Shown: positions 1-64,000 of the stretch, piece after piece | How the letters are laid out: each line of letters opens with the position of its first letter | Numbering within the stretch: position 1 is the first letter of the stretch | Assembly: GCA_016858145.1 (NCBI GenBank) | Contig: JAEHOE010000064.1 | Span: forward strand, 62,001-126,000 | Source of the DNA: Edaphochlamys debaryana | Taxonomy: Eukaryota > Chlorophyta > Chlorophyceae > Chlamydomonadales | DNA length: 64,000 nt | Reading direction: 5' to 3' | Translations under genes and position numbers: made by a program | Notes under the pieces: generated by a model | Database searches by the model: none | What the model saw: the letters and a program-made list of their open reading frames with translations, nothing else | Told to the model about the DNA's origin: nothing

Positions 1-1390
1 CCTCTGCTCCAAAGCACCCTCCAGCGCCTGCCTACGGCCACTGACCTAGCTTCCCGGCCCCACATCACCTTCCCAAACATGCTCGCTGCCAGCTTCCATG
101 AAAGCGACGCAACCCTACTGTAAGGTCTACTACTCGCTACTAGCTATCTGCTATCTGGTGAGGCTGCGAACTTCAGTGGCTGGGCATCGCGAGCGTTGCG
201 CTGGCGGGGGCGCGGGCCCGCAGCCCGCTCCTCCGGTCGGCCCTGCATGCCACCAGCGTTTGGCGGCTCAGCCCCTGTGCAGCGTGCGCCTCACATACTG
301 AAAGCGTTTCGGCGCGGCGATGTTGACCCGCGCGCCCATCTGGCCCTTCGTCGCGCAGGAGGTTCTGCTTTGGACTTTTTGTCTCATCACATCTTGTGCT
401 GCTCCTGTTCACGGTCACAGCTACCTTATCCGCGAGACTGTGAGCCGGGCTTGGGATCAGATGGCTGAGCGGGAAGCGTTGAACGCAAGGCCGGCGGTCG
501 CTGTCAGTCGCTGACCTGCTGACTCCCTCTTGCTACGTGCCCACAGCAATCACTCAAGCTCGCTAGCACTCCCAACGCGGCGGTTGTCCGCTGCACCACC
601 GGACCGCTCCGGCAGCCGAAGTTGCTCTGGCGCTTTGAGCACCGCAGTGTTAGCGTCCGCAACGCTGAGCACAACAACTGTTTTCCTCGCGTTGAGCGCA
701 CTGGCCTACTAGCCGGCTTACGAGGCTTCCCGGTGGTGAGTGTTGACGTTTTGGCGCGCAACATGTCGGAGCCCCGCCGCCGCCGACACTTTCGAACCGG
801 GACCCTTTTGACTTGCCTCCTGCACTGTACTCATCCCCCTCTCCTCCTGCCCTTCCCCCCTGCTTCCTGCAGCTCGCCACCGGACTTCCAGCGCCCTACA
901 CGGGCATACAGGCTATCTCGTGAGCGGATCGCCTCAGCCCCGCACCCGCGTGGGAGGCGTCACGCTTCGCTGACCTTAGGTGCCAGCGGCGGACGGGCGG
1001 CTCACGGCGCTCGGCTTTCCGGAGGATCTCGGAGGCTCGTATAGGCCTTAGCTCAGCCAGCAGTGGTTTCGGCGGCCTTCCCCAGCAGTGGCGGAAACCG
1101 TCCTCGTCTTGCAGGACCTCAGCGCCATTTAATCAGCGCTAGCAACGCAGTTTGTGGACTCGTCGGAGCCCGGTTGTCGATTAGTTTCGGGTGTTAAGGA
1201 CCCAGCATTACGGTCAGCGCAAGTACTGTACATACCATATCTCCACGGAGACCTGTGAGACGCGGAGCAGAAGAACCGAAGAAGAATTTCCTCGTCTGTG
1301 TGTGCATCAACGGCGGGTGCAAGCCGTTGTGAGATAAACAGCAAGAGCAGCAGCAACACCACCAGCAGCTTCTCCTCCGTCTCCCTAGCC
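1..1390. other. Upstream region with no recognised gene; includes carrier 5' UTR
   Basis: No family, motif or convincing splice-linked frame was found on either strand. Open frames here are short and of mixed composition. A TGTAA near 119-123 could end a transcript entering from the left. The last few hundred bases probably hold the promoter and 5' UTR of the carrier at 1391. Confidence 0.5.
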
Positions 1391-2884
1391 ATGGCCGAGG
1401 TCGAGAAGCGCCGCGGCGGGCTCATCCCCTTCCGCCTGCCGCTGCCCAACCCCCTGACGTGGCGCCCCGCCATCCCCGGCTTCGGCCGCCGCAACCGGAA
1501 CCGCAAGGCCGGCGGCGGCGGTGGCAACAAGCACTTCGCCTCTACGACTGCCAGCGTGGTGACGGTGACGGCGGTCACGGACATGGCGGCTTCGGCGACG
1601 GTCACGGCGGCGGCGCCCCCGCCTCCGCCGGCCCCCTCCAAGGTCCCGCTCAAGCCCGCCAGCGATGTCATTGCTGGCGCCCTGGCCCGTGCCGCCTCCC
1701 AGTCCACCATCCACCCCCTCGACACGCTCAAGGTCCGGCTCCAGACCTCTGTCCGCGCCCCCGCCAAGCCCGCGGCGGGCCTGTCGAAGATCGGCCAGCT
1801 GGTGCCGCCGCCGGCGGCTGGCGCCGTCGCGGCGCCCAACAACCTCATGGCCTCGCTCGCCCGCTTCGACGGCCGCGCCCTCATGACCACCATGGGCAGC
1901 CTGTACCGGGGCGTCGTGGGCGCGGCCAGCGGCGCCGGCATCGCCATCGGCGCCTACTTCGCCGTGTACGGGGTGGCCTGCAACACGCTGTCGCGCTACA
2001 CGGACCTGCCGCCCACCTCGGTGGCGTTTGTGGGCGGCGGCGTGGCGGCGCTGGGGTCGTCATTCGTCAAGGTGCCGCTGGCCGTGTGCATCCGATCGGT
2101 GCAGGTGAGCCGCGCCGCATAGCGCCTTTGGGGTCATTGTAGCTCTCGGGAGCGGCGTGGAGAAGCGTCACCTGTGTCGGCCACTTGGAGCGTGCTCTTG
2201 ACTGCCTTCGACCTCCTCCAGCCTCCCTCACCGCGGCCCTGCTAACCCCTGCCTGGCCTTGCTCCCGCCCCGCCCCACCCTCCCCAGGCCGGCGTGTACC
2301 CCAACGTCTTCGCGGCGGCCAAGTCCATCACCGCCGCCGCGGGCACACGCGGCCTCTTCACGGGCTACCTCCCCACGGTGCTGGAGGACGTGCCCGACAT
2401 GGCCATCAAGTTCGCGGCCTACGAGTCCATGCGCCACCTGCACCGCGCCCTCAACGGCGGCCGCTCGGCTTCCATGCACGAGGACTTCGCCATGGGCGCC
2501 GTCGCTGGCGCCCTCGCGGCCGCCGCCACCACGCCCCTCGACGTCATCAAGACCAACATGATGTGCAACGCCGCCGTGCGCCCTTCCATGGGCTCGGCCG
2601 CCAGCATGGTGATGAAGCAGGGCGGCCCCGCGGCGTTTTTCCGCGGCGTGGGCGCGCGCGCGGCCTCCAACGGCCTCAACAGCGCCGTCTTCTTCGTTTT
2701 CTTTGAGGCCATTCGCGGCGCGTTTGCGACTGCGGCCCAGCAGAAGGCCGCGGCGGCAAGTGCGGAGGGGCTGCGCAGCCACCCCGTGCCCTCGGGCGGC
2801 AGCGCCAGCATCCACGCAGCTGCGTACGCGTTCGACACGGAGGGCAGCGAGGGCGAGATGGTGCTGGTGCCGGCCAGGAAGTGA
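1391..2884 (+). CDS. Mitochondrial carrier family (SLC25) protein, SAM-carrier-like
   Basis: Two exons, 1391-2104 and 2288-2884, joined by a phase-0 GT..AG intron, encode about 436 residues. The start ATG has good context (GCCATGG). An in-frame GTG-or-other opening back to 1298 has no need to be coding. SLC25 proteins exchange metabolites across the inner mitochondrial (sometimes plastid) membrane using three repeats, each with a Px[DE]xx[KR] signature. Repeat 1 has HPLDTLKVRLQT and repeat 3 has TTPLDVIKTNMM. The second signature, spanning the splice junction, is degenerate (VPLAVCIRSVQ). The stretch VLEDVPDMAIKFAAYE and the adjacent layout resemble S-adenosylmethionine carriers. The N-terminal ~95 residues are basic, then Ala/Pro-rich, and may be a targeting extension. 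Family assignment is firm; the substrate is an inference. Confidence 0.88.
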
Positions 2885-3544
2885 GGAGGGCGCGTGGAAA
2901 GGGGTGGCGAGGCGGGTGATGACGGGGTGGAGAGGGAGGGGGGGACGAAGGCGATGGTGAGGCTGCTGCCTAGCGGAGCACGCGCGAGCGCTCGTGGTTG
3001 TGGGTGGAGACATGTGCACGCAAGCATGGCACACGCGCCATCGAGGTGGGAGGAATGAGAAGAAGGCTAGGCATGCAGGGAAGAAGTGTTGGTGTACGTG
3101 CGTGCTTGGGGCCTTGGGCTCGTTGGGAGGGAAGCCAATGTGGGAATCCCATCGGCTATAAGTGTGACTCTGGTGTTGAGATTGCAACAGCAAAGGACCC
3201 AATCCTTTTGACGCGGCTGTGGCGTGGCGGCAAACCCGCCGCTTTTGACCTCGTACCTACCGTTTTGACGTTTATGCGGCCGCGGCTGCGCTAGTTGCTC
3301 TCTGCTCGTTGGTTGCGTGCCGTTGCTGTTGGCGTTGGTGTGAGGCGAGCGCTGCATGCCTCCCACAGCACGCACCGGATGTGTCTGTTTCGCCAAGGGC
3401 CAAGGGCCAGCTTTGTGCGGATGCCTTGGCCCGATGTGCGCTGTGGCAGCCTGGCAGCGCGCATAGTTGGAAGGTAATGACTCTGCTCGGCTTGGCCGGT
3501 GGATGTTGGCTGGACTGCTCGGACAGGGGCCAGGACTGGCTTGT

Positions 3545-3549
3545 TGTAA
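3545..3549 (+). terminator. Candidate poly(A) signal TGTAA for the carrier gene
   Basis: TGTAA is the usual poly(A) signal of chlamydomonadalean algae. This is the first copy seen after the carrier stop, giving a 3' UTR of about 0.66 kb. Cleavage would be expected 10-20 nt downstream. Confidence 0.5.
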
Positions 3550-3559
3550 CATAGGGTTG

Positions 3560-4262
3560 ACGAGCTCATGCTTCGTGCCTCTGGATACAAGCCCTGCTTC
3601 ACGCCTTGCTCAACCCACCTCTTCAGTGTCTTCACCTGAGGCCCAACACCAGGTTCGTATCTCTTCCACCTACCGCTTCCAGCCGACACCGACCACCAGC
3701 TCGTAGATGCCAGGGCAGCGCTACCCCTTTGTCCCGCATAGCTGCACATTGCTTTCTCCCCTTTGTTCCTTAAGCGGATGCCCCTCATCTTGTGATACCC
3801 GAAAGTGCCCCTGGACGGTAACACGTGACTCACGCCCCCGCATATAAAACCCCACACAAGGTGAGTCTTGTGGGGCGAATCGGGCGATAGGCAAGGGCAG
3901 TCGGCATGGCGGATGTGGCGGGAATGCGTGCAAGGATGCGTGGGCCAAGAGCACCCTGCAGGCACGGTGCCGGGACGGTGCGGTGGAGCTAACGCCCTCA
4001 AACCTTTTGCCGTTATACACTGCACCCGCGCAGGGCCGCAGGATGGCGTTTAATTGGATAGCCCTCGCCGTGAAGCACCCGTATGACCCGTGAGCAAGGA
4101 GCCGTGAGTGCCCCGTGAAGATCCCGGCGACCGCTCGACTTCGACACCCATCCAGCCATCCCTCGCTGCGCTGCACCCTGCAGCGCTGCCATTTGGCGCC
4201 AACCTTCGGGTTCCCAGCATCGCGCCACTAAGCACTCCGGCTGATCACAGGGTCCTGAGAGT
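3560..4262. other. Intergenic region / promoter of the composite gene
   Basis: No coding segment recognised. It should hold the promoter and 5' UTR of the large + strand gene starting at 4263. No clear TATA or operator-like repeat was seen. Confidence 0.45.
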
Positions 4263-7200
4263 ATGCCCCCGCCCCCCGGCCCCGGGCCCGGCCCGCCGCC
4301 CTGCACGCCGCCAGGCCTCCGCGTGCTGGCCCTTGTAGCGACGTGCGATCGCCCGGGCCTGCTGTGGCGGCGTTGCGTGCCGTCCATCCTGGCGCAGGAG
4401 CGCCTTCCGGACGCCGTCATCCTGGTGGACGATTCGAGGGTGAGCGGGGCAGGGTGGGGGCTCGAAGGGGGCGAGCAAGAGGAGGATTGAGGTGGGGCTG
4501 GCGGCAGGGAGCGACAGCTGGGGGGTACGGGTCAGGGCGCAGGGGCGGTTGAAGGGAGGGAAGCTCTGTCCCCGAAAGCGGTGTGGGCCGCCGCCGAGCG
4601 CGCTGCTCTACACCGACACCCCACGAGCCACGACCCCACCCCACGACCGCACCCCACATTGCAGGACCCCCACAACGCTGGCGTCAACGGCAGCCACGCC
4701 GCCATGCACAACCACCTCTCGGCCGCCGCGGCCTCGCCGCCGCCACCAGACGGCGCCAGCGCCAACAGCGGCTGCCCCCTCCCCTCCCCCCAATTCCCCC
4801 ACCATTCCAACCCGCCCCGTCTGACACCCCACCACCGCACCGGGCGCCCCCTGCCGCCCATCCGCTACCTACCCAACGCACTCACGCGCGGCGCCAGCGG
4901 CTGTTGGAACACGGGCCTGCTGGCCGCCTGCGAGGGGGCGCTGGAGCGGGCCCTAGGGGGCGCCCTGGAGGACGGAGCGGCGGAGGGAGGCGGCGGCGGA
5001 GGCGGCGGAGGCGATGGAAGTGGAGGGAGGGAAGGAGGGGGCTGCGAGGGTCTGTACGGGGCTCTGGAGGACACGTGGATAGCCGTGCTAGGTGAGGTTG
5101 GAGGGACTACCGGCGCGTTATCAAGGCCACCCCTTGGTCGCCGCCCCCGCCGCCACACCCATGCCGGTCGCTCGTCATCTCAACTTTTCCTCCCCTCGTC
5201 TTTGTCCCCTCCGACCACCCCCTGCCCCCCGCCTCCATGCCCCCACCCCCCCTGCCCCCCTCCTACCCCCCCCCTACCCCCCCCCCTCCATGCCCCCACC
5301 CCCTACCCCAGACGATGATGACGCATGGGCGCCAGACCACCTCAGCCGCTGCGTGGCGGAGCTCCAGCGGCGGGGCCCCGGGGCAGCGGACCTGGGCCCG
5401 GCGGGGCCCGCGCTGGGCCCTAGTACTGCCGATGTGGGCCCGGCGGGGCCCGGCCTGGACTTGGTGGTTTGTGGCCTGGCCCGTGTGGACTCAGATGACG
5501 GCAGCGGCGCCCTGGGGGGGCAGAGCTCCCAGATCGGAGGGGATCCGGGGGCGGAAGCTGGGGAGAAGCTGCCGGGCCGTGTGCCGGCCGACGGTGCGGC
5601 CACGGGCCTGGGCGTGGCTCGCCTGCTGGTCCCCTCCCTGGAGGGGCCGCTGCAGCCGGGGCCCTTCCTGCGGGGAAACCCCGGGCTGCAGGTGGGGTCA
5701 GGCTGCGAGCCCGTTCCTCGGCAGTGGTGCTTCTGCAAAGCATGCGCCACAGCCCATGAATGACCGCCTTGCGCAGCTCTCGCACGGTTCTGACCGCTCC
5801 CCTCCGCCTCCTGCCCATGCAGGGCTCCAACCTGTTTGCCCGCTTGGGCGGGCCCCGCGGGATGCTGGCGGCGGGGGGCTTCGACGAGTGGCTCCCGTCC
5901 ACCACCGACCGGTGCGCAGCCCTGAGTTCCGGGAGTCTCCGGCGCTCGCCCACTCTCTTCGCGTACACTGGATGCATGCTCCCCAGAGCTGTCAACCCTA
6001 ACAGCGAACCCGGCCGAGCGACCGCTCTAGCAAACCCCCATCCTCCCCCGAAGAACCCCACATCCTCCCCTTCCTTGCAAACCCCCTTGCACTCCCCAGG
6101 GACCTGGGCGTCCGCCTGGCCCTCGTGGGGGCCCGCGCCGCCAGCACAGGCCTCGCCACCGTCTGGCACTTCGCACCCGGTGTCACCCCCTCACCCCCGC
6201 CGCCCGCGCCTCCCACCTCCACCCAGCGCAGCCTTTCCTCGCCGTCGACAGCCAACAAGCCGTTGCAGCTGCCGCCGCCGCCGCCACCGCCCCCGAGCCG
6301 GCCCCGCCTGTCCCTCCCCGCCAGCCCCGCCAAGGCCCTGGGGCTGAGGCGCTTCCTGGCCAAGTGGGGCCCCGACATGTCCCCCGACGAAGCCGCTGCC
6401 TTCAGAAAGCGGGCGGCCGACGTGTTCGGGGTCCACCTTGGCGCCGCTGACGACGCTGGCGCCGATCTGGGATCGCTGTTCGGGAGAGAGCGGACGGCGG
6501 CGAGCCGATGCAGCGGCGCGCGCTCCGGCTGTATCCCTGCCGGCCGTCAAACGCAGCACGGCGAGACGGGTGCCGCGGATGCTGCCAGCACGCAAGTGAC
6601 AACCGCGCCTCCGCCCTCCCCGCTGCTGCCCCCCGTGGTACTGGTGGCTGGCTTCGCCTCCCAAGACCCCGCCCACGCCGCCGCCCTGCTCTCCGACCTG
6701 CTCGACCTCGCCCGGGCCAGCGGCGCCGCGGGCCCGGCGGCCAGCGGCAGCGGCGGCGGCGGCGGTGGCAGCGGCAGCCGCGACCACGGCAGTAGCAGCG
6801 GCGCCGCGGGCCCAGAATCCATTGGCGGCGGCGGCGGTGGCAGGTCGCCGCTGGGCGGTCTGGCGGTGCTGGTGCTGGACAACGGCGGCGGCGGGGCGCT
6901 GCGGGCGGCGGTGCAGCGGCACCGCGACGCGGGGCTGCAGGTGGTGCTGCTGGGCAGGGGGCGCTTGCGGCGGCTGGCGGAGGCCTTGCTGCGCGAGCAC
7001 GAGCCCGCCGCCGCCGCCGCCGCTGCAGCCGTGAACCCTGCTAGCGGCGGCTCGGCAGCGGCGACCCCTGCATCCTCTCCTTCCGCCGCGCCTCCGCTCC
7101 TGCCCCTGGACCTCGCGCGCCTGCTGCTGGCCTCCCCGCCCAACAAACCCGCCGCCGCCGACGACAACGACGTTGACGACGGCGACGGCGCCGCTCCGCC

Positions 7201-10200
7201 GCTGCCCATCGGCGCCGCCCGCACTCTGCTGCAGCACGCCCTGGCCGCCTTCGCCGCCTCGCAGCTGCCGCCCTGCCTGCAGCCCATGGTGGTGGCATGG
7301 GTGCTGGACGACGACAAGCGCCTGCCGCGGAGGGGCGTGCCCGTGGGCACGCCCGGCCTCACCCCCACGCCCGCTCCTTCCGGCGGGTTTGCTGCAGAGG
7401 GGCGCTCCGGCCATGCGGGCAGCGGAGCGGATCCGTATCCGCAGCCGCAGCCGCCCCCAGATACGGCCTTCCTGCGGCGGCTGCAGGAGCTGCGGGCGGG
7501 GCCCAGCCCCCCGGCCGTGGTCCTGGGGACGGACCTGGGCGCGCCGCCGCGCCCCGCCGCCTGCCTGCGCCTGGGCCTGCTCGACCTCACCACGGCACTG
7601 CGCCGCCGCCTGCTGCGCGCAGCGGAGGGCGCCGGCGAGCGGGTGCGAGACGGTGCAGCGGCGGCGGAAGCTGAAGCGGCGGAAGCTGAGTCATCAGCGG
7701 CGGCGGGCTTCAACGCAGCGGCCAAGGCGGCCTGGAGCGACCACTATTACGATCTCTCGACGGCGCACACCGACCACTTGGAGGTGCCCTTACTCATGCC
7801 GCTAGAGCCGAGCCAGGAAACCGGCGGCGGCGGCGGTGCTGGCGGCGGCGGCGCTGACGGCGGCGGCAGGGGTTTGCAGGCGCTGGCGGAGGCGGCCGAG
7901 GCGGTTCTGGCGGGGGCGCCGTTCCTGCGCGACCTCGTCGGCCCGCCGCCTTCCCCGCAACTACCCCAACCACCAACCGCCAACCACCAACCGCCCCAGC
8001 CCACCATCGAGCGCGGCGGCAGCGCCTTCTTCCTAGACCTGCGGGCGCTGCGGGTGCCGCAGCACGCCTTCGCCTGCCGACGATCCGACTTCCTGCACTC
8101 CCTCGCCCTGGCGGCGGCGGGGCGGGCCGTGGTGCGGTGCGCCGACCTGGGCCTCCTGCACAGCCGCCCGACGCGACCCGGCCGCATCCAGCCCGTGTCG
8201 AGCCCGCATGCACCCGCCTTGACCCTGACCTCCCCCTCAGAGAGCGAGGATGGCACCGCATCATCTGCGAGTCAAGCCGCCGGGTTCGGTTCTGCACCTC
8301 CCCACGCACCACTACCGGCCTCCTCGTCACCCGCATCGCCCTCTCAGGCTAGCTCGCCCCACCGCCTGCTGCCGCCGCTTCTTGCCAAGCTGGTAGGCGA
8401 CTGCGAGGGCCACGCGCTGTACCGGGCGCTTCAGGAAACCCTGGCGGCGCCTCTGCGGCAGCCCTTACCCGCCTTTGGCACTGCCGCCGAGGGCCGTATG
8501 CTGGCGGCCTTCCAGGCCCACCTGCGGCGGCGCTCGCTACAGGTGCTGCGGTCGTACTGCCGTACGGTGGGCCTGCTGGGGCACCTGCGGGGCCTGCTGG
8601 GCGGCCGCCAGGCGGCGGAGGCGGCGCGGGCCTGCGCTGAGGCCGCGGCGGCGTTGCAGACGCTCGAGGCGTGCTGCGCGGAATTGGAGGGCGTCTACAC
8701 AGGTGAGGAGGCTCCAAGAATGTGCGCGTCTGCATGCACATCTGTCGTAGCAGAGACCCCCTGACGTTGTGTGCGCACCGTAGCGACGCGGGGCTGCAGA
8801 GCGAGTGCAGACGTATAGCTCAGCTGGCGTTCCTCCCGGTGCAGGGCCCCATCTGGGTCGGCTCATGGCGGCCCTGCAGCAGCGGGACGAGGCGGCGGAC
8901 GGAGCGACCGTGCGGGCAGTGCTGCGGCAGGTGGGGCGGAGGGAGGGGCGGGTACCGTCTAGCCTCCTGTCGTGGAGGTGCCGTTGACCGCGGGGTCTGG
9001 ACGGGTCGTTGTCGTATTACCTGACGTTTGCCACACCCCAACTCTCGATCCCTATCCATCGCCGCAGCTGGAGGCCGGGGTGCAAGTCTTCCAGCCCCCC
9101 AAGCCGCCGCCCGTCCACGCACCGCCCAAGCCACGAGGAGACGCAGTGAGGGCCGCCCGTCCCGCACCGCCCATCACGACCGCCGCCCCCTCCGCCTCTG
9201 CCAGCTCCCTCCCAGCCGCCGCTGCCCTCCATCCCGCCACATCCTCTCCTGCCTCCGCCTCCACCGCCCCCGACCCGCCCCCGACCCCAACCCCGGCCCA
9301 GCTCCTGGACGGATGGTTCCAAGAGGCGGCGGAGGGCTGGGCCCGGGCAGCTGTCGTACGCCTGGGCCTGGCTGGGCCCGGCGCGGGCCCGGGTTGCCCG
9401 CCGCCGGAGCTCCTGGAGTGCCTGGGACGGGGCCAGGAGGGGGTGGTCGTCTCCACGTGCCGCCCCGGGTCCCTCATGTTCAAGCACATGCCCTGGGCCG
9501 CGGCACGGCTGGCCCTGCTGCCGCCCGGGCGGGCGGAGTTCCTGCGGCGCCTGCCAGAGCTGCTGCCCGGGTGGGGACGGGTTCAAGGAACGGGTCCGAG
9601 GGACTGTCACTGCCGGGGTCCTCTCCCTGAGCCCCTCATCCCCGAGCCAACGCTGCCTTGTGACTGGTGCTCCGCCACCCCTGCCCCCAGGCCCTCCCAC
9701 ACCCTGTACGGCGTATCGTCATGGTCGGAGGAGGGGCCCGCAGCGCTGGTGGCGTATGGGCCTTACGAGGGCGGCGGGACCGTGCTGAGCAGGTGGGGCC
9801 TGCCTGGGCCTCGGAGGACTTGGTTGGGCCCAGGCAATTGCGCGTTCAGAGGGTTGCCCGATCCTTCTCCTCTCTACAACCCCCCCCCTTGCTGAACCCT
9901 CCATCCACCCATTGCCGCGCCCTCCCCACGCAGCGTCACCTCCGATCTGGGTGCCGATGGTCGCGGCTGCATGTGCGAGGGCCGCCTGCTGCTGCTGCTG
10001 GCCCGCGAGGCGCTGGCGCGGGGACTGGTGCTGGAGAACGTGAACCCGAGCAACCTCCTGCTCCTTCCGCCCGCGCTACCGCTGCCGCCGGGGCCGGGCG
10101 TGGATCTCGTGAGCAGCCGAGCGGCCGGGTCCGTCCAGGCGTCTGGAGGGGGCCAGGCGACTCGACACATTCAGTGCTCTTACTCCCGGCTGCGGTTCAT

Positions 10201-13200
10201 CGATGTGGGGGTGGACTGGGCGCCCGCGGAGGACCCACTGGACACGGACCGGTAAGGGGGTGTCGGCACGTCGTATAACGGTAGCAGTATCGATAGTCCT
10301 GGGCTCCTTCGGGGCGTTATCGACCGCAAGTGCAGCGGGGTTGATGGTACAGATCTGGCATGTCGTCTTGCGCCGTCGTGCGCACCCCACAGCCCCACCC
10401 CTAGGGGCGCAGGCCTCGTACAAACCTCACGCCCCAGACCTCACTCCCTTTGCCCCTAACCCGGCGGCAGGATGCTCCGGCGCCTCTTCATCTGCTGGCG
10501 CTGGTGGCGGCGCGAGGATCTGCCGTACCTACTGCGGGCCTCCCTGGAGCCCTCGGCGGACACGACCATGCCCGAGCTGGCGGGCTTTGCGCGCTTCCGG
10601 GTGCGTGCGCGCGTTCTCTCTGATGCTTCTTGCCTGCGCCCTCCCAACAGACAAGTCTCAATTTATCAAGCCTCCCTGACATCTATGACTCTACCGTATC
10701 TGCCTGTGTTCGGCCCTGCAGACGGCTGTGCACGGCGCCTTCGACGGGCCCGAGGCCTCCCTACAGCCGCTGCTGGCGGAGGGGGTGCGGAGGGCGCTGG
10801 CGCGGGTTCCACAGGGCCATCCAGCGGCAGGTGCGTCCTTGCATGCGTAATCGCACTCTGCGCTCACCCCACTTGACCGCAATCTCTCGTCATCTCCACC
10901 ACTCCTTATGACCAGCGCAAGCGTCCTCTTCCCGCACTTCCCACGCTCTTTCCTCTGCACCTGTATCCCGCCCGATCTTCCTATGCCGTGCAGCAGTTCC
11001 AATTCTCCACCCCTTACCCGCCGCCCCTGCGCGCCCCCAGTTCTGGACTACGGGGCCGGCAGCGGCAAGCTTCTGGCCCGCCTCTCTCGCGACCTGCCTC
11101 CCCCGGGGTCATCAGCAGGGGAGCAGCTGCTCCCCCACCCCTCCCCCCTGCAGGGGCAGCAGGGGGAGCAGGGGGAGCAGCGGGATCAGGGGGAGGAGGC
11201 CAGTAGGCGGGGGGTGGCCCTGGTGGGCTATGACCCCCTGGTCCCCAGCCCCAGGCACTGGCACGAGCACCGCCCGGGGGCACGCGAGGGAGCGGCCTGG
11301 ACCACGGATGGAGAGGAGGCGGTTCGCATGCACGTGAGTCTTCGGGGGGGAGGAGTCACTCGGAGGAGTCACCTCGTTGCCCTAACGATGCGTGCAGCCC
11401 TTTTCCCAATCTTCCAACATTTTCTTTTGCGGCCCAAGTTTCTCGCAACTCATCTTCCTGCTATCTCCCCTTTCCTCCGCAACCCCCCTCAGGAGTACGA
11501 CGTCGTTGTCTGCTCCCTCGTGCTGTGCGTGCTGAGCGATGCGGCAGAGTACGGCACCGTCGTACGACACCTGGCCGAGGCGTTGAAACCACCATCTGCA
11601 GGGGCGGGGGGGCGGGACGGGGAGGGCGGCACGCTGCTCCTGGCCGTGTGCCACCCCTCCTTCAGCCGTGAGGAGGGCGGCACCGTACTCCAGGCCCGCC
11701 AGCTGCCCGCTGCGGAGGCAGCGGCAGCCAGGGTGCCCACCACAGCAGCCGCGCTCACGGCGGCGGCGGGGACGACTGACGGCAAGGAGATCATGTACGG
11801 AGAGGGGAGCTTGAGCGAGGGCGAGGGCGCGGGGAAGGCTGACGGTCAGGGGAGCTCTTGCGGAGACGGGATCGCGGCCGAGGGTGAGGGCGAGGGAGGG
11901 CTCTCCTCCGGCCTTCGGTCGTTCGTGTGGACCAAGCGCCTCAGGTGCTGGCCCCGCGGCAGCCACCATACCTGCCATCGCCCTGACGGCGCGTCAGCAG
12001 AGGACGCGGTGGAGGCGGCGGCGGACGGGTCCGGCAGCGGCGGTGCGGTGCGGTGCGACGTGCACCGGCCGCTGGGGGCGCTGCTGGTGCACCTGGCCCG
12101 GGTGGGGCTGAGGCTCGTGAGGTGAGTGGGGGTACCGGAGGAAGCCTTGGTGTGGAACCGTTGTTGATCCGGTGATCCGATGATCCAATGATCCGGTGAG
12201 TCACGCTGTGGTCTCCGCTGCTCCCCAAACCCACTCTCAGGTTGCAGCAGACGGACTCGCTCAACCCCGCCTTCCTGGACCAGCCCGCCTCCGACTTCCT
12301 CATCCTCACGCTGCGCCGAGTGGGCACCCCGCCGCCGCCGCCCCTGCCGTATGCCCTGCCGCACCCGGCTTGTGTCGGCGGCGGCACGTGCTCCCGAGCC
12401 TCGCTCGGCCCCTCCCCCGTGGCGGCCCTCCCCCCTCCCCATGCCCCCCGTGTCCCCCCCGGTGCCCCCCCCTCTGTCCCCCGTGTGGCGCTCATGATCA
12501 AGGCCTGCGCACAGGATGCCGACCGCCTGGAGCAGCAGGTGCGGGGCAGGATCCTGCTGGATCCATGGAATCTGGATCTGAGCCCTCACCATCATCGGCA
12601 ACCACGCGCCCTCCACCTGTCCCCTGGCTCTGGGGCACATCAGCCTGGTCACACGTACCTGTACCCAAGCCCGCCCATCCACCCACCCCACCGCACAGGT
12701 GCTCCACCTGCTCTGCCAACTGCCAAGCGAAGCGCCAACGCAGCCTCCACCTGTCTCCCTGCCCTTGGCCCTTGTCTGCCTACCACACGGCAGGCGCCCG
12801 TGCCCTCCTTTCACCCCACCCCCATCCACCCCCTACTCCACCACGCAGGTGCTCCACCTGCTCTCCGCCCTGTGCGACCCCGCCCTCCCCTTCTGCGCCC
12901 TGGTGGTGTGCGCCGACCCTCGCGAGGGGCCCTTCACGCGGCCCTACGGCCGCCCCAACGCGGCCCGCATGCGGCGCGTGCTGTCCGGGCTGGCGGCGGC
13001 GGGGCTGGTGGACGAGGTGTTCTGGGGCAGCGATGGCGGGGCGGAGGAGCTGGCGGAAGTCAACGAGAGGTGGGTGGGATGGGAAAAGGGAAGGGAGGAG
13101 GTTCGGCGCACGGCGCATGAGAAGAGTGTTGGGGTGGAAGGTAGACGTGAGTGGTTGGCAAGGAAGACCACGTACCACCTGCTGCAGGGTCTCGATCGGG

Positions 13201-16200
13201 TCGGGGCACGCAAGGGAGAGGAGAAGGGTCGGGGCATGACAAGCGCATGGGGCTACCAGGTAGACGTGGTAAGCAAGACCGCAAGACCACCTCGTGCTGC
13301 CGGTTCCACGCTTGGCAGGTGGTTCGGCCTGGCCCGCTGCCGCCACTCCCACACAGCCGAGGGGGTCACCGTGACTCCCACCCTCCAGGTGCGCTTGGAG
13401 TGGGTGGGAGCTGTGACGGTGCCCGAGTGCACCCTTGACACAACCCGGCTCGGCACAGACTTGTTTTGGCCTCGCTCTGCTGTCTCCGTACAGGCTTTCA
13501 CTGAACGGTCTTAGTTCCTCACCTTCCGCCCCGTGTGCCCACCCTCACTATCATTCGCCACCCTTCCCCATCAGTGCCTGGAGTACCTGGCACGCGCTCA
13601 CGCGGCGGAGGCGGTGCTGCAGCTGGACTGCGACCTGCTCGTGCACCGGCCCCACGGGGCTGCCGTGGAGGCGGCAGGCGGCTACGACCTGGGGCATGAT
13701 AGCAGCGACGAGTGTGGGGGCGGCGGCGAGGCGGCGGCATCGCACGCGGCAGCAGGGGGGACAGGAGGTCCGTGTGCCATGGCGGCGGCGTTCGGACTGG
13801 CGGGGGGCCGCAGCGGCGGAGGCGGCGGAAAGGCGGTCGGCACGGTGTGCGGTGCTGCCGGCAGCAGCTACCTGGCGACCATGCTGGGCGTGCTGAGGTC
13901 CGACCCCGCCACCGTCACGGTCGCACTGGACGCGCCGCCGCCGCCGGCCCAACCGCGTGGCGGTGCTCTTTGGCCGCCGCCGCCACCCACGTTCTGCGGC
14001 CCCGAGGGCCCCTGGAGGGTCGAGGTCCGCGTCTGCCTGCTGCACCTGCCCCGCCTATTCGCCCTGCTCCCGCTGCCCTCCGCCGCCACCTCTTCAGCAG
14101 CCTTCCCTTCCTCAGCACTCCCACCCCAAGCGGCTCCCGCCTCCACTGCCTCCACCCCACCCGGCGGCAGCGGCCCCCACCCGCACCCGCACCCGCCCCG
14201 CTGGTACCGCGCCCTGGACGCCGCCATCGCCGCCTCCCGCGGCCGCCTGCGCTCCTACCGGGGCGCCTGCTGGCCCCTCCTGGCGGTGCTACACCCCCCG
14301 AATGCGACCGTCAAGGCCCCCGCGGCGGCTGCCCGCGGACCCCTCATGGGACCGGTGCATCCATCCAACCTTCGCTCCACGACTGCTGCCGCAGAGCCGG
14401 CTGACCTCAGTGTTGTCGCCGAGAACTCAGAAGGGCCTGCGGCCGGCGAGGCCCCGCGGCTGGGCCCGGGTGGGACTATCGTGGGCTCGGGCCCGGGCCC
14501 GGGCCCTGGCGGCGCCTCTGGGCTGCACGCCGGGGCCCTCTGGGACCTGCTCTACGCCGCAGCGGCCCACAGCGGCGGCGGCGGCGGCGGCGGCGACGGC
14601 AACAACGGTGTTGTTGGCAGCCTCGGTTGTGGCAGTGGTGGCAACGGTGGTGGTGGCGGTGGCGGCGGGGTCGGAGGCGGAGGCGGTGGCGGCGGAGGTG
14701 GCAGCGGAGGCGGCGGTGGCGGCGGCGGCGGCGGCGGCCCCAGGGTCTGCTGGCCTTCCTGCCAGGCGGGGGTTATGGATGTGGCGGGGGGCGCGGAGGC
14801 CTGGGCGGCGGCGCTGGGCCGCGGCGAGGAGGCTGTGGTGGTGGTGGTGGGGCGGGGGGTGGCCCCAGGCAAGCTGGGCCGCTGCATCGAGTCGCTGGCC
14901 CTGCAGGTGAGGCGCGGGCGGCGGGGCCGGGTGGGCAATCCGCTGCTTGCTTGCACCTTCGCTCCCTTAGAACCGGCCGGCTCTCCGCCGCATCTACGTT
15001 TCCCCGCCGGCCTACACGAGCAGCCCTTCACACATCACCCGCTACCATGCCCCTTGCCGCTGCTTGCTTGCACGCAGCTCCGCTCGGGGCGCATCATATC
15101 ACTCAAGCCAACCCTGACCTTTGCCCTGCGGCGCCCTGACCCCACAGGACGTCGAGCCGGAGCGTGTGGGGCTCATTGTCATCGATGACGCTTCCGAGGG
15201 GTGGCGGGGGGACGCCGCGGAGCTGTGCTGCCGCCTGCTGCTGCCGCCCGCGTGGCGCCGGCGGCTGAGCTTCGTGAGGTGCGTACGTTGGGCCGCAGGA
15301 ATGGGAGAGCAAGCAAGGGATAAGGGTTGAACGCAAACCCGCATGACGCCTGCGGGTGCAGACTCTTCTCGGAGAAGACGGCTCACAGCTCTGACGGGAC
15401 CCGTCCCAATCGCAGGATGAGCGCTCGGAGGGGCATGCTGGCGAACCTTGATCTCGTGAGGCACTGGCAGGAGCTTGGGGCTTCCGGGCTTGTACAAGTC
15501 CCCCCTGCCGCCAACTCTAATGTTGCTCAGCACCGGCTTGAGTCCGTCGTACCGTCGTCCGGCACCGCTTCCAGTCTTTGTGCCTCCATAAGTAGCCTCC
15601 CAGTCTGGGTTGCGGGGAGGCGCTGTGCTCGATTGTCGGGTTGGTTTCGCGGCTGGCAGGCGTTACGCCGTTGCTCTGTTCCTCGGCTACTCACCCCCCT
15701 TACTCCTCCACCCGCCCGCCCACCAGGCCATCCGCCACATGGTCCTCGACCCGGCCGCCGTGGTCGTAACCCTGGACGCCGATGACGCCCTGGCGGCGCC
15801 GGGGGCCCTGCGGGAGGTCCTGGGGGCGCACCGGGCGGGGCACGACCTGGTGTTCGGGGGACAGCTGCGGACGGACCGGGCCCAGGACCCGAGGCAGAGG
15901 TGCGTGTGGGTTAGGCGCTGTGGAGCATGGGGCCAGTACGGATTCGGATCCGGAATCCTGAATCTGGATCTGGCCTACCTGGCCTATCTGCCTGTTCGGT
16001 TTTCGCCCCCCCCCCCACCCGTGTGCGTGCAGCGGCTACGGCACGGGCGGCATTGTGCTGGCGGGCCCTGCGCGGCAGCGGGCGCTGCGGGGCGGCGGCG
16101 AGGTGTGGCGGCACCTGCGCTCCTTCCGGCAGCGGCTGTGGGCCGCCATCCGTCAGGAGCACCTGATTGACCCGGTGGGGTTGGGGCGGGAGCTTGGAGG

Positions 16201-17952
16201 AGGGGGGTGCACGAAGGGATATAGGGTGGGTGGGCAGCAAGACTCAAGGACCAGCGACCATGTGACCAGGGCGTTTGCAGTAGGGGCCAGACCACCTACC
16301 TTGCCCGATGTCCATGGGATCCCACCCGCAGACCACCGGATGGTTCTGGGAGCGGTCCAATGACTGGTGAGGAGGGACTCGGAGGCAGGGGGGGCTAGGG
16401 TTTGAGGGATTGGGGCAACGGGCGAATCACTCCACGACCGTCCTACCACCCCCCTGCACCCATCCACCTGCTCCTCCATCCAAGCCCCTTGACCCAACCA
16501 CCCTCCCACCCGCCAGGGCCTACATGCTCCCCATCGCCGAGATGAGCCGCCGCCCCCGCCTCATCCCCCGCCCGCTCTACCTGTACGAGCCCTCGCGCCG
16601 CTCCTGGCCGGACCCCGCGGCCCGCGTCGCCCGCGAGGCCAGCATCGGCCGTGTGGTGGCGCTGCCGCCCTACTGCCCGGACCACGGGGGGCCCTCCACG
16701 GAGTGTTTCCTCGGCGGTGGTGGCCCGGGTTTGGGGCTGGAGCCGGGGACTGGGGGAGGAGGGGGAGGAGGGGGAGGAGGGGGAGGAGGGGGAGGAGGGG
16801 GAGGAGGAGGAGGAGGAGGCGGGCCGTGCTGGGCGGCGCTGGGGCGGCGGGCGGTGGTGGCGGTGGTGGGGGACGCCAACCTGGGCCCAGGGGTGGAGCG
16901 GGTGGCGGACAGGGAGCGCAAGGCGGAGGTGGCGTTCGAGGTGCGTGGGTGCGTGGGTGCGTGGGTTCCAGCCGAGGGTTCACCCCGGCGCCGGGGTTGA
17001 TCCATCCGTGAAGCCTGCGAGGAGCGGTCAGAGATGGAGGCTCGATCGGTGTCCGCTCAGGTGTCCGAGTGGCTAGCACCCTGCCCGTCCGCTGCAACTA
17101 GTCTAAACACCACCTCCTTCCACCAGACCCGGTTGCACATGGCTTTAACCCCCTTGCCCCTCCCCAAACGCAGGTGGGTCGCCGCCTGGCGGACGCTGGC
17201 TGCGTGGTGCTGACGGGGGGCGAGGGCGGCGTCATGGAGGCGGCCTGCAGGGGTGCCCGCGCCTCGCCGGCCGCCGCGCGCCTCGCCATGAACTCGGCAC
17301 TGGGCGGCGGCGGCGCAGGTGGCGGCGGCGGTGGGGTGACCACGGTGGGGCTGCTGCGGAGCGGCCGCGGCGGAGCAGCGGCGGGGTGGGACACCGGAGG
17401 CGCAGCGGGCAACCGCTTTCTGGACGTGGCCATTTGCACGGGTGCGTGGGGGGCTGGGGAATGCCGTCGGGCTGGGGGATCTGTACCGGGCAAGGGTCGA
17501 GCCAGGGTAGTACGGCAGTGCATGGGTATGCTATGCAGGAACAGCTCCGCTGCCGTCGGGTACCGTACCAGCCCACTGCCTCACAACCCCGGCCTCATCC
17601 ATGCATCCTCACCTCTTTGCTTGTCCCCCCACCCTTGCCTCCAGGTCTGGGCGAGGCGCGGAACGCCCTTATCGGCACCGCCGCCGACGCACTGATCGCC
17701 ATCGGCGGCGGCGCAGGGACGCTGTCAGAGCTGGCCTTCGCCTGGGGAGGCGGCGGCGCGGCGGCGGTGGTGGTGGTGGAGGGCGTGGGGGGCAGCACGG
17801 CGGGCTACGCGGGCCAGGCGCTGGACGGTCGGCCGCCGGCGGGGCGGAGGGTGCAGGGCGCGAGGAGTGCTGAGGAGGCGGTGGGGGTGGTACTGGCGGC
17901 GCTGCGGGTGGCGGGGAGGTGGGCGCCGCCGCTCGATATAGAGCCGTTCTGA
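4263..17952 (+). CDS. Composite protein: glycosyltransferases + kinase-like + methyltransferase + LOG/SLOG
   Basis: A 25-exon model keeps one open frame of 9,288 nt (about 3,095 residues). Exons: 4263-4439, 4665-5091, 5312-5691, 5823-5911, 6100-8702, 8845-8930, 9068-9570, 9691-9792, 9934-10251, 10471-10600, 10722-10830, 11041-11333, 11493-12121, 12241-12538, 12849-13069, 13319-13388, 13575-14906, 15148-15278, 15416-15455, 15727-15899, 16033-16174, 16332-16366, 16517-16940, 17174-17441, 17645-17952. Every junction is GT..AG with matching phase, and each restores a motif. Domain order: GT2-like (~20-390), second GT-A-like (~530-1050), helical link, degenerate kinase-like (~1350-1605), class I methyltransferase (~1606-1950), GT-A-like (~2030-2330), GT2 (~2560-2800), LOG/SLOG (~2862-3095). 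Long Gly, Ala and Pro tracts interrupt the domains, as is common in these algae. No signal peptide was seen at the chosen start. Transcription as one unit is an inference; two neighbouring genes are possible. The function is unknown; glycan or glycoconjugate synthesis is the best guess. Confidence 0.75.
4290..6200 (+). other. Domain: GT2-like glycosyltransferase (GT-A fold) of the composite protein
   Basis: Exon 1 gives a strand-loop typical of GT2 enzymes, ending in VILVDDS. Exon 2 gives NTGLLAA, and the exon 2/3 junction creates AVLDDDDAW, the expected DxD metal/sugar-nucleotide site. Exon 4 adds GSNLFARLGG and exon 5 starts with LGVRLALVGAR and TVWHF. The motifs occur in family order only after splicing, which supports the intron calls. 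Donor and acceptor sugars cannot be deduced. Confidence 0.7.
6625..8170 (+). other. Domain: second GT-A-like segment of the composite protein
   Basis: Within the 2.6-kb exon 5 the order is VVLVAGFAS, LAVLVLDNGG, then IGAARTLLQ, VAWVLDDDKRL, HYYDLSTAHTDHLE and FFLDLRAL. The VLDDD run is a plausible DxD-type site, and the whole is similar in layout to bacterial glycosyltransferase-like proteins as I recall them. Poly-Gly, poly-Ala and poly-Pro inserts separate the blocks. The call is weaker than for the flanking domains and needs profile comparison. Confidence 0.45.
9300..10600 (+). other. Domain: degenerate protein-kinase-like fold of the composite protein
   Basis: Exon 7 carries a glycine-rich loop (LGRGQEGVVV) and a candidate lysine in LMFKHM. 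Exon 8 carries a hinge-like AYGPYEGG. Exon 9 has ENVNPSNLLLL where active kinases have a catalytic Asp before the Asn, then FIDVGVDW, a DVG version of DFG. Exon 10 follows with a Trp-rich helix and PELAGFARF. The Asp-to-Asn change at the catalytic loop suggests a pseudokinase or a specialised phosphotransferase. This arrangement directly before a methyltransferase resembles bacterial proteins I recall but could not check. Confidence 0.5.
10722..12121 (+). other. Domain: class I SAM-dependent methyltransferase of the composite protein
   Basis: The junction of exons 11 and 12 creates motif I, VLDYGAGSGKLL, the SAM-binding glycine loop. VGYDP follows as the acidic end of strand 2. Exon 13 gives YDVVVCSLVLCVL (motif IV region) and LLLAVCHPSF. 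These are in the normal order and spacing for a Rossmann-like methyltransferase. The substrate is unknown. The C-terminal part carries Ala/Gly/Glu-rich inserts. Confidence 0.75.
12165..12196. repeat. 8-bp tandem repeat in intron 13 of the composite gene
   Basis: Four copies of a TGATCCRR unit lie just inside the intron between exons 13 and 14. It is a simple intronic repeat with no visible function. Confidence 0.7.
12480..14300 (+). other. Domain: third GT-A-like glycosyltransferase of the composite protein
   Basis: Exon 14 ends with VALMIKACAQDADRLEQQ and exon 15 continues LLSALCDP and LVVCADPREGPF. Exon 16 gives RWFGLARC, and exon 17 gives VLQLDCDLLV with a DCD version of the DxD motif. 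WRVEVRVCLLHLPRL and RWYRALD follow. The pattern is that of a GT-A-type transferase with bacterial relatives as I recall them. A Gly-rich linker of about 60 residues (around 14570-14750) ends it. Confidence 0.6.
12660..12870 (+). repeat. Duplicated acceptor and exon start in intron 14 of the composite gene
   Basis: The true exon 15 acceptor (exon from 12849) is preceded, 150 bp upstream, by a near copy whose exon-like sequence starts at 12699. Both read CAGGTGCTCCACCTGCTCT. Because 150 is a multiple of three and no stop intervenes, use of the upstream acceptor would add 50 residues in frame. Confidence 0.7.
14760..16600 (+). other. Domain: C-terminal GT2 glycosyltransferase of the composite protein
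   Basis: Strand 1 is VVVVVGRGVAPGK with CIESLALQ, then GLIVIDDASEGW across the exon 17/18 junction. ARRGMLANL follows in exon 19, and VVVTLDADDAL in exon 20 supplies the DxD motif. Exons 21-23 give VWRHLRSFRQRLW, TGWFWERSNDW and AYMLPIAEM with LIPRPLYLYEPS. This is the standard GT2 order, and it is the best supported of the glycosyltransferase domains. Confidence 0.75.
16830..17949 (+). other. Domain: LOG/SLOG (TIGR00725-like) nucleotide-binding domain of the composite protein
   Basis: Exon 23 ends with VVAVVGDANLGPG. Exon 24 has VVLTGGEGGVMEAACRGA and NRFLDVAI, and exon 25 has GLGEARNALIGTAAD and AIGGGAGTLSELAFAWGG. The GGGxGTLSE block matches the phosphate-binding loop of lysine-decarboxylase-like (LOG) and TIGR00725 proteins, a SLOG-superfamily fold. 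LOG enzymes hydrolyse nucleotide 5'-monophosphates, and many SLOG proteins bind nucleotides as sensors. Which applies here is not visible. The domain ends at the stop at 17950-17952. Confidence 0.75.
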
Positions 17953-18543
17953 TGGACGTAGTACGCGCCAGACATCCGAAATTGGAAACGCTTAGGCAGT
18001 GGTGCTGTGGCTTATGTAGGTGAGGAGGCAGCAGCAACGCACAACGAAGACCAGCACTACCGTACTTGCACGGCCAGTGGATGGGGGGAGCACTGATAAA
18101 TGGCGTTGGCACGCAGTTGTTCGAGGCGGGCGGGGTGGCCATGGAAGAGGGAGGAAGTTGAAGGGCCTTTCCCTGCCCTGTTGGCCGTTGTACAAAGCAT
18201 TGCAACAGGGCCCCCGAAAGCCTAAGCTGAAACCGAGGGGCTCGTGCAGTTGAAGAGCGTCACGTCAACGCGGGTGACATCTGAGGGGTCCCCATTGGCG
18301 CAAGATGCGATGGTTACAACAGGATCCGCCTCCAGAAGGGGAGGGGTTGAGCGTTGAGGAGAGTTGCCACCTACTGGGTGTGCCACCTGCTGCACACCGA
18401 CACCCCTGCAACGTGACAGTCTGCGCAGTCTGGCGCAGTCTGGGGCCCGAATCCTGCAAGCCTCCCGCCCGTACTGGGCCGCGGCCCTATGAACTCTGCA
18501 AGCCTCCGTTGATCTGCCTTCGCGCTCACAAGCTTCAGGATCA

Positions 18544-18548
18544 TTACA
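18544..18548 (-). terminator. Candidate poly(A) signal for the SRCR/PMP gene
   Basis: The minus strand reads TGTAA about 360 bp after the stop at 18907. It is the nearest copy downstream of that gene. Confidence 0.45.
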
Positions 18549-18745
18549 GAGCGCCTCTGCCGGAAGTCGTAACAGACTAAACAGCGGGCCACCCCCACTG
18601 GCGCATGCACCTTTCCCAGTGACGCCAGCAGACACCGCCACACGCAAGGCGGCAGGTGGCCGCTTATTGAGGGCTGAGAACCCGCACGTAAGCGCACTCA
18701 CGCCGCGGTTTAAAGCACGTAAACGAGGTCCCACGTCCCAGCACA

Positions 18746-18750
18746 TGTAA
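18746..18750 (+). terminator. Candidate poly(A) signal for the composite gene
   Basis: This is the first TGTAA seen after the stop at 17950-17952, implying a 3' UTR of about 0.8 kb. Confidence 0.4.
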
Positions 18751-18906
18751 CATTATTGAATGCTCCAGAGTCGGAGGCCGGGCTTAGATACGCGCGGGTG
18801 CGGGCCGCACCCGTACAGCCATATAAAAAAACCCATTTCCCCACTCCCCGGGGGCCCCATCTCTTACTTGAGTCGGCCGGTTATTCGAGTCGGCCCGTGC
18901 CGGTAT

Positions 18907-21900
18907 CTAGCTGGGCCCGCCTGACCGCTGTCGCTCCCCTTCAACCGTCAACTCCATCGCTACCTCACCCCACGCGACCCCGTCCTCCACATCTGCCGAA
19001 GCGGACGCCCGCCCTTTGTCGTACATGCTGACGGCGCCGCCGTCCCGCACCGCTGGGGACACCGATGCCCCTCGGGCACAGCCGCCGTCGGCGCCAGCCC
19101 CTTCCTCGCCGAACGCATCCCGGCCTCGCCGGCCACTCCCGACGTCCTCTCCGTCCTCGCGGTCGCCGGGACCGGGGCCCCTAGTAGGAGCAGCCCCGCA
19201 GCAGCCCGGAAGGCCGTCAGCAGGGAGGGCCTTCCGCAGGTGCGGCCAGGCCCTCCGCATGAGGCAGGCGGCGAAGGCGGCGATGAGGGCCAGGTTGAGG
19301 ACCAGGATCACCACGGCGACGCCGGTCTGTCGGGTAGGGGGAGCAAAGCATGTGGGAGTGAGGGAGGAGCAAGGGGCAGATAGATGGCAGATGAGCGGCA
19401 GGAGCAATACCGGTGCCGGAACCCCAAAGTGCTGTCGTCCTCGGCAGGCTCGCCCCCGCCCCCGCCCTTGCTCTTCATTGGCCGTAACCCCAACCCTTGC
19501 TTCCTCACCCCTTCTGGCCGTTCCGCAAAGTCGCCCTCGCCCACAGCGAAGTAGAGCGACAGAGTGACCGTGAGGCACAGCACCATGGAGGAGGAGAGCT
19601 CGAGCCGCCGCAGCAGCCTCGACGCCAGCGGTGCGACCAGGGCGTTGATGCCCCCCACGCCCAGGAGCACGGCCAGGAGCAGGAGCGCCTGGGGGATTGG
19701 GTCAGGGGCGACCGTAAAAGTGAATCGCGGATGCGATGGGCCTTGGCTGGGCCTTGGATGGGCCTCGGCTGGGCCTGGATGGGCCCCATGTGGCACGCTG
19801 ATATGGAGCAGGAGCGCCGGGGGGAGGCGGGGGGGAGCAGGGACCGGGGACACAGGGAGGAGGGTCAGCGCCTGGGGTCAGAGGCGGCGGGCTCCCACGG
19901 GCGGCGTGAAGGGTGAGGGACGGATGTCGGTTGACGCGTGCGGCGGGGATGCGGTGGGGGAGCGCTGAGGCTCGTGGGGCGGTGCGGAAGCGAGCTCTGG
20001 GCCTTAGACGGGCCTGGTTGGGACCTGTGCGGCGCGCTCGCGACGCGCCCCGACCCCCGAGCAGCGAGACAATTGTGAGGAGCGGCCAAGCAACTTGCCT
20101 GGTACGCAACATTGAGGCCCTGACCGAACACGTCCACCGCCACCAGCGCGAGTGTCTGCGGGGGATGCGGAAAGAGTTACCGTAGTGCGGAGCCGGACAA
20201 AAACATTAGGCCGCGGGGTTCGGCCCGTGTCCTGCCTTCAGGCAGCCACCTTGTCCGCCCAACACTTGCTTGCTTGGGGCTTGGGGCTTGGGGCTGGACC
20301 GTCGTCAGGCCCTGGTTTCGTGTCCCGTACCCCGCCCCTCGCACACCTGGAGCTGGACGGACGCGTCCCACCAGCACACGTGCTTCCTGTGGGAGCGGTC
20401 GGTGTACGGAGTCCATGTGAGCAACACCTCCATGTGGGGATGTACCGCAGCCCGCCGTACAGCAGCCCCGTGCCGTACCTGTACCGGCTGTACAGGTAGC
20501 CGTACGTCCGTTCGATGTGGTAGTCCTTGAGGCGGTGCCGTATCCTCCACATTAGAGCGAACGTCACGGCGGGGGGTCCCAGGCAGAAGACCAGCAGAGT
20601 CACCACCCCCAGGGGCACGTACAGCCCAGCGTGCGTCCCAACGTAGCACTCCTGGTTCATGTCGCGAGCCCAGTAGCCCCAGCGGTGTGTGGCCTGGGGC
20701 ACGTGCATGGGGCACGTGACACGCGACACGGAGCAGAGTGATAACCCAGCAGCTAGTCGCTTGCGAGGGCCTGTTCCTGCCTTTACCATCTCCGCTTCCC
20801 GCGCCCCCCTACCCCTCGATGGACGGGGACCATTCGAAGGGGTCCATGTACGGCATTACGTGAGGGGGCGCTTTTCGGCTGCCCTCGCGACGCGATGTAA
20901 CTGACCGAGCCGGCGGAGCCTATCGTACCGTACTGCGGGGGTAGCTACCGGCAGCGACCGTACCACGATCTGGGTCCGAATCCACCCACCTGCTCCAGCT
21001 GGTCCAGGGGCCCAGAGCCGCCCTCGTCGATTACGCAACACGCGAAGACGCTGAAGCCCGCGGCCGCCCAGGCGGGATACAGTACGAACGCCGCAATCAT
21101 GGCCACAACCGCCAACTGCCGGCGCAGGGACAGGGCCTGGTCGGCGTGGGCTAGGCGGGAGCCGAAGGAAGCTGCGCTGCTGGCGGCGGCGGTGAGGGAG
21201 CCAAGCTTGAGGGCCAGGACTATGCGGCGGGCCGCGCTGGAGCGAGACCGACGCTGGGAGGGCCGGTAGGACAGCCCGCCCTCGTCGTTGTCCGCCTCGG
21301 GCTCTGCCGGCTTGGGCCCACCGGCATTCGCGCCGGCTCCGCCTTTGGGGCTGGCCTCAGTCCCGGCGTCTGCCTTCGTAGCGTCCGCTTTCGCCTGTGC
21401 GCTGTCCTCCAGCCCAGCCCCGGCATCCCCGGCCTCCCCGGTCTCGGGGTCAGCAGCGGCTTCGTCTCCAGCGTCAGCGGAAGACCCGGGCTTGGACGCG
21501 GCCTGGGCAGTCCCGGCCCCGGTCCTGGTCAGGGCCTCAGCGCCGCATGCGTTGCTCGCAAGCCGCTTCACGCCGGTTGCTTTCGAGCCGAACGAAGCGA
21601 CCGCGTCCGGCGCTTCAGTCCCCTCGCCCTCCCCGCTGTGCTCGTCGGGCACTGCCTCCGCCACAGCCTCTGCGTCTGCTGCCTTGACGCGATCAGCGGC
21701 CGTGCTGGTCCGAGCGAGAAGCGGGCCTCCAGCAGTCCCACGTGACTTGGCAGCGTTGGAGGCTCCTGCCCACGAGCCAGCGCGTGGCCCCGGCGTTCCG
21801 GCCTCCGGGGGCGTCCCGGCCCCCGCCGCTGCAGCCCCAGCCGTGTGCTTGCCTGCGCCAGGGCTGGTGCTGGCCCGAGGGAGGAACGGGTCTGGCGCAA

Positions 21901-24900
21901 GTCCACGTGACTTGGGCGCGGGCGCTGTCGTGCCGTCCGTGCCTCTGCCGCTGTTCGCCACCGGCAGTACGCCTACGCCGCTGTTGGAGACGCGCACGGA
22001 GCGCATCAGCCCCTGGGAGCGGCGTAGCACGGCCGTGTTGAAGAGCGCGTAGCGCACGCTCCACAGCAGCAGCGCCCCTGCCGTAACCAGCATGGGCATT
22101 ACGATGGCGGAGAGGAGGGACGCTAGCGCTTGGTCGCCGCTGCCGGAATCGGGGGCGAGGCAGGAGGCGCTGAAGGTGAAGAGATTCTCGGCGCCAGTGA
22201 TTGTGGACAAGGCGGCCTGGGGTAACGGGAGGGGGCGGCATGCAGTGAAGGGCGATTTCAGCAGGGCGGGGATCAGACGCTGCCGGATCCGAGCTGCACC
22301 GCATGTTGCGCCGCCACGCAACGCACCGTGAGGGCCCGCAGGGTGGGCGGCCGGTCGACACTGGGGAAATGAGGTCGGGGGCGGAGCGGGGTGACAGCAC
22401 AGGCGTCAGTCCACAGCAGGCTGGCCAAGTCGAAGATAATCGGGTAGCCAGCATGCATGGCAACAATTACGTGCGCGATCACCCACTTGAGGCGGGCGAT
22501 GATCACGAAGTACTGCATATGTACGACAAGGATCTGGGTGGGTACGAGGAGGGGCAGATAATTAGGGTCACGGCAAGGCACTAGCCCTCCGAAGGGCACC
22601 CGCAGGCCGCCATATTCTTAACCCACGCCCGTCAGCGGCGGCCCCGCCTCACCTTAACGATATCTCCGCTGTTGGCCACCCCGTCCGTGTTGTCCTCCCC
22701 CAGGTTGATCATAGCAGTCACGACCACGAACACACAGCTGACCACGAGTGTGATAATGCCTAGCGCCAGGGTCCTCGTGAGCGTCGGGCAGGGATCGCAC
22801 TGGAAGTCGGTGCTGAGGGAGTAGCCCGGCTGGCAGGCGGCGCACAGGTTGCCCGTGTAGCCCTCGGCGCATTGGAGCTGCGCATAGCTGCGGGGGTCGC
22901 TGCTGCGCGACCCACCCGACAGCACACAGACCGGCTGCTGCTGCTGCTGCTGCTGCTGCTGTGGGGGCGGAAGCGGCGGAAAGGGTGGTGATGCGGCGTC
23001 ACTTGCAGCAACGGCCGCGGAGAAGGAGCTGCTGCTGTTTGAAGCCGAAGATGCCAGAAAGGCTTGCAGCAGCCTGGCTTGATCCTGACAGACGGCCAGG
23101 AGCAAGGCTCGATCCTCCAGGGCGCCTAGGAGCTCCAAAGTGCTGCCGAGGGTGGCGGTGGCCGTGGCCGGGTAAGACCGCAGCGCCGCGGCGGCCGCGG
23201 CCGTCAGGCCGCTGCAGGCGTCAGGGTTGAGGCATTCGTGCAGGCGAGGGCTGTTGTGGGCCGAGTGCCAGCGACCCGGCGGCGGCACCACGAGCGCGCC
23301 GCCCGGGCACACGGCCCCGGACGGGCAGGGGTTGCAGAACGAGGCCGTTGCCTGCAGCTCCTGCCTCTGCTGAGGCGGCAACGAGAATGAGGCGGAGGCG
23401 GAGGCGCTGGCGCCGGTTGCGTCGTCGCTCTGTTGGAGTGCGCCCCACGCGGAGAGGGGCGCGCGGGCGTCTGGGAGCAGCCCCACTTGGCGCCGGGGGC
23501 AGAGCACGCATGAGATGCCGGCAAGGGGTGGGAAGGGCAGAGCCAGGGAGGACGCGTCCAGCGTCGCGGCCTCGCCCACGTCACACCCCGTCAGCGTGAA
23601 TTGCACCACGAGGGGCGACACCTGGAGGGCATGGATGGGGCAGGCATAGATCGGGGAAGGGTGCTTGGAGGGATGGCAGAAGAGGTTGCAAGCACAAGCC
23701 GCTTTACAAACCCAGATCTTCCACTTCTACAACCTCACCTGCGTCGGTCCCTCCACACGTACGGCCAGTTCGTACTCCCCAGGCCAGCCTGTGACGCGCA
23801 GGTCCCGCCACTCCGCCGTACCGTCCGTACGCACGGCGACCGTAGTGCCGGCGCCAGAGGTGGCGGCGGCGACTGCAGACGAAGCGTCACAGGCCGCCAA
23901 GTTGCCTGCAGATGCTGACCCAGACGCTGCCTGTCCGGGCGTTTGGAGACAGGCGAACGGCGAGCCCGCCGCAAGCCCCTGGCCGCCAGCACCTGCTTCC
24001 CCGCCGCTAACCGCTCCTCTCCTGGTACCCCTGGCTCGGAGCTCCAGTGCAGCGCGGTAGCCCTGACCGGGGACTGCGAAGGCCGAGAGCGAGGGGGCGG
24101 TTGCGCTTCAGAACCCGTGTTGGTTGAGCGTGGAGGCACAACGACATGCCAGGAAGCCTGGGGCGTGATGATGTTTGGCAATGGTAGCACATCTTCCCAC
24201 CTGACGACACGGGCCGGCCAAAGCTGTCGTACAGCCGTACGGCCAGCACCCACGGCACGCCCGTCTTGGCGCTGAGTTGGCGTGCTTGGCCGCCACACGC
24301 CAGAGCTCCAGTTGTGCTGAGAGCGCCGCCATTCGAGGAGGAACGTGGACCACATGCGAGCCGCAGCTCTGCGGGTGGCCCTTCCAGCTTTGCAGCCCAT
24401 GCGGCGGCGTCGGCACAAGGGTACGCAGACGCCTCCGCGCCTGGCGCAAAACTCGAGCAATTAAAGGGGCGGAGGGGGGTTGCCTAAAACCTGAGGACAC
24501 TTCAACGAAACGGGGTTCAGGGCGCGAGCAGGGAAGAGCCCGCCGCTCACGCTCGCCCAACTCACCAGTACTCGCGTTAGCGCTGGGATATGGTAGCGTG
24601 AGTTCGGGGGCCCCAGGGCACAGCACCCTCAGCGGCAGCAGGTCGGGCTGAGCCATCCAGGCGGCGGCGGCAGGGGCCTCCGGAGGCGCCAAGACCGGTG
24701 CGGTCACGAGCAGAGGCAGCGCGGCCGCCAGAGCTACGAAGGCAGGCATGGTGGACGTGACGTTGGGCGCCCCAGCGCCAAACACCCTCGAAGCGTTGAC
24801 GCCGACGCTACCCATGACGGGCTCGACGAAACTTGTGCCCTGGAGCCACGGCTCCGCTGCTGCGATGATGAACAGCGAGCACGTGCTAGCAGAGGCGAGC

Positions 24901-27900
24901 CCTGCCCCCGTCACTCCAGTGTCTAGCCCTTGCCAGAACGGCCCCGCCTCTGCCTCTGCCTCGGGTCCAAGTGCGAGCAACTGGACTGCCAGTGCCGCCA
25001 GCGCTGCCTCTGTTTGGGCAACGGAACCCTCCCCATCCTCGGTACCGCACGTCTGCGTGCTTGCCACGTCAGCGCCTAGCCAGGCGGCGTTCCTTACCAA
25101 GCGCGTGCTGGCCAGGAGCACGTGGGCGGCGCCCTGCCGTACAACCAGGCCCCCGCCGAGCCCGGTGGCGGCACCGGCTATGGCCGGCGGCGGCGTGGCT
25201 CTCGCGGCGAGGTTTCCTGATAGCGTGCTGTTGGAAACCCACACTAGGCCGGGATGCGACGACGCCGCGACACCACCAAGGCTGCGCCTACTCATGGCAG
25301 TGTTGGCGTTAGCCGCATTACTGACGGCAGACGGACCCACGCTCAGCGCACCGCCGCTGCTGGCGACGTTGCCGCCGAGGAGGCTGGCGTCGACGGCGAC
25401 TCGGTCGCATCCCGCGGTGCTGATACCGCCGCCCGAGCCGAGAGCGAGGTTTCCCGCTAGAAGGCAACCCTGAAGCGCCAGCGCGGCGGCAGCGTCGCAG
25501 GCCATCGCTCCGCCATCAACCGCCGCCGCATTGTCGGTAAGCTCGCAACCGCTCAACCTCACAGCAGAGCCAGCTGCCGCCAGGACGGCGCCCCCACTTC
25601 CAACCGGCGCGAGGTTGCCGCTGAAGCTTGCACCCTCCAGCCACAGCTGGCCGCCGCGCGCCCCGCTGTCAGCACCCTCAGCCGCCAGTGCCGCCGCCGC
25701 GCCGCCGCCTTGGCCGAAAGCCGCGTTACCCTCGAAACTGCCGCCGAGCGTCCTCACGCTGCCGCCGGCCGCCACCACCAGCGCCCCACCCGAGTCGGCC
25801 GCCGAGTTGCCCTCCAGGGTGCTGCCGTTCAGCTCAAGCAGTAGCGGCTCTTGAGAAGCGCCGAAGGGCTGATCAGCAGCGACTGCAGCCGCTAGCGCTT
25901 CTCCAGAAGCAGGGGCGAAAAAGACACCTCCGCACCGGCCGGCCGTGTTATGTTGGGCCCGGCTGCGCAGGACGTGCCACCGCGCGGCGGCGTGGGCGGG
26001 CGCGTGGAGGAACCCGCCGTCCCTCGTCGCTGCGTTTCCGAGCAGCGTGCAGGCCTCGAGCGCCATGAATGCCAAGCGGCCCGAAAACACGGCGCCCCCC
26101 CTGGCGGCCATGTTGCCTGAGACGACGCAGCCCTGACCAGATACGTTGGCAATGGCTGTGGCCAGCACTGCACCGCCCCGGTCGGCCGCCGTGTTGTTCA
26201 GCAGGCCTCCGCCGCCCTCCAGCCGCAGGGAGGCGAGGGTGCCGCCGGCAAAGACCGCGCCGCCGTCAGTAGCTGCCGCGTTGCCGCTGAGGGCGGCGCC
26301 TGACGCCACCGCGATGGCGCCAATGTCGCCCTCTGCGAACACCGCCCCGCCCAGCTTTGCGGTGTTGGTAGAGGCACGGCTGCCGTCCGTCAGCCGTAGG
26401 GTGCTGATGGCCCCGCCGGCGTAGAGCAGTCCGCCTGATAGGCCCGCGCTGTTGCCCGAGGCGACGGCGCCTGAGTGGGCAGTTGGGAAGGGTTTACGGG
26501 CTTACGACGACCAGCATTAGAACGGGAACCGGGAACAGGTGCAAAGTCATTAGCTGCCCAGCAGGGAGGGCAGCGGGAAAGACAAGCACAAGACGCCGAC
26601 GCCGTGCAAGCAAGCCAAGTACCCACCTGCTTCCAAGGAGACGTTGCCCACGGTACCCGCCGTGTAGACAGCGCCGCCTCGATCGCCAGCGGCGTTACCG
26701 GAGAGGCTGGTCGTGTTGCCGGTGATCAGCACGAAGGGCAGACCCGCGGGGCTGTAGACCGCACCGCCATAGGTCCGGGCACGGTTGCCGTCGACTCGGG
26801 CGCCGCCAGACACGATCAGGGAGTCCACCCTCTCCACGGCCGACACCACACCGCCCGACAGACCGGCGGTGCAGTTGATCAGCGAGGCCGCGTGTAGGGC
26901 AAGCTCCCGTACGCCAGTGCAGTGCGCAAAACCCCCCAGCCGACCAGCCGTTGAGCCCGAAACCACGGCCCCGTCAGAGAGTCGGACCTGGGAAGAAACG
27001 ACAACGGGCCAAGGCCCGAAAAAAGGGTCCGCAACCGCATATAGAAAGCCGCCATCGGACCCAGCACTGTGGTTGCGGTAAGATCCGCCCGAGAGCAACA
27101 ACTGTAACGAGACGTTTGCCCCGTTACTGCTGCCCACAACACTCAGGAAACCGCCGGCCGACGCCGCCCAGTTTGAGCTTGCATTCGTGTCGACAAGGCT
27201 CAGGGCATCGATGAGGTCAAAGAATAATACCCCACCCCTCTGAGCCGCATTGTCCACGATTCGGCAGCGGGTCACGGTAACATTGCGCACACAATTAAAC
27301 CTGGCCACACCACCCAGCCCCACAGCGGCTGGTGAGCCGCTGTAAGGCATGCCTCCCCTGTTGCCAGAGATGGTGGTGTCTTCAAAGGCTGCCTGCTCCA
27401 CACACTGACCCTCGCTCACGTCAGCTTTCAACCAAAACGAGGTGCCAATGTTGCCCAAAAGCAACGACTTGACCACCCGAAACGAGCCAATGGTCTCAGC
27501 CGAGAGCACAGAGCCCGACGACACATACGAGTCTGAGAGGGTGTTCCGGATAAAGCGGGACGAGCTAAGCAGAACAGACGCGCCGTACTGTATGTTGATC
27601 GCAGGGTAGTAGCCATTCGTCTGGAGTGAAACCTCGCAGCCCTCCATCACAAACTCCTGAACGCTCTGGATTGACATGAGGGCCTGTGTGTTGCCCGTGA
27701 ACCGGCTGTTGCGAACCGTGGCTCTCGTGGCGTTCCCCCCAACGGTCAGCACGCCGTACGTGTTCCGTACACCCTCCATGCCCTCAATCGCAAGCGAGGT
27801 AAGCATGACGTAACCAAACGTGAGCGCTCCGTACACTCCGAAGCGGGCCCACGCGGTCCGCCCCACGTTCTCAGTCAAGGTGCAGGCCGAAAAGCTGGCA

Positions 27901-30900
27901 TTGACCCGGGGGAGGACGTTCGCGCTTGGCGGCGGATACAGACCCAGCCTGGCGGTGTACGACTCCTCAAGATCCACGAGTACGGCGCTCACGGGCCCCC
28001 TGTGCTCCAGATCAGGCCGCACGTAGGCGTTTCGCGCCAGCTGTGTGCCAGTCCATGACAAGTCCACCTGGTTTGGAACCGAGCGGGGATCCGGGGAGGC
28101 GGGGGTTCAACGCAAAGGGCAACGGGGAACGGGGGAATCAGGGGCAGCCAGCATAGCTAGGCAGTGTGGAGGAGGGCACGGGAAGGTTGCGAGGTGCCCG
28201 ACGAGTCTGCTGGAGCAGTATGGGGGTAGGTGGGCACGTGGCCCCTCGTCACCCATACACACTTCCGTCAGCCAGGAGCCTTCTAACTGGGGGCAGGCCC
28301 AGCCCCACTAGTGGCGGCCGTGGCAGCCGCACCACCCACGCCAACCCACCCACCTCAACATCGCCGTAAAACTCCTGCCCCGTCGCGGGTTTGCGGAAGC
28401 TGAGGGTAAAGGCCGTCCCGCAGCCCCCCGTGCTGTTGACAAAGCTGGAGTCATCCACGAGGATCCGCGTGGGGCCCGCTGCGGGGGAGGCACCGGGGTC
28501 CCCTTGCCCAGTGTCCGACGGCGGAGGTTCAAGCGGCGCGGACGGGGCAGGGGCGCTCGGTTGTCGGGGCCCCCCGCTGTCACCGCCAGAGAAGCCAGGA
28601 GCGGGAAAGGCGCCGCCGCCGCCACGGCCAGCTTCGTGTACGATCACGACGGCGCCCAGGCCGTACGAACGTGTGAGTTCTCCGTACTGGCCTGGACGAG
28701 GGTTGCAGCTGGTATCGTAATGCCCAGGCCTGGGCACGTGGTTTCCTGAAAAGGTACTGCTGGCGACGTACAGCAGCGCGCCCGGCTGGAGGGTGACGTG
28801 GAGGCAGGCCCAGCCGGCCGCCTCCACCACGCCGTCGCACGTCACGTGCGCGAGCGAGACGTACTGCGCGGATCCCACGGCGACAGCACCGTACACGGTT
28901 GGCGGCGGGTAGCCGTAGGTGGGCGCCGTCGGCCCCGACAGGCGCAGGAGTGTAACGTTGCTAAGCGTGACTTGTGTAACGTTTCGAAACGCCAGCAGCG
29001 ACCCGACGGCGCTGAGCGACAGGTCGGACAGTACGGAGTCCACCAACCGCAGGTGGGGCACGTGCGAGAAGGTCAGGCCCCAGTCGGGCCCAGGCGGTGC
29101 CGTGTCGGGCCCCGCGGCGGCGCTGGAGGCTGCGTCACCGCTTCGCGCAGCGGCGGACAGCGCTAGGCCGCTGCCGCCGCCGCCGTTAGCCCCGAGCGCA
29201 GCAAGCAGCTCCGCTCCTGCCTCCGCTTGTACCGCCTCCTCGGCAGCGCCGTCGTAAGAAGGCTCACGCCAGCACCGCACGCTCACCGCTACCCCGTCGC
29301 TGCCCTGAGCTTGCGTGCCCCCTCCATCGCTTGACGGCCCAACGATGGACACCCGACAGCTGTGAGACACCGGGGGCGGGTCACCGCCGAGATCTCCCCG
29401 AGGCGGCGGCCGTGGAGGAGGAGGCGGGGCCGGAGGTAGGGAGGGCGCCAGGGGCGGCGTCGGGGGCATCGTCGGGGGGGCCGTCGGGGGCGGCGAGGAA
29501 CCCTGTGGGTCGCCTGCGGGAACCGCGGGAGGGAACCACAAAATGACGGTCAAAATAAAGCGGCTGCCGCCAGACTCAGCTCTGAAATATCATGCCTGCA
29601 AGACCTCAAGAAGCCAAGTGTGACGCCCAGATCTGCCCAGATCTGCCCAAATGACCTGCCTGGGTAGCACGAGAGTACGACGACGCCCTCGTACTCCGTA
29701 CAATCAGTCATGCCCCAGCCGGCGAAGTCGCATTCGTGCAGTGCGGTGTGAAGCCCGGGGTCGCAACGGACGCGGTCCTGGGCGTACAGGTGGGGCAAGG
29801 AGTGGGGCGAGGAGTCAGTCAGTGGTTACAGACGCGATAACCAGTGGGGCGAGGAGTGAGGAGTGGATAGTAAGGAGTGGGCAGTGGGGGGTGGGGCGTA
29901 AGGAGCATTGCGAGGTGTGACCAGTGGGGAGCGAGCGGGAATGTGTGGGGCCTCATAACTGCCTTGCCACAGCCCCCTCCTGCAGCGTAGGTGCAGCACG
30001 CACCATCAACACCGGCAAGCTCCAGAATGGGGTTCCGGAAAAGTCGGTCCGAGAGACAGCGAACGCCGGTGTCTCAAAGCCGAGCTGCCTGTGCGTCCGT
30101 AAAGCAAGCGGGGGTAACGTTACCGGTACATCCACAAGAACGTCCTGCGCGCTCGCTTGCTTGACAAGGCTGCCTGATTTCGCCACCGTGGCGCCTGGGG
30201 ACTTGCTGTCAAACGTTCGCTCGGCAGGCGCTCTCGACGCTTGCGCACAATGCCCCTGCGGAACCCTGGCCAGCCCCCACCTGCAGACAACCAAGCCGCC
30301 GCCACGTGTGGTGGGATCCCCATCGCCATAGAGATCCCATTCTGTGTTACTGCGGTGTGCGGACGGGACCACGTACGGCAGGCAAAGCTGGGCTTAAGCA
30401 ACAGCCTAGAGCATAGCGCAAGGGCGGTAAACAATGCATCCCGTCTTGGGGCTCCCAACTCACCACACGCTGCCCCACTGGCCACCATGGTAGATCTGCG
30501 GACGCACAAGGCATACCGGTGGTAGGCGCAGTTGGGGTTAACTGGTTGTGGTTGATTAGTGGGGTTTGAGGCGCGAGTCCAGGGAAGCTCGCGCATACGG
30601 CCCAGGGGCGAGGGGTTCGGTCAGTTGCCCACACTATCTGCGCAACGGTTACAGCGCCTGGCGTGCAACACTCCAAAGTGAGAAGGCCAGAGGGGATGTA
30701 TGCTCTGAGGGGAAGACCCATCAGGTCATCAGGACCGCCGGCGCAACCCTCGACCACCACACCCCTTCCCCCTTCCCTGCGGCCACATACCCACCTGCAA
30801 GAGCCCAGTCAGGGCACCCGGCATCCAGCTAGAGCCATAGCCCGCCAATAGGCGGACGTCATTCTCTGAGAGCACGTGCGTGGAAGGGCGCAACAACGCA

Positions 30901-31481
30901 TTGGAAAGTGCAATTGGCGCGGGGCATGCAGCGCACCGGCCGACCCCAGCATCCCTCATGGACTCAGGGGACTCCATGCACGCTTCAACCGGAGCTTAAC
31001 CCATGCGCTCTCACCACGTGGGGGTGGCTCAGGGGTAGCGGCCGGAGACGGCGGGAGTTGGTCACTCGGCACGCATCTGGGGGTGTGGGGGACACGTGGG
31101 CCGGTCGGCGCAAAACACACACACAGACGCGGCGCCCGCAGGCCTCGGGGACGACCCCGCAGGCCTTGTCATGCGCAGTAGCACAGGGACTTACCCTGGA
31201 CAACCAGGGTCGAACTGCCGCAGTTGTCGGTGCGCTACAGACTGGGCGGCTGCGGAGCACGAGGTGAAGAGACGGGGGACGCGGAGTCGTTAGGAGCGGT
31301 TTGGTCAGGACGCTAGCCCAGACGCACTTTTTGTCCTCAGCTCTATCAAGAACGCACCGCCGAGCTCCAGCTCGTTTGCAGCTTGGCCGCCCGCCCGCGG
31401 GGCAGCCAGGGCGATGCAGCTGAGCGCGACCAGCAAGGGCAACCGGGGCCATACTGTAGCCCACCGCGTTGTCTGTATCAT
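18907..31481 (-). CDS. SRCR domain / PMP-repeat multi-pass membrane protein
   Basis: A 20-exon minus-strand model keeps one frame of 8,856 nt (about 2,951 residues). Exons: 31481-31358, 31241-31195, 30863-30795, 30495-30464, 30349-30281, 30088-30004, 29777-29656, 29581-28354, 28067-26627, 26470-24566, 24440-24201, 24073-23739, 23621-22653, 22533-22483, 22216-20990, 20693-20479, 20386-20347, 20155-20099, 19688-19509, 19326-18907. The ATG at 31481 opens a signal peptide (hydrophobic LPLLVALSCIALAA). Exons 3-7 build one scavenger-receptor Cys-rich domain (NDVRLLAGY, GGQWGSVC, GGGLVVCRQLG, RVRCDPGLH, GVVVLSC). A Pro-rich stalk follows, then many GGA[VFL] repeats of the chlamydial-PMP type, likely a beta-helix. 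Exon 13 has a Cys-rich CAACQPGYS module before about eight membrane segments (22653-18907). The protein is probably at the cell surface with an adhesive or sensing role; this is inference. Exon 2, and the link between exons 14 and 15 (possibly a missed micro-exon), are least certain. Confidence 0.75.
19735..19795. repeat. Imperfect GGGCC(T)TGG repeats in an SRCR/PMP gene intron
   Basis: Alternating TGGGCCTTGG and TGGGCCTCGG-like units run between exons 18 and 19. They are intronic and low in complexity. Confidence 0.6.
20093..20098 (-). other. GC-AG intron donor (GCAAGT) in the SRCR/PMP gene
   Basis: Exon 20155-20099 ends ..CAG and the intron starts GCAAGT instead of GT. Joining to 19688 keeps phase 0 and gives a continuous membrane segment (GLNVAYQ then ALLLLAVLLG). 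GCAAGT is the standard consensus for minor GC-AG introns. Confidence 0.65.
22935..22961. repeat. (CTG)9 trinucleotide repeat encoding poly-Gln
   Basis: Nine perfect CTG units lie in exon 13 of the minus-strand SRCR/PMP gene and read as nine CAG (Gln) codons just before the Cys-rich module. Such repeats are length-variable between strains. Confidence 0.85.
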
Positions 31482-32392
31482 GCTAGCTACATCGCGAGCC
31501 AAGCGCTGGCGTCAAAGGCCCAGGTCTCTCTATGCCGCATGATGCTCGGCCGACCCTGGCCGTCAGGTTTAGGCCAGGCTGTATGCGCAGCTTGTACGGG
31601 TGCGAGCGCTTGACAAAACTTGAATTCACGGTCGCGGCCTTGAACTTCGCGGGACACGCACGGAAGTGCACGGCACCCGTGCAGTTCCCCCCTACCCACC
31701 ACTACATCGCCCACCGACCCCATCACATCGCCTTGGAGCACGTCGGGACCGCGGCCAATTGCACTCGCTTGCACGCACTCCGCCGGGGAATTTGGAACTA
31801 CGAGTAGCTCGTGTACTGCGCGAGGCTAAGCGCCCTTCCCCACCCCCCGTCGCCTCTGCCCAGTCATCACCCATCAGGGCCGGCACCATGCGTGCCTGCT
31901 GTTAGCCTCCGAGTTGTACCGTACCTCCGTACGTGGGGTCGTGGGGACCGGAGCTGCCGTCTAGGGTGCCGTCCCAGCTTTGCGCAAGGCGTTACAACTT
32001 GACCGTCGTGGCACGGAAGGCACACACCCTAGCAACTACGCAACCGGTTGCACATTAACCCTGGGACCCCTGCAGTTTGGTGGTGTCCTCTTTCTGACCC
32101 GCCTCCCCCTGGACTCCTGCCCGGCAATGCCCATCCTGCTGTCAACCCAGGCACAACCTCCTGCTTACGTTGGCAGCACCTGCCCCCTCCCAAGGAACCT
32201 GCACTCCTGATCCGCTGTCCCACTTCCGCCACGCTCTTCTCACCTACAACAGACCCGGACTCAACCCTATTGGCCGTACACCTCCACCTCTCCTCAACCC
32301 ACACCCGACCGCAACCCGATTTAAAAGCACGTCCACAACTCCCTTTCCTCCGTCGACCTGTACACCGTCTCTACCGGCTGCCCCGATTGCGC
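31482..32392. other. Spacer between tandem minus-strand genes
   Basis: It holds the 3' UTR of the HECT ligase gene (stop at 32393, TTACA at 31992-31996) and then about 0.5 kb that must contain the promoter and 5' UTR of the SRCR/PMP gene. No other coding segment was recognised. Confidence 0.5.
31992..31996 (-). terminator. Candidate poly(A) signal for the HECT ligase gene
   Basis: TGTAA on the minus strand, about 400 bp after the ligase stop codon. Confidence 0.5.
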
Positions 32393-35300
32393 CTAGGAGA
32401 GGTCGAAGGAGCCCTGCCCCTCCCGGATGGCGTACATCAGCCGCGCCGCCATGACCGACTTGGAGCTGTACGGCGGCAGCTTTATGTAATTGGCGCACGT
32501 CATCACGGAGGGCAGGTCCGCGTCAGCAGCGCACATGGCGCCCGCCATCGCGCCCGCCTCCTGGAACGAGCCCACCGGCGTGGGGCCGTTGCTGGGTCCG
32601 TCGCCGCCGCTACAGGCGATGGTTGAGGATTGGGGGAGCAGGCGAACAGCAGGGCGGGGAGGGAGGGAGGGGGGGTCATACCCAGCCCGAGGCAGGCACA
32701 AGCAAGCGAGGAGCGGCTTGTTGCTATCCCCCGCACACACATACACACACCCTCGCCAACTGCCCCTCCCCGCCCCTGCCCCCGCCCCCACCTGGGGTGC
32801 TTGCGCACGACCGTGAGCCGCGGCTGCAGCGCCGTGAGGCCCCCGGGCGGCAGGCGCGGGCATCCCGTGACGAAGCGCAGGAAGGCGCGCTGGTCAGCTG
32901 CGTCCAGCTCCGACAGGATCTCCAGCAGGAACCTGCGGGAAGGTGGGGGCGCCGCCAGGTGGGATGCCGCCAGGTGGGGTTGTGTGGGAGGGGGGACATC
33001 CTCGCAACGACCTCAAGCCGCCCGAAGGTGGGGTTGCGGACGGGCGGGACGCGGGTCTTGGAGGGCTCGCGCGTCGCGATAGACTCCCCCCAAAGCCCAG
33101 GCCCAGGCCGCAAGGTCGCACCTGACGGGCTGCGAGTTCTGTGTGTAGCCGTGGTCGAACTTGATGGCCTCGCTGAGCAGCTGCAGCGTCCATCGCTCGC
33201 CGCTGCCGCACAGCAGCACCTCCAGCTCGTCCTCGTGAAACACGGACAGGGAGCTGTGGGGAGGGAGGGGTGCCGCCAGGGTACGGATGAGGACAGGCAG
33301 ACCCCGGGGCCCGCGCACTCCCTCGCCTGGCCTCTCTCCCCGAATGCCTCTTCCCCACGCCTCAAAACCTGAACATGGACGCCTGGGCTCGCCGCCTGCC
33401 TCTTGCCTGGACTCTCCAAACCCCGCAACTACCGATGCCCCGCCCTCACCTGAGCGCAAACACCTCGTTGAAGCCCTCCCGGAAGGCGCCCATCTGCACC
33501 GCCACGCCCTCGCCCAGGGTCGCCTCCACCACCCCCCGCACGTAGGCCTCCAGCTGCTCAGGGGTGGACACCACGGTGTCGGCGCCGCCGGGGCAGAGCT
33601 CGTACTCGGGCTGGCCTGAGGGGCGGGCGGGTGGGCGGGCGGGCGTTGGGGTTGGCCGGTGCACAGAGGCCAGGCAAAAGGCATAGGCGCAGGGCGCGAG
33701 CGCACAAGCGAGGGGAGGCGGGGAGGTGCTACGGTAAGCGATCGCTCAGTCCGACCCAGGACTGCCTTGAGTCCATAACCCCCTGCCCTACCTAGCAGCA
33801 AAACCTACGCTTCCCCTTCGTGCGCCTGCCCTACCCGGCAGCTGAAGTTCCTCCCCCCCCACCCTGCCCGGCAGCACGAACGTAGTGCTCACGTCCTCCA
33901 CCACCACTGCCCCTCTCCTACCCCCCCTTCCTTCTTCCCCCCTGACAGGTCCCTCCCCCCCTCCCCTCTCCCCCCCTTGCCCTACCCGGCAGTACGAACG
34001 TAATGCAAAGGTCCTCCAGCGCAACTCCGTCCACCTGCAGCGGCCCCGCGCCCCCCGCCGCCCGGTGCGCCGCCAGCGCCCCCTGCAGCCGCTCCAGGGT
34101 GGCCCCCAGGCCGGGGTCGAAGCGGGCAATGTCCCACAGGTCCAGGGGCGTGCCCAGGGCTGGAGGGGACAAGGGGGGAGAAGGAGGGCGGGGGGGAGCT
34201 GGGAGGGCGGGTGGCTGCGGTTGGGTGGGGGACTGGGGAGAACAAGGCTGCAGACCTCGCACCACCCCGTGATGCACCCGACCGCTGAAGCCGCCCCCCG
34301 CCACTCCCCAAACCCCCAAACCCTGAAACCAGCCAAAACCCTCCACACCCACCCAGCGCGTAGAACACGTGGCTCAGGGGCAGGTCCAGCAGGCGGCTGT
34401 CCTGCAGCGCCTTGCCCAGCGTACGCCCGAGCAGGCGGAAGTGCTCCAGCAGCCGCTGACCCGCGGGGCTGGACCGGGCAGCGGGCGGCAGCGGCCGGGG
34501 GAACAGGCCCCAGGGCGCGTTCACGTACTCGCACTCATCGTGGTGAGCCGCCTCGTCGCGCCGGGAGGGAACGGACACGCCCACGGTTGCGTTGGCGGCG
34601 CGGGGCGCGGCGGCCGGGGCCGCCGCGGGCGCGGGGGCGCCGTCTGTCTCCATTCGGTTGGGGTTGGGGGAGGAGCGGGGCTTGGCGCCCGCGCCAGCCG
34701 GCGATGCGGCTGCGGGCGGCGTGCCGGCCTGCGGCGATGCGACGGCGCCGTCCGTGGCGGCGGTGGCGGTGGTGGGTGCGGCGGGCGGCTGTGTGTCGTC
34801 TCGCTCCTCGTGGCGCCACATGCCCAGCTCCCGCCGCTGCAGCTCGTGGGAGAGGAGCGTGTAGAACTCGAGGGTGGGGCCGAGGCCCGTACCGACCTGG
34901 GGTTGTGTGGAGGCGGGGGTTGGGGTTGGGGGGGGTTGAGTGGGTGCAGGGTTAGGGGTTGGGGTGGGTGCGGAGGCCGTAGGGTGCAGGGAGGAAAGGG
35001 GTCGACACCGTGGGAAGGACCAGCTTGCTGCTCCGTACGGACTTGCGTACGCGCGGTCGTCCGTACCTCGTTGAAGTACTCCAGCTCCAGTACGGCACGG
35101 CTCTTGGCGTACAGCTCCATAACCTGGCGCGCAGGAGAGGCGAAGCGAAGGCAGGGGAGCGGCGTCCGGTGTGGTGGGTTGGGTGACAAGTGGCAGAGGG
35201 TGCACGAAGGGGCAGGCAGGTGGATTGCATGCCGCGCTTCTCCTTTCTCGCAACCTCTCTTTGCTTTCCTTTGCTCCTTCCTGCCCGCGCCTACCTTGGC

Positions 35301-38300
35301 CGCTGACTCCAGAATGCGCTTGCGGGACACGCGGACCTGGGGCAGGGCGGGGGACAGGGCGGGGGGCAGGGAGGGGGACAGGGCGGGGGGCAGGGCGGGA
35401 GGTGAGAGGCCCGTCAAGGAGACACAGTGGATCTGGAGTCCGCGTGGAAAAAAAGTGGTAAAAGGCACGTGCAGTCAGCGCACAGTACGCAAGGCAGCTA
35501 CGGCCCCTCGACCAATGAGTGAGGGCAGCTGACAGGCAGCGCACAAAACGCAAGGCACCCACGCAGCCCCTGACCCACGCCTGCAGCCCCACCCCCTGAA
35601 TGGCCCGCTCTCACCTTCTGCCTCTGCAGCCGCCCCACCCGCAGCTCCCTTCCGTCCCGGTCGCCGCCGCCGTGCCCCGCGCCCGGCCCGCTGCCCGCCT
35701 CCGCCGCGTGGGCGGCCTGCATGTGCGCCAGGGCCCTGCCCAGCCCGAAGGCGGTGGCGTGGAAGTAGCGCTTGCGAACGTCGAAGGGGAACAGGAAGCG
35801 GCAGGGCGCCGCCAGGGCGCTGCACCAGGGGGGCATGGCGCCGCCGCAGATGGAGAGCACGTCCTGCGGTGGGGCGCAAGGGTCGAGGCATGACAATGTT
35901 GGGGTGTGAGAGGCGCGCGGTGCTGCCGACAAGGCCGTCTCTTCTAACTGCAAGCGCACTGCGGCATCCCGGCGCGCCCTCAGCGACACCCCAAGGTGTC
36001 GCTTCCCCTTCCCCCTCCGCTTGTCCCTGCGCCAACATACCCCCAGGCACCTCCCAGCACCCTGCACACGCTCCCGGCCTTCCTCCCCGCCCCCACCATG
36101 AGCTGCTGCCCCAGCTTGACCTGCTCGCGCCCCACAGTTCTCAGGCCCCTCCGCACGCACCCAACCGCCGGTCCCGCCCCCCACCCCCGCCCCCACCTTG
36201 AGCTGCTGCCCCAGCTAAATCAGCTCGCGCTCCACAGTGCCCAGGCCCGTGAGCATGCCCCCACGCTTACGCCCTCCGCCCGCCCCCACCTTGAGCTGCT
36301 GCCCCAGCTTGACCTGCTCCCGCCCCACAGTGCCCAGGCCGCTGCTCACGATTCCGCCCCCCCGCCTCCGCCCCTCCCCGCCCCCTATCCCCCACCTTGA
36401 GCTGCTGCCCCAGCTTGGAGCTCATCTTGGCCGACACGAACTCGTCCCGGCCCACGTGCCGCACCGACTCCAGGGGGCCCGCGCCCGCCTCCTCGGGGCC
36501 GCCCGCCCCCTGGGCAGCCAGCTCGGCGCAGGCGCGCGCGCCCAGCCTGGGAAGGGAAGGGGAGAGGCACGAGGTGGTGTGAGGAGGGAGTCCTGAAGGC
36601 CGAGGGTGCGGAGGCCAGGACGAGAACCACTAGACTGACTGCATCCCGGATCCCGCGCAGGCAACCCCCCGTGCCCCCACCTGTTGGTGGACTCGAGCAG
36701 CGCCAGCAGCGCCAGGACCTCCCGGCAGGCGGGGGTGGCGCCAGGGAGGTCGGAAGCCACCCGGGGGGTGAGCAGCTCGCGCAGGGGCGTGGACGCCCAG
36801 CGCCCGAGCGCCGACCCAGATCCAGATCCGGAGGCAGCGCCCGGGCCGGCGGGGCCGGCGGGCGCGGCGGCGCCGCCGCGGCAGGCCGAGCCCTCGCCTG
36901 CCGCAGACGGGTCCTCCCCGGGCCCGGTGGGCCGGTAGTAGAGCGTGTGGACCTCCTCCCACAGCCGCCGCCCGCGCCGCGCCGCCGCCCCGGCGCCGCC
37001 CTCGTCGTCGCCCTCGTCGTCGTCCGCGCCGCCAGCCGCCGCCGCCGCCTGGTTCTGCAGCTGCTGGATCGCCTGGAACACGGTGGTAGCTGACGTCAGC
37101 CCCGCGGATCCACGCTCGTCACCCAGGCAGAACACCATCTTGGCCGGAGGGGCCTGGTGCGCTGCGGAGCGGGCGGCGGCGGCCGCACCTGCGCCGCCAC
37201 CTCCGGCGGCGGCAGCCCCCGCGGCGGCGCCATCCGCCGCGCCCTGCGCGGCAGCAGGCCGGGCACCCCAGGCGGTGGCAGGCCGCGCGCCGGCGGCGGC
37301 AGCGGCCGCCGCCGCCGCGGCGCCGGGGGCGGCGGCGGCGGCGGGGGCCGCGCCGGCGGCCGCTCCAGCGGCGTCCATGTGGAGATCATGCACGTGCATG
37401 GTGCCCATCTCGCCATCGCCTGGATCAGGGAGACAAGGAGTGATGAGGACAAGGACAAAGCGGTCAGGGGATCGCGCTGGTCGCCTGGCCGCCCCGCCCT
37501 CCATGCCCCCGCTGGCCGCTTTGAAGAGACCTTCCCTGACTCTGTCGACGGCCTCCCCATCGAACTCCTCCCCAACTGCTTGGCCGCCCACCCCTTCCAC
37601 CGCCCCTCTTCCACAGCCCTCTCCCAATCCTGCCAAGCTCCCCTCCGTGCCCTCCTTCAAACTCACCTTCACCTTGGTCGCTGACTGGGCGCCCTGCTCC
37701 TCTAACGCCATTCTCCAACCTCCCTTCCACGCACTGCCCCATGCCCGCTTGCTCCCCCTCCCCGCTCACCTTCGTCGCCGTCCATGGCCTCCTCATCAAA
37801 GTCCTCATCGTCGTCGTCGAACATGGCCTCGCCCTCGGCCTCGCCCTCGCCGCGGCCGCCCTCGGCGTCCTCCATCTCCGCATCCTCCCCCTCGCCCGAC
37901 TCCTCCCCGTCGTCCTCATCCATCCCCACACCCATAGCCAGGGCCAGGTCCCCATGCCGGCCACGCGTGCGGCGGCGGCCGGCGCCGCCAGCGGCCTCCG
38001 CCGCCGCCGCCTCGGCATCGCCTGCGTCCGGCATGGGGTGGTCACGTGCGGCGGCGGCGGCAGCGGCGGCAGGTCCGTCGTCGGCGCCCGCCGCTGCGCC
38101 TGCGGCGCGGCGGTTGCCGGCGCGGGTCGGGACTCGCACGGCGCCGGCGAGGCGGCGGCTGGCCTCCTCCGCCTCGGCGGCTGCGCGGGCGGCCTGAGCA
38201 GCCTGCGTGGGGCCGGGGGGTGGCGTGTCACGTTAAGGAGTCACAAGCATAGTGAGTCCCGGGACATACTGGCATGGGGGGCCGCAAGTCACATAAGCGA

Positions 38301-41300
38301 GTGGAGCGGAGGAGAGGCACCACAGAAAGCAGAGAGCAGGTGCAAGAGCGCTTGGCCCCAAGCGCCCTTCGCTCCCAGCGTGAGCTCACCTGCGCCCGGG
38401 TGACCCGGCGGTTAGTGGCGCCGTCGTCGACTGGGATGGGGTGCGACCGGGCAGGAGGAGCGGCCGCCGCCGCCGCCCCCGTCCCTGCCCCCGACTTGCG
38501 ACCCCCTGCCGCCACCGCCGCCGCTGCTGCTGCTGCCGCCGCCGCTGCTCCTGCGCTCGCGCCCGCGGCAGCCCCTGCCGCCTGGTTCTCAGCCGCCGCC
38601 GCCGCCGGGGCCGCCTGTGCAGCAGCGGGCTGCGCCGCCGCCCCTGCCGACGCTGCTCGGTAGACGCGCGGATAGAGGAAGTCCTCAATCGCCGACATGG
38701 TGGCAAGCGGCTCAATCAGCACTATGTTTGAGGAGTAATCGCGCAAGCTGGAGTCAGCGCTGTGGCGGCACAGACGCAGCTTGAAGGGGTGTGTGAGCAT
38801 AGAGAGGCCGCTGCTGAGGCTGCCGGGGGCGCCGGCGGACCCGGCGCTGCCCGACCGGCCGCCGTAGCCGCCGTACGACCCGTAACCGCCGCCGTACGAA
38901 CGGTAACCGCCGCCAGGCGGCGGCGGCGCAGTACGGCCGTAGTGCACAGGCAGTGTCTCCACGTTGGAAAGGGCGGCCTGCCGAGCGTTGGGCCAACACA
39001 CTGATCAGACCCGTAACAGCGCTCTCTCCACCAGCCAACCCAAAGTTGCCAAAGCCAAAGCGGGCACACACTCAACAAACACTCCAGAAGCACTCCACAC
39101 ACCCGCCCAGCCTCGCCGTGGCCCCTGGGCTCCCCACAGCCGCTCCGCCTCCACCCCTGCACCCCTCTTTCCTCCCGTGTCCCCCGCCCCGCCGCGCACC
39201 TGCAGCTTGCGGACCAGGCCCACCAGGGGGGGCGAGCAGGCGGCCGCGGGGTTGGGCGTGAGGCCGGCCCGCGTGAGCGCAGCCACGCGCCGCAGCACCG
39301 CTGTGGCCCGGTCCTCCCCCGAGGGCGAGGCGCCCGCGGAGGGGCCGCTGGCGGAGGGCAGGTCGGCGCCCGTCAGGAAGTCATGCAGGGCCTTGACGGC
39401 GCCTGGGGAGGAGAGGGGCAGGCGAGGGAGCAGACAGGATCACGAGCGGCAGTCGGGTCAGCTACCAGCAGGACACGGGTCTCAAGTTATGGACGTTGCT
39501 CCCTTGCTGTTGTATGCCCTCGCTAGGGCAAGGGCAATGGCGCGAAGGTGTGGACAACGCTAGGGCAGTTGACCACGCTTCCTTGACCTTCGGGCCAGGC
39601 CCTACGTGCTGCAGCCCTCAGCCCTTGGGACCCCGTGTGACGCCCTCACCGCTGTTGAGGAGCTCGAATACGGACACGCTGGCGGGCCCCGCCCCGCCCT
39701 GCGCCCCCGCCACCCCCGCTCCCGCGTTGGCGCTGGGGGCCCCCAGGAGCAGCAGCAGCTCCGACAGGGCGGCGGTGGGCTCCGAGGGCAGGCGCTTGAG
39801 CAGGGAGCGGACCTGTGCGGGCAGGGGGGCAGGCAAGCATTGGGGAGGGTGACAGTACCAGGACAGAGGGAGGGAGCGTGAGAGGGGAGCCGCGTGTCAC
39901 GGGATGACGGAGGAAGCACGCAGGGAGGAGCGTCGCCGGTCCGAGCCAGCCCCGTCCGAGGCAGCGCACCTGCAGGAGGCCCTCCGTCTCCGGCGCTCCG
40001 CAGCCCGAGCCGTAGTGGGCGCTCTTGAAGGCCATGGCACGGGCCGCCAGCGCCGACCGCAGGCTGGTGCCGCCAGGGGAGCTGGGCGGCGGCCGGGCGG
40101 CGGCGGCGGCCAGGGCGGCCGCGGCAGAGGCGGTGGCGGCGGCAGCCGCGGCCGCGGAGGCGGCGGCAGCAGTCGCTGCGGTGCGGTCCTCCCGCGTGAC
40201 GGCGCTGGAGGAGCGAGTCACTGCAGGCCGGTGTGATGCAACAGGGAGGGGCGCGCATGAGAGGCAGCAATATCCAAGAATGTCGCCCTCCCCTGATTGT
40301 CGCCTTCGTTCCCTCGACGCTTCCCCTTGCATCCCCGGACCCCCAACCCCGCACCTCGCCGCTGCTCCTCAGCCGGCGGCGCCGCCGCCCCACGCGGCGG
40401 CGGCGGCGGCGAGCTGCCGCCTCCGCCGCCGGTCGACGCCGCCGCCGCGCCTCCACCGGCCGCCGCCGGCGGCGCGCTGGCCGCGAGCTGCTCAATCGCG
40501 TGCGCCACTCCCTCCTTCAGGAACACGTGCTTGAACACGTCTGGCAGCTGAGCCATGAGCACCTCGCAGCAGTGCACCGCGGCGGCGGCCGTGGCGGCGT
40601 CGCGGCCGGCCAGCAGGGTGGCCAGGAAGGAGGCGAGCGGCAGGTCCTTGAGCGCCTCCCGCAGCTGCGCCGCGGGGCAGGCGGTCAGCAGCTGCAGCAG
40701 GACGCGGATGGCCCGGGCGCGGACCTGGGCGGAGAGGGTACCGGCAGGTAGGAGTGGGGCATGAGCGCGTGTGAGGGCAGGTCGCCGCCTCTGCCGCGCA
40801 CCCCAGCGGTGAACCCGACTTGATCACAACACACAAGCCCCGCTCCGCCCCACCCCGCCACGGCCTGCCTTCACTTCCGCTCCTCCTTCCTTCCTTTCCT
40901 TCCCTTCCCGCACCTCGCTCAGCACGGTCGCGCTGTAGGCGCTGAGCACCAGCGGCAGCAGCTCCCCACACAGCTGCTGCGTCAGCTGCGGGTGCGCGGC
41001 CAGGTAGGCCTGCAGCTCCACGCCGCGGGCCGCAGACGCAGACGCCGAGCTCGTGCTGCCACCGCCGTTACCACCGTTGCCGCCGCGGGCGCCCGGGGAG
41101 GCGGTGGGCGAGGCCGAGGCCGGGGCCGGGGCTGGGGCTTGGCCCGGCAGGCGCACCGCCGCGCCAGAGGTCACCAGCGACTGGGAGTCTTGCACGGCCG
41201 GCATGAGCTCCGTCAGCAGGCCCAGGACCTCGTTGAGCTGGTCGGGCGTGCGGAGCAGGGTGCCGCCGCCGCCGCCGCCACCGCCCGGCGCCGTCATGAG

Positions 41301-44300
41301 CAGCGGCGAGGTGGCCAGCAGGGTGCGGCAGGTGGCGAGCGCCCCTGCGCCTAGGAGCGTGGTGGCTCCGGCGGCCGAGGCGGCGGCGGCGGTGGAGAGG
41401 AGCTTGAGCAGGCCGTAGTAGGTGGAGAGGCTCAGCTGGGAGGTCATGGCACCCGTGTCGCTCAGGCCGATCTGGGTCGGGTCGCAGGCGGGTGCCGGGC
41501 AAGGCGCAGTGCAGGTACGGTGAGAAATTGAGCGGTAGGTCCTATGCGCGCTTGCACGGTTCGAGCCAGTGATCTAAGGCCAGTACCCAGTACCAGCACC
41601 GCACTGTCGAACGCTGAGACTGAAGGCAACTATGAGCAACACCTGAGCAACACGTGAAGCCCACACACGTGCGCTCACCAGCTGCAGCGCCTGCCCCACC
41701 AGGCCGCCGCTCGTGAGCGCCTCCAGCAGCGCCGGCTGCCCCGCGGAGGCCTCGGCGATGTACGACAGCGCCACGCAAGCGTTGTCCACCACCTTGGCGT
41801 CCTGCGCCCCGGCACGGGTGGCGGAGGCACAGACGCAGCAAAGAACAGTCAGAGCCCGGGCGCGAAGCATGCGGTTCGGTTGTTTGTTAGATGCTCAAGT
41901 GTCGTACCGCATAATCCTGGAGGTGCCCCACCTCACCTGGAGGTGCCCCACCCCACCCCACCCCGGGTCTGCACCGAGGACCCACCGAGTAGTGCAGCAG
42001 GCCCGTGAGCATGGGTATGGCCTCCTTGACGGCGGCCTGGGCCACCGAGGACGAGGCGGCGCCGGGCGAGGCCGTGAGCGAGCGGCAGATGTTGGCGGCG
42101 GTGGCGGTGGCGGTCCGCTGCACGCCCGTGGGGAAGAAGTCCAGGTAGGAGAGCACCTGGGGGCCGGGGGGCGGGTGAGGGCAAGGTAGGTGAGGCACAG
42201 ATGAGACAAAGCCCGACGACTGAGCACTGCGTAGCATCAGCGCAGGTAGACTGAACATCCTCGACAAGAAGCGGCTCTCAGTGTAAGGTATGGTGTTCCT
42301 GTCCCATGTCCTCACCGCCATCAGGCCGCCGTTCTGAAGCAGCGAGGGCGAGTGGTCGTGCGACAGCTTCTCCAGAGCCTGGGAGGGAAGGCGGGGGGAT
42401 ACGCGGGGGACCCAGGGACGCGATGAGCGCGGTCGTGGGCATGAGCTTGCGAAGGCCCAACCGCCCCAACCGTCACCACGCCCGCTGCCTACCCGCGCAA
42501 GCACACACCCGCAGGCTCTCCTCGTGCACGCGCGCTGCGCTAACTTAGGAACTGTTGCCCGTAGAATACTGCCCGCCCCTGGCCCTGGACTGCTGGCCGT
42601 GTGCACGTGCGTTCAGCTACATAGCGGCCCACTTACCCACCGCCCACGGCCCCACCATCCCACACGACCTCCCTCCCTTCCCCGCACCTGCAGGCTCTGC
42701 TCCGCCAGGTCAATGTACTCGATGGTGAGCAGCCGCGCGCAGAAGGCCGGCACCGCCCCGTGCCGCACGATGGCGCCGCACGACTGCGGCAGCACGTCCG
42801 CCAGGAAGGTCAGCGCGCGGGCGGCCAGCAGCATGACGTCGGGGTTGTGCTCGGCGTTCAGCAGCTGGATCTGCGGGGACGGGTAACGGGCGGGTGGGGT
42901 TGAAGGAAGGAGAGCAAGTCGACAGATTCAGCGACCATGGTCGTGGAGGGGGACATGCAGGCAGAGCGCAGGTGTAGCATGCGGCCCTCCTCGGAGAGCT
43001 CCGCACTTGCGCCCGCCCGCTCGCCCGTTGGAATCAAGGCAAGAACAGACATGGCGAGGATGGGCATGGAAGGAACATGCAGGCAGGCGTGCCGTCTGCC
43101 CCGGTCCGCCCCTCCCGCCTCCGTTCCCCACCAGCAGCGGCACCATGCTCTCGATGGGGAAGGCCGCCAGGTTGTCCTCGGTGCTGATGGACAGCAGCTC
43201 GTTGAGCTCGGACAGCGCCGACAGCTGCGCGCCCTCGTCGTCCATGGAGCGGAGGCCCTGCATGATGGCCTGGGGGCCAGGAAGACGGGGGGAGGAGGGA
43301 GGAAGAAGGGGAGGTAAGAGAGGGGGCAAGGGAGGGGAAAGGCACAAGGAAATGAGCGGAATGCCTGGGAAGGTGGGAGCAAGCGTCGCCCCTGCCGAGC
43401 AAGGGCCCCCACAAAGCCACGGCTGCTTAAGCAAGTCTATCCGACACCCCGTTCCACCAAAGGCCCCGTCCCAGCGGCCAATGCAGCCCAGAGAGCCCCA
43501 CCCCCGCTTGCGCCAGCACTCCAACCCACCTTCATGCGGCTCCCCGACATGCCCCCCATGGGCATCATGTCCTCGAAGCCGGCGCCCAGCTTACGGAGGA
43601 GGCCCTGGAGTGCGCTACTGAGGGGCGGAGCGGGGGAGAGGGGGGGGGAAGGGGGGCGCGGGGCGGGCGTGAGGGCGGCGTGGCGTGGCTTGCGGCTGGA
43701 GCGTGAGAGTGAGCACGTGGCGGCGCGCCCATGGACGGCGTCGAGGCAAGGCCCCGACCGGAACTGACCTGCCGCCCCGACCGAACATGTCAGCCAAATC
43801 CTGCGCGCAGTGGCGAGCGAGAGGGCGCGCGTGAGCTGTAGGAGGAGGGGTTTTGGCAGCCGCGCGGGGGAGAGGGCCGTGCGCCATTGCCGGCGAACTC
43901 ACCTTGTCGTCGTCCTCCATACCACCTCGGCCCGACCGACCCGCCATCTCGCGTAGCTGCGACGGTGCGACCCGGCGCTGTCCGGGGCTGGGCTTCCTCG
44001 CTTCAGCTGCTGCTGGGGGCGGAGCTCCCGCCTCAGGGGGAGCCGACGCAGATGCCGGTCCCGGCTCTCCTGCTGGGGCTTGCTTTGCAGCCTGCTCCTC
44101 CGCTTCCGCCGAGCCCTCGCGAGCCCTGGCCCTGGATCGCCTCCCTCTGCCCGCGGTGGTGCTCGCCGGCTGCGCAGATGCCGCTGAAGCCCGAGACCGA
44201 AGCCGGGTTGCGGGCCCTCCGCTAGGCGCGCCTGAGCGCTCTGAGTCCCGAGCTGCTTCGACCTGTGCGCTTGCGGGGGGCTCAGCGGCCGCTGCAGACG

Positions 44301-44379
44301 CGGGCTGCTTGGCCTTTCGCTGGGCTTGCGGTGCGGCAGGCTCACGTTCCTTGCGCTTTGCTGCACTCCTAGTTTCCAT
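32393..44379 (-). CDS. UPL3: HECT-type E3 ubiquitin ligase, UPL3/UPL4-like
   Basis: A 26-exon model keeps one frame of 6,453 nt (about 2,150 residues; plant UPL3 is nearly 1,900). Exons: 44379-43903, 43800-43769, 43617-43530, 43269-43132, 42870-42688, 42378-42316, 42156-41986, 41801-41679, 41471-40914, 40724-40355, 40220-39970, 39812-39650, 39402-39200, 38977-38390, 38202-37770, 37419-36681, 36546-36396, 35863-35615, 35336-35295, 35123-35067, 34896-34353, 34159-33986, 33615-33450, 33253-33122, 32932-32792, 32609-32393. The N-terminus is basic and Ala/Pro-rich. Exons 4-9 encode armadillo-like repeats ([20 protein letters not shown]). Exon 14 has [20 protein letters not shown], a UPL3 hallmark. 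Acidic and poly-Ala linkers follow, then the HECT lobe with [14 protein letters not shown]; Cys ~2117 is the ubiquitin-accepting residue. The enzyme transfers ubiquitin from an E2 to targets. In plants UPL3 acts on bHLH regulators; algal targets are unknown. Confidence 0.88.
33826..34020 (-). repeat. Duplicated exon 22 end in the following intron of the HECT ligase gene
   Basis: The end of exon 22 ([11 protein letters not shown], ending at 33986) has a near copy at about 33863-33905 that reads [11 protein letters not shown] in an open frame. A shorter third copy lies near 33826-33840. Both copies keep a donor-like G|GT context. Confidence 0.7.
35336..35402. repeat. G-rich imperfect repeat in a HECT ligase intron
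   Basis: Units of GGGGCAGGG and GGGGACAGGGC alternate next to the acceptor of exon 19. It is intronic, simple in sequence and possibly length-variable. Confidence 0.6.
36097..36425 (-). repeat. Tandem copies of an exon end within intron 17 of the HECT ligase gene
   Basis: The end of exon 17 (CTGGGGCAGCAGCTCAAG on the minus strand, ending at 36396) recurs with its donor GTGGGGG at about 36290, 36197 and 36097, spaced 93-106 bp. Copies at 36313-36290 and 36120-36097 have an AG acceptor and could act as in-frame 24-nt micro-exons (VKLGQQL plus K or M). The copy at 36197 carries an in-frame TAG. Confidence 0.8.
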
Positions 44380-45541
44380 GGAGCCGACGCCGGCAGGCCA
44401 CGCTCAACAAGTGGCGTTGCTGCATGCCTGGGGCTCGCGTTGTTGTGCGTGTGCTCTCCGAGAACACGATCGCGTGGAAAGCAAAGGCACAAAGACGCTG
44501 AGCGGTACTGGCGAGGCAACGGGGACGAGGGCACAGCTTGGGGGGCCCCTCTGTGCCGTATGCAAAATGGGGGGCGTCAGCGTCCAACACGTTTCGCCGG
44601 CTCGCACACATCACCCGAACAATGCACATCAGACACACCGGTGGCACGAGTCTTCTCCCGACGTTTTGCGCAGTTAATTGACCCACCGCTGAGCAACGCT
44701 CAAGCCGGCCGCCAACAGTCCTTGCTGGGTTTTACTTATCAAAACGAAAAATAGCTGCACGTCAAGTGCTGGCGGCGAGCTGCGCGGAGGTTGTGTATGC
44801 ACGCGGTGTTGACGCGGAGCCCCAGCAACGCCGGAGACGCTGGTGACACGCGCAATAGGTGAGGAAAGGTACCTTGGAACGATAACCATGCTCGCTAGGT
44901 GCTTTAGAAGCATCAAGCGCGTTCAGCGAGGTCGCATTGACCAGCATGCGACGTGCGCCAAAAAGCCCGCGGAGCCGCACCCCTTCACGCTGGCCCCTGC
45001 GGCCTGGCAGCTGCTTTGGTGCCTGCCGTGATTGGCTGGTCGAGGAGTGATGGCGGGGGCCCGAGCGGGCCGGGACCTACGCCCAGGTGCCGCGGGCGGA
45101 TTTAGCCCGGACAGCTGCGCACCGATCCACCTACCCCCAAAGCGCGCCAACTTGGCTTGGCCGTCCTCAGCGCCGCGCGGGTCCGCCCCGCAGCCTCGGG
45201 TGCACACCCAGAGCCGGCGTCAGCTGAGTAGCCGGCGTCGGCCCGTCCAGTCAAGCCATACGGGTCTTTGGCGTGCCCGACAGTGCTCCTGGCTGCTGGA
45301 CTGGCCACCTTTCACCTCTGGATCCCCATGCCGTGCCAACTGACACCCGCCCTTCAACTCCCGCCTGCAGGTCCAGCGTCCTGCTCTGGGTCCAGCCCCG
45401 CAGCGGGCGTAGCGCCCTAGCAGCCGTGCAGTGGCGAGCACCCCAGCGGTGGCGGTCCACCCCCGCGGCCCAACCCCGCACCCTTGGGCCCAGCCCTAGC
45501 CCCACCGCCTCCCACCCCGCCCTCTCCCAGCCGCTGTCACC
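44380..45541. promoter_or_regulatory. Divergent intergenic region between the HECT ligase and the DMP gene
   Basis: The ligase starts leftward at 44379 and the DMP gene rightward at 45542, so this 1.16 kb must hold both promoters and 5' UTRs. No coding segment was recognised, and no clear TATA box or operator was identified by eye. Confidence 0.5.
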
Positions 45542-46417
45542 ATGGACGCGATCACACGTATCTCGTACTACTTCCCCACCCATACGCTCACGATCTTCCA
45601 GATCCTGGCCAACTTAGTCATCAACGACTCGCCCAAATGCGAGGACCAGGAGCGCTCCCTCATAATCGCCATGCTGGTGCTCTTCGCGATCGCCTGCTTC
45701 TTCTCGTCATTTACAGACACGTATACAGCAACAAACGGGCAGAAATACTGGGTGCTGATCATGCCGTTCTACGGGCCGCTGTGCTTCTCGCTGCCAACCG
45801 ACGAGGACAAGGACCGCGTGTACGACTATTACTACCTCAAGATCCGTGACTACGTACACGCCGTACTCGCGACCGCCGCCTTTTTACTCATCATGCTCTT
45901 CACCAACCCCACCTGCATGTGCATCTTCCCGGACCCAGCCGCCAACGGCACCTCCCAGTTTTCCGACGCCGTGGTACGCACCGTGCCCGTCGTGGTGGCG
46001 CTCCTGATCGGCATGATGATGATCTGCCTGGGGCCACCCCGCCAGATGCTCGGCTTCCAGAACGTTCCGGAGACCTGCCCGATCCCCGAGCGCCAGCTCA
46101 ACTCCAACCCCATGTACGCCGGCAGCCAGGGCGACTACCCGCCCACCATTCCTGAGGGCGACGAGGACGAGGAGGGCGGCCCGCCGCTCTCCAAGAGCCA
46201 CAGCACCGACAACCCCGGCCTCAGCGTCAGCAAGTCCAGCGCCATCCGCGGAGGTGGCGAGCGGCAGCCGCGCGAGAGCTACCACTCGGAGTACCGCCAG
46301 TCGATGCAGCAGGGCCGCCACAGCCAGAGGCAGTTCGACATGCCGCCCTCCAAGAGCGCGAACTACGAGGGAGGCTACGGGGGCGGTGGCGGCGGCGGCG
46401 GCGGCTACCGGGACTAA
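45542..46417 (+). CDS. DUF679 / DMP-family four-helix membrane protein
   Basis: A single exon of 291 codons, starting at an ATG with good context (CACCATGG). The N-terminal 170 residues match the DUF679 membrane protein (DMP) pattern: FPTHTLTIFQILAN, then SLIIAMLVLFAIACFFSSFTD, KIRDYVHAVLATAAF and VPVVVALLIGMMM, giving four hydrophobic segments near 39-57, 66-82, 104-123 and 147-168. Plant DMPs lie in endomembranes or plasma membrane, and some (Arabidopsis DMP8/9) act in gamete fusion. The remaining ~120 residues are a hydrophilic Ser/Gln/Gly-rich tail ending in a poly-Gly run, longer than in typical plant members. The lack of introns is unusual beside its intron-rich neighbours. Confidence 0.85.
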   Translation: MDAITRISYYFPTHTLTIFQILANLVINDSPKCEDQERSLIIAMLVLFAIACFFSSFTDTYTATNGQKYWVLIMPFYGPLCFSLPTDEDKDRVYDYYYLKIRDYVHAVLATAAFLLIMLFTNPTCMCIFPDPAANGTSQFSDAVVRTVPVVVALLIGMMMICLGPPRQMLGFQNVPETCPIPERQLNSNPMYAGSQGDYPPTIPEGDEDEEGGPPLSKSHSTDNPGLSVSKSSAIRGGGERQPRESYHSEYRQSMQQGRHSQRQFDMPPSKSANYEGGYGGGGGGGGGYRD

Positions 46418-46962
46418 GCGGCTGTGTGGCGGGAGGACATGCCTGGTGCGGATCTGGATCTGGGGGAGGGGGCGGCTGCCCGGGCCGTTTGACGAGAAGG
46501 CGGTGTGCGGCAAGGCACAGAGCAAAGGGAGCAAGCGGGAAGGGGTTAGCGGGCGGGGGACTTGGGGGCAAGAAGGGTGTGCAGAACGCCGGAAAGGGAA
46601 GGGGATGCCCAGATGGATTATGATAACGTCTTTCGGAATCGAGCATTCTAGGCGAGGGTGGTGGTGCGGCAGGTGTGGGGCCCGTGTGGCCAGACAGTTC
46701 GGGGGAAGGAGACTGGGTGTGAAAGGAGTGGGACGGTCGGACTTGGTGCAGTGCGCACCCAAACATATTTACGCGTTACCTCCGGTGTTGGAGCATTCAT
46801 GGTTACTGCGTGCGTGAAGACGTGGTGTGCGTGCGCTGCTGCGTGCGGTCAAGACCTTTAGCGGCCACCTGCCGCCTTTTGTGTGGCGGTGTCTGGCATC
46901 ACTGCGAGACGTGCATGCGCCGGTGGGATGGGCGTCTGTCAACGCTTCCGGTAGAGGCGCTC

Positions 46963-46967
46963 TGTAA
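46963..46967 (+). terminator. Candidate poly(A) signal for the DMP gene
   Basis: TGTAA about 550 bp after the stop at 46415-46417. Confidence 0.5.
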
Positions 46968-47680
46968 CGTATCTGAAGCTGAGGTAGACCGAACGAACCG
47001 TGCTGACCTCAAAGCCGCACAGACCCGTGCATGCGGCAGCCACTCGGCCTGAGCCCTGACGCCTCTTCACTGTCCAGTAACGACTATACATGACTTGACT
47101 CCAGCCCGATACGGGCTCGCCCCGGCACACGGGCACAGGCGCTTCCCTCGACAAGCACGGTGCTAACTGCAGTATGGTCAGGTTGGTTGCCCAGTGAAGC
47201 CCCTCCGCTCTCCCGCGTACCGAGCTCACATGCGCCGCCCCTCCATAGGATCCTCGCTGACCAGTGTCCACTCCTCTCCCCGACCGTGCACCGCGCATAC
47301 ATCCAAACGATAAGCTCATCACAGCTTGCCTCCCACCTGCCTGCTTCCCGCCGCATGCCCCTCCTGCAACAAGCTGTCCCCACGCTCCAAGCGTGCAACC
47401 TCAGTTAGATAGCGGGACCTGGCGGGACACAAGCAACTCCGACCATCCTGCCTTCCACCTGCCTCCGCGTCCGCCACCGTCAAGCGTGGCCGTTAGCTTC
47501 TTGTACCAGGGAACTCCTGCCTCCAACCGCTAACCGCCGCCGCTGCGTGCTCCGCTGTCCTGCACCCGCCGCTGCCGCTCCCGCCGCCGCACGCCCCCCT
47601 CGCTTGATCTCGTGGCGAACGTGCGGCCGGGCTGCCTCCACGGAGGCTGTTGCAACGGCCGCACACGCAAGCAGTCCCGT
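46968..47680. other. Convergent intergenic region, no gene recognised
   Basis: It lies between the 3' end of the DMP gene and the 3' end of the minus-strand S1-repeat gene. No coding segment, and no obvious TTACA signal for the S1 gene, were found. Confidence 0.45.
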
Positions 47681-50600
47681 CTACGAGTCGGACTGCAGGA
47701 CGGGGCGCAAGGCGTGGGCACACGGGTGTCCGGTCAGGGTCCAAGGCCCAGGCAGGGTTATCCGGTTCAGGAATAGGCAGCTCATGAGGCCATGTTTGCC
47801 TGGTCTTGTCAGTCGGTCTTCATAAGCCCAGTCTTGTCAGTCCCTAGCCGTGCCTGGCCCAGGCACTGGCGTTGAGCCCACCTGAGTCCCCGCCGCCTGC
47901 GCCTCCCGCTTCTGGCGCCACCTCGCCGCCATCTCCACGGCCCTGTTGTACACCAGCTGGGGGTCGCGCAGCATGTCGCCTGGGAATGGGAGTGGGAGGC
48001 GGGAGGGGGAGTTGAGCCATGCGCGGGGTTGACATGGCCAGGGGCGGAGGCCGAGCAGAGGGGTGGCGCGGTGGGGGGAGTCATAGTCAAGCCATGCGCG
48101 GGCCTTTCGCACCGCCCCGGAGGTGCCGGCAAGTGCGAGAGGTTGGTCCTATCACCCGGCGCGCCTCTCGCACGCACCCGGCGTGGGCTCGAGGTCCTTG
48201 GTGCTCAGAAGCACACGGCCGTTGTCGAGGTCTGGCGTGATCACCAGGGCCCTGAACTTGGTCTGGGACTTGAGGAGGGTTTCGCACATGCCCTTCCAGT
48301 CATCCACGCTCCCATGGGAGAACTGCCTACTTGCCTACCATTGCCTACCATTGCCTACCATTGCCTACTTGGCCGCTGACTAGATGCGACAAACACTTAA
48401 GTGCAGGGGTCCCCTGCTTAAGTGGCAAGCTGGGACCACGCTGGGCATGACCTCAATGCGATACCCTTCCGCCGCACATTCGGAGCTCACCTCAGAGCGC
48501 TCAATGGTTCCCTTGGTCTTCTTGAGCTTGCCGTGCAGGGCCACGTGCAGCCTGCCCTCATCGAACAAGCTGTCAGCGTGGATCCTGCCCTCCAGGAGGT
48601 CGCCCTCCTGCGTGTACGGCAGTACGACAGTGTCGTTGATGCCAAATGCACATGCATGGTGAGGCAAGCGGAGTGTGCGCGCTCCTACCTTCATGGCCGC
48701 AATCGCCGCCAGCCGGGCCTGCGGGACGGGAGGCGTACGTGGGGGGACAACAGCAGGGTGCGTGAGAGGGAGGTCAGTGGCCAGACGGGAAAGAGGGGGC
48801 GTGGTGAGGTTGGCGGGGTGTGGACCACGGGGGAGACGAAGGAGCAGGGACTCAGGGGACATCGGGGCCGAAAAAGCTCGGGTGGAGAAGGGCGGGCCAA
48901 GTGCACCATGAGTCCAGGGCGCAGTCCCTGCCATCATCCCGTGCGTTGTGGCGGGACGCGTCCTCCGCGCCCCCCACGTCATGTTCCTCGGACCCACAGG
49001 CTGGCACCAAGCGCAGCCAGTGCTACGCTCCCTCGCTTGACCGGGGTCCTCACCTGCTCTTTCCTCTCCCACACGGCCTCCACTGCTCTCCTCTTCTCCG
49101 CGCGCTCCTCCCTGTCCAGCTGCCACTGCACGCGCAGCTTGGCCGCTTGCTCCTCAGCGGTAGCGTACACGAGTTGGGGGTCGCGCAAAAAGTCACCTGC
49201 GGATAGATCAGGGGAGCGGCGCATGCAACACAGGACGATGAGGACGATAGGCCTCACAACACCTCGGCATTCCCTCAGTCTCATCCGTCTCGTTTCAGCG
49301 TATGTCCGACCAGGCCGGCACGCCGGTGACACCGGGGCACACCACTGGCCCGCTAGCTGGATAGCCCACCTGGCGTCACTTGGAGGCAGATGATGCTCAG
49401 AGGGAGCGCCAGGGGGCTGATCTCATGGTGGTAGTAACGCGGAAGGATCATGGCTTTGATCTTGTCGCCCACGCGGACCACCGCCCTGAGCCGCGTCACA
49501 CAGGGATCCTGCATGCGGACAAGCGCGGGTTTGAAGGGTTTAGGGGTCACGCGTTCGTGCGTGGATAGGACTTCTTGTCAACAGCAGCAAGGACTGATCA
49601 CCCAACACAGGAACGGTGCCAACCTTCCTCCCGGCGCACGACACATGCCGATAGAGTGCCCGCCGCCGGACAACGCATGCATGCGACATGCCCACCTCGG
49701 GGCGGCGATGCGCAGATGGGTCAGAAACGCCAGCAAAGACCGCATCGGTGAACACCGCATCGGTGGACACAGCTGCGGTGCCGCCAGCCTCGTCAGCCGG
49801 GACTAGCTCCTGCTCCTCACCACGCCACCCAAAGGACTGCACACGAGCGAATAGACGTGTAAAGGGCGGAGGCAGGCGGCGGGGCCGTGACATATGTGCA
49901 GCATGCATGTGAGCATGCCGTACGGCAGACGCCAAACGCACGCACCCAGCACGACCTCACGGTGCCCCTGTAGCCGCCCTCGACTGCGACCGAAACTTCG
50001 CCCTCATCGCTGATGCCCGTAACCACCCCCTCCACCAGATCCTCCTGCTTGGGGGCCTGGGGGCCGGCCGCACACACAAGCACACGGTGAGGAAGGTGCC
50101 AGGGACAGACCGGCCTTGGGGCGAACAAGCACGTACGACGGACTTCCGCATCCCCCTGACGCGCCTAACGCGCCCACCTTCTCCAGCCACGTCTCAAACA
50201 CCGCCCCGGCCTGCTCGTACACCCTGCCCGGGTCACGGAGCATGTCGCCTGTGGGCGGGGGTGGGGTCGGAGGTGCGGGATTCAGGTTAGGCTTGGGCCC
50301 GGGCGGCGGTACGTGCCTTGTGTGAAGTATCCCCCGCGCACCCGGCACGGTCTCGAGGGGCTTGGTGGTGAGCCAGATGCTTCGCGTATCGGCATCGCAG
50401 CGCAGGAGGCAGGCCCGGACCTTGTCCACAACCTTGAAGACATCCCCGGCCGCCTCCACGCCTCCCGCGGAGATCTGTGCCGGGGCGTCACGGATCGGGG
50501 AGGACCAGAAACGTTGGTTGGGAGTGCGCAAGAGGCTGGGATAGCCAGCCAGCCCGCTAGCCAGCCCCTCTATCCTACCTCGTCCTTGCTGAGCATGGCT

Positions 50601-53600
50601 TTGACGCGGGTCTCTGTCAGCTCCATTGTGATCCCGTGAGGCTTCACGTCCACCACCGCACCTTCGTGCAGCTTCCGGCCCTGGCAGATCCGGAGGCAGG
50701 GGTCACGTGCAGGGCCACGCGCGCGGATGCAGGTCAAGGGGCTCCCGTCCCGCCCGTGCTCCCGCGCGCATGGCTCTATTACTAAGGCATGCATTGGTGT
50801 TCGTTCCTGGCTCACTGCACGCCGCCTCAGGCGCCTAAGGCTTTGCAAGACACGCGCACCTGATTCTCTGAGCTGTGGATGAAGGAATGTTGCTACAGAA
50901 GTACCATGCGTGGGCGGGAAATGTAGGACGACGACGTTACCATAGAGACAGGGAGCGCGTTGGCAACTGGAGCCATGCATGCATGTAAGCACCCAATAAC
51001 TTACCCGCCCACGTTCCTCATAACGCTGTGCCCGTCGCTCCTCCTGCTTCTCCCGCCACGCCTCGGCCATCTCCTCGGCCCTGTCGTACACCAGCTGGGG
51101 GTCGCGGAGCATGTCGCCTGGGGGAGGAGCCAAGGAGGCACGTGCATGCCAGACATACACATGGCGGGGCCGTGAGTGGCCCCGCGGGGATGGGTGTGTG
51201 GCGGGCGGAGCGCAGGGTCCAGGGGGGAAGACAACCAGCAGCCGCTCTGGCCCTCGCCGACGCGACGGCCCCGCTCTGCGCCCCGTCGCACCAAGACCGA
51301 CAGGCCGAGGGCCAGAGTATGTTGAAACACATCTCCTTCAATAAGCTCTGCCCACCCCCCACCCCCCTCGCCCCGTCACGCCGTACATCCCTTTCATGTC
51401 GTACAATCCTGTCCGGCGGTCACTTGTGTGCGTGCATACCTGGTGAAGGTTCAAGCGCCTTAGTCGACAAGAAGATGTCGTGGCGGGCACTCCCAACCCG
51501 GGGCGGCAGGACCAGCGCGCGAAGCGTGGTCCCCGGAGAGAAGAGCCCAACGGCCGACTCCACGTACTGGTTGGAGATCTGACACGTGGGGAGTGGAGGG
51601 TGCCGTGGGGAAGCAGGCGGGACGTAAGCCCTTAGAGGGCTGCTGCGTGCTCCATGCGGGGGCACCGCTGGAAAGGAAGGGGCAGGGCCATGATGGGGAG
51701 AGGAGGTAGAGGAGGGTGGGCGGGAGTCGGGCCTACAGAGGTCTGCGGATGCGAAACGGGCGTTTCTTGCGTGGGGTCCTCCCCGCCCTACGTGCATGTG
51801 TTTGGATGCTCGGGTTGATGCGCGATAACCAGGTGCTAGTGCGTATAGTAAGCGGCGAGCAAGCATGTGTGTGTGTGTGTCGGCGCCTCACCTCCTGCTT
51901 CCGAATCAGCGCTGTCGCGGCGCCCCCGCCGAGGGACACGAGCACTCCGCCGGCGGGTGTGGTTGCGAGAACCGTGCCCTCTACCACCGTTCCCGCCTGC
52001 ATGCGTGCATGGGAGCACCAGATCCAAGATCATTCCAGATCCAGGTCAGAGAATCCTGGATCCTGGACCCACGCACCTCTGCCCCGCCGCTGCGGCGGAA
52101 TGTGATGTTCTGTTGCGAGCAAGGAAGCACAGGAAGGCACAAGCAACCGGCTGAGTCAAGATCAAGCCATCCAAGCAAGGCATTGGTAGGCGTTGGGCTG
52201 GCAGGGCGCGTCGCTTAGTAATAGCTGAGCCAACGGCCAGCATTCAGGTTGCAGCAGGCCGCGCGGCCAAGCAATGTTTATCAGGACTCACCTGCTCGCG
52301 CTGCTGCTGCTTCCTGCGCCACCTTGCCGCCATCTCCTCGGCCCGGCCGTACACCAGCTGGGGATCGCGGAGCATGTCGCCTTGGGAGTAGTGGAGCGGG
52401 ATGCAAGAACGTCAGAAGGACACCAGGACATGAGATGGGACTGTTGCCACCCAACCAGGCGTGGCTCGGGGCACCGGGGGCAGCAGGCCCGGACCTGACC
52501 TGGTTTCGCCTCCAACTCTGCAGTGGAGAGCCACAGCACTTGTGTACCCTGCTCGCCCTCCGCCTGCTGTTGATCCGAGCCCGCCGCGGAGTCAGCTGTT
52601 GTCATGCACGTCCAGTGGTACAGGACGAGCGCCTTGATCTTGGTGCCGTCCTTGAGGCACTGCCGTACGGCCTGCGGTGCGGCGGTGTGGGTGCAGCGGC
52701 AGCAGCGGCAGGAGCAGGGGGGCGAGTGATGTGGTGCGCAGCGAACCGGGTGCTAGCCTGGCGCGCGGAGGAGGTGAAAGGAAATACCAAGCCTGGTGCT
52801 TGAGCTGTTAGAACGCTAGTCAGAGCTAAGTCAGAACCCAGAGTCGTGTCCGATTGAGGCGTGGCATTTAGCTAATGCGCTGTGCATGAGCTGTGCGCTG
52901 CGCACAAGTCATGCGGGCGTGAGGGCGCGCGCGGCCTGCAGCCATGGCCTGCAGCCGGACCATCCACCCACCTGTGGGGACAAGCCGCTGCTTTCGCTTC
53001 CCCGCCGTTGCTGTGTACTGCGCGCAGTGCAACGTGGGGCCATACAGTCAGTCAGGGACCTACAAGCGCACCCAGGAGGGGAGCGCAACCCTCCTGAGTG
53101 CAACGGCCTCCATGCGCCTCACATACATAGCTCCCAGGTGCCCAGCTGCCCAGACCGTCGGACGTACGTTGCCCATAGCGATCACGCCCTTTCGGCCGCC
53201 CATGATGAGCTCCAACTCGACGCCACCGTAATCATCGACGGTAGTCACCACGCCCTCCACCACAGCCCCCGCCTTCAGAGCACAAAAGATGGGGACAAGC
53301 GGATGGATGTGGTATTATGGGTGGGCTGTAAGCGAGGCACGGATGTGGCGGTTTATGAGAGGCCAACAGGACAAACCCACCACATAACCCTGCTCACCTC
53401 ATACACCACTTCCAGAGACGACGCCCCAGGCCCCATAGCCCCGACAGCCGCCCCACTCGTTGACCTAGCCACTCGCTGTGGGGAGGTCGAGAGGGGCGTG
53501 AGCGCCGGGGTTGCAGCGCTAGGCCGTGTCGCTCGGCACCAGGGTGGGTTCGGAGCTAAGGTCGCCACGCACCTGTCGAGTTCTCCGCGCCTTCACGCCG

Positions 53601-56469
53601 TGCCCCTCAGGTGGAGAGGCCACTGCTCCAACACGGCGCCCAAGCATTGGCCTGCAGCCGCCACGGGCGGTCGCGAGAAGGGGCAATCGCGCCGCATGTT
53701 GACTTCTCGCGGGCCGCGACAGTCCGGTTGATAGCCGGCTGTGGATCAACATCGTTTGGAAGGCTGCTGTCGTAGGCGGCGCCGTGTGCTCGCAGCAAGT
53801 TGTTTGCAAGCAACAAGTTCAACGACAGCTTTCGCAGACCGTGAGTATAGCTTGCAGGCAGATAGCGTCGAGGAGAGTTAGCTTTGGTCGTGGAGTATTG
53901 CGCTCACGGACTTCGACTTGAAGCCGGCTGGACGTGATAATCACGGCTCGCGGACGGCACGAACCCATGCCCCCGCAGCCGCCTCGCGCCCCCCGCCTCC
54001 GCGCCTCCCAGGACCCTTCCTCCGAAGTAGTGCATGGAAGCCGTTGCCCACACAGGCGCAGCCGTTCATTTTCAAATAATGCCTAGTCCTCTTACTTCCC
54101 GTTTTCTTTCGGAAACAGGAGGCTCTTGTCATCGCGGGTGACATGCTTGCCAACCTGACACGGGCATGCTCGCCATGCCGGAAGCCCATATCCTCACTAC
54201 GTTCGGTACGTCGCTCTAACGGAAAAGGACGATGGCTAGGCACGACGACCATCGCGTTCCCAAAGTTGCAAAGTTGGTTGGGGCCAACCACCTACCGCCG
54301 CTCGTCAGCGCGAAGCATACCGGTACGCCCTCAGGCAATCTGTGACCACCGCGTGCGCATGCAAGTGGTGCAGCCCCCAAAATAAAGCCCTCGTGCGCTC
54401 GGGGCACATCCTGCCCCACTCAGTTCCCTGCCATCAATTTATTCCCGCCGCCTGCCCTGGCCCCCACTTCCTGTCCCCACGCCCAACTGGCAGCGAGGCC
54501 CACCCGCCCTCACCCGCCGACCAGCCCGTGTCCCGCCTGTCTGTCTCCGCCACCTTCCAACAGCCGCTATTGCTCCTGTCTTCCGCCTGCCTCTCTCCGC
54601 CACTGTCTAGTAGCCAGGAATGTCTGCTGCGTGCACCGGCGCCTGTGCTTCCGCCTGGTACCCGCCCCCGCGGCTGCTGCCGCGCCGTTCGCCCTTGCGC
54701 CCCCGCCTGTCCTGCCGACATCGCCATCCCCTGCTGCGCTTCGTCAACGCAGACGCTTGCGGCCCCGCCTACGAGCCGTCCTGCAGGGGTGCAGGGGGCG
54801 TGGACTTTGTCAGGGTTGAGGGTGCGCCGTGGGCGGGGACACAGGCTTGTCCCGCCCCATGCCCGGGTGCCGGTACCGCCAGGCCCAAGCTCATTCTGGC
54901 CCCGACCCCACGTGCTGATAGTGCTGCTCCCACCTGCTGGGTCCCCACCGCCTGCGCCGCCCATCGCTTGGCGCGCCACGCCGCCGCCATCTCCTCGGCC
55001 CTGTCGTACACCAGCTGGGGGTCGCGGAGCATGTCGCCTGGGGGGTGACGCGGGGGTGGGGAGTCAGAGCGGAGTCATGTGTGGGCCGAACGCAAGGCTC
55101 TATCTCAATGTCCTGCCGAGAGAGTGACAGAGGGCGCTCCCGCTTCCCGCCGTGCCTCACGCACCCACCCGGTGTGGGCTCTAGCGCCTTGGTGCTCAGA
55201 AGCACACGGCAGGGGTCGTCCGGGTCGGGCTTGAGGACCAGGGCCCTGATCTTGGTCTTGCTGAGGCTTTCGCACAGGCCCTTCCAGTCCTCCACAGCCT
55301 CATGGGAAATCTGTGACGGGGGACGGGGTTCGAATACCCATGAAGGAACACCGCGGTGTTCTGCGGCGCATGGGCACTGGGGCGCTTCTTACTAGTTGCG
55401 GCTAACACACGCATAAGCGGGGGGTCTGCCTGATGTAGTACCCGCGCACCTCGGAAAGCTCGATGACTCCCCTGGTCTTCTTGGGCTGACCGCGAAGCAC
55501 CAACACCAGCCGCCGGCTGGTCGAGAGTCGGGGATCGTTGTAGAGCAAGCTGTCGTCGTGGATCCTGCCCTCCAGCGTACGGCTACTGGCGTATGCAAGG
55601 GCCGACAGTGGCTGGACTCGGCCCACAACCCCCCACGCTTCTGCACGATCAACGTCTGAGCGTGCGGGCTCTCATACCTTCATGGCTGAGATTGCCGTGA
55701 ATCGAGCCTGCGTGAAAGGAAGCGTGCCGGGACACCAGCAGGGTAAGAGGAACGGCAGTGAGAAGGCGGGGCGTGGTCAGGTTGGGTGGTGGTCCGTGGA
55801 GTGTAGCCCACGAGGGCCACGAGTGACGGGGACTCGGAGGGACCGCAGGGCTGAGAGGGCTTAGTTGAGCGGGGGGTGGCGGGCCAAGGTCAACATGAGT
55901 CTAGCATAGCATCTACCACATGCGTGCTTGCGGGACTGTGCAGGCCCCACAGGCTGGCACCCAACCTCACGTAACCCAAACGAAGCCAACGAGCCGAGCC
56001 TAGAACAACACTCAACTTTCGCTCCCTCGCGGCCCTCACCTGCTCCACCCTCTCCCGCGCGGCCTCCGCCGCTCTCTCCTTCTCCGCGCGCTCCTCCCGG
56101 CTCTGCTGCCACTCCACGCGCCGTTTCGCCGCCATATCCTCAGCGGTGGCGTAGACGAGCTGGGGGTCGCGCAGGAAGTCACCTGCAGAAAGATCGGGGG
56201 AACGGGGCAGCCCAGTATGTACCCCGCGGGACATTGCGGAGGGAGATGAGGACGGCAGACTTCGCATCACCTCGCCATTCCCTCCGTCTGATCCGTCTCG
56301 TTAGTTTCATTCAGCGCATGTAAATTCAGGCCAGCCTACCTGACGTGACCTCCAGCAAATGGATGCTCAGGGGGAGCGCCAGGGGGTTGACCACTCGGAT
56401 ACGGGGGTAGACAATGGTCTTGATCTTGTCACCCACTCTGGCCACCTCTTTCAGTCGCTTCACATAAGG
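47681..56469 (-). CDS. Multi-S1-domain RNA-binding protein (plastid ribosomal protein S1-type modules), 5' end missing
   Basis: Twenty-four minus-strand exons keep one frame of about 909 codons: 56469-56340, 56182-56040, 55707-55678, 55611-55450, 55310-55169, 55037-54934, 53475-53398, 53272-53168, 52671-52500, 52380-52292, 51996-51892, 51578-51440, 51117-51005, 50680-50579, 50474-50342, 50248-50178, 50056-49961, 49836-49696, 49508-49370, 49196-49054, 48718-48689, 48607-48491, 48322-48178, 47979-47882. Each module has an S1 first half (VVEGVVTTVDDYGGVELEL), a second half ending LSTKALEPTPG, and a helix GDMLRDPQLVYDRAEEMA. That ending is the signature of cyanobacterial and plastid ribosomal protein S1, so the protein probably binds RNA, perhaps in the chloroplast; this is inference. 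The first visible exon is only the second half of a module, so upstream exons lie right of the chromovirus or are lost. The last exon is uncertain: an SDS-stop exon at 47692-47681, or alternatives ending within 47881-47810. Confidence 0.75.
47882..50056 (-). repeat. S1 module block B (modules 6-7)
   Basis: Module 6 (VGDKIKAMILPR, GDFLRDPQLVYATAEEQAAK) and module 7 (ARLAAIAAMK, LEGRIHADSL, DWKGMCETL) pair with block A. Module 6 additionally keeps its first-half exons (50056-49961, 49836-49696), which show what should precede block A's first exon. Confidence 0.75.
48331..48370. repeat. 10-bp tandem repeat TTGCCTACCA in an S1-gene intron
   Basis: Three perfect units and one variant (TTGCCTACTT) sit just upstream, on the minus strand, of the acceptor for the exon starting at 48322. 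Confidence 0.85.
51866..51880. repeat. (GT)n microsatellite in an S1-gene intron
   Basis: A run of about seven GT units directly follows (on the minus strand) the donor of exon 51996-51892. Confidence 0.7.
53476..54933 (-). other. Longest intron seen in the S1-repeat gene, no gene recognised
   Basis: This gap between modules 2 and 3 is 1.46 kb, against 100-400 bp for most introns of the gene. No further S1-like exon or mobile-element coding region was recognised on either strand, though a small exon could be missed. Confidence 0.4.
54934..56469 (-). repeat. S1 module block A (modules 1-2)
   Basis: Module 1 (VGDKIKTIVYPR.., GDFLRDPQLVYATAEDMAAK) and module 2 (ARFTAISAMK, LEGRIHDDSLL, DWKGLCESL) closely match block B at 50056-47882 in sequence, exon lengths (143 and 30 nt are identical) and phases. 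The two blocks derive from a two-module duplication. Confidence 0.75.
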
Positions 56470-56605
56470 CTGAGGCCCAAGGCCGAACGCGGGGCGTCAG
56501 GGTTTGCACGGGAATGGGCTCCGTGTCATCAGCAACGGCAAAGTCAGAGGCGCAGGCAAGAATTAATCCCCCCACCAAGGTACGGTGCCACCCCTCTGAT
56601 GTGCT
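56470..56605 (-). other. Remainder of the S1-gene intron between its acceptor and the LTR
   Basis: Only 136 bp separate the acceptor of the first visible S1 exon (CCTCAG at 56470-56475) from the LTR end. If the gene is intact, the chromovirus sits in this intron in the same orientation as the gene. Confidence 0.5.
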
Positions 56606-56990
56606 TGTTGCTTGCAAGAGAATCGTGTGCAAAAGAGAGAAGCGATAGATACACTCGTCCGAGTTGGGCGGGGTCGATAGACTCCATGATTGCAGCGGCG
56701 CAAGGCCAGAAGACTGCGCAGCTCAGTGCCGTACAGTACCACGAACCACCAATGAGAGGCGGCCCGAGGCCCGCACGACCGACACGCGCCCAGATGGCGC
56801 CCCGTGATACGCCAGGCGCGTATCACACCCGCTTGGAGCAGCTCTCCAGGGACACAGGGCCCTCAGTAGTAGAAAGGATTGTAGAAAGGCACAGGGAGAA
56901 AGGGTACAGGAAAGGTCACAGGGAAAGGTGACCAGGAACAGGAACACGGGGCACCGTCAGGCACGCGGCACAGGAGCCTTGCGCACAACA
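56606..56990 (-). mobile_element. Candidate 3' LTR of the chromovirus
   Basis: A 385-bp stretch begins (minus strand) TGTTGTGCGC and ends GCAAGCAACA, giving the usual TG..CA ends with a 5-bp terminal inverted repeat TGTTG/CAACA. A purine-rich tract (GGGAGGGGGAG) lies just upstream, 80 bp after the pol stop. No second copy occurs to the right within the window, so the 5' LTR must be beyond 64000 or absent. The word GTGCT flanks both ends (56601-56605, 56992-56996), which might instead point to a separate insertion. Confidence 0.6.
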
Positions 56991-57074
56991 AGTGCTCCCC
57001 CTCCCGGCAGCTGTGGTCCCCCACAGCCCCATGACACCCAGTTGGCGGGGAGGCTCCAAGCAAGTGCTAGATAC

Positions 57075-60000
57075 TTAGCTTGTAACAGGACGTTGACGCT
57101 CCTTCCACCGCGCCTTAGCTTCAGCGAGGGCAGGCTTCAGGTCATCGGTGAAGTGAGAGGCAGGTTCCCAGGTGTTGTTATCAGCGGAGTAACCAGACCA
57201 GGACACAAGGTACTCAGCAACCGTACGCTTGCGCTTCCCCTTGCCATGAACCAACCGCTCACGGTAGTCCAGGATGCGGTCTACAGTGAACAGCGGCTCG
57301 GTCTCCAGCCAGGCGACAGGACCAGGCTTGACGGCAGTCCCATCTGGCGGAGGGCGGTAGGGTTTGACCAGGGACACGTGAAACGTGGGGTGCACGCGCA
57401 TGTTGGATGGAAGCTCCAGACGCACAGCAGCAGGTCCCACCATCTTCACGACAGGGTAAGGCCCGACCCAGCGTGGCAGGAGCTTACGAGAGCCAGAAGC
57501 TAGCGACCGCAAGTGCTGAGTGCTCAGCAACACCAACTGCCCAGGCGTGAACGTTACCGCCTTCTTCTTGGGGTTGACGTAGGCCACGGCGCGCTGTTGA
57601 GCAGCCTCCAGGCAGGACTTGGCGTCGGCGATGCGCTTGCTGAAGTCCACGACGAACTGTTTCGAAGCGGGAACAGAGGATTCGAGTTCACGCCACACAG
57701 GGAGGGCAGGGTTAAAGCCGTAGTTCAGGAAGAAGGGCGACTGCCCAGTCGAACGATTAACGGCATTGTTGATGGCGAACTCAGCAGCAGTTAGGAACGA
57801 GTCCCAGGCAGCCTGCGTGCGGGAGGCGAAGTTTCTCAAGGTTTCACCAAGCACCCGGTTAACACGCTCAGTTTGGCCGTCAGTCTGTGGGTGGTACGAG
57901 GTTGACAGCTTGGGCCGGGTGCCGCACAGGCGACACAGCTCTTGCCAGAAGGAGCTACGCCAAAGCTTATCCCGATCACCAACCACATCTCTCGGAAAGC
58001 CATGCAGCCGTACGATGTTGTCGAAGAACAACTGCGCAGCTTCAGGGGCGGTACAGTTAACCGTCGTTGGGGCCAGGTGCACCATCTTAGTCAGCCGGTC
58101 AACGAACACCAGAACGGTATCCCATCCCCGCTCCGTGCGCGGTAGAGCAGTCACGAAGTCCATGGAGACAGAATCCCAGGGCCCGTCAGGAATAGGCAAG
58201 GGTGTCAGAAGCCCGTGACCCTTCCCAGACAGGGCCTTGCTCACTTGACACGGATGGCAAGACTTAACGAACTCACGAGTGTCACGGTCCATGGAAGACC
58301 ACCAGAAGTGACGCTGCACGAGCTCCAGGGTACGCTTCTCTCCTGGGTGACCGGCAACGGGGTCAGAGTGAAAGCGTGAGATGATGTAACGGCGCAGCTC
58401 AGGATCAGCCGGCACCACGACACGGCGTCGCCCAGAGTCATCGGCATCAGCCTGAAACCACAGCCCGTTCAGGTTCTCGTACACATCAGTGTGCAGAGGA
58501 TCAGCAAACCAGTCATCCGCAGCGTAAGCACCCTTCAGGCGTGCGGCCAGGTCCAGTGACTCATCTGGGGTCAACTCTGGAGGAAGGCCAGCGACAGGGA
58601 AGCGAACGTCCAGAGCCAGCCCATCAGCGTCACCAGGCGTGCGCGGGCTTGACGCAGCTAGAGGCGCCCGTCCAGTTGGCGAAGCCTCTCCAAGGCACGT
58701 TGGCTCCTGGGTCTGCGGGTCAGGACCAGGGTCAGAGTCAGGCGTCACAGCAGCCTCTGGCACAAACGTGCGGCCAGGAGCTGGGGTGGTGGCGAGCTTG
58801 CGTCGCTTTTGCCCCCCCAGAGGCTCAGCGTTACCTCCCTGTGGTGCGCTGTCAGCCGAGCGCTTCGCCTGCCGTCGGGTGGTTACCTGGGACAGAGAGA
58901 GACCAGCCAAGGTTAGGCGTGCAATGCGAGCCACCTTGAACGACGGATGCCGACTGAGCGCATCTGCAACGCTGTTCGTGCAGCCCTTCACATACTCCCA
59001 TGTGAAGTTGAAGCGCGCCAGGTATTCCATCCAGCGTGCTTGACGCCGGGACAGAGTCGGCACACCCTGCAGAAAGGTGTTGGGGGCGTGGTCAGTTTTC
59101 ACAGTAAACTGAGCACCCTCAACGTAACAGCGCCACTCCCTCAGCGCTTCAACCACAGACAACAGCTCCTGTTCGCCTGTCGTGTAGTTGCGCTCAGCAG
59201 GGGTGAACTTCTTGCTGGTGAACGCAATGGGGCGCCCGTCCTGCAAGATGCACGCTCCAATACCCTCCTTAGACGCGTCCGCCTGGAGCTCGATGCGGTA
59301 AGGGAGCGAGGGGTCCGGAAAGGCCAGCACCACGTCCGACACGATGGCGTTCTTGATTGCCTCGAAGGCGGCCTGACACTCAGGGGTCCAAGCGGCAAGA
59401 GACAGGAACGCACCAGCACGTGTTAGGGCGGTTAGGGGTGCCGCTATGGTCGAATAGCGCGCAATGAACTTGCGGAAGTAATTGGTCAGGCCCAGAAACG
59501 ACCGCAGTTCCCCCAGGTTAGCTGGCGTTGGCCAGACGCGCACTACCGCAATTTTCTTAGGGTCCATGCGGATCCCGTCGGCAGACACAACGCGACCCAG
59601 ATACTCCACCTGAGTCTGCGCCCAGTGGCACTTGGAGGCCTTGGCGTGCAGCTTGTGGTCACGCATGATGGCCAGGACTTCTCGTAGATGGGCCAGATGC
59701 TCATCGAGAGTCTTGCTGAAGATGAGGCCATCACTGCGGGGACCAGCGGTGGAGGACAGGGGAGGGAGCGTGAGCGGACCAAGCAAGGGGGACGCTGATC
59801 AGGCGGCTTGCCCAGCACGCGCACACTCACTCCAGATAGACGGCCATAAAACCCCGCGTAATGCACGGCCGGAAAATGTTTGCCATACACTCAGAAAAAG
59901 TTGCTGGGGCGTTGGAAAGGCCGAACGGAAGCACGGTGTACTCGAAGTGCCCAAGAGGAGTGCTGAAAGCTGTCTTTGGTATGTCAGAGTCGGCTATCCT

Positions 60001-61854
60001 GATCCGGTGGTAGCCCTGGACCAGGTCAATCGAGCTGAAGTACGAGCTGCCCCGCAGTTTATCGAGCAGGTCGTCTATCCGGGGAAGTGGGCAGCGGTTC
60101 TTGATGGTGCGGGAGTTAAGCCCTACACACAACAAGTACCAGGAAAGGGGGTCAGCGCGGTTTTGCCTAAGAGAGCCTAAGGTCCAGGGAGGGCTGCGGA
60201 TAGCTAAGCTATGTGGGCGGAGTACACCGGCCAGACAGGACCCAAGACCCAGAATTACCGCGGTAATCGATACACATCCTGCCCGGAGGGAAACAGAGGG
60301 GAAACCAAGGGGTTGAGCACACAGGCTACGACAACACCCCTGCCCCAGCCCCCCAGAGCACCTGAGAGTGCCGTCCTTCTTCCCGACGAAGAGGATGGGA
60401 GAACACCAGGGAGATGTGCTGGGCCGGATCATACCCTTAGCCAGCAGGTCTTGGACCTGACGCTCGACCTCCTGCAGCTCGACGGGGCGGAGGCGGTACT
60501 GGCGCTTGGCGATGGGTCGGGTACCAGGTTCAAGGTCGATGGTGTGTGACACTGGCCGCATAGGTGGAGGCCCAGTAATGTCAGCGAACACCTCCTTGAA
60601 CTCGTCCAACAGGGCCTGAACTGGGGGCTCGTTGGGTTCAGAGGCCGAAAGGGCAGCGTTAATGGGCACACGTTGGCGCAACAGAACGCCGTGGGCACCT
60701 TTACGCAGCTCACGAGCAGCTTCTCGACGGCCTATCGGAGTGGGCACGGCTTGCGCACGCATGGCAGAGAGGGCCAAGTTGCAGCTAGGCCGGTCCTCGT
60801 CAGCATGGTCCTCTCCCTCCCCCTCAGAGGCGGGCTTGGGCGCAGGCAGGAAGCGCACAGTAGCAGAGATAGAGCCCTTGCGCAGACGCAAGAGACCCTC
60901 ACCCAGGCATACCTCAGCAAGTAGGGAGCGCAGGGTGGATGAGCCCAGGACGTAGGCGACAGGGTCCAGCAGTCCTGAAAGCACAAAGGGGCGAGCGGTG
61001 AAGTGCAGGGTACCCAAGGACAGGCGCAAAGTAACCCGGCCCTGAATGGCTTGGCGCCCCCCATCAGCAAGGGTGACATGGGTGTGCGACGAGGCATCGA
61101 TCTGCAACCCCAAGCGCTTCACCAACTCAGCTGAGATGAAGTCGTGACTGGCACCAGTGTCGACCAGGGCAAGGGTCAGCACCCGACCAGCACGAACCTC
61201 GATCACAGGTAGGTCAGAGTCTGCGGAAGTGGCACAGACTTGCAGAGCGGAAGCAACAGGGGCAGGGTTAGCGCAGGCAGAGACGTCCTTTGCAGAAGGT
61301 GCGTCGTACCAGACCTCACACGCATGCGTCAGGGCAGGCAGAGGCTCAACGCTACCCGTCAGAGACAGCCCGTTGAACAGTTGCTCCCCAGCAGCAAAGC
61401 GCGCAACGCGTTCCATACCAGAAAGGAGCGAAGCAGTCTTGCTGGAGCGTAGCAGGTAGGCCGGCAACAGGATGGCGATCGAAGTTGAAGGGGTCTCGTG
61501 GCGCCATCGACGGTACAGTTGTAGCCCAGACTGCAGCTCTTTCAGGGTGTTAGGAGTGAACCAGACAGAATGACCTCGAAGACGGACAGAAGAGTCAGCA
61601 AGCCGGCGAGGCACCTCAACATTACAGTCCGCCGTGAACCCAGCACGCAAGGTGCTCAGATCAAATGTCAGAGGTTGCCGGATTGCCTTCTCGACTTGAG
61701 CCAGTACATCGGGACGCACTGCTCTATGCATGCGCCACGAAGGCCATGCCTTGGGGCCAGGTGCCGCCGTTGCATCAGTATCCGTCTTCAGATCAGCAGC
61801 ACAGACCGCCGACTCAGGGGGACGCACTCCCTCCGCACTCCCCTGAGCAACCCC
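57075..61854 (-). CDS. pol: Ty3/gypsy chromovirus pol polyprotein with three apparent introns
   Basis: Spliced segments 61854-60362, 60278-60259, 60122-59831 and 59733-57075 keep one frame of 1,488 codons continuing the gag frame after its stop. Order: aspartic protease (LVDTGASHDFIS), reverse transcriptase (SPILFVGKKDGTLR, LPRIDDLLDKL, LPFGLSNAPATF), RNase H (LQADASKEGIGA), integrase with H..H..C..C zinc finger (HSDPVAGHPGEKR, CHPCQ), the catalytic D, D and E positions (SMDFVTALP, VGDRDKLW, DGQTERVNR), a GPY/F module (RWVGPYPVVK) and a C-terminal chromodomain (YLVSWSGYSADNNTWEP). All catalytic regions look intact, so the copy seems young. The introns are described separately. The chromodomain may steer integration to modified histones, as known for chromoviruses. 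Confidence 0.85.
59734..59830 (-). other. 97-bp intron inside the RT catalytic motif
   Basis: The exon ends ..GTCTATCTGGA and the intron runs GTGAGT..CCCCGCAG before TGATGGCC. Splicing makes the YLDD catalytic box by completing the first Asp codon (GA|T). Without splicing the frame stops two codons into the intron, so this intron must be removed to make a working enzyme. Confidence 0.8.
60259..60278 (-). other. 20-nt micro-exon in the reverse transcriptase
   Basis: The segment is preceded by CCGGGCAG and followed by GTAATTCT, standard acceptor and donor. Joined to the flanking exons (phases 2 and 1) it supplies the residues MCIDYR expected between the KKDGTLR and LNSRTIKNR motifs of a gypsy RT, which are missing from the unspliced reading. 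Flanking introns are 60279-60361 (83 bp) and 60123-60258 (136 bp). Confidence 0.75.
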
Positions 61855-63465
61855 CTAGGCGCGCTTGCCCTTGCCCTTCTGGCCCTTGCCCTTGCCCTTG
61901 CCGTTGAACTGGGGGCACGAGTCCACGCGGTGGCCCGAGTTGCCGCAGCGCAGGCACTCGCCGTTGTACTTGCGCGTCAGGTACACCTTGCGGGTGCACT
62001 TGAACATGTCGAGGACCTCGTTCAGGTCCAGGCCCTTGGCGGTAGCGCTCGCGAACATCTCCTCCAGCGACGGCTTGGTGGCGGCGGCGGCCAGCTTGGG
62101 CTTCTTGGCCGTGTTGCCGTCCTGAGGCCGGGAAGGAGGGGCGGGGCGCAGAGCAGCAACACGAAGGCGGTTATGGTGCGTGGCATCAGCGCCAGCTTTC
62201 AGGCGACGCTCTTGCTGCAAAGCGTGAGAGCACAGAGCAGCGTAGGAAGCGAAGCTGAGGCCTTCGGTTGGGGCAGCACAGGCACGGGCAAGCTCGGGGT
62301 TAGCTTGAAGACCGTCAAGAAACCAGGAGATCTTTTCACGGTCTACCATATCAGGGATGGTGGTAAACAGGGCGTCTAGGCGCGACTGGTAAGCAGCTAC
62401 GGAGTCACCGCCAGACTTCAGGTGGTGAGCCCCCTCCTTCAGACGGAGGAAGGTCTCCTGCTCGCGTGACCGGATTTGAGGGCAGAACCGCACGCGCAGG
62501 GCCTCGATCAGGTCGTCAGGGGTATAGGACCCGGGCTGACGCGCAAGGGTCCAGGAGTCATGCCACTCGCGGGCAGGACCCCGCAGAGAGGCAGACAGGA
62601 CTAGGAGCCGGGCGCTCGCTATCTGCTCAGACGTGTGCCCCAGAGTGACGCACTTCAGATAGCAGTCCATGTCCCGGAGGAAGGCACGAACCCGCTCAGG
62701 AACAGCAGGTTTCTTAACCCCATCCAGGTCAAGCACAGGCGCTTTGACCACGCCCTTAATCACCTCCGAGCGGTGCGAGGGGCCGGAGGTGGACGGTCCC
62801 GGGCCGCCGTTGTCCAGCTCCTGGATGCCCTCTGCACGGACAGGGGGTGGGGCGGCAGCATTTGGGTTAACGGGAACGTGTTGTCCGCCGTCGGCGTGGG
62901 GGACGGGAGGGCCCCCAGCCGGCGGGGCTCCCACGTCAGCAGCAGGAGGCGCAGCGGGAACCGCAGCAGCAGGCGCAGGTGCAGGTGCAGGTGCAGGTGC
63001 AGGTGCAGGTGCAGGCGGCGGTGCAACGGGGATAGGTTGCACGTTCGCCTGGGGCAGGAAGGGAGGCTGGGCAAAGGGGGCCATGAACGGGGGCGCAAAG
63101 GGCATTCCGGGCATGGCTCCGTACATATACGGCATGTACCCCAGCATCTGCTGAAACATCTGCGCTGCAGCTAGCGGATTGAACTGTGCCCCAGGTTGGT
63201 TGGGCCCAGCCGCAGGAGGCTGGAGAGCAGCAAACAGGCCAGGTGCTAAGGGACCGGGAACAGCGGGCGGCGGGGGATTCGGTACGCCCGCACCTCCAGC
63301 ACCAGCACCAACAGCTGGGCCGCCGGCAGGCCCGGCGCCCGCACCAACAGCAGCAACCCCCCCAGGCGGAGGCTGCTGTTGCTGTGGCTGGAGAACGGCC
63401 GGCGGAAGACCATCCCCATCGGCATCGACCCCAGGCGGTCCCGGGTTCGCAAGCTGATCAGCCAT
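61855..63465 (-). CDS. gag: Chromovirus gag protein
   Basis: An open frame of 536 residues from the ATG at 63465. The N-terminal third is Pro/Ala/Gly-rich with a PA repeat, the middle carries the capsid-like helical part (VRAFLRDMDCYLKCV, SWFLDGLQANPELARAC), and the C-terminus has one CCHC zinc knuckle (CLRCGNSGHRVDSCP) and a Lys/Gly-rich RNA-binding tail. It ends in TAG at 61857-61855, and the same frame continues without another stop into pol. Confidence 0.8.
   Translation of the reverse strand: MADQLANPGPPGVDADGDGLPPAVLQPQQQQPPPGGVAAVGAGAGPAGGPAVGAGAGGAGVPNPPPPAVPGPLAPGLFAALQPPAAGPNQPGAQFNPLAAAQMFQQMLGYMPYMYGAMPGMPFAPPFMAPFAQPPFLPQANVQPIPVAPPPAPAPAPAPAPAPAPAAAVPAAPPAADVGAPPAGGPPVPHADGGQHVPVNPNAAAPPPVRAEGIQELDNGGPGPSTSGPSHRSEVIKGVVKAPVLDLDGVKKPAVPERVRAFLRDMDCYLKCVTLGHTSEQIASARLLVLSASLRGPAREWHDSWTLARQPGSYTPDDLIEALRVRFCPQIRSREQETFLRLKEGAHHLKSGGDSVAAYQSRLDALFTTIPDMVDREKISWFLDGLQANPELARACAAPTEGLSFASYAALCSHALQQERRLKAGADATHHNRLRVAALRPAPPSRPQDGNTAKKPKLAAAATKPSLEEMFASATAKGLDLNEVLDMFKCTRKVYLTRKYNGECLRCGNSGHRVDSCPQFNGKGKGKGQKGKGKRA
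62975..63010. repeat. Hexanucleotide repeat (GCAGGT)6 in gag
   Basis: Six perfect units in the gag coding region read as alternating Pro and Ala residues on the minus strand. Confidence 0.85.
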
Positions 63466-64000
63466 CACTCACCGAGGGCGATCAGGTGCGCCTTGGCGGC
63501 GCAGAGCGAGCCCTGCAGCGACTCGCGCGTCGCGCGGTGGCTCGCCGGGGTGACGAAGAGCAGGTACTCGCACCAGAGGATGTACTTCTCGAGCAGCTTC
63601 TTGTTGGAGATGAAGCAGGCCACGCGGACGGCCTTCTCGCAGCACCTCGGCTCGGCCTCCTCGGCGAAACCGAAGTCGCCCCCGTCAGATCCGGGGTCGG
63701 CCTCGTTGGCCTCGGGCTCGGCCACCGGCTCAGCCGCAGCCTCAACCTCGGCTCCAGCCGCCTCAGCGCAGGCAGCCGGGTCGGTAGCGAACTGGTTCTC
63801 AGTGACCAGCGCGTTGCCGTCTACAGGGAGGCGAAGGCGGCCAAATGGGTGAGAGCGAGAACAGAGACGAACTGTGATGAGCGTTCGTTGAGAATGCGCA
63901 AGCAGTCCCAACGCTAGGCGTGACGCGCAGCTTGCGAGCAGCAGCACTAGATTGTGATACCCTCGGCAATGGCGTCCTCGAGCTCGTAGTCCAGCGGCTC
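63465..64000 (-). CDS. Unidentified spliced ORF directly upstream of gag (partial)
   Basis: A first exon enters from beyond the window and ends at 63961 (donor GTATCA). A second exon, 63820-63465, follows a strong acceptor (CCCTGTAG) in matching phase and runs through acidic Ala/Glu-rich sequence into a well-formed helical part (KLLEKYILWCEYLLF, CAAKAHLIAL). It stops at TGA 63467-63465, whose A is also the A of the gag ATG (TGATG). A GTGAGT donor sits at 63472, so the exon could instead end at 63473. I do not recognise the protein. It could be an extra 5' ORF of the retrotransposon, or host sequence. At phase 1 it cannot splice directly to the first visible S1 exon (phase 0). Confidence 0.5.
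   Translation of the reverse strand, partial: AAGLRARGRHCRGYHNLVLLLASCASRLALGLLAHSQRTLITVRLCSRSHPFGRLRLPVDGNALVTENQFATDPAACAEAAGAEVEAAAEPVAEPEANEADPGSDGGDFGFAEEAEPRCCEKAVRVACFISNKKLLEKYILWCEYLLFVTPASHRATRESLQGSLCAAKAHLIALGE

Follow-up and report, generated by a model that had tools for sequence, protein, structure and literature searches.

A giant gene of a green alga, probably derived from a bacterial glycosyltransferase-type megagene and its SLOG gene neighbour

The closest proven design to the megaenzyme described here is ORF6 of Klebsiella pneumoniae O7. In its published account (PMC11231755), a single chain carries a methyltransferase, a kinase, a spacer and two GT2 modules, and both glycan assembly and methyl-phosphate termination are proven. 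In WbdD of E. coli O9a (PMC3482155), a kinase and a methyltransferase act on the growing glycan; the order is methyltransferase, kinase and coiled coil, with the glycosyltransferases (GTs) separate. The chondroitin polymerase K4CP (2z86, 2z87) compares at 17% identity, its two domains are differently placed relative to each other, and it has no kinase, methyltransferase or SLOG.

The gene studied here, hereafter the megagene, lies in a window of 64,000 nucleotides from Edaphochlamys debaryana (GC 67.5%). The features of the window are as follows.

1259-2884, + strand (same strand as the megagene): mitochondrial-carrier family gene upstream of the megagene (Pfam Mito_carr)
4263..17952, + strand: whole coding region of the megagene, 25 exons, 3,095 aa (preferred model; independent splice-motif rebuild)
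4314..6442, + strand: GT1, GT2-family glycosyltransferase domain, exons 1-5, DDDD motif (PF00535, 1.4e-7; mapped from aa 19-284 of the bacterial protein L001)
6671..8440, + strand: GT2, second GT-like domain, exon 5, DDD motif, without Pfam match (mapped from L001 aa 327-688)
8447..9358, + strand: helical linker, exons 5-7 (position taken from L001 aa 691-835; the model of the bacterial protein is mostly helix here)
9401..10588, + strand: kinase-like domain (KIN), exons 7-10, with beta-Lys and DFG-Asp retained and the HRD Asp replaced by Asn
10589..12325, + strand: SAM-dependent methyltransferase domain (MT), exons 10-14 (Methyltransf_23, 1.2e-6; mapping)
12482..14771, + strand: GT3, GT-A-like domain, exons 14-17, DxD motif (homology; fold of the bacterial homologue; mapping)
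14808..16667, + strand: GT4, GT2-family domain, exons 17-23, DxDD motif (PF00535, 1.9e-7; fold of the bacterial homologue; mapping)
15416..15455, + strand: exon 19 of the preferred model (homologue alignment; this start also follows an AG; an alternative acceptor moves it to 15362)
16752..16816, + strand: 9-base tandem repeat encoding poly-Gly between GT4 and SLOG
16833..17922, + strand: SLOG (LDcluster4) domain, exons 23-25 (PF18306, 2.4e-23; tree; mapping)

The likeness to O7 ORF6 is one of described domain content. ORF6 runs methyltransferase-kinase-CBM-coiled coil-GT-GT, with a long coiled coil and no SLOG. In the megaenzyme, the kinase-like domain stands before the methyltransferase, GTs lie on both sides, and there are four of them rather than two.

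The megagene is real. Our rebuild gave a spliced reading frame that opens with an ATG at 4263 and closes at 17952 with its only stop codon, and 24/24 introns have GT-AG borders. It independently reproduced the one gene of 25 exons and 3,095 unbroken codons proposed in the earlier note, with exon 19 at 15416. The initial rebuild, which used the exon-19 acceptor giving a start at 15362, was 3,113 aa long; the 18 extra residues are absent from Gonium, Volvox, the metagenomic protein P0145 and the three bacterial rows shown, and for this reason the 3,095-aa model is preferred. The exon junctions, too, are borne out by the relatives. Aligned residues of Gonium and/or Volvox span all 24 joints, some of them weakly: in Gonium, junctions 17, 18 and 21 have 4, 10 and 11 of 20 residues aligned, respectively, and the Volvox protein has insertions at junctions 1, 8, 9 and 16. 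Intron 14 contains a 52-base direct repeat (77%; 12663-12714 and 12813-12864, 150 bases apart), which copies the acceptor region of exon 15 and so forms a decoy acceptor. The great length of the gene and its GC-rich and low-complexity stretches could raise the suspicion of a gene-model or assembly artefact, yet this is extremely unlikely in view of 24 GT-AG introns in a single frame, same-order relatives in two further volvocines and the adjoining mitochondrial-carrier gene. Introns, volvocine relatives and carrier gene also rule out a contaminant. A GT3+GT4 query of the alga's own genome (141.9 Mb) revealed no second copy, with 7/7 matches inside the megagene.

Along one chain, the protein shows the collinear order GT1-GT2-helical-KIN-MT-GT3-GT4 found in bacterial megaproteins. 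Its alignment row fills 1,700/1,720 core columns, end to end with the bacterial ORFs. About 1,714 of the 3,113 residues of the longer model align to this bacterial core, and low-complexity insert makes up much of the protein outside it. Seven slices were searched against Pfam: PF00535 was found in the first and sixth (GT1 32.1 and GT4 31.6 bits, cut-off 23.3), the fourth slice matched Methyltransf_23, the seventh matched SLOG LDcluster4, and there were zero Pfam matches for slices 2, 3 and 5, the second GT-like, the kinase-like and the third GT-like domains. The kinase-like assignment rests on homology to the bacterial proteins and on profile matches to CK2 (E 2e-4 to 5e-4), and that of GT3 on bacterial homology and on the GT-A-like fold predicted for GT3 in a model of the bacterial GT3-GT4 pair. 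The second domain, likewise homologous to its bacterial counterpart, is a putative GT because its DDD motif is conserved and because it matches GT1, weakly, in a profile comparison (28% probability). The fold search with the GT2-helical-KIN-MT model barely probed GT2 and the kinase, since its PDB lists were full of methyltransferases; against a viral library, at least two viral protein kinases were matched (E about 1e-4). All four acidic GT motifs are retained in every readable alignment row, and the window row has each of them, DDDD, DDD, DxD and DxDD. It also has the kinase beta-Lys and DFG-Asp, with Asn at the HRD-Asp position. This Asn replaces the catalytic Asp in 54/54 rows, the position being assigned by motif reading, and kinase chemistry is therefore doubtful.

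The C-terminal domain had been named LOG/SLOG. The SLOG half of the name is upheld (PF18306, 82.9 bits against a cut-off of 26.3) and the LOG half is not (PF03641, 16.4 against 27). No cytokinin-LOG model is among the NCBIfam matches listed for this domain, and one such model, NF058542, scored the SLOG partner of the bacterial locus L002 at 26 against a cut-off of 300. The alga's genome (141.9 Mb, 502 contigs) gave no PF03641 match. For TIGR00725 (cut-off 106.9), the algal domain falls below at 88.8, and the L002 partner exceeds it at 116. The nearest solved sequences are the TIGR00725 proteins 1rcu (1.2e-12) and 6y01 (7.3e-10) and the Moco carrier protein 2iz5 (4.2e-9). For the L002 partner, 2iz5 is the nearest solved sequence. 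All three are small stand-alone proteins, whereas the algal SLOG is joined to a giant enzyme. A source in the alga's own Moco carrier protein is disfavoured: 2iz5 matches the algal domain more weakly than the L002 partner (1.7e-18), and the algal domain groups with bacterial operon SLOGs in a tree that does not include the carrier protein itself.

Relatives of the same order occur in other volvocines. Gonium GPECTOR_54g189 (3,317 aa) and Volvox VOLCADRAFT_86249 (2,623 aa) are full-length, the Volvox model being without part of the second GT-like domain, and Tetrabaena has a partial relative of 328 aa. Tetradesmus likewise has a partial relative (826 aa, methyltransferase to SLOG). The earlier note knew of no described eukaryotic protein with this order. 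The literature search listings showed no paper naming the locus tag of either full-length relative or describing the domain architecture; in databases, the Volvox and Gonium copies already stand as hypothetical proteins. C. reinhardtii was absent from the search results for relatives, in which candidates were limited to a set protein length range. A GT4+SLOG query returned seven proteins, and a query with the GT4 region 76, with Volvox and Gonium on top and P0145 included. P0145 is an uninterrupted 2,161-aa protein, SLOG included, on an 8.1 kb metagenome contig. Its composition (3.2% Cys, 9.3% Ser) leans toward a eukaryotic make-up, and composition alone proves nothing. P0003, also metagenomic, is a GT3-GT4-SLOG protein of 741 aa, and P0004 a GT3-GT4 protein of 427 aa. 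With the Tetrabaena and Tetradesmus relatives and three further SLOG proteins, these two make up the seven GT4+SLOG matches. P0006 is a fusion of a SLOG domain with a polysaccharide deacetylase, and P0005 one with an N-terminal NUDIX-type domain.

In bacteria, the megaenzyme is a single gene. A genome scan with the GT3-GT4 alignment, one genome per species, found eight loci: one each in Gemmatimonadota, Gammaproteobacteria, Dehalococcoidia and a genome titled Mesoflavibacter, and four in Planctomycetota. In each of them, the window protein is collinear along one long ORF. Domain profiles placed all seven parts in a single ORF at 10/10 complete loci (L001-L007, L009, L048, L049); L008, cut by a contig end, was left uncounted. 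The bacterial megaproteins of about 1,700-2,000 aa, for example P0132 of Salinisphaera dokdonensis and P0151 of Polyangiaceae, share the seven domains, their order and their motifs with the alga, and the best rows reach about 35-36% identity to the algal one over some 1,650-1,700 columns. They differ in having neither introns nor long inserts, and in that the SLOG, where present, is a separate gene. Such a SLOG gene lies downstream on the same strand within 1 kb at 7/10 complete loci, equal to 6/9 independent loci, as L009 is nearly identical to L004. It is immediately next to the megagene in L003, L005, L048 and L049, with its start overlapping the preceding gene by 4 nt in L005 and L048. In L002, L004 and L009, it follows one intervening ORF, which encodes a polysaccharide deacetylase (L002) or a methyltransferase-like protein (L004, L009) and in each case overlaps the SLOG start by 4 nt. 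The SLOG neighbour is missing at L001, L006 and L007. A NUDIX gene between megagene and SLOG, an idea taken from the N-terminus of P0005, was not found at these loci. The megaproteins of about 1,963 aa in L004 (9750-10403) and L009 have a C-terminal histidine-phosphatase domain (PF00300). The C-terminal extension of L007, taken by eye for a deacetylase, had no Pfam match.

The bacterial family is rare and patchy. A megaprotein profile retrieved 505 proteins; among the 120 matches listed, lengths range from 1,687 to 2,089 aa, and the few that are named are called glycosyltransferase. At least 10 of 392 Planctomycetota genomes carry the family, several in split or short forms. The seed was the only match in Gemmatimonadota (at least 1 of 64 genomes), in the class of L003 (at least 1 of 369) and in the phylum of L006 (at least 1 of 301); all these counts are lower bounds, because only the best candidates per genome were scored. 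Pfam recovers only pieces of the megaproteins, and no NCBIfam model reached its cut-off for either one scanned (L001, P0132). No carriers were found in the phage collection. IMG/VR contributed a single contig, L009, with ORFs similar to those around the planctomycete L004, and 0/18 pattern matches to the SLOG-fused alignment were confirmed there. No ABC exporter adjoins the loci among the neighbours scanned, which were a part of the whole.

Shorter bacterial relatives come in other arrangements.

L010 (12034-18556) and L047: GT1-KIN-GT2
L011, L042 and L043: GT1 plus X-KIN-GT3-GT4
L044 (3372-11691): separate GT1, KIN and GT3 genes
L045 (7696-14169) and L046 (1353-9993): GT1-GT2

Genes for asparagine synthase and polysaccharide deacetylase neighbour both L045 and L046, together with RibA-NADAR in the former and NADAR and N-acetyltransferase genes in the latter. 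Next to the GT1-GT2 relative of L046, at 11252-15658, are also FolE2, a DndB-family gene and a TGT-DndB fusion (DpdA-like). The neighbours of L010, as annotated, are ribA, asparagine synthase-related and N-acetyltransferase genes, and the surroundings of L044 include QueC, a gene of the PTPS family, a number of radical-SAM genes and HsdR of a type I restriction system. The surroundings of L045, L046 and L010 are possibly an unnamed biosynthetic cluster, and the neighbours of all four loci suggest nucleotide-derived chemistry in the wider family.

Trees of the shared core and of the SLOG domain bear on the history of the algal gene. In the 57-row tree, from which the Tetrabaena protein (P0001) was excluded for too few columns, the window protein joins Volvox and Gonium at 100 and Tetradesmus is added at 98, with 51 bacterial rows on one side of a branch supported at 93. 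The four algae form one clade in the 28-row tree (100/99), in which the SLOG-fused rows (algae, P0145, P0003) are split from 22 bacterial rows at 90/97. Neither tree is rooted, both call for caution because of long rows and odd composition, and the key splits, 93 and 90/97, are below maximal. The SLOG tree has 27 rows, after removal of four loci duplicating operon SLOGs. A group of 15 rows (82/87) unites the algal domains with most operon SLOGs (L002, L004, L005, L009, L048 and L049), L015 (from the genome of L008, where this SLOG lies at the start of a contig), P0145, P0003 and P0005. Outside this group are nine further SLOGs from these genomes, the L003 operon SLOG, P0006 and P0007.

Since the algae form one clade and their SLOG domains group with the operon SLOGs, a two-gene bacterial unit was probably acquired and merged. 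An ancestor of these green algae would have taken up a seven-part megagene and a small downstream SLOG gene of the TIGR00725 type, and the pair would have become one nuclear gene, which encodes 3,095 aa, is interrupted by 24 introns and has gained long inserts of low complexity. A single acquisition of the pair and a single fusion is the simplest reading; we infer both the direction of transfer and the single fusion. The position of the L003 SLOG outside the 15-row group and the missing SLOG neighbour at L001, L006 and L007 speak against it. The order of fusion and transfer hinges on which organisms P0145 and P0003 come from. The earlier note had proposed a captured and fused bacterial operon. 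It suggested looking for bacterial loci of the same order, and the order of the seven parts was found in one ORF at all ten complete loci. The proposal is supported in its bacterial source and in the attachment of a neighbouring SLOG gene; the fusion of GT, kinase-like and methyltransferase parts falls, these being one polypeptide already. The operon idea is thus true for the SLOG joint only. A one-by-one fusion of separate operon genes inside the alga could appeal to the split arrangements of L010, L011 and L042-L047, but it is contradicted for six of the seven parts by the full seven-part bacterial ORF, with which the algae align end to end, and we regard it as very unlikely; a merger of six separate genes in the alga is ruled out by the same single ORF.

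By analogy, the megaenzyme may be a glycan assembly line, which is less certain than the transfer and the fusion; the likeness lies in a single chain that combines four GT-type modules, their acidic motifs conserved, with a methyltransferase and a kinase-like domain. The four modules would build or decorate a glycan, and the methyltransferase would cap or decorate it. The atypical kinase-like domain could phosphorylate the glycan or merely bind ATP, and the SLOG part may bind or process a nucleotide-like ligand tied to the same product. The deacetylase gene that adjoins L002, recurs in the L045 and L046 clusters and is fused to the SLOG in P0006 hints at an N-acetylated sugar. We consider the whole explanation, an acquired bacterial two-gene unit turned into one nuclear gene and acting as such an assembly line, likely. 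A narrower alternative is a polysaccharide synthase with a built-in terminator, in which the GTs polymerise and the kinase-methyltransferase pair caps the chain with methyl-phosphate, as in WbdD and O7 ORF6. The WbdD/O7-type trait of an adjacent kinase-like and methyltransferase pair on a GT-bearing chain is present, with GT modules on either side; the tandem GT-A pair resembles a polymerase, WbdD is among the weak profile matches of the methyltransferase region (E 4e-4 to 5e-4), and ORF6 does both polymerisation and capping on one chain. Missing is the catalytic kinase Asp, replaced throughout the alignment; moreover, the domain order differs, and the helical part, about 130 residues in the model of the bacterial protein, is probably too short for a long coiled-coil ruler. 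A terminator is rather unlikely.

The bacterial surroundings also raise the possibility that the unit is a module for defence or conflict carried by mobile islands; its SLOG would sense or make a nucleotide signal, and the GT megaenzyme would modify a target. Defence-type genes lie in the fetched flanks of 5/10 complete loci: by PADLOC or Pfam, Avs4 and HEC-01 (L001), McrBC with an Mrr_N/AAA protein (L002), a BrxH-like helicase (L006) and PDC-S37 (L007), and by Pfam alone AbiEi (L049). The patchy occurrence of the family and two plasmid-borne copies among the relatives inspected point the same way. PADLOC families numbered 48 among 64 case ORFs (all ORFs of nine loci, L009 excluded, with families pooled and without locus assignment) versus 22 among 80 control ORFs (80 of 137 ORFs, from 7 of 13 windows, were scanned). 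However, the control windows also match PADLOC strongly, for example PsyrT at 9.5e-296, DpdF and PDC-S11, the L049 gene is without a PADLOC match, and the flank genes of L003 and L004 named so far, by eye or Pfam, are housekeeping. With so small and unclean a control, the defence context of the bacterial copies is a lead; the module itself is quite unlikely. Equally improbable, or slightly more so, is that an undescribed bacterial immune or conflict module, a nucleotide-binding SLOG partner working with a glycosylating four-GT megaenzyme with pseudokinase and methyltransferase, was captured by green algae, fused and kept by multicellular volvocines such as Volvox.

The algal gene is best understood as a bacterial enzyme captured together with its gene neighbour, rather than a patchwork assembled in the alga, and only the megagene-SLOG joint is new. 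It provides a clear case of a bacterial megagene and a tightly spaced neighbour that appear as one eukaryotic gene with 24 introns, and it points to a sizeable bacterial enzyme family, of which the two members scanned, L001 and P0132, reach no NCBIfam cut-off. The bacterial megaprotein can be expressed without introns and, as Volvox and Gonium carry the gene, its function is testable in algae.
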